This document shows positions 1 through 24,792 of a stretch of DNA of 24,792 bases, in pieces (positions within the stretch are counted from its first letter, which is position 1; each line of letters opens with the position of its first letter). Source of the DNA: a virus. The stretch spans positions 1-24,792 of the IMG/VR virus record IMGVR_UViG_3300037882_004745. The stretch is one strand, 5' to 3'. The notes beneath the pieces were generated by a model. The model was not told where the DNA came from. It saw only the letters and a program-made list of their open reading frames with translations, and did not search any database. The position numbers were made by a program, and so were the translations under genes.

Positions 1-37
1 AATTGGATAAATTAAAAATTTTTGAATGAAATTTTTG

Positions 38-76
38 GAAAAGAAAAAGGCGCCAAAGAAATTAATCTTGGCGCCT
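38..76 (-). terminator. Rho-independent terminator closing the left cassette
   Basis: A perfect 9-bp inverted repeat (AGGCGCCAA at 48-56, TTGGCGCCT at 68-76) has an 11-nt loop. Read leftward it is followed directly by a T-rich tract (TTTTTCTTTTCC). The GC-rich stem stands out in AT-rich DNA. It lies downstream of the three small paralogs and the decayed fourth copy, so it ends the leftward transcription unit that begins near 4490. Confidence 0.88.
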
Positions 77-163
77 CAATTTTAAGCAGATGATTTTTAT
101 TCAAATTCTTTTAACAAAAATCAAATTAATTCCCAAATGTCTGAACAAATAATTTCTTTCATA

Positions 164-478
164 TTAAATATCCAAATTATTCAAAAGATTTTGTTTTTCT
201 ATTAAATTATTTATTAAGTAAGGAATTGCATCACAAAATATTTTAATATCTACACTGCCAATTTTACCATTATAGTCATTCAGTATTCTTTATAAGAAAA
301 TAAAATATTTTTCATTATAAAATTTATATCATAGTTCCAACTGGTAATTCTCTTTAGGTATAGAAAATATTTTATTCCCAATAAATATATTTATTAAATA
401 TGATTCACATTTATTTTGTTTATATGTAGATTATTATCTCTTTTGTAAGATATAATTGCATATATTAAATTTCTGAGT
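164..478 (-). pseudogene. Decayed fourth copy of the small tandem paralog family
   Basis: No intact gene is present, but one leftward frame running to TAA at 164-166 reads as a member of the same family as the next two genes upstream. Across the wreck it gives IFIGNKIFSIPKENYQLEL, then RILNDYNGK, then AIPYLINNLIEK. The neighbour at 842-1183 has IFMIDETKLTIPK and LLRFLNDCDFN in the same order and spacing, and the neighbour at 489-845 has LRLLNDYDEN followed by LTYLIEKL. The frame is broken by several in-frame stops (a TAA pair near the start, a TGA and a TAA), and no usable start codon is visible. The resemblance runs through almost the whole length, so this is a dead duplicate and not chance similarity. 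The exact 5' limit is uncertain. Confidence 0.72.
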
Positions 479-488
479 GTATTATACC

Positions 489-845
489 TCATTTAAACGT
501 TTTCATACTCCTGTCTAATTTTTCAATTAAATATGTCAATGCTGAAATAAATGAATAAATAGATTTTAAATTTTTGTCATTTTCATCATAGTCATTCAAC
601 AATCGTAAAATTATTTCTTTTCTATCTTTATCTAAAAATGATTCAACTACATATAAATTAAATCCAGTATTACTAATTCCATGTGAAGATAAAGAAAATT
701 TATTGATCATAAATTTTTTACTTTTAGAATTAATAGAAACAAAATTATCATCCACAATAATTGCTTCCAAATAATTACCTTCTAATTTATGAAATAAACA
801 AGATTGTACTAATAAATATAAGGTTGGACAAATTTCTTGATTCAT
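489..845 (-). CDS. Small tandem paralog, unknown function (copy A)
   Basis: This 118-residue protein belongs to no family I recognise. It has no signal peptide or membrane segment and is rich in Lys, Asn, Ile and Leu. Its C-terminal half (ILRLLNDYDEN, then a helix ending in LIEKLDRSMKTFK) matches the same region of the next gene upstream (LLRFLNDCDFN, LIKILERKLKAFE), so the two are diverged tandem duplicates. Its ATG overlaps the upstream stop as ATGA, which points to translational coupling. It is the last intact gene of the leftward cassette before the decayed copy and the terminator. Repeated duplication with rapid divergence suggests selection for variation, but no activity can be assigned. 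Confidence 0.72.
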   Translation of the reverse strand: MNQEICPTLYLLVQSCLFHKLEGNYLEAIIVDDNFVSINSKSKKFMINKFSLSSHGISNTGFNLYVVESFLDKDRKEIILRLLNDYDENDKNLKSIYSFISALTYLIEKLDRSMKTFK

Positions 846-1183
846 TCAAATGCCTTTAATTTTCTTTCTAATATTTTTATCAATCCTGGTAAATAATCAT
901 AAAACTGATCAAATTTTCTTGAATCTTCATAAGGATTAAAATCACAATCATTTAAGAATCTCAAAAGTATATTCATATTTGATTCGTTAATTATACACAA
1001 GGAAGTATAATTAAAAGAAATTTTTGGAATTGTTAATTTGGTTTCGTCGATCATAAAAATATATAAATCGTTAATTAATTTAACAAATTTTATTTCACTT
1101 TTTGTTTTAAATTTTAAATAAATAAGATTTTGAATCAACGGTTCCGGATATTGATGTTCTTTTAAATTTTCACTTATATTCAT
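842..1183 (-). CDS. Small tandem paralog, unknown function (copy B)
   Basis: This 113-residue acidic/basic mixed protein has no recognisable domain. It shares an LxRxLND core and a C-terminal amphipathic helix ending (L)K(A/T)F(E/K) with copy A and with the pseudogene. A weaker match of the last 20 residues links it to the next gene upstream. Its start codon overlaps the stop of that gene by one base (TAATG), and its own stop overlaps copy A (ATGA). The three genes are therefore almost certainly co-translated. Length and order suggest a family of small partner, inhibitor or anti-host proteins, but this is a guess. Confidence 0.72.
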   Translation of the reverse strand: MNISENLKEHQYPEPLIQNLIYLKFKTKSEIKFVKLINDLYIFMIDETKLTIPKISFNYTSLCIINESNMNILLRFLNDCDFNPYEDSRKFDQFYDYLPGLIKILERKLKAFE

Positions 1184-1485
1184 TATTCAAATGTTTTTAA
1201 TTTTGAAATTTTTTCTTTTATCACCGAAATTAATAATTCTGGTTGATAACAAATATCAATTGAATTTATAACTGAAATCATTAATTTGCTAGTGTTTTTT
1301 ATTTCAAGATTATAATTTTTAATTAAATAATCTTTTGCAGATGTATTAAAACAAACAAATTCTCCAGTACAACCAGATTCAAATTTACCATCATTGCTAA
1401 TAAAAATAGCATATAATTTAACTTCATTTTTAATTTTATTATTTACCAAATCAAATAGTAATTTTCTATGGCTATTATAAATCAT
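1183..1485 (-). CDS. Small tandem paralog, unknown function (copy C, most diverged)
   Basis: This 100-residue protein is not recognised. The C-terminal end (LLISVIKEKISKLKTFE) resembles the ends of copies A and B (LIEKLDRSMKTFK, LIKILERKLKAFE). The predicted strand-rich middle is only weakly alike, so it is either a strongly diverged paralog or an unrelated protein with a similar tail. Its ATG overlaps the TGA of the methyltransferase-like gene (ATGA), which ties the small-protein set to that enzyme in one translationally coupled row. Confidence 0.68.
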   Translation of the reverse strand: MIYNSHRKLLFDLVNNKIKNEVKLYAIFISNDGKFESGCTGEFVCFNTSAKDYLIKNYNLEIKNTSKLMISVINSIDICYQPELLISVIKEKISKLKTFE

Positions 1486-2540
1486 TTTACATTTTTAAAT
1501 ACAAAAAATGGTTCAAATTTTTCTACTCCCGCAGTTTTTGTTAAATGACTTCTTACTGTCTTTAACTTTAAAATCTCCACCGGCTCCCCAAATTTTTTCT
1601 TCGCCATCGAAATCATTCGTTCATATTTTTCTGTTATATTTAATCCAAACGTTTTCCCAGGCTTCAACATCCATTTTACATTATCTAATGTTCCAGACCA
1701 ATATTTATCATAAAAATAATTTTCATCTTTATTATATGCTTGACTCGAATCTTCACTGTAATATTCTTGATCATAATACGGAGGAGAACTCCAATATAAA
1801 TCAACAGAATTTTCTTCGCCTCGATATTCCTCAGAACCACTTTGAATTAATTTCACATTTTTAAATTCAAAATATTCAACCATCTTTTCCAATTCAGGAA
1901 CCGTTAATGGATCAGTTCCAATATAACTTCTTCCACAACTCATCGCTCCCAATAACCGTCCCCCAAATCCACAAGAATAATCTCCAACCACATCTCCAAC
2001 TTGACTGTATTTTTCATATATAAATTTAGCTACGTCAGGTTTAAACATGCTTGTAGCATTAATCATTCTCATACTTCGCATTCCTTGAATAAACATTTTA
2101 AAGCTTAAATTAAAAGCTTCATTTACCCCAGGACGAATCACTCCATTTTTTTCGTCATCTTCCAACCAATCCAATCCCAATCTATTTTCAATGATTCTTT
2201 TTAGCTTTTTATCATCGTTAAATATTTCAATTAAATTTTGCTTTCCTCTTTCAGAGGTATTATAAAAACTATGGCAAAAATATCTGCAAATATTTGTCGC
2301 CAATGAACTGTTATTATTCACTACATCTAATTCAACATTAACTTTATAATTACACAATCTAGCATATTCTTTTTTTAAATCACCCTCTTTATCAGGATAA
2401 ACAAATCCCGATTCTCTCAGCTTTTCAAAAATAGGCTCAACCAATTCTAATCTTTCATTTTTATTTAAGCTTTGAATATAATGTTTATCAATTTTTTGAC
2501 CATTAATAACCAAAACTTCATCGTATTTTAATTTTGCCAT
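1482..2540 (-). CDS. SPPY-motif methyltransferase-like protein (probable DNA modification enzyme)
   Basis: This 352-residue protein has a C-terminal Rossmann methyltransferase core. A glycine-rich AdoMet loop (VGDYSCGFGGR, about 185-195) precedes an acidic residue after a strand (IGTD, D210) and the catalytic tetrapeptide SPPY (252-255). SPPY/NPPY is motif IV of amino-methylating DNA methylases, and SPPY is most common in N4-cytosine enzymes. About 160 N-terminal residues are helical and unassigned; they could bind target or partner. There is no obvious restriction partner. The gene starts inside the end of the acyltransferase gene (23-nt overlap) with AAAGGAG upstream. Together these suggest methylation or a larger base modification. 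A non-DNA substrate is possible. Confidence 0.72.
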   Translation of the reverse strand: MAKLKYDEVLVINGQKIDKHYIQSLNKNERLELVEPIFEKLRESGFVYPDKEGDLKKEYARLCNYKVNVELDVVNNNSSLATNICRYFCHSFYNTSERGKQNLIEIFNDDKKLKRIIENRLGLDWLEDDEKNGVIRPGVNEAFNLSFKMFIQGMRSMRMINATSMFKPDVAKFIYEKYSQVGDVVGDYSCGFGGRLLGAMSCGRSYIGTDPLTVPELEKMVEYFEFKNVKLIQSGSEEYRGEENSVDLYWSSPPYYDQEYYSEDSSQAYNKDENYFYDKYWSGTLDNVKWMLKPGKTFGLNITEKYERMISMAKKKFGEPVEILKLKTVRSHLTKTAGVEKFEPFFVFKNVK

Positions 2541-3288
2541 TGTAATGAATTTTCTCCTTTGAATTTGGAAATTTGCTTTTATAAAAAATTAAACCCTTTG
2601 TAGCTTGTCCTAAATTAATTTCAAATTCTCCAACTTTATTAAAAACTCGTTTGTAAATTTGCATATCTGTAAATTCAGAAATCCCAATGTAATTCTTAGC
2701 CAATGCTTTGCCAATAACATAAGAACAATTTCCATTAACTATTGGACTCAATGTTCCAAATGAAATCAATCGATCCACATCATAAACAAATATATTTTCA
2801 CAATTAACATGAAAATTATTTCGATAAAAAAACAAATTCTTTCCAGAAAAATCTCGAAAATATTTATCAGCCAATGTATCTCGCCAAGTAGAGATTAATT
2901 TTTCTACATCGCCAATATTTCTAAAATTACTTTCAATAGTTAAATTTAATTTCTCACACCGATTTATATTGTTTCTAATTTTCTTAAATTTAACTCCAGG
3001 CAATTTTAAAAAATCCGAATCAACCAAATATCCAATTGAAATATTTTTATCTTTATCAACATCAAAATTACTTTTCAAGATATTAAAATTATCTTCAGAC
3101 ACATAATGAATTGATAATTCAGGAAATTTTCTTAATTCAACAAGATCATTTTCAAGAATTGTATTTAAAAATGTTACATGTTGCTTTTTTCCAACCGTCC
3201 AGAAAAAACAATTATTGATCACTTGAATATTTTTAGATTGCGGTCCCAATAAACATTTAGCGCTATATTCATTAATAAAATTATTCAT
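2518..3288 (-). CDS. DUF2156/GNAT-fold acyltransferase-like protein
   Basis: This 256-residue protein resembles the DUF2156 (phosphatidylglycerol lysyltransferase-type, double-GNAT) acyltransferases. It has the basic KFKKIRNNINR segment (100-110), like the KRN(H/x)INRF motif of that family. Its C-terminal block EINLGQATKGLIFYKSKF (223-240) is like their glycine-plus-KxxxxP ending. A middle segment (about 165-195) reads as the GNAT strand pair. Relatives move acyl or aminoacyl groups, often from aminoacyl-tRNA, and the unrelated-in-sequence GNAT protein Mom of phage Mu modifies adenine in DNA. The overlap with the methyltransferase-like gene suggests the two act on one substrate; that is inference. 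The start follows CGGAG at good spacing. Confidence 0.6.
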   Translation of the reverse strand: MNNFINEYSAKCLLGPQSKNIQVINNCFFWTVGKKQHVTFLNTILENDLVELRKFPELSIHYVSEDNFNILKSNFDVDKDKNISIGYLVDSDFLKLPGVKFKKIRNNINRCEKLNLTIESNFRNIGDVEKLISTWRDTLADKYFRDFSGKNLFFYRNNFHVNCENIFVYDVDRLISFGTLSPIVNGNCSYVIGKALAKNYIGISEFTDMQIYKRVFNKVGEFEINLGQATKGLIFYKSKFPNSKEKIHYNGKIKIR

Positions 3289-3348
3289 ATTATGGCTCCG
3301 AAATCAATGTAAAATTTTAAAAATTAATGTCAAGATGTGGAGAAATTT

Positions 3349-4452
3349 TTAAAATGATTTTAAACCAAGACCATCAAAAATTCTTTTACATTCATCATAA
3401 TTACAATATTTTCTTTCGAAAGATATATTACGTTCATCAAAAGCTTCCTTAATTAAGTGATGTTTCACATCATACAAACCAGAAAGTGCTTTAATAGACA
3501 TTCCAAAATCATTATGCAAACATAAAATGTCATTAAAATTATGCGCAATTAGTTCTTTATGAGTCATTGGACGCGGAACATAGTTTTTAACATAATTAGG
3601 AAGAGAGTTATATTTTGCTTTGATCAATTGATATTTATTATATTTTCTTGTTAGATACATATTTGCATCTTTGTATAACCAATCAAGAAATTTAGTACAT
3701 CTTGCGAATGATTTTATTGCTATGATTGACATGTCATCAGTAGTAACGCAAGGCATTTCAGTTGTGTGAAAATCTATATTTAAAATTTCTTTAAAATAAT
3801 TAACCAGATGATTATTTAAATCAATACTATTTATTAAATTTACAGAACACGAACATTCTTTGGCTTTTGGAGATGTAATATAGATCCATCCATCACCATC
3901 AATCATACCTCTAACGAAATGTGAGTAAAGATTTAAATCTAAATTTGTGGGATTTTTAAGAATGGTAGATTTATTTTCGCACACTCCCCATTTATCCCTT
4001 AATGTAGAAACCATTTGTTTACTATGCAATGCAATTTTGCAATATTTTCTTTTCTCATCATCCTCATATTCTTTAACCATATCTTCTTCAGATATTAATT
4101 TATTAAAATGTTTTAAAATGTGAATATCTTTTGCCGCTAATCCTATTCGTAATGTATAGCCTCCAGTTGAATATCCAACAGACCCGTCAGCGTATATAAA
4201 TCCGAGCATATATGCTTTTTCTTCTGTATCAATTTCGTCAAACCAATGTTCATCAAAGAAGTGAATTCTGCCATATACACGATTCGTATTAATTTCCTCA
4301 GCAGCAAATTTTGGATATAAATATTTTCTATGTATTCCTACAATTTTTCCTATTTCAGTTAAACTTTTACCTTCATTAAATAATTTTATTATTTCTGTCC
4401 ATTTATACTTTACCATTTGCTTTTGAGTTAATTTTAATTCTTTATCTTGCAT
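3349..4452 (-). CDS. LAGLIDADG homing endonuclease, free-standing
   Basis: This 367-residue protein carries two LAGLIDADG helices: AYMLGFIYADG (about 80-90) and FVRGMIDGDG (about 179-188). Each ends in the acidic residue that binds the catalytic metal, so this is a single-chain, two-domain enzyme of normal size. The N-terminal 50 residues (IGKIVGIHRKYLYPKF) look like a helix-turn-helix DNA-binding unit, and a second one may lie near the C-terminus (IKALSGLYDVKHHLIKEAF). It is not inside an intron or intein that I can see. It is the first gene after the promoter at 4492-4519, and it lies just past the capsid gene's terminator, a typical insertion site for a mobile endonuclease gene. Confidence 0.92.
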   Translation of the reverse strand: MQDKELKLTQKQMVKYKWTEIIKLFNEGKSLTEIGKIVGIHRKYLYPKFAAEEINTNRVYGRIHFFDEHWFDEIDTEEKAYMLGFIYADGSVGYSTGGYTLRIGLAAKDIHILKHFNKLISEEDMVKEYEDDEKRKYCKIALHSKQMVSTLRDKWGVCENKSTILKNPTNLDLNLYSHFVRGMIDGDGWIYITSPKAKECSCSVNLINSIDLNNHLVNYFKEILNIDFHTTEMPCVTTDDMSIIAIKSFARCTKFLDWLYKDANMYLTRKYNKYQLIKAKYNSLPNYVKNYVPRPMTHKELIAHNFNDILCLHNDFGMSIKALSGLYDVKHHLIKEAFDERNISFERKYCNYDECKRIFDGLGLKSF

Positions 4453-4491
4453 TTTATTCTCTTAAAAATTAAATTTTTAGTCAGTATGGAA

Positions 4492-4519
4492 AGTATAATT
4501 CTTTTTTTAATTGTGTCAA
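4492..4519 (-). promoter_or_regulatory. Sigma70-type promoter of the left cassette
   Basis: Read leftward, TTGACA (4519-4514) is followed after 16 nt by TATACT (4497-4492). This is a consensus -35 box and a five-of-six -10 box. Transcription would start near 4485, about 30 nt before the endonuclease ATG at 4452, which has AAGAGA as its ribosome site. It lies between the capsid terminator and the first cassette gene, exactly where an independent promoter would be needed. It is the best bacterial-type promoter in the window. Confidence 0.68.
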
Positions 4520-4534
4520 TTGTTTAAACAATTG
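4517..4534. promoter_or_regulatory. Perfect 18-bp palindrome overlapping the -35 box (candidate operator)
   Basis: CAATTGTTTAAACAATTG is a perfect inverted repeat with no spacer. Its last three bases (read leftward) are the TTG of the promoter's TTGACA. A dimeric repressor bound here would block RNA polymerase. The repressor is not encoded next to it as far as I can tell; a host or phage factor, or the endonuclease's N-terminal helix-turn-helix, could bind. Confidence 0.5.
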
Positions 4535-4571
4535 CTGAATTTTAAAATAATTTTTGCGGCGAAATATGACG

Positions 4572-4602
4572 GTAAGAAAGAAACCGCCCCATAGAGGCGG
4601 TT
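4572..4602 (-). terminator. Rho-independent terminator of the major capsid gene
   Basis: The inverted repeat AACCGCC (4582-4588) and GGCGGTT (4596-4602) has a 7-nt loop and is followed leftward by TCTTTCTT. It begins about 37 nt after the capsid stop codon and separates the capsid transcript from the left cassette. Confidence 0.88.
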
Positions 4603-4638
4603 AAGTTAAAATAAGATGTTATATGTTAGTTAGAAAGA

Positions 4639-5652
4639 TTATTCGATAACAAGTGATTTTTTACCAGCTGAAACACCACGAGGATTGATAATTCCAATTC
4701 CAATACATTCTGAAACAACCCAACCAAGAGATAATCTTTTTGGTTCGTCCGCTGGGAGTACCTCTATGTCTTGGCGTATGGGCATTACTCCAACGAATTC
4801 TGGGTCAGCCGTAGCATAGAGGGAGCCTGGCGGAACGATTTTACTTACCATTATATCCGCCGCAAAAATCTGACCATATAAACCAGTTTGAAGTACTTCT
4901 CTCATGGTTACTGGATCAAAATCTCCACCACCAACTCCTTGACCACCACCAGCACCCCAACGTAGAATATCTGAAAACTCATTGATATTCATAAAGTATT
5001 TGGAAGTAACAAGGTCCCAATGATCAATTTGAACTTTTAGTTCAATAAGATCTCTTTTGAGTAAACCAGCATCTGAAATATCACTTACGATATTTTCTAC
5101 TGAAGCAGCCGCATCAAGAGCAGCAAAACCGTTTGCATCTTCTTGCGCCATTAATTCTTGACGAGCTTTTTGAACAGCACGATCAATGACGTTAAAACGA
5201 CGACGACGAACTTCATTAATACGAACAGTTGGATTTGAATAAAGTTCAAATTCAGGAACAACAACACGTTCACCGAAAATTCTTGATTCTGGACCTGAAC
5301 CGTTTGAACTTACAACAACAGCTTGAACGTCAATATCTCGTTCATAGGAAGGAATCGCACCTGGACCGAGAGGATCAACAACAAGAGCACGACGAAAAAT
5401 CCCGTGGTAATCCAAATTTCTGCGAATTGGATTAGCCATTGATTGAGCAAGAGCAGTTTTACCATCTTGCGTATAAATAGCGCGTGAAACAAGATCATCG
5501 GCTTCTGCATCTGAAAAACCTGATTGACCAGTCATTCCTAAATTGGCTGGTTGGTTTTCTTCTAAAAGAGATGCGTACTTAACTAAATTTTGAAGCATAT
5601 CTCTCATGCTGCTTGCATTCATTTGTCCTTGACTATTAAACATTTGATTCAT
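4639..5652 (-). CDS. Major capsid protein (HK97-fold type)
   Basis: This 337-residue protein has the profile of phage coat proteins. A flexible Gln/Asn-rich N-terminus is followed by FSDAEADDLVSRAIYTQDGK, an Arg-rich region RINEVRRRRFNVIDRAVQ (a spine-helix-like segment with regular charge), a glycine-rich loop near 235-243, and a C-terminal domain ending in GWVVSECIGIGIINPRG, typical of HK97-type axial/peripheral domains in many large environmental phages. It has clearly richer GC and better codon choice than its neighbours, as expected for the most abundant virion protein. AAAGGA lies 8-9 nt before the ATG, and a strong terminator follows. It stands alone as a transcription unit between two mobile nuclease genes. 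Identity is by overall pattern, not by a database match. Confidence 0.85.
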   Translation of the reverse strand: MNQMFNSQGQMNASSMRDMLQNLVKYASLLEENQPANLGMTGQSGFSDAEADDLVSRAIYTQDGKTALAQSMANPIRRNLDYHGIFRRALVVDPLGPGAIPSYERDIDVQAVVVSSNGSGPESRIFGERVVVPEFELYSNPTVRINEVRRRRFNVIDRAVQKARQELMAQEDANGFAALDAAASVENIVSDISDAGLLKRDLIELKVQIDHWDLVTSKYFMNINEFSDILRWGAGGGQGVGGGDFDPVTMREVLQTGLYGQIFAADIMVSKIVPPGSLYATADPEFVGVMPIRQDIEVLPADEPKRLSLGWVVSECIGIGIINPRGVSAGKKSLVIE

Positions 5653-5822
5653 TTATATTTTCCTTTTGAATTAATTTCCAGTTTCCCAGAAACAGTGAAT
5701 ATTCTACTTAATATTTTATTATTCTTATTTTATTAACAAAAATAATAAAATTTAGTGGAAAAATGTAAAAATCTAGTTTTTAAGTCTAAAAATAAAGTTA
5801 TATATGTGATTGCGAGAAAAAA

Positions 5823-7646
5823 ATGATAAATAGAAAATTAGATTTAATTGGTAAAAGATTTGGAAAACTTACTGGCATGAGATTAGATGAAAATGCTCTT
5901 GAATTAAAAATCATATGCAAATGCGATTGTGGAAATGAAAAAAGTGTAAAGCCAAGATATTTAATAAATGATTTAACAAAATCATGTGGATGTTTTTATG
6001 ATAAAGATTTATCAGGGCAAGTTTTTGGAGAATTAAAAGTTATTAAAAAAATTGATAATAAAAAAAGATTTTTTTGGTTAGTGCGCTGTAGTTGTGGAAT
6101 TGAAAAAGAAGTTTCGCAAAATTCTTTAATTTCTGGCAATACAAAATCTTGCGGATGTAAAAAAATTAGAAAATGTCAATTAGGAGATAAATTTGGCAAG
6201 TTAACAGTAATTAGTGATTTAATTATTAAAGAAGATAAAACGCATTATTATAAAGTTAAATGTGATTGTGGAAAAGAAAAAGAAGTTGAGAAAAGATGTT
6301 TGACTACAGGAAACACAACTTCTTGTGGTTGTGGAAGAAAAGGATCAAGAGAAGATAAAATAAAAATTGTCAAACCTAAAAAAGAAAAAATAGAATTAGA
6401 GTCTTTGGAAGGAAAAATATTTACAAAATTAAATGTGTTAAATAAAATTAATAATGAAGAAAATTATTTATGCAAATGTGAATGTGGAAATACAATAATT
6501 TTATCAAGACATTCGTTGATTAGTAAAAGAAGAAAAAGTTGCGGATGTTTAAGACCAACAGGTGATAGTATTGTTGGTAAACAATTTAATCAATTATTAG
6601 TTTTGAGTATTGAAAAATCAGGAAATCCATTATGTAAGTGTGATTGTGGTGTTATCAAAGAAATTGATAGATCTTATTTAAGACGCGGGGCTAAATCATG
6701 TGGTCATATTGGAAAGTCTAAAAAATTAAAAGAATTTCAAATTGGAGAAAAATTCAATCGTTGGACTATTATTGAAATAATTAATGATCCAATTGATGGA
6801 AAATTTTATAGATTTAAATGTGAGTGTGGTGAAGAAACAATTGAAAAAATTTATAGAATTTTAAATGAAAGTTCAAAATCCTGTGGATGCTATCAGCGAG
6901 ATAATAGAAGAATTGATGGAAAATTATTTCCTTATCAAAAACCATTAAACGATCATGAGAGTTTTATTAGAAGTAGATGGTTGATCTATGTTAGAATAGA
7001 TCAAGAAAAAAATCTTTATGACGAACAAAAAATGATTCCATTTACTGAATTTTTAAAATTATCCAAAGAAAATTGTACTTATTGCGGGACCGAGCCACAA
7101 AGTAATACTGAAGATTCTGAAAATATTTTTATTTTTAATGGATTAGACAGAGTTGATAACTCTCTTGGGCATTATCATGACAATGTTGTACCATGTTGTT
7201 TTACTTGCAATCGCGCAAAATTAGATAGAAATGTTGATGAATTCATTAATTGGATTAAATTATTAAAATGTAAAGATTTTTCTCCAATTGATATTAAAAA
7301 AATTTCTTTTAAACCAAGAAAAAGTATTTTAGAAGGTATTATATCTCGTAGATATTCCGATACTAATCTTGAATTTGAAGAATTTCATTATTTAACTCAA
7401 CAACCTTGTTTTTATTGTGGGCGAATTGGAATGAATTGTAGAAATATAAATAAAAAAGAAAAATTTAACTATAATGGTTTAGATCGAATTGATTCTTCTC
7501 GTGGTCATGATCGTGATAATGTTGTCAGTTGTTGCAAAGATTGTAATTATGCAAAAAGTAATTCATCATTAAAAGAATTTAATTCTTGGATCGAAAGAAT
7601 TCAAAATTTTCAAAAACAAAAAAGCACCACATTAATGGTGCTTTAA
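5823..7646 (+). CDS. HNH endonuclease with six CxCG/SCGC repeats and two HNH domains
   Basis: This 607-residue protein is the only rightward gene. Six repeats of 43-50 residues lie at about 10-57, 65-112, 121-170, 197-242, 252-294 and 308-356. Each follows G-x-x-F-x-x-L-x-V, CxCxCG, then SCGC (SCGH in the fifth). Single units of this zinc-binding-looking motif occur beside AP2 or HNH domains in phage homing endonucleases. Two HNH nuclease domains follow: CTYC, GLDRVD, DNVVPCC, CN (418-463) and CFYC, GLDRID, DNVVSCC, CN (529-575). It is a near-relative of the protein at 8433-10319 in layout and in the second HNH. Its last codons overlap the terminator of the convergent neighbour. Its ribosome site is weak. 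Confidence 0.88.
   Translation: MINRKLDLIGKRFGKLTGMRLDENALELKIICKCDCGNEKSVKPRYLINDLTKSCGCFYDKDLSGQVFGELKVIKKIDNKKRFFWLVRCSCGIEKEVSQNSLISGNTKSCGCKKIRKCQLGDKFGKLTVISDLIIKEDKTHYYKVKCDCGKEKEVEKRCLTTGNTTSCGCGRKGSREDKIKIVKPKKEKIELESLEGKIFTKLNVLNKINNEENYLCKCECGNTIILSRHSLISKRRKSCGCLRPTGDSIVGKQFNQLLVLSIEKSGNPLCKCDCGVIKEIDRSYLRRGAKSCGHIGKSKKLKEFQIGEKFNRWTIIEIINDPIDGKFYRFKCECGEETIEKIYRILNESSKSCGCYQRDNRRIDGKLFPYQKPLNDHESFIRSRWLIYVRIDQEKNLYDEQKMIPFTEFLKLSKENCTYCGTEPQSNTEDSENIFIFNGLDRVDNSLGHYHDNVVPCCFTCNRAKLDRNVDEFINWIKLLKCKDFSPIDIKKISFKPRKSILEGIISRRYSDTNLEFEEFHYLTQQPCFYCGRIGMNCRNINKKEKFNYNGLDRIDSSRGHDRDNVVSCCKDCNYAKSNSSLKEFNSWIERIQNFQKQKSTTLMVL
7610..7644 (-). terminator. Terminator of the decoration-like gene, embedded in the end of the rightward nuclease gene
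   Basis: A perfect 9-bp inverted repeat, AAAGCACCA (7621-7629) and TGGTGCTTT (7636-7644), has a 6-nt loop. Leftward it is followed by TTTTTTGTTTTTG. It serves the leftward gene ending at 7678. Read rightward there is no T run, so it does not end the nuclease transcript, although it encodes the nuclease's last residues. Confidence 0.85.
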
Positions 7647-7677
7647 ATTCACAATGAATGTTTATATAGCTAAATTA

Positions 7678-8358
7678 TTAGCTAACTGGTGGATTCCAGT
7701 AAAATACTGCCCATGAGAATTGACGAGCAGCAACTCCAAAACTCGACGGACTATTCAAAGTGCTAACTAATCTATTAGGAGTTGTAACAAGACTTCCGTT
7801 CGTAGAGAATTCTACGAATCTACCTACAGCAACGTTTTCAAAGGCACTTCCAGATGTAGGTGTAAGTAAGCCAGCAGCAGTAGCAAATAATGCAGCACCA
7901 GTATCTAGAGTAGGATGAGTAGGTTGAAGACCGGTAGTTGCATTTTGATCAACTGCATCAAGAGTTACTGCATATAATCCTGGAGTTGACCATAATGTTA
8001 TTTTTCCACTTCCAGTAGCGCTTGATGGACCCAAGGCTGTGCCTGGAACTGATTGTGTACCAGAAGTTCCGCCAACAATAGAGCCAAACAACGTACCATA
8101 TCCGGTAATACCATCGTCAGAAAGAAACAACGGACGACTGCCTGAAGTAAGAGTTTTAGTAACTACGGTTCTTTTGGCAGTACCTGAGGCATTAGTATAA
8201 CCATCAAAGGCGTCAGCGGCAGCAAGATCAGCAGTAGCCAGAGATAATGAACGTAGTTTCACTACTTCGCCTCCGCGAATAGTGGAGAGATCCGCGTCAA
8301 GGCAATCGTATTGACCAATGGGAAGACTTGTACCAGTTTGAAGAATTTTTAGAGCCAT
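7678..8358 (-). CDS. Probable head decoration or capsid-associated structural protein
   Basis: This 226-residue Gly/Ser/Thr/Ala-rich protein has predicted beta structure, no membrane segment and no catalytic motif. It resembles the protein at 17247-17939 in layout. Both open with (L)KI(L/E)xxGxSLP, have a GxxxxL(R) segment near residue 30, and share a KITLW / RMTVW strand followed by an (A/N)LF...(G)(L/F)LT block. Like the capsid gene it is relatively GC-rich and has a strong ribosome site (AAGGA, 6-7 nt before ATG) and its own terminator, all signs of high late expression. Decoration protein is the most likely role; a fibre or tail component is possible. Confidence 0.55.
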   Translation of the reverse strand: MALKILQTGTSLPIGQYDCLDADLSTIRGGEVVKLRSLSLATADLAAADAFDGYTNASGTAKRTVVTKTLTSGSRPLFLSDDGITGYGTLFGSIVGGTSGTQSVPGTALGPSSATGSGKITLWSTPGLYAVTLDAVDQNATTGLQPTHPTLDTGAALFATAAGLLTPTSGSAFENVAVGRFVEFSTNGSLVTTPNRLVSTLNSPSSFGVAARQFSWAVFYWNPPVS

Positions 8359-8395
8359 TTAATTTCCTTATATATCTTTCGATAAACTTACACCT

Positions 8396-8428
8396 TAAAC
8401 TTATATTTTCAAGAAAAATATAAGTTTA
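8396..8428. repeat. Perfect 14-bp inverted repeat between nuclease and decoration-like gene
   Basis: TAAACTTATATTTT (8396-8409) pairs with AAAATATAAGTTTA (8415-8428) across a 5-nt loop. There is no T run on either side, so it is not a standard terminator. In the leftward transcript it would form a stable hairpin in the 74-nt leader between the nuclease stop (8433) and the decoration-like ATG (8358), without covering the ribosome site. It could act in RNA processing, mRNA stability or protein binding. Confidence 0.6.
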
Positions 8429-8432
8429 TGCA

Positions 8433-10319
8433 TTAAAGTAATCTTTCATATTGATTTTTAATGGATTGATATTCCTGAATTCTTTTAATCCAATTATTGA
8501 ATTCTTCTAGGGTGTAATCTAATTTTGCATAATTACACCATTTGCAGCAAGGGACGACGTTATCTTTATTATGGTTAGCTTTTGTACCATCATCATTTAA
8601 AGATTTTATTCTATCTAAGCCATTATATCTAAAACCTTTTCTATTATTGACTTTTGATTCCCCGCAATAAAAACAAGGCTGTTGTATTAAATAGTAAAAT
8701 TCTTCCTTAGTTAAATTAGAATCACTATAAGTATTATCTCTAATTGAGTTAATACCTTCGCTCGCTGGAGGAAATTTATTAGATTTTATTTCTATTTTTG
8801 TATTTATGTTAATTTTTAATTTAGGAATCCAATTTAAAAAATCTTTCATTGATCTATAAGTTTTTGAAATATTACATTGAAAACAAGCTGATATACAGTT
8901 TTTCACGTGATGATTTTCGACACTTGTAATTCGCTCAATAGTATTATGAACAAATCCTCTTCTATTTAAATTAGGTTTTTCATTACAATAAAAACAATTT
9001 TGTTTAACTATATTTAAATAATCTTCTAGTAAAAGATCGAATTTTGCATAAGTGAATTTATTATTTTCATAATTAAATTTATCTCTTGCAATTATTTCTC
9101 TCCAAGCCCTTCGAGCTATTTCATCTTTTTCTGTATGATTTACCATTCTATCTGTTGTGAAATTTTCATGAACCAAATCATATTCCGAATTCATACATTC
9201 GCAATGCTTTCCCATATTATGAGATAATTCGTTGTAAGTAAAATTGCTTTTTCTCCCACAATCACAAATAAAATAAAAAATATTATTTTCTTCTTTAAGA
9301 AATTTTAAATGATTAATAATTAATTTTATATTTTTGGATGTTCTTATCCTTAAACATCCACAACTTTTCTTACCTTCATTTTTAATTTTATTAGAATCTA
9401 AAATTCTGATATTTCCGCAATCACAGTTACAAAGATAATTATTGCTATTAACTTTTTTACCAACCAATATTCTATTTATTTTTTGCCCAGTTAATAACTC
9501 TATTTTAGATCGACATAAGCCGCATGCTTGTGAATTTTCAGAATTTAAATTTCCTGTTGTTACACTAGTTTTATTTCCACATTCACAAATACATAGCCAC
9601 ATTCTATTTTGATCTATTGGAGGTTCTTGACCAATTACTTTTAATTTACCAAAAATTTTACCAATTAAATTTTCTCTAATTGAATTTCTGTAACCACATT
9701 CTCCACAAGATTTAGTTTCTCCTTTTAATACAGAATGCTTATATACTTCTTTTAAATTTCCGCAAGCACATTGAGCGTTTAATTTAATATTTCCGCCAGA
9801 TTCAGGAATATGTGAAATGGATAAAATTTTTAATATACCATAATTTTGATCTATCATATCTTCATTTTTAACATAATTTTTTATAACATAAAGTGATTTT
9901 ATATTTTCTTCATCAACTATAATTTGATCAGATTTACAATTTTTACATGAGAGAACTTCTTTCCACATAACAGAATTTTTATCAATCTCAAAATTTTCTC
10001 CACAATCACACTGTACTATAAATTTTAAATTTTGGGTTGAACTTGGTAAACATTTTAATACAGTTAATTTTCCAAATTTCTTACCTGGAATTTTTGAAAT
10101 TCTTTCATCATTTCTTTCTTTTTGAGCACAAAGATCGCAACATAAAATATGATTGTGTAGTAATTTGCTCTTTGTGGCATTTTTAATTTCTCCACAATCA
10201 CATTTTGTTTCAAATATAAATCTACCATCATCATTTTTATTAACTAATTTTATTACCGTTAATTTTCCAAATTTTTTACCAATCAATTCTTCGTTTAATA
10301 CTTTAAATTTCCCGGACAT
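8433..10319 (-). CDS. HNH endonuclease with six CxCG repeats and two HNH domains
   Basis: This 628-residue protein has the same architecture as the rightward nuclease. Six repeats lie at about 14-64, 79-128, 158-208, 220-269, 278-322 and 330-375, each with G-x-x-x-x-x-L-x-V, a C-x-CG pair and a second cysteine pair. Repeats 1-4 close with CxxC (CDLC, CKNC, CGEC, CGLC), while 5-6 close with CGC or CEC. HNH domain 1 (442-500) has lost the usual GLDRI(D) and DNVV core (it reads TIERITS and KNCISACFQCN), so it may be inactive. HNH domain 2 (549-612) is intact, with CFYC, GLDRI, DNVVPCC and CN. It follows the five-gene head operon's terminator and has its own candidate promoter. It is AT-rich and poorly adapted compared with the head genes. 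Confidence 0.87.
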   Translation of the reverse strand: MSGKFKVLNEELIGKKFGKLTVIKLVNKNDDGRFIFETKCDCGEIKNATKSKLLHNHILCCDLCAQKERNDERISKIPGKKFGKLTVLKCLPSSTQNLKFIVQCDCGENFEIDKNSVMWKEVLSCKNCKSDQIIVDEENIKSLYVIKNYVKNEDMIDQNYGILKILSISHIPESGGNIKLNAQCACGNLKEVYKHSVLKGETKSCGECGYRNSIRENLIGKIFGKLKVIGQEPPIDQNRMWLCICECGNKTSVTTGNLNSENSQACGLCRSKIELLTGQKINRILVGKKVNSNNYLCNCDCGNIRILDSNKIKNEGKKSCGCLRIRTSKNIKLIINHLKFLKEENNIFYFICDCGRKSNFTYNELSHNMGKHCECMNSEYDLVHENFTTDRMVNHTEKDEIARRAWREIIARDKFNYENNKFTYAKFDLLLEDYLNIVKQNCFYCNEKPNLNRRGFVHNTIERITSVENHHVKNCISACFQCNISKTYRSMKDFLNWIPKLKININTKIEIKSNKFPPASEGINSIRDNTYSDSNLTKEEFYYLIQQPCFYCGESKVNNRKGFRYNGLDRIKSLNDDGTKANHNKDNVVPCCKWCNYAKLDYTLEEFNNWIKRIQEYQSIKNQYERLL

Positions 10320-10362
10320 TTTTCTATTCTTTCAAAAATTTTATTAATTTCGACTTTCACAG

Positions 10363-10391
10363 GTTATATATCCCTCCCGCACGAGGATCAA
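10363..10391 (-). promoter_or_regulatory. Candidate sigma70-type promoter for the repeat nuclease, with a GC-rich spacer
   Basis: Read leftward, TTGATC (10391-10386) is followed after 17 nt by TATAAC (10368-10363). The spacer holds a GC-rich dyad, CCTC (6 nt) GAGG, which is unusual in this AT-rich DNA. It sits about 45 nt upstream of the nuclease ATG and past the head operon's terminator. The match is moderate. Confidence 0.38.
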
Positions 10392-10451
10392 ATTCTTTAA
10401 ATAATTAACTGAATTTTTAGATGAATGACAAAGCTACTTGATCTAAAATCT

Positions 10452-10488
10452 ATAAATAAAAAATGCTGGAAGAAAATTTTCTCCAGCA
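10452..10488 (-). terminator. Rho-independent terminator of the five-gene head operon
   Basis: TGCTGG (10464-10469) and CCAGCA (10483-10488) enclose the self-complementary AGAAAATTTTCT with one bulged base. The stem is followed leftward by TTTTTTATTTATA. It begins about 25 nt after the stop of the last operon gene at 10513. Confidence 0.85.
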
Positions 10489-10512
10489 CGATTAATAATT
10501 TTAATTTAAATT

Positions 10513-11637
10513 TTAAACGTCAATATCGCCTAAATTATTAGGATCATTAATATCAATTTTATCTTGTTTTGGCTTAGAATCACTTTGATTAACGGGATTT
10601 TCTTTATTTGATTCTTCTAATTGTTTCATTGCATGGGCTTTGAAATTATCTGCATTTTTCAACACAGTAAGAATTTCATTAATTGATTCATAAAAAGGAT
10701 CAATTGCCATAACAACTTCATCAAAAATATCTGAAGTCAATCCTTTTCCTCCATGTAACCCAACATAATCAACCAAAGAAGTTAACATTCCTTTTTCTTT
10801 TATATGAGTATCTTTATAAGTGGAAGAAGAAAAATTAGATTTAACTTGTCTAATATAAGGAAAAAGATTTTCTGCGGCAGTTTTGAATTTTTTATATGAA
10901 TCTAATATTTCAGTTGTTTCTGGTTTATTTGCCATTTCCATCAACTCTTGGGCAGTTCTTGGAGTTTGTAGAGTATCTAAAAATGGCTTAACAGAAAGAT
11001 AAATTGTATTAAATGAATTTAAATATGATTTAAATGTTTTCATATCTTTTATTATTGTTTGATCTAAATCATATCCTACACCCATTTGAGATGAAGAATT
11101 TAATAAAGCATCTACAGATGAAATTAATTTTTGATAATTTTTTTCATATCCATGATTTGAATTTGAAAGATGTTGATTAGCGTAAATAAATCCAAGAAGA
11201 GAAACTGCTGCTGATAATCCTGCAATTGCAAGAGGAGCGATTGCTTGTTTCTTAATAGAGATTTTATCTAAACAAGAATCGGCTAAAGTTCTTAACTGAA
11301 CATTATCAATTGCATCAAGATGATTTCCAATTTTAACCAAAGTAAAAAGCAATTCTTGATCAGCATTTTTGGTATTAAATAATTGTCCAGTTGGTTTACG
11401 ATTTATTAAATGAAGCATAATATTTTGACGTTCAATATTATTTTCTACAAGTCCATTTAATTTATCATAAGCTGGAAAAACAATTGCTGGTTCTGGATGA
11501 GCTACTTCCATAATATTGTTTTCGTATTTTAAATCATTTGCATTTCCAGGATCTTTGGTTCTGGAATTTGATTCATCTTTGGGAGTTTTTTTATCGTTTA
11601 AAATTCTTGCATAACTTTCAAAAATATCACTTTTCAT
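10513..11637 (-). CDS. Unknown head-cluster protein with one membrane-like segment
   Basis: This 374-residue protein is not recognised. I start it at ATG 11637, which has AGAAGGA 5-6 nt upstream and lies 13 nt after the preceding stop. The frame is open further upstream, but that would run 62 nt into the preceding gene. One strongly hydrophobic segment (about 131-153, IAPLAIAGLSAAVSLLGFIYA) could cross a membrane. Just before it a helical hairpin (about 94-125, HLDAIDNVQLRTLADSCLDK) resembles the module found in four other head-cluster proteins. The C-terminus is Lys/Asp/Asn-rich. It is the last gene of the operon. It may be an internal head or ejected protein; this rests only on position and hydrophobicity. 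Confidence 0.7.
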   Translation of the reverse strand: MKSDIFESYARILNDKKTPKDESNSRTKDPGNANDLKYENNIMEVAHPEPAIVFPAYDKLNGLVENNIERQNIMLHLINRKPTGQLFNTKNADQELLFTLVKIGNHLDAIDNVQLRTLADSCLDKISIKKQAIAPLAIAGLSAAVSLLGFIYANQHLSNSNHGYEKNYQKLISSVDALLNSSSQMGVGYDLDQTIIKDMKTFKSYLNSFNTIYLSVKPFLDTLQTPRTAQELMEMANKPETTEILDSYKKFKTAAENLFPYIRQVKSNFSSSTYKDTHIKEKGMLTSLVDYVGLHGGKGLTSDIFDEVVMAIDPFYESINEILTVLKNADNFKAHAMKQLEESNKENPVNQSDSKPKQDKIDINDPNNLGDIDV

Positions 11638-11650
11638 TTGTTCCTTCTTT

Positions 11651-12673
11651 TTATGCAGATTTTTCTGCAAGATCATCAATAAACCAATCGACCAGTTTTT
11701 TCTTTGAATCAAACAATTTTGGAATAAAAACCAATGGAGCTCCGGGAGAAGAATGATTTAACCATTCAATTTTATCTACTACCGCTTGAAAAGCCGGAAG
11801 AGATTTTATTAAAGAAGTTTTATCTTTTAAATTTTCATAAACTTCATTAGCAAAAGATAAAACTAAATTTTCTATAGAGCTGGTATTATTTGGAATTTTT
11901 TCTATCCAATGAGAATTACTATTTAAAGACTTATCTGCATAAGAAGATTTTACTTTAAATTTATTTTGATAAGTTGAAACTACTTTTGGTTTTTCTGTTT
12001 CAACAGGTTTACCGTTTTGAATTGTATTGTCAAAACTGTTTGGGCGATTAAGAACTTTGTTTATTGCATCTCCAGCAACAATTAAACCTGCTGAAGCCAA
12101 AGCAATTCTAAATACCCAACTAAGAACCAAACCCAAATAATTTGTTACCTTTGATTTTTTAGAAGAAAATACATCAAACAATCCAGCATTTTTTGTATTC
12201 GCAGCTAATTTAAGAAGATGGATTTCTCTCAAAGTTTTGTCAAATGATTGTTTATTAAAAAAATCATTTGCTTCTTGTTCAGTTGCTGGAGCAGTATTTT
12301 GTTGAATTGTTGAAGTAACGATATTATGAACATTTTCTGAGGTAGTTGGACCATTGGAAACTGCTTCTTTTATTTTTTCATAAATGGATGAAAAAATTGA
12401 CTTAACATCAATATGAAAAACAGAAGCTGCTAAACCTAAAAGAGTTCCAATTTTTCCTAGACCTAAAGCTGAGAGAGTAACTGAAATAACACCAGGAGCT
12501 AATAAATTTAATACTGATCCAGTTTTATCATTTTGATCTATTTTGCTTTCAAAATAACTCTTGGCGGCGTTGATTAAAGAGCTAGCAAAGTTCTCGGCAT
12601 TCTTGGTGAAAATCGGTTTAGAGAACTCTGCAACAATAAGAGTATCTAAATAAAATGAAGTTACTGTTTTCAT
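11651..12673 (-). CDS. Unknown head-cluster protein with two membrane-like segments
   Basis: This 340-residue protein is not recognised. Two hydrophobic stretches lie at about 56-88 (alanine/leucine/glycine-rich, possibly a hairpin) and 178-201 (YLGLVLSWVFRIALASAGLI). No signal peptide is evident. Near the C-terminus (about 312-335) FDSKKKLVDWFIDDLAE matches a motif in the 524- and 336-residue operon partners (DLKSKESLNAWLSK, LINKNSFKEFMSKY). The start overlaps the preceding stop as ATGA. Membrane-type segments in a late head operon recall internal virion proteins that enter the host envelope during DNA entry; holin-like lysis proteins are usually much smaller. Confidence 0.7.
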   Translation of the reverse strand: MKTVTSFYLDTLIVAEFSKPIFTKNAENFASSLINAAKSYFESKIDQNDKTGSVLNLLAPGVISVTLSALGLGKIGTLLGLAASVFHIDVKSIFSSIYEKIKEAVSNGPTTSENVHNIVTSTIQQNTAPATEQEANDFFNKQSFDKTLREIHLLKLAANTKNAGLFDVFSSKKSKVTNYLGLVLSWVFRIALASAGLIVAGDAINKVLNRPNSFDNTIQNGKPVETEKPKVVSTYQNKFKVKSSYADKSLNSNSHWIEKIPNNTSSIENLVLSFANEVYENLKDKTSLIKSLPAFQAVVDKIEWLNHSSPGAPLVFIPKLFDSKKKLVDWFIDDLAEKSA

Positions 12674-14244
12674 TGAGATTTACCAAATAAGTTAACTACA
12701 GAAACTTGATTTAACCAACCTTTTATTTCGGCTTTGTTTCTATAAGCAATTGAATTATCAGTTGGAGATTTTCCAACTTGAGCAAATAACCAATCTAATT
12801 CTGTTTGATGCATTTTTTGCATCGCTGGATCATCTGCAAATTGTGTTTTAAATAAATTAATTGCTTCTTCTGCACCTTCTACTACTTGAAGTAAAGATTC
12901 TAAAAATCTGGTATAATGATTTCCTGGAGGGGCTTTTAACCAAAGAAAAGCAACTTCTTTTGCATCAGCAGAAAGAGAAAAAGTTTTTTTGTCTGAATTT
13001 TTTAATCTTGTTCTTATGTCTTGTTGAGCTTGCGTAACTATTTGTGAAATACCAGAAAGTTCATCTCGTTTATCATCCGAAACAATTGTAGAATAAGCAT
13101 TCAAAAAAGCGCTTATTCTTAGAAAAGAAATATCTTCAATTCTCAAAGGAAACATCTGAGCAGCTTTTCCAAAATCAACAGATTTTTTTTGAGTTTCTTG
13201 AGGAGTTTCTTTTTTAATTGATTGATCTTGAAGTTTTTTTGTTGGAGAAAAAGTTCCTGTAACAGAACAAGATTTACCGTCTTTTCCAAAAAATGAACTA
13301 GACAAATCTTTTAATCTACGAAGATAATAATTTGCAGATTTAATTTCATCTTCATTTGTGGTTTTAGATAATTTTTGTTGTCCTCTTAAATAAAGCAAGT
13401 TTAAAAGAACACATTGATCACAATTTGGATCAGTCCATTTTAAAGTAAATGGTTTGCCAGATTCATCGTAAAAAATAATTTGTGCTTCGGGAGATTTGGA
13501 TAACCAAGCATTTAAACTTTCTTTGCTTTTTAAATCTTCCACAGATAATTTAATTGGTCCAGTCCCATTATCGGCATAATAATTTTTTGGATCAAATACT
13601 TTGTTTCCAAAAAAATCTAAATTAGTTTGAGCATCTAATTCTTTTGGTTTACCAGGTTCAGATTTTTCTACTGGAGCTAATCCTGAATTTGGTCTAATAA
13701 CATTAATTGAATTAATTATTTTTCCTGTTAAAATTTCTAACATTTCTCCATTTGCTTTAGTTGTGTTATCTGAACTTGATTTATCTTCAATTGCTTTTTT
13801 ATAAAGATATTGTACATAAGCCGTTAAACTTGGAATATTAACTAAAAAGTCAGCTTCATTCCAATTTTTAGTAATTGCATCTCTAGAAGTTCTAACTGAA
13901 ATAGGATCTAATTTTGCTCTTTCACCGTCAGATATTTCTTCTAAAGGCTCACCATTTCTAGGATCAGTTGAATTAGTTAAACTTTTAAGAGTTGCATATG
14001 CAATTCTTTCTCCGTTGATTTTAACTTTTTTCTCATCAAGAAAAGTAAGAAGAGAATTTAAATTAGAAAGATTAGAAAGATTTAATGAAGTATTTGGTTC
14101 AGCAGTAATTTGGGAATTTAAACCAGCAAATTCATTAACGAGATTTGACATTAATTTTTTTGCCAAAGCATTAATTCTTGGATCTGATTGAGCTAATTTT
14201 CTTAAATAAGCATCAATAACGTTTATTTTAGTTTTTTTATCCAT
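12670..14244 (-). CDS. Unknown head-cluster protein, 524 residues
   Basis: This is a mostly soluble helical protein of unknown function. The N-terminus MDKKTKINVIDAYLRKLAQ is like that of the next gene upstream (MDKKYLVDLIQKRAQ). Both also share a KxKING segment (about 74-78 here, 146-150 there) and the motif SVEDLKSKESLNAWLSK (about 234-250). The two therefore look like relatives that diverged with insertions. A CDQC pair (about 275-278) could bind metal or form a disulfide, but no partner pair is clear. The stop overlaps the next start (ATGA) and the start lies 2 nt after the upstream stop. Likely a virion or assembly protein. Confidence 0.72.
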   Translation of the reverse strand: MDKKTKINVIDAYLRKLAQSDPRINALAKKLMSNLVNEFAGLNSQITAEPNTSLNLSNLSNLNSLLTFLDEKKVKINGERIAYATLKSLTNSTDPRNGEPLEEISDGERAKLDPISVRTSRDAITKNWNEADFLVNIPSLTAYVQYLYKKAIEDKSSSDNTTKANGEMLEILTGKIINSINVIRPNSGLAPVEKSEPGKPKELDAQTNLDFFGNKVFDPKNYYADNGTGPIKLSVEDLKSKESLNAWLSKSPEAQIIFYDESGKPFTLKWTDPNCDQCVLLNLLYLRGQQKLSKTTNEDEIKSANYYLRRLKDLSSSFFGKDGKSCSVTGTFSPTKKLQDQSIKKETPQETQKKSVDFGKAAQMFPLRIEDISFLRISAFLNAYSTIVSDDKRDELSGISQIVTQAQQDIRTRLKNSDKKTFSLSADAKEVAFLWLKAPPGNHYTRFLESLLQVVEGAEEAINLFKTQFADDPAMQKMHQTELDWLFAQVGKSPTDNSIAYRNKAEIKGWLNQVSVVNLFGKSQ

Positions 14245-14246
14245 GA

Positions 14247-15257
14247 TTATATTCCATTTAATTTCTTGATAAATGATTGAAGATAATTAGTTAAATCTTG
14301 ATCCTTAGTAATATTATATTTACTCATAAATTCTTTAAAAGAATTTTTATTAATTAATGCTGAAACTGGAATAGTAAAATTAATTATTTTTCCTGTTGGA
14401 TCTCGATCTTGAATTGAAAATATTGTATAAGGATTATCTAATAACTCTTCTTCAGTTTTATCTAATTTAGAAGAAACTTCATCTGTATACTTATCAAGAG
14501 GTTTTTTATTTTCGATAAGAGATCTAAATTCTGGGCGAGATTGAATTTGATATCTAAAACTATTATAAAGATTTTTAATGCCTTTAAGTAAAGTTGAAAT
14601 TATTTTTGCTTTTTGATCTTGTTGAGCTGGAGATAAAGATATTTTGTTTTTATTAAAAGAATAATTTGATAATTCTTGATAAAATCTATTTAAATTTTTA
14701 GAAGTAAAATTTTGATTTTTTAATCTAAAATCACCTTCCATTTGAAGCAATGCATAAGTTAATCCTGCAATATTTCTTAACAAATTATCTGTTACAGAAT
14801 CCCAAACACCATTGATTTTTATTTTGTCTTGAGCAAGTTGATATAAATTTTGCATCACGACATCAATTTCATAAGTATCGGTTTGAATTCTGGTTTTGGT
14901 ATTTGGAGCAGATTTTAATTCATTACCTTTTTTATCTGGGTCTAAAGAATCTAAATATTGTTCTGCAATAAAATCATTTAGTGCTTTTACAGAAAAAGTA
15001 TTTTGCATTACTGAATTAGCAACATCTCTAATATTTGTTTGCATTTCTTTTATTGCTTGAGAAATTTGTGGAACATAGTTTGGAACTGAAGAAAAATTTT
15101 GAGATTTTTGGGAACTTGGATTAAATAAAGATGCCGCTCCAGAAGAAGAATTATCTTTTGTAGTATTTGAATTTGTAGGACCAGAAACTCTTGATTTCTG
15201 GAGTTGAGGTATTTGAGCTCGTTTTTGAATTAAATCAACTAAATATTTTTTATCCAT
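14247..15257 (-). CDS. Unknown head-cluster protein, 336 residues, related to its neighbour
   Basis: This is a helical, polar protein with a Ser/Asn/Gln-rich linker (about 25-60) after the MDKK-type N-terminus. It holds DKIKINGVWDSVTDNLL (about 144-160), faintly like the DGxxGxxT repeat of peptidoglycan-binding domains but too short to call. It also carries the shared IPVSALINKNSFKEFMSKY motif (about 296-314). Spacing to both neighbours is 2 nt. It appears to be a duplicated and diverged relative of the 524-residue protein. It has no membrane segment or known catalytic motif. Confidence 0.72.
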   Translation of the reverse strand: MDKKYLVDLIQKRAQIPQLQKSRVSGPTNSNTTKDNSSSGAASLFNPSSQKSQNFSSVPNYVPQISQAIKEMQTNIRDVANSVMQNTFSVKALNDFIAEQYLDSLDPDKKGNELKSAPNTKTRIQTDTYEIDVVMQNLYQLAQDKIKINGVWDSVTDNLLRNIAGLTYALLQMEGDFRLKNQNFTSKNLNRFYQELSNYSFNKNKISLSPAQQDQKAKIISTLLKGIKNLYNSFRYQIQSRPEFRSLIENKKPLDKYTDEVSSKLDKTEEELLDNPYTIFSIQDRDPTGKIINFTIPVSALINKNSFKEFMSKYNITKDQDLTNYLQSFIKKLNGI

Positions 15258-15259
15258 CT

Positions 15260-16267
15260 TTAGCTTCCCAACACATTTTTAATTTCTTCTAAGGTTGAAA
15301 ATCCTTGAAATTTTATTGATTGCATAAAATCTTCATCAAAATCAAATCCTGGAGATAATCTATTAAAAATTAATTCTCCCAAATCTTTTTTCAAACTTGT
15401 AATATTAGACACAATTTCAAGAAATGTATTTGATTTTCCAACATTTACTTTTGCTAATGATCCCGATTTAAATGAAGACCCAACTTCAGCAAAAGTTACT
15501 TTTGATTGGAGAGGATCTGAATTTGTTTTTAATCTTTCTGTTTCTATTGATTTTGCTTTTGTGGCAGCAGTTTTACAAGCACCAACATAATCTTTTACTA
15601 GATTACCCAAAACATTCATAGTCGATTCTATTCCTTTGCTAACAGCAGGATCGAATCTTTTATCAGAAGAAACAGATTTTAATTTGTTTAATAAATTAAC
15701 TGTTTTTACAAGTGATAAAGCTTGTGATTCCAAAGTTTGTGAAATAAATGTAGAATTACATCTTGTTCCATCCTCTGAAACCCAAGCTTGGTCAAGATAA
15801 ATTGTTGGAAATTTATATTTATCTTCTGGATTAATAACTGGGTCTTTTAATACTTGAGCAATTTTATCAATAAGTAAATAGTTAGCAATTTTACCTTTTG
15901 GCTTACTGTTTACTGATTGAACAAAATCCAAATGTGATTCTAATAAATTTTTTACTGTATGATCAATATTTTCTAAATCTGTTGATTTAGGATGAGCTTG
16001 ATCAAGAATAGGATCGAATTCTTTTGCTTTGGCATATTTGTAATTTATTATTTTTGATTCTAAATCATCAGCATATGAATGAAAACCAGCTTCTTTTAAT
16101 CCCGAAGCTAATTTTAATAAATCATTTATTAAATTATTTGTAGGAGTAAAATCAGAAGATGCTGATTTTTCAATTGTCTTTGGTTGAATTAAATTTCTTT
16201 CCAAAGCAACTTTTTGCAAGGAACGCATTACGGGAGAATCGGAAAATTTGATGCTTTTGAAAGTCAT
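15260..16267 (-). CDS. Unknown head-cluster protein with helical hairpin and LDQAHPK peptide
   Basis: This 335-residue protein is the first gene of the five-gene operon, with a strong ribosome site (GAGGA) before ATG. After a basic N-terminus it has a helical hairpin (about 45-80, LLKLASGLKEAGFHSYADDL) also seen in three or four other proteins here. It is followed at once by FDPILDQAHPK (84-94). That peptide recurs in the protease/scaffold fusion (FSPMLDQAHPK) and in the phosphatase-like protein (FAPILDQGK). The rest is helical, with two isolated cysteines. It probably joins the virion or procapsid; no enzyme motif is present. Confidence 0.73.
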   Translation of the reverse strand: MTFKSIKFSDSPVMRSLQKVALERNLIQPKTIEKSASSDFTPTNNLINDLLKLASGLKEAGFHSYADDLESKIINYKYAKAKEFDPILDQAHPKSTDLENIDHTVKNLLESHLDFVQSVNSKPKGKIANYLLIDKIAQVLKDPVINPEDKYKFPTIYLDQAWVSEDGTRCNSTFISQTLESQALSLVKTVNLLNKLKSVSSDKRFDPAVSKGIESTMNVLGNLVKDYVGACKTAATKAKSIETERLKTNSDPLQSKVTFAEVGSSFKSGSLAKVNVGKSNTFLEIVSNITSLKKDLGELIFNRLSPGFDFDEDFMQSIKFQGFSTLEEIKNVLGS

Positions 16268-16302
16268 AAAGTCCTCATATTTAAGATATACTTCGCTTAT
16301 AT

Positions 16303-16342
16303 ATTATAATATTGGACTTAATAAATAAATGAGTTATTTATA
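16303..16342 (-). promoter_or_regulatory. Candidate late-type promoter region before the five-gene operon
   Basis: In the 84-nt gap between the GIY-YIG stop and the operon's first ATG, the leftward strand carries TATAAATA (16342-16335), identical to the T4 late promoter core, and further on TATAAT (16308-16303) without a convincing -35 box. An 8-bp inverted repeat (ATAAATAA/TTATTTAT) overlaps the first element. Such strings are common in AT-rich DNA, so this is only suggestive. Confidence 0.3.
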
Positions 16343-16351
16343 TTAATTATT

Positions 16352-17224
16352 TTATACTTTTGAATTTTCTCTTCTTACTCTTGCAATTACTTTTTCTGTT
16401 ATTTTAAAGTCTTTGGCAAGTCTATAAGTTGATCTTGGGTCATTTACAATTAAATTAATTTGCTCTTCTGTAAAAATTTTCTTATTAGGAGGTGCTTTGC
16501 CAGTCATTCCAACATTTGGCATTTTATTTATATGTCCATTTCTTTTCATTCTCCTTCCATGCAATTTACAATATTTTTTACTTTCGTAAGTTGTATAATC
16601 ATTTCTACCAGTGACTTCACATCCCGGAGCATGACATTTTAATTCTCCATTTTCTATTTGCTTATTAATTTTTGCATCTAAAGTTTTTTGAATACCAATT
16701 TTTCTTTTTTCAATAATTTCAGCGGATTGTTTTCTGCCCTTTAAAGTATTTGATATTTTTATTTTAGCATCATCTGTACAATATGGTTTTGGATTTAATT
16801 TTCTAGTCGCTTTTTGTTTTTCAATAGATTCTTCACTATGTTTAATTCCTAATGCAGGATGACCTTTTTCATTTATTTGATTAAGAGTAGCTTGTCTTAA
16901 TTTTTCTTTTGTTCTTTCTGAATGACCACCGTAATCTCCACCAACAGTTAAATTATAACCAAAATTTTTATCTAAACTTTTATATTGTATAATTAAAATA
17001 CTTTCAGCATGATTTGTATCTTCACGATTTTTAGACATAGCTATTACTTCAAAAGTAAAATTTTGCGCACCATATTTTTTCATTGCATAATGAATATATT
17101 GTTTTGTTTTATCTGGATTTTCAGCGTATCTTAAATGATTTTTCCAGCGAGTGTCTGGACTTTCTGTTTGTCCAATATAAATTTTGTTATTAATTAAATT
17201 AGTAATTTTATATAAATAGAACAT
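16352..17224 (-). CDS. GIY-YIG homing endonuclease, free-standing
   Basis: This 290-residue protein has the GIY-YIG nuclease domain at its N-terminus: LYKITN (4-9) and IYIGQT (15-20), the catalytic arginine R27, and the metal-binding glutamate E74 in HAES. NUMOD3-type repeats (KHSEESIEKQK, 128-138; KGRKQSAEIIEKRK, 162-175) follow, then a C-x4-C...C-x2-H cluster (C197, C202, C219, H222), probably a zinc finger. A C-terminal helix-turn-helix (RLAKDFKITEKVIARVRR, 268-285) follows. This is the classic catalytic-domain/linker/DNA-binding layout of I-TevI-like enzymes. It sits between the decoration-like gene and the five-gene operon, 22 nt from its upstream neighbour, with an AAGGA ribosome site. 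Confidence 0.93.
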   Translation of the reverse strand: MFYLYKITNLINNKIYIGQTESPDTRWKNHLRYAENPDKTKQYIHYAMKKYGAQNFTFEVIAMSKNREDTNHAESILIIQYKSLDKNFGYNLTVGGDYGGHSERTKEKLRQATLNQINEKGHPALGIKHSEESIEKQKATRKLNPKPYCTDDAKIKISNTLKGRKQSAEIIEKRKIGIQKTLDAKINKQIENGELKCHAPGCEVTGRNDYTTYESKKYCKLHGRRMKRNGHINKMPNVGMTGKAPPNKKIFTEEQINLIVNDPRSTYRLAKDFKITEKVIARVRRENSKV

Positions 17225-17246
17225 AATTTTTCCTTACATGTAACCT

Positions 17247-17939
17247 TTACAACCACAAAATCGATAACATGCTCTGCATTGGGCTCGGCGGTCCAACTAC
17301 CATTGCGACAGAAGGATGAGTTGGAGTTGGTTGTCTTGTTGTCAAAAATCCAGTTTCACTAACAAACAAATTTGCATTTAAAGGATAAGCTTGATTTGTT
17401 TCGTATTGATCAGTTTGAAAGAAAAATCGATCATACCAAACTGTCATTCGATTTGATCCTTGAGTAGAATCATCACCTGGAAGATTTGTAATAGCATAAG
17501 TATAATTTACAATAGCGCGAATTGAATCTGGCGTTCCTGATCCACCAAAATCATAATTTAATTCAGTACCTGCTGGAAAAGTTAAAACTCCATTATTATA
17601 ATTTATGGATGCTGCTACTGTTGTAGTTAAACTATTTTTCTTTATATGAGGATGATTTAATTCTATTTTTATTGGACTAGAATTTATCAATCTGCCATTT
17701 GGTCCCATAACACCAGCAATTGGTCCAGCAATAACAACTTCATTCCAAGATACATTGGTAAAAGCTTTTGTTCTAATATCATCAATTACACCAATTGGAG
17801 CTGTACCGTTAGATACAGTTGCCATAATTTGTCCACCAATGATTCTTAACTCTGCGATTTGTCCAGGCATAAAAGAAGCCGAAGGATCACATTGAAAAGA
17901 TGTAGGTAATGAATTTCCAATTCTTTCAATTTTTAACAT
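17247..17939 (-). CDS. Probable head decoration protein
   Basis: This 230-residue protein is rich in predicted beta strands. The segment FMPGQIAELR...VSNGTAPIGVIDD (about 23-54) is like the capsid-decoration proteins in which a short beta domain ends in G(T/x)APxGV(L/I)DD. It has no membrane span or enzyme motif. The gene lies between the protease/scaffold region and the five-gene operon and resembles 7678-8358 in its start and in a MTVW...LFVSETGFLT block, suggesting an old duplication. The upstream stop TAA is part of its ribosome site (TAAGGA, 8 nt before ATG). Confidence 0.6.
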   Translation of the reverse strand: MLKIERIGNSLPTSFQCDPSASFMPGQIAELRIIGGQIMATVSNGTAPIGVIDDIRTKAFTNVSWNEVVIAGPIAGVMGPNGRLINSSPIKIELNHPHIKKNSLTTTVAASINYNNGVLTFPAGTELNYDFGGSGTPDSIRAIVNYTYAITNLPGDDSTQGSNRMTVWYDRFFFQTDQYETNQAYPLNANLFVSETGFLTTRQPTPTHPSVAMVVGPPSPMQSMLSILWL

Positions 17940-17947
17940 AAATTTCC

Positions 17948-18409
17948 TTAGTCTTCAAAATCAGAATCTTCTTCATAATTTTTTATATCAGCATCATTAA
18001 TATCTAAATCTAAAATTGAATTATCAGATTTATCTAAAATATTTTTTAATCTGGGATCTAATTTAGATGTATCTTCTTTATCAGATTTTTTATTTAAATA
18101 TTGCATCCAATTTTTATAATCTTCATTGTCTTCAACATAATTTTCATCTACTTCAACAACTTTTAATTTTTTAACCTTTTTTTCTTTCTTTGCTAATTTA
18201 CTTAAAACTTTTGGATGATTTGCTATTTTTGACATAACCAAAATAACATGATCTGATTGTTTATTTAAACCAACATCTCTAAGTAAAGTAGATGCGGAAT
18301 GAAGCTGTTTAAGAATTTGACTAAGATCATTTGATTCTTTTAATTCATCAACTTTATCTAATTTATCTCTCATTGAAAATAAAAGTTCTTCTGCAAAAGA
18401 TTTTTTCAT
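17948..18409 (-). CDS. Small helical protein with acidic tail, possibly a head core protein
   Basis: This 153-residue protein has an N-terminal helical hairpin (about 25-68, ILKQLHSASTLLRDVGLNKQ) that resembles modules in four other head-cluster proteins. A lysine cluster (about 73-84) follows, and then a very acidic tail ending EEDSDFED. Its charge pattern recalls small scaffold or core proteins that are removed or packed inside phage heads, but it is not a recognised family member. Its ATG overlaps the stop of the upstream gene (ATGA). Confidence 0.65.
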   Translation of the reverse strand: MKKSFAEELLFSMRDKLDKVDELKESNDLSQILKQLHSASTLLRDVGLNKQSDHVILVMSKIANHPKVLSKLAKKEKKVKKLKVVEVDENYVEDNEDYKNWMQYLNKKSDKEDTSKLDPRLKNILDKSDNSILDLDINDADIKNYEEDSDFED

Positions 18410-18615
18410 TTTGACCCCAAACTTTCAATGATATTTAAAACATCATTTGATTCTTCAAGTAAATTTTGATTATCCAGTGAAACAGAAACTTGCTCAAGTA
18501 AATTTAAAGCCTGAGCAAGTTTTTCAAATTTAAATTCCTTTTCATTTGCATTTTTAACAATATTTTGTTTCATTGATTTAAATAGTTCTTCCGATGAATT
18601 TTCTCTTTTAAACAT
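18406..18615 (-). CDS. Very small helical protein, unknown
   Basis: This 69-residue protein is almost wholly helical. Residues about 27-67 (KLAQALNLLEQVSVSLDNQN...VLNIIESLGSK) fit the shared hairpin module. It has an odd start: the only upstream sequence is the T tract of the preceding terminator (TTTTTTGTTATTTAAAT), with no Shine-Dalgarno match. Translation may therefore be weak, or depend on A/T-rich leader recognition. The stop overlaps the next ATG. The open frame, the coupling and the module all argue that it is real. Confidence 0.6.
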   Translation of the reverse strand: MFKRENSSEELFKSMKQNIVKNANEKEFKFEKLAQALNLLEQVSVSLDNQNLLEESNDVLNIIESLGSK

Positions 18616-18622
18616 ATTTAAA

Positions 18623-18652
18623 TAACAAAAAAGCCCACGACTAGGTGGGCTT
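18623..18652 (-). terminator. Rho-independent terminator after the Lys/Glu-rich gene
   Basis: AAGCCCAC (18631-18638) and GTGGGCTT (18645-18652) form a perfect 8-bp stem with a 6-nt loop, followed leftward by TTTTGTTATTT. It lies 20 nt after the stop at 18673 and only 7 nt before the next start codon at 18615. Confidence 0.87.
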
Positions 18653-18672
18653 CAAATTTACTTTGTTACTAT

Positions 18673-19167
18673 TTATTTTTTAGCTTTTGCTTTTTGAGCA
18701 GCATCTTTTTCTTTTTGCTTTTCTTTAGCTAGCTTTTCTTTTTCTTTAAGAGCTTTGGCTTTTTCCTTTTCTTTCAAGGCTTTAGCCTTTTCTTTTTCTT
18801 TAGCTTCTTTTTCTTTTTCTTTATCGGTTTTCTTAGCTTGAACAACAAGAGAAGCTAATTTTAAACTAACTGTAGCTTCTTTGGTGAAACCAAGTGAATC
18901 AAGAGTGGCTGAAGCAGTTAGTAAACTATCCAAAGCTACGTCAAGTGAAGCAACTGTTTCCATACTTAAAGAAGTGTCAGCTTCATTTTCATCAACAGTA
19001 TCATCTTTCGCGTCATTAACATCATTTTCATCTTCTACTGAAGATTTATCACAAGTTTCAGTAGAAGCAAATTTTTGACGAGGAGCAAAAAGATTTTGGT
19101 GTGAAGCACTTTTTAAGATATTATTCATGCTTGAGGCAACATAATCTGAAATATTTTTGTTTTTCAT
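18673..19167 (-). CDS. Lys/Glu-rich coiled-coil protein, probable scaffold or core protein
   Basis: I choose ATG 19167 (164 residues). AAAGGA lies 8 nt before it but directly touches the in-frame ATG at 19176. The N-terminus is short and basic, then an acidic stretch (about 43-66) leads to a helical hairpin (about 72-110, LDSLLTASATLDSLGFTKEA). About 50 residues of near-pure Lys/Glu/Ala heptad-like repeats follow (KEKEKAKALKEKEKAKALKE), certain to be a long charged helix. It follows the protease/scaffold fusion by 10-20 nt. Position and composition fit a procapsid core protein; it could also condense DNA. Confidence 0.68.
   Translation of the reverse strand: MKNKNISDYVASSMNNILKSASHQNLFAPRQKFASTETCDKSSVEDENDVNDAKDDTVDENEADTSLSMETVASLDVALDSLLTASATLDSLGFTKEATVSLKLASLVVQAKKTDKEKEKEAKEKEKAKALKEKEKAKALKEKEKLAKEKQKEKDAAQKAKAKK
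18676..18815 (-). repeat. Imperfect tandem repeat coding for the KEK/AKALKEKE tail
   Basis: Within the Lys/Glu-rich gene, units of about 27-30 bases coding AKALKEKEK recur with silent differences, flanked by shorter KEKEKE units. The purine-rich strand is the coding one. The array probably grows and shrinks by slippage. Confidence 0.7.
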
Positions 19168-19186
19168 TGGTATCATCCTTTATAAA

Positions 19187-22100
19187 TTAAAACATTCTCT
19201 TTGGTCTATTTCTAGAAAAATGTGCATCAAATTGAGATTTCATATCAGTTGGAGCAAGACTTGGAACTTCTGTAAATTCTCTGGCACCAACTTGTGGCAT
19301 TCTACCAGCTTGAGTTTGTAGATTTGGAACTTGTTTGGCGACAACTCTTTTCAATGACTCAAAACCTTCGTCATTGCATTGCATAATTTCTTCAACTTGA
19401 GCAGTGATTGCTTTTGGATCATTATAAACCAATCCTCGACTAACCATGTCATAAGCTAATTCATAAGCTCTTGAAAGTTTGACTTTATAAACATTCAAGT
19501 CATTTTCCATATATGCTTTGCTATGTTCTTTTACAAGTTCACTAGCAAATTCTGAACCACCATCAGTTTGACCATAATATTTTTTGTAATAAGCAACAGC
19601 ATCTTTATCTAAACCTTGAGCAACAAGAGAATCTAATTCGTCTTCTCGTAGTTTACCTTCAGAAATTAAATTATGAATGGCTTCTGCTTCTTTACGAACT
19701 TTAACAGGAGCTTTAGCAAGATCATTCATTTTTTTGCTTACTTCATCAAGAGTTTCTACTTTACTAAGATCTCCTTCAGTTTTACCCATATCAGCGGGAG
19801 TTACTCCACCTTTTGGATGAGCTTGATCAAGCATTGGACTAAATTTCATTCCATCACCAGCAGCCAATTTAGCACGAAGAGCCGCTCTACCAGCTTTTGA
19901 ATCAAGAGAAGCAACTGCAACATGAGCATTTGGATTTTGTTTAGCAACTTCGGCAGCTTGTTGTGTATTTTTAACAGTTACCAATCCATCAGCGTCATTT
20001 TCATCTTCATTTGTTTTATCATCATCAGCCGCAGCAAGATCTTCACTTGGCATTTCAAGTTCTTGTAAAAGAGCATCAGCCCCAGTCATAGCATCACTTG
20101 AATAATTATCATCATCTTCATTTAACATATCTTCAACATTAGCAAGATCTTCATTTGTTGAATTAATTAAATTCATTAAATCACTTTGAGTTTCTTCATT
20201 CATTGGATGTCCATGATCTTCATCTGATAATGCTTTTAACTGAGATTCAACTTGAGCGCGTTTCATAATGGCTTGTGAACCTCTAGCATATTTAACAAAA
20301 GTACCATAAAGTTCATTTGCTTCTACAACAGTTTCTTTCATTTCAACAAGTGCACTCGCCAAAATATTTTTCAAAGAATTTTTGCTATCTGGGTGAAGAC
20401 TTGATTTAAATGCAGAGTCAAGCATTTTAAGTTCATCTTTGTGATCTTGAAGATGTGCAATAACTTCTTTTAATTTAGAGCTTAATTCTGAATTAATTTC
20501 TTTTTTCATTTGATTTAAAGCTTTTAAGTCAAATGATGAATTTTCTAAACTGGCAGTTACAGGAGCAACATCACCCATTTCTGGAACATCACCATCAACT
20601 GTATCAAGAGCAGCTTTTAAATCTGAAGCAAGATTTTCAATTTGTTGTGCCATATCTTTGGCACTTTCACTCATATCACCATTTCCACCTTGATCATCCA
20701 TTGGTTCTGGTGAGGATGGCTCTGAAGCTGGCATTGCAGACATATCAGCTGATGGCGCGGCAGGCATTTCTTGAGCTGATTTAATCATTGAGCGAACTTT
20801 ATCAGCACCAAAAACTTTTACTTTATCAATTAGTTTTGTTCCAAAATCTTTGGTTGCAATACTGTCATAAAGAAAATCAGCTTTGTTTCCAGAAAGATCA
20901 TTTACAGAAGCTGCAACAAGTAATTTATCCCCAAGAAAAACTTCCCAAGCACTTTTGCCAAGATTTTGCGAACCATCTTCATTAGCAGCTTTAACAAATC
21001 TCGCTCTTAATGAAGCTCTGCTTAACATTTCTTTTCTTTTTAATTCATCAGCTGTATCTGCTGAAGCTGGTGAAGGATGAAGACCATCAACTGCACCAAC
21101 ACCTGGAAATGGTTTTTGACCAACCATATGTTTATCTTGTTCACGAGCTTGCTCATTTAATTTATCAACAGGATATTTTGGTTTTCCTGGAGTTGGAGTT
21201 CCAGGATTATCTTTACCATCACCATTTTGAAAATAAGCTTTTTTATTTTCAAGATTTTGTTTAGCAATTTCAACAATGGCAGTTCTTCTCATTGATCTCT
21301 CATCGGCTTGTGCTCTGGCTAACATTTTTTTACGGTCAAATTCTGACATTGGAACCGAATCAACACCTGGATGCATCCCATCAACAGGACCGGTGTCCAT
21401 TTGACCAACCATGTGTTTATCTTCAGCTCTCGCTTTTTCATTAAGCGGATCTTTTGGATATTTTACTTGACCGGGAGTTGGTTCTTCCGTTCCTTGATAA
21501 TACGCATTCTTATTCAAATCGTTTCCTTTTCCAGGCATTGTTTCCTCTTTTGACGCAACTAAGTGTTCTAAACTTTTGTTTATATGATTCAGTTTTTCCG
21601 CCATCTGATGCGTCAATATTTTTAAATCATTTATTGTCGCAAATTTATCAGTTGGTGGTGCTAAAGATGAATCATTGCTTGGAAGCGATTCTTCATCCAT
21701 AGATAATCTACCCGATGACTGATTAGATATTAAATGATTAGTATCTGAATTTTCATTTTCATTGGATAAATCCTCGTTTAATTCAGATAATCTATTTAAT
21801 GCATCCTCAATGTCCGATTTAAATGAATTTAAGTCGGTTGATTCAACAGATAAATTAGTTGAAGCCAAACCTTCGCGTTCAGTATCTTCCATAGAAAAAC
21901 TAGCAATATATCTTTTATTGCCAGCTAATTTTTTTAATTCTTTTTCTTTTTGATCGATATAGTTATTTAAATTTTGAGCCATTGCCATTACGTGTTTGAT
22001 CTTGGCTTGAGGATCGGCTCCATTAACAACAATTGAAAGTTCAATTGGATTCAATTCAGTGTTAATTTCACCATAACAACTTTTTGATCTCATGTGGTGA

Positions 22101-22714
22101 CAAAAGTCTGCTTCAGTTCTGGCTACCTGAGCGCAATCTGAACAAATCGCTTTTCCGACACCGGTACCCATACTTACGCAATTTGAGTAACCGGAAGAAA
22201 CTTTTCTTGCCAATTCAGGATAATTTTTTTTATCAAGAGCACAAAAAGCAACAACTCGTTTTAAAGCTCTATCATAATAAGTATCAACAATAAATCCTCT
22301 CACATGATCAACAGAACTAGATTTATGGTCAATACAAAGAGGTTTACCAATCCAATTTTTATGAACTTTTATAAGTTCAGATTCTGGAAAAATGTCACCG
22401 TTAAGATTTTTATAAGGTTTAATCATTGGATCATTGGTTTTCCAACGCCAAGTATTATTTGAAGTATCCCATCCAACCTTAACTGGCTCGCCTCGAAGAT
22501 TAAGTTTATATGACCCATCTTCGTTTAATGCTGAAGCTTCGGCACTATGCATCATAACAGCAGAAAAATATAAAAAATCATCAGCCTTTGGAGCAATTCT
22601 TTTTAACTCAGATGCTGTTTTATTAAAATTATCTAAAATAGCTTGATTAATTTCAACCGAATCCGGTGATTCGATTTTTAGTATATTTAAATTTTCACCA
22701 ATTTTCAAAAACAT
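19187..22714 (-). CDS. Prohead protease fused to a very long scaffold-like protein
   Basis: This is a 1175-residue protein. Residues 1-245 match the serine prohead protease family. CIDHKS gives the likely catalytic His130, NCVSMG the likely nucleophile Ser181, and CSDC...FCHH (191-207) the zinc-type cluster that follows this serine in many phage proteases. The domain ends with ELNPIELSIVVNGADPQAK. After it come an acidic linker, a duplicated 80-residue unit (399-478 and 489-572, each with KHMVGQ and DG(M/L)HP), a possible folded segment (about 586-645), long charged helices (about 680-900) and MKFSPMLDQAHPK (956-968). The C-terminal 200 residues are helical. Protease and scaffold are often adjacent or nested in phages; such a long one-piece fusion is unusual. 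A ribosome site (AAGGG) precedes ATG. Confidence 0.78.
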   Translation of the reverse strand: MFLKIGENLNILKIESPDSVEINQAILDNFNKTASELKRIAPKADDFLYFSAVMMHSAEASALNEDGSYKLNLRGEPVKVGWDTSNNTWRWKTNDPMIKPYKNLNGDIFPESELIKVHKNWIGKPLCIDHKSSSVDHVRGFIVDTYYDRALKRVVAFCALDKKNYPELARKVSSGYSNCVSMGTGVGKAICSDCAQVARTEADFCHHMRSKSCYGEINTELNPIELSIVVNGADPQAKIKHVMAMAQNLNNYIDQKEKELKKLAGNKRYIASFSMEDTEREGLASTNLSVESTDLNSFKSDIEDALNRLSELNEDLSNENENSDTNHLISNQSSGRLSMDEESLPSNDSSLAPPTDKFATINDLKILTHQMAEKLNHINKSLEHLVASKEETMPGKGNDLNKNAYYQGTEEPTPGQVKYPKDPLNEKARAEDKHMVGQMDTGPVDGMHPGVDSVPMSEFDRKKMLARAQADERSMRRTAIVEIAKQNLENKKAYFQNGDGKDNPGTPTPGKPKYPVDKLNEQAREQDKHMVGQKPFPGVGAVDGLHPSPASADTADELKRKEMLSRASLRARFVKAANEDGSQNLGKSAWEVFLGDKLLVAASVNDLSGNKADFLYDSIATKDFGTKLIDKVKVFGADKVRSMIKSAQEMPAAPSADMSAMPASEPSSPEPMDDQGGNGDMSESAKDMAQQIENLASDLKAALDTVDGDVPEMGDVAPVTASLENSSFDLKALNQMKKEINSELSSKLKEVIAHLQDHKDELKMLDSAFKSSLHPDSKNSLKNILASALVEMKETVVEANELYGTFVKYARGSQAIMKRAQVESQLKALSDEDHGHPMNEETQSDLMNLINSTNEDLANVEDMLNEDDDNYSSDAMTGADALLQELEMPSEDLAAADDDKTNEDENDADGLVTVKNTQQAAEVAKQNPNAHVAVASLDSKAGRAALRAKLAAGDGMKFSPMLDQAHPKGGVTPADMGKTEGDLSKVETLDEVSKKMNDLAKAPVKVRKEAEAIHNLISEGKLREDELDSLVAQGLDKDAVAYYKKYYGQTDGGSEFASELVKEHSKAYMENDLNVYKVKLSRAYELAYDMVSRGLVYNDPKAITAQVEEIMQCNDEGFESLKRVVAKQVPNLQTQAGRMPQVGAREFTEVPSLAPTDMKSQFDAHFSRNRPKRMF
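20999..21520 (-). repeat. Two-copy internal duplication (about 80 residues each) in the protease/scaffold gene
   Basis: The segments at 21281-21520 and 20999-21250 encode similar units: (N/K)KAY(Y/F)Q, then PTPG(Q/K)xKYPxDxLNE(K/Q)AR, then (E/Q)DKHMVGQ, then DG(M/L)HP, then a basic KKMLARA or KEMLSRA helix. The copies differ at many positions, so the duplication is old but conserved in its core. Confidence 0.78.
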
Positions 22715-23385
22715 ATTAACCCTTTTTTTAGAAATTCTTTAAACTCAACATCTGTTTTCGTACCTTTTCTTAAATTACAAGTTTTACATGATGGAACTAA
22801 ATTTTCAATTTTATTTTCTCCACCCAGAGATAAAGGTACTTTATGATCCAAATGTAAATTTATTCCTGATTTAACCTGTGTAGAACAATAATAGCAACAA
22901 GAATTATGCTCAATAATTAGATCATTAATTTCTTTTTGTGTTATTTTACTTTTAGATAATTTTAATCTTCTAGCCCTATTTCTAAGAGAAATTCTTTCTT
23001 TGTTATTTTGTCTATAAATTTTATTTCTATTTGAATGATACTCTTTATTTTTAAAATAACTTTCACTTTGACTCAATCTAACTTTTTCTTTATTGAATAA
23101 ATATTTTTCATGATTCTTTTTCTTTTTATCTTCCAAATCTTTTTTTGACATAGAAAATAATTTATTTTTATGATTATTTCTTCTCAATTCATTAATATTA
23201 TTTTTATTTTTGTTATAATATATTTTTTTAGATTCCTTTGATTTTGAAGGATAAATTTTTTTGTTATTTTCTCTATATTCTTTAGCACATAATTTACATT
23301 GTGAAGATTTTTTATCTTTTGAATTTTTATTAGCACAAAATAAAGATAAATCTTTTTTATTTTTGCAAGTTGAACAAAATTTCAT
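22705..23385 (-). CDS. HNH endonuclease, free-standing
   Basis: This 226-residue, very Lys/Asn-rich protein has an N-terminal CxxC...CxxC finger (CSTC 4-7; CKLC 30-33). A long basic helical middle follows, then a complete HNH domain: CYYC (164-167), LHLDHKVPLSLGG (177-189) with the catalytic His181, N195 in ENLVPSC, and CKTC (200-203). It is a typical mobile HNH nuclease. It was inserted between a 46-residue head protein (its ATG directly follows that stop, TAAATG) and the protease gene (10-nt overlap with that ATG). It is much more AT-rich than the protease gene. Confidence 0.9.
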   Translation of the reverse strand: MKFCSTCKNKKDLSLFCANKNSKDKKSSQCKLCAKEYRENNKKIYPSKSKESKKIYYNKNKNNINELRRNNHKNKLFSMSKKDLEDKKKKNHEKYLFNKEKVRLSQSESYFKNKEYHSNRNKIYRQNNKERISLRNRARRLKLSKSKITQKEINDLIIEHNSCCYYCSTQVKSGINLHLDHKVPLSLGGENKIENLVPSCKTCNLRKGTKTDVEFKEFLKKGLICF

Positions 23386-23526
23386 TTATTCTTCTGGAAT
23401 AAGATCTGGTTTTGGAAGAGATTTATTTTTTCTTAATTTAGCAAGTTTTTCTTCCGCTTCTTTTTCTTCTACAGAATTTGTTTTTACAATATCAATTATT
23501 TTTCCATCACCATGTTTAATAAACAT
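23386..23526 (-). CDS. 46-residue head-cluster protein
   Basis: A short open frame from ATG 23526 to TAA 23386 is preceded by AGGAG at ideal spacing. Its ATG overlaps the upstream stop by one base (TAATG). It encodes a basic N-terminus (MFIKHGDGKIIDIVKTN), a Glu/Lys-rich helix (about 19-34) and a Pro-rich end (SLPKPDLIPEE). Its position just before the protease recalls the very small prohead proteins of T4-like phages (such as gp67), but there is no sequence proof. Confidence 0.72.
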   Translation of the reverse strand: MFIKHGDGKIIDIVKTNSVEEKEAEEKLAKLRKNKSLPKPDLIPEE

Positions 23527-24167
23527 TATTTTCTCCTATTTAAAATTGCATTTTTCATTTGCTCTTGTCGATCATTATATAATTTTAACATCAACGGAGT
23601 TTTTTTTTCAATTTTAGTATTTAAATCAGCACTCATAGAATCAACCCAATTTGCTGCCAAAACATTTTCTTGAATATGATGCTTTACTCTTTCTTCAATA
23701 ATATTTTCGATTTCATCACATTGTTCTTGAATAGAAGAAATTGATTTAATTATTTTTTCAGCAAAATCTTTTGCCTGCAAATCTTGAAACAAATCGGAAA
23801 ATGAATTTACTCTTATTTCTAGATCATCAATTGTACTAATGAATGATTTCATTAGTTTCATTGTTTGTGTGTCAGAAGAAAATTCCTGCATAATATTTAC
23901 ACATTGAAAAGCTGATTTTTTAAATACATTAAAATTATCAATTACTTTATCTCTAAATCTTCTTAATGCAGCTCGAGTTTTCATTACATCTTCAGGTGAC
24001 ATATTTGAATCTTCTTTAAATGGATTTTTCATAAGATTAAGATGATTTTTAGCTACATCTAAATCTTTTATTGCGTTATCAAAATGCAATAAAGATTGAT
24101 TTGCTTTTATTTTTTGATCATCAGAAATATCATATGACATTTGAATATTATAAGATTTTTTATTCAT
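23526..24167 (-). CDS. Helical head-cluster protein of unknown function
   Basis: I choose ATG 24167 (213 residues); an in-frame GTG at 24179 exists but has no ribosome site. Its ATG overlaps the upstream stop (ATGAATAA). The protein is nearly all helix, with probable coiled coils (about 90-165). It ends in basic NRRK, whose codons also carry the AGGAG ribosome site of the next gene. It has no motif I recognise. Its place between the phosphatase-like gene and the protease suggests a portal-adjacent, assembly or virion role. Confidence 0.7.
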   Translation of the reverse strand: MNKKSYNIQMSYDISDDQKIKANQSLLHFDNAIKDLDVAKNHLNLMKNPFKEDSNMSPEDVMKTRAALRRFRDKVIDNFNVFKKSAFQCVNIMQEFSSDTQTMKLMKSFISTIDDLEIRVNSFSDLFQDLQAKDFAEKIIKSISSIQEQCDEIENIIEERVKHHIQENVLAANWVDSMSADLNTKIEKKTPLMLKLYNDRQEQMKNAILNRRK

Positions 24168-24792
24168 AGATAAATCCACTCATATTGATGGCAGGTCCAA
24201 TTCCTTGAATGCCAGAAGAATTATTAAAAACACCTATATTAGGTATATCTAATTTTTCGTCAAAAATAATTGGTTTGTTTTTATAATTTTCTCTTGTACC
24301 AAGCTGATCATAATTATCATTATAAATAAAATCAAAAGGATAAGACTTTCCTTGGTCTAAAATTGGAGCAAAAGAATGCATTGTTGCTGATTCAATAAAA
24401 GGATTTTCAAAAATTCCTTCTCTTTGATTTGAAACAATATCTAAATTATTTTGATCTGTAAACAAATCTTTAATTATTTTTTCATACATATTTTTTACTT
24501 CTAAAGAAATGTTATTTCCAAATCCAAACGATTTTGCTTCTTTCAAAGCTTGATTAAAAGATTTATTTAAATATTTACAAGATAAGTAAGCAATTAAAAA
24601 TCCTGTTCGATCTTCACCATATCTACAATGAACAAAAGTTGGAATGGTTAAAAATAAATTCTGCAAATCATTTTCAAATAATTTAATTAAACTTTTTCTA
24701 GTTCCATTTAGTGGAATAATTTTTTGTTCAATTTTTAATTCTTTACAAGTTTTGGAAATTAATTTTCCAAATTTTTCATCTAAACTAACTAT
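24160..24792 (-). CDS. Dual-specificity/tyrosine phosphatase-like protein, 5' end cut by window edge
   Basis: The frame stays open to the right edge of the window (211 codons visible including the stop), so the real start lies outside; an internal TTG at 24666 is not needed. The visible part contains the cysteine phosphatase signature HCRYGEDRTG (C-x5-R), preceded by the expected hydrophobic strand (TIPTFV) and followed by a helix (FLIAYLSCKYL). Upstream residues IIPLNGTRKS and LIKLFENDLQNL suit the same fold. The last 75 residues are not phosphatase-like and contain SFAPILDQGK, close to the LDQAHPK peptide of two head proteins. Protein or RNA 5'-phosphate are both known substrates of the superfamily. 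The Asp general acid cannot be placed with confidence. Confidence 0.75.
   Translation of the reverse strand: MVSLDEKFGKLISKTCKELKIEQKIIPLNGTRKSLIKLFENDLQNLFLTIPTFVHCRYGEDRTGFLIAYLSCKYLNKSFNQALKEAKSFGFGNNISLEVKNMYEKIIKDLFTDQNNLDIVSNQREGIFENPFIESATMHSFAPILDQGKSYPFDFIYNDNYDQLGTRENYKNKPIIFDEKLDIPNIGVFNNSSGIQGIGPAINMSGFIYE

Follow-up and report, generated by a model that had tools for sequence, protein, structure and literature searches.

Homing endonucleases are normally thought to spare their own genome in that the element interrupts or alters its target, and LAGLIDADG enzymes have long and rare recognition sites. In phages, a homing endonuclease confers an advantage in phage–phage competition (PMC11620839), and homing endonucleases cluster near capsid genes in any case (PMC10448857). 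Mom domains of jumbo phages are found fused to nucleases, an arrangement interpreted as restriction-modification (PMC7824862).

The window, i.e., the whole 24,792-nucleotide stretch that was analysed, is a fragment of a phage genome, and its capsid gene is similar to the one in Bacillus phage G. The cassette adjoining this gene is read here, with a probability of about 0.6, as a homing-endonuclease element that homes to the capsid locus, is equipped with a DNA-modification module of its own, and acts in a restriction-modification-like manner.

Organization of the cassette

All cassette genes are on the minus strand. From the capsid gene to the end of the cassette, the features are:

4639..5652, minus strand: major capsid gene, phage G gp27-like (phrog_2522), which the element adjoins
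4582..4602, minus strand: capsid gene terminator, confirmed
4517..4534, no strand: perfect 18-bp palindrome over the -35 box, candidate operator
4492..4519, minus strand: sigma-70-type promoter, 11/12 consensus matches
3349..4452, minus strand: LAGLIDADG homing endonuclease, 367 aa, with an N-terminal HTH (phrog_4645 endonuclease, E 1.1e-44; LAGLIDADG_3 and HTH_23 under cut-off)
2518..3288, minus strand: DUF2156 / LPG_synthase_C-type (double GNAT) transferase, 256 aa (PF09924 5.5e-5, Foldseek)
1482..2540, minus strand: SPPY amino-methyltransferase, 352 aa (PF01555 / phrog_12517 family), the module common to the nuclease fusions
1183..1485, minus strand: small ORF, 100 aa, overlapping the methylase gene by ATGA; searches found no relatives
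842..1183, minus strand: small ORF, 113 aa, paralog of 489-845 (z 7.2)
489..845, minus strand: small ORF, 118 aa, paralog of 842-1183
77..488, minus strand: decayed copy of another small paralog (stops in frame 1; z 3.9)
38..76, minus strand: intrinsic terminator of the cassette (stem)

The gene order, the junctions (a 23-nt overlap, ATGA, TAATG, and ATGA), the terminator, and the near-consensus promoter were all described correctly in an earlier note on this DNA. The promoter, TTGACA-16-TATACT at 4519-4492, matches the consensus at 11 of 12 positions and is the best within 7 kb. About 0.7 such sites are expected by chance per 7 kb on both strands; given this rate, it is the placement right after the capsid terminator that makes the promoter credible. 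The palindrome CAATTGTTTAAACAATTG (4517-4534) is perfect over 18 bp, overlaps the -35 box, and is the longest perfect palindrome of the window, with approximately 0.27 expected per 7 kb. It is a candidate operator and could equally be a site of the nuclease or the methylase. The terminator at 38-76 has a stem of -18.7 kcal/mol (z -4.8). The cassette possesses a promoter and terminator of its own, as morons do, the promoter strength being judged by consensus only, and this part of the earlier moron reading stands. However, the unit is better described as a homing element than as a generic moron because most close relatives of its methylase occur as fusions with a homing endonuclease at the same capsid locus, the main partner, which the earlier reading missed. 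The cassette is also led by a homing endonuclease, whereas a moron would be cargo of benefit to a lysogen or host.

The endonuclease, previously listed as one gene of the moron, is accordingly no bystander. It harbors both catalytic LAGLIDADG motifs (LGFIYADGS and RGMIDGDGW) along with its profile match, as is typical of free-standing LAGLIDADG enzymes. It also has a defined insertion site, between the capsid gene and the next gene, that is empty in relatives; this site is demonstrated in the relatives, as the window stops before the gene following the element.

Three small paralogs had been proposed downstream of the methylase. The relationship holds for 489-845 and 842-1183 but finds no support for 1183-1485 (z 1.2 and -0.7). 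The single dead gene was recognized correctly: frame 1 of 77-488, interrupted by stops, resembles the 489-845 protein, and 0 of 300 shuffles scored as high. The suggestion that the small proteins are conserved partners of the transferase and methylase was dropped, since BLAST found no homologs of them in the fetched loci and they are not conserved with the pair. An ATGA-overlapping ORF in locus L010 is dissimilar to them (z 1.5 or lower).

Methylase and its fusions to nucleases

The methylase (model pLDDT 93.2) has an AdoMet fold with motif I and the SPPY motif IV. Its score for PF01555 (N6_N4_Mtase) is just under the cut-off (25.1 vs 26.7), which is passed by its relatives in L170 (57% identical, 41.9) and L012 (27.6). 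Its orthologs place the SPPY-type methylase in the N4/N6-type DNA methylase family. The sequence also matches the DNA cytosine-N4 methylase 8s9n in the PDB (E 5.5e-7), while NCBIfam and PADLOC returned weak matches only, those of PADLOC being type II methylases. In Foldseek, the best matches of the model are tRNA methyltransferases with TM of about 0.4-0.6, such that the fold comparison is unspecific. These matches, as well as the use of aminoacyl-tRNA by the class of the neighboring transferase, would suit a pair of enzymes acting on tRNA or capsid mRNA. Such RNA modification is nonetheless highly improbable, given the sequence profiles that match DNA methylases over the cut-off, the match to 8s9n, and the fusion of the methylase to DNA nucleases.

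Most close relatives carry the methylase as the rear part of a single ORF that begins with a LAGLIDADG homing endonuclease and stands directly after the capsid gene. Fusions of 643-737 aa that combine the endonuclease family of the window with the methylase are found in L010-L014, L111, L121, L165, L168, and L172-L175, and the transferase is absent from the fusions. In a fusion of another type (L240), LAGLIDADG_2 and N6_N4_Mtase both score over their Pfam cut-offs. Beside unrelated capsid genes, among them those of Lak megaphages, similar methylases have other LAGLIDADG types or Vsr-like nucleases as fusion partners. The nucleases that occur with this one methylase family are of three LAGLIDADG kinds, Vsr/REase-like, and Zn-finger. 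As in type II restriction-modification, a nuclease is linked to a methylase. An intein origin of the fusions was rejected on the grounds that no methylase part precedes the LAGLIDADG domain, which is N-terminal and bears an HTH of its own. No description of homing endonuclease–methylase fusions was found among open-licence papers.

All testable contig fusions (15/15) and all fusions from phage records (3/3) are no more than 3.6 kb from a capsid gene, compared with 0/98 stand-alone methylases. These counts come from scans made with the methylase and are not independent, since common descent links the fusions and loci. Three types of capsid gene are represented. The statement that the fusions are always at the capsid gene was softened by two exceptions, L240 and L241, which are not beside one. 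In the empty sites of L090, L092, and L141, the next gene follows the capsid gene after about 124-158 nt; the same gene stands after the element in L010, L014, L121, L168, L171, and L172. The distribution is patchy, with one copy, at the capsid gene, in 4 records and none in 8 records that share this capsid gene.

The fixed locus between two conserved genes, the clear empty sites, and the patchy presence are what homing predicts. Together with the long, rare sites for which LAGLIDADG enzymes are known, they make it quite unlikely that the locus encodes a type IIG-like, phage-borne weapon against host DNA or rival phages, unrelated to homing, whose LAGLIDADG domain cuts unmodified DNA at many sites. 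Such a weapon would fit the single chain that holds both nuclease and methylase, as in type IIG enzymes, and the published reading of Mom–nuclease fusions as restriction-modification (PMC7824862).

Transferase and its pairing with the methylase

The assignment of the transferase to the DUF2156 type is upheld by its orthologs, which exceed the PF09924 cut-off of 27.5 (33.0 and 42.4 bits), the window protein itself being under it (22.8). Its model (pLDDT 75.7) matches 2hqy, MprF, A-PGS, and FemX in Foldseek (E 3e-10 to 5e-8). By its fold, the enzyme belongs to the aminoacyl-tRNA-dependent class and not to the Mom family (PF25680), a profile of which matched neither the window transferase nor its orthologs.

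The earlier proposal of a closely coupled acyltransferase–methylase pair would have been refuted had no other genome kept the pair, but it is conserved in four other phage loci (L164, L170, L171, and L176), in which a DUF2156-type transferase (39-47% identical) is directly upstream of the methylase (47-61%). All four are near the same capsid gene, and in L171 the adjoining nuclease is only a fragment. These transferase relatives were located only via the capsid locus; single-sequence searches with the transferase returned nothing in phages, viral contigs, and GTDB genomes. None of 26 related virus records contains PF09924, so the transferase is not a general partner. Methylases also overlap transferases of other GNAT subfamilies in L015, L205, and L242, and this recurrence favors a joint function of the two enzymes.

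Stand-alone methylase homologs reside in replication modules without nucleases, and their GNAT neighbors are mostly kilobases distant, with the exception of L242. Given this setting, the family may originally have served general DNA modification. The same setting is compatible with genome-wide anti-restriction, in which the pair would hypermodify virion DNA against host nucleases as a moron and the homing endonucleases would be hitchhikers at a homing hot spot. Homing genes are attracted to capsid regions (PMC10448857), and transferase–methylase overlaps occur with no homing endonuclease nearby in L205 (ParB-methylase-GNAT) and L242. However, hitchhiking leaves unexplained the in-frame fusions of the methylase to nucleases of several superfamilies; fusions that dispense with the transferase and the patchiness of the element among close relatives also argue against this alternative, which is considered unlikely.

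Proposed mechanism and comparison with known systems

In the preferred reading of a homing element with its own modification module, phage G-like jumbo phages harbor the element in the gap that separates the major capsid gene from the structural gene after it. Co-infecting phages devoid of the element would have their capsid region cut by the LAGLIDADG enzyme, and repair would then copy the cassette into the cut phage. By marking either the target alone or a broader range of sites, the SPPY methyltransferase would keep the replicating genome of its own phage from being cut, much as in a restriction-modification pair. In the branch of the window, nuclease and methylase are separate genes, and the DUF2156-type transferase is coupled to the methylase, probably so that an aminoacyl or acyl group enlarges or supplements the mark. 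We infer DNA as the substrate, self-protection, a site in the capsid region, and the aminoacyl or acyl step of the transferase.

The nuclease–methylase fusions suggest a selfish gene with its own protective mark. A more specific proposal, put forward tentatively, is a self-immunising homing element in which modification of the target, not disruption of its sequence, protects the carrier; in the window branch, methylase and transferase would together produce the mark, a base bearing an aminoacyl or acyl group. If true, a self-immunising nuclease could be directed against a sequence that is essential and does not change, the capsid gene for example, providing a phage weapon against co-infecting relatives whose target cannot easily mutate to escape, and homing elements would be linked to restriction-modification systems. 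A homing nuclease and its own DNA-marking enzyme would have been put together repeatedly, from different nucleases, beside the capsid genes of unrelated large phages. The transferase–methylase pair is a concrete candidate for an undescribed DNA modification.

Among described systems, the Mom (GNAT)–REase fusions of jumbo phages similarly join a DNA-modifying enzyme to a nuclease, with self-protection and attack on others proposed (PMC7824862). In L020, a Mom-bearing nuclease (Pfam Mom over the cut-off) is directly beside a methylase fusion, and similar nucleases occur in L007, L009, and L015. The present elements differ in their SPPY methyltransferase, mostly LAGLIDADG nuclease, and, in the window, DUF2156-type transferase. 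Free-standing phage homing endonucleases and HEG islands (T4 Seg/Mob; PMC2988022, PMC10448857) share the intergenic nuclease beside an essential structural gene and its absence from close relatives. In contrast to these, the element carries a modification enzyme, often on one chain with the nuclease; judging by a text search, neither paper mentions methylases or methylation. Type IIG and fused restriction-modification enzymes likewise combine nuclease and methylase in one chain or operon but lack the homing-type nuclease, the fixed phage locus, the empty sites, and the coupled DUF2156 transferase. The PHROG 12517 / PF01555 phage methylases of replication modules are of the same family as that of the window, yet form a separate clade with no nuclease or capsid gene nearby. 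Finally, the aminoacyl-tRNA-dependent transferases MprF/LPG synthase and FemX share the fold and Pfam family of the window transferase, which, unlike them, is a soluble phage protein of 250 aa whose gene overlaps that of a DNA methylase.

The window cassette and its proteins

The window, a virus record of 24.8 kb, encodes a capsid protein whose nearest match is the capsid of Bacillus phage G (49%). The minus-strand six-gene cassette next to this capsid gene, described in an earlier note together with its gene overlaps, terminator, and promoter, was borne out in all these respects on re-analysis of the window sequence. By chance, ~0.7 such promoter sites and ~0.27 18-bp palindromes are expected per 7 kb, making each only mildly unlikely; both are credible because of their location, downstream of the capsid terminator and ahead of the first cassette gene. 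The G+C content is 25% in the cassette versus 40% in the capsid gene, and AT-richness is also seen in other window genes. The cassette proteins considered here are:

3349-4452, minus strand, LAGLIDADG endonuclease: phrog_4645 match, two acidic motifs present
2518-3288, minus strand, transferase: weak Pfam match alone, orthologs above the LPG_synthase_C cut-off
1482-2540, minus strand, methylase: motif I and SPPY, close relatives above the PF01555 cut-off

The transferase structure model, built from five sequences, matches the DUF2156 protein 2hqy, MprF/LPG synthases, A-PGS, Sbb17, and FemX, and on this model the protein is assigned to the double-GNAT class. Members of this class use aminoacyl-tRNA. 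The methylase model (pLDDT 93, high confidence) is a Rossmann methyltransferase with a helical N-terminal part, for which Foldseek does not distinguish DNA from RNA as substrate.

Four further endonuclease-like window genes, at 5823-7646 (+), 8433-10319 (-), 16352-17224 (-), and 22705-23385 (-), comprise two large repeat-rich proteins, one GIY-YIG, and one HNH; the repeat-rich proteins have no Pfam match and by eye resemble the HNH type of L164, a locus from another phage or contig. With nuclease genes on either side, the capsid gene sits in a homing-gene island.

Nuclease-methylase fusions beside capsid genes

A viral-contig scan with the methylase returned five close relatives (loci L010-L014), none of them stand-alone. 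In each, the methylase forms the C-terminal half of a 648-714-aa ORF, 60-176 nt downstream of the capsid gene, and the N-terminal half belongs to the window's endonuclease family (26-30% BLAST identity; phrog_4645 E values of 3e-51 in L012 and 1e-52 in L010). Further relatives, L111, L121/L122, L165-L168, and L172-L175, came from a second scan and a capsid-protein scan. Downstream of a different capsid family, the methylase is fused to other LAGLIDADG types (L050, L063, L064, L065, L177, L199), and next to Gp23-type capsid genes it is joined to Vsr-like or zinc-finger parts, in LR756508 (L007), L020, and Lak phages (L008, L009). L013 harbors a second, divergent methylase of the family (7089-7754) directly 3′ of its fusion.

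A capsid gene lies within 3.6 kb of 15/15 contig fusions with upstream sequence, all three fusions from phage records, and none of 98 stand-alone methylases (37 with at least 3 kb of flanking on both sides), counts that cover methylase-found loci and phage-record hits only, are non-independent, and use capsid queries limited to the capsid types seen. The exceptions, sited away from the capsid gene, are L240 (2487-4772, in record G070) and L241 (3361-5691, in G012), both LAGLIDADG-methylase fusions with HTH-like segments in front.

L090, L092, and L141 have a conserved 233-aa gene 124-158 nt downstream of the capsid gene; the element sits between these two genes in L010, L014, L121, L168, L171, and L172. 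Records G001, G002, G003, and G069 each carry exactly one methylase of this family, at the capsid gene, and none was found in eight records (193-481 kb) sharing the capsid gene.

The capsid genes of L010 (2583-4785), L011 (2682-4756), and L173 (2602-4787) are split by inserts, probably group I introns, that contain a LAGLIDADG gene; these phages also have the capsid-side fusion.

Transferase-methylase pairs

The earlier note had suggested a joint modification pathway for transferase and methylase and proposed a co-occurrence check. The pair indeed recurs, in the same gene order, in L164 (14-nt overlap), L170 (62-nt gap), L171 (9-nt gap), and L176 (23-nt overlap). The methylase is unfused in these loci and in the window, and the nearby nucleases are LAGLIDADG (window), HNH (L164, L170), Vsr/homing-repeat types (L170, L176), or a fragment only (L171). 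In the methylase tree, paired methylases interleave with fusions in one group (support 100/100), apart from the stand-alone group; therefore, fusion or splitting probably occurred more than once.

GNATs of subfamilies other than the window transferase's also overlap the methylase: by 8 nt in L015 (Acetyltransf above cut-off), by 10 nt in L242 (PF00583 above cut-off), and by 4 nt in L205, ordered ParB-methylase-GNAT (GNAT match below cut-off). These overlaps give the joint pathway its strongest support, independent of homing.

The overlapping L205 genes (3432-5750, Bacteriovoracaceae contig) lack a nuclease and are a possible DNA-modification operon. The L242 pair (5208-6955, minus strand) lies in an apparent replication region of a record with three methylase copies. 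In Brevibacterium and Leucobacter (L206, L210, L209, L213), the methylase is coupled to a neighboring protein of ~270-360 aa, with a C-terminal HTH in the Brevibacterium copies; one Leucobacter contig has two divergent copies.

Proposed self-marking and known systems

The methylase family is linked both to homing-type nucleases and to GNAT-superfamily transferases. The simplest single account of both linkages would be a homing element with the ability to mark the DNA that carries it, in which the methylase would protect the nuclease's target; the fold class alone suggests that the transferase may act with an aminoacyl group. Neither homing endonuclease-methylase fusions nor the DUF2156-methylase pair was found described in the openly licensed papers searched. 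Pairs of a nuclease with a modification enzyme are already a known kind, as are homing genes beside capsid genes, the latter in general (PMC10448857), and in PhiPA3 the advantage of a homing endonuclease in phage competition has been demonstrated experimentally (PMC11620839). The same self-marking argument was made by Iyer and colleagues for jumbo-phage Mom-nuclease fusions (PMC7824862), and a nuclease of this Mom type (Pfam Mom above cut-off) lies directly upstream of the L020 methylase fusion.
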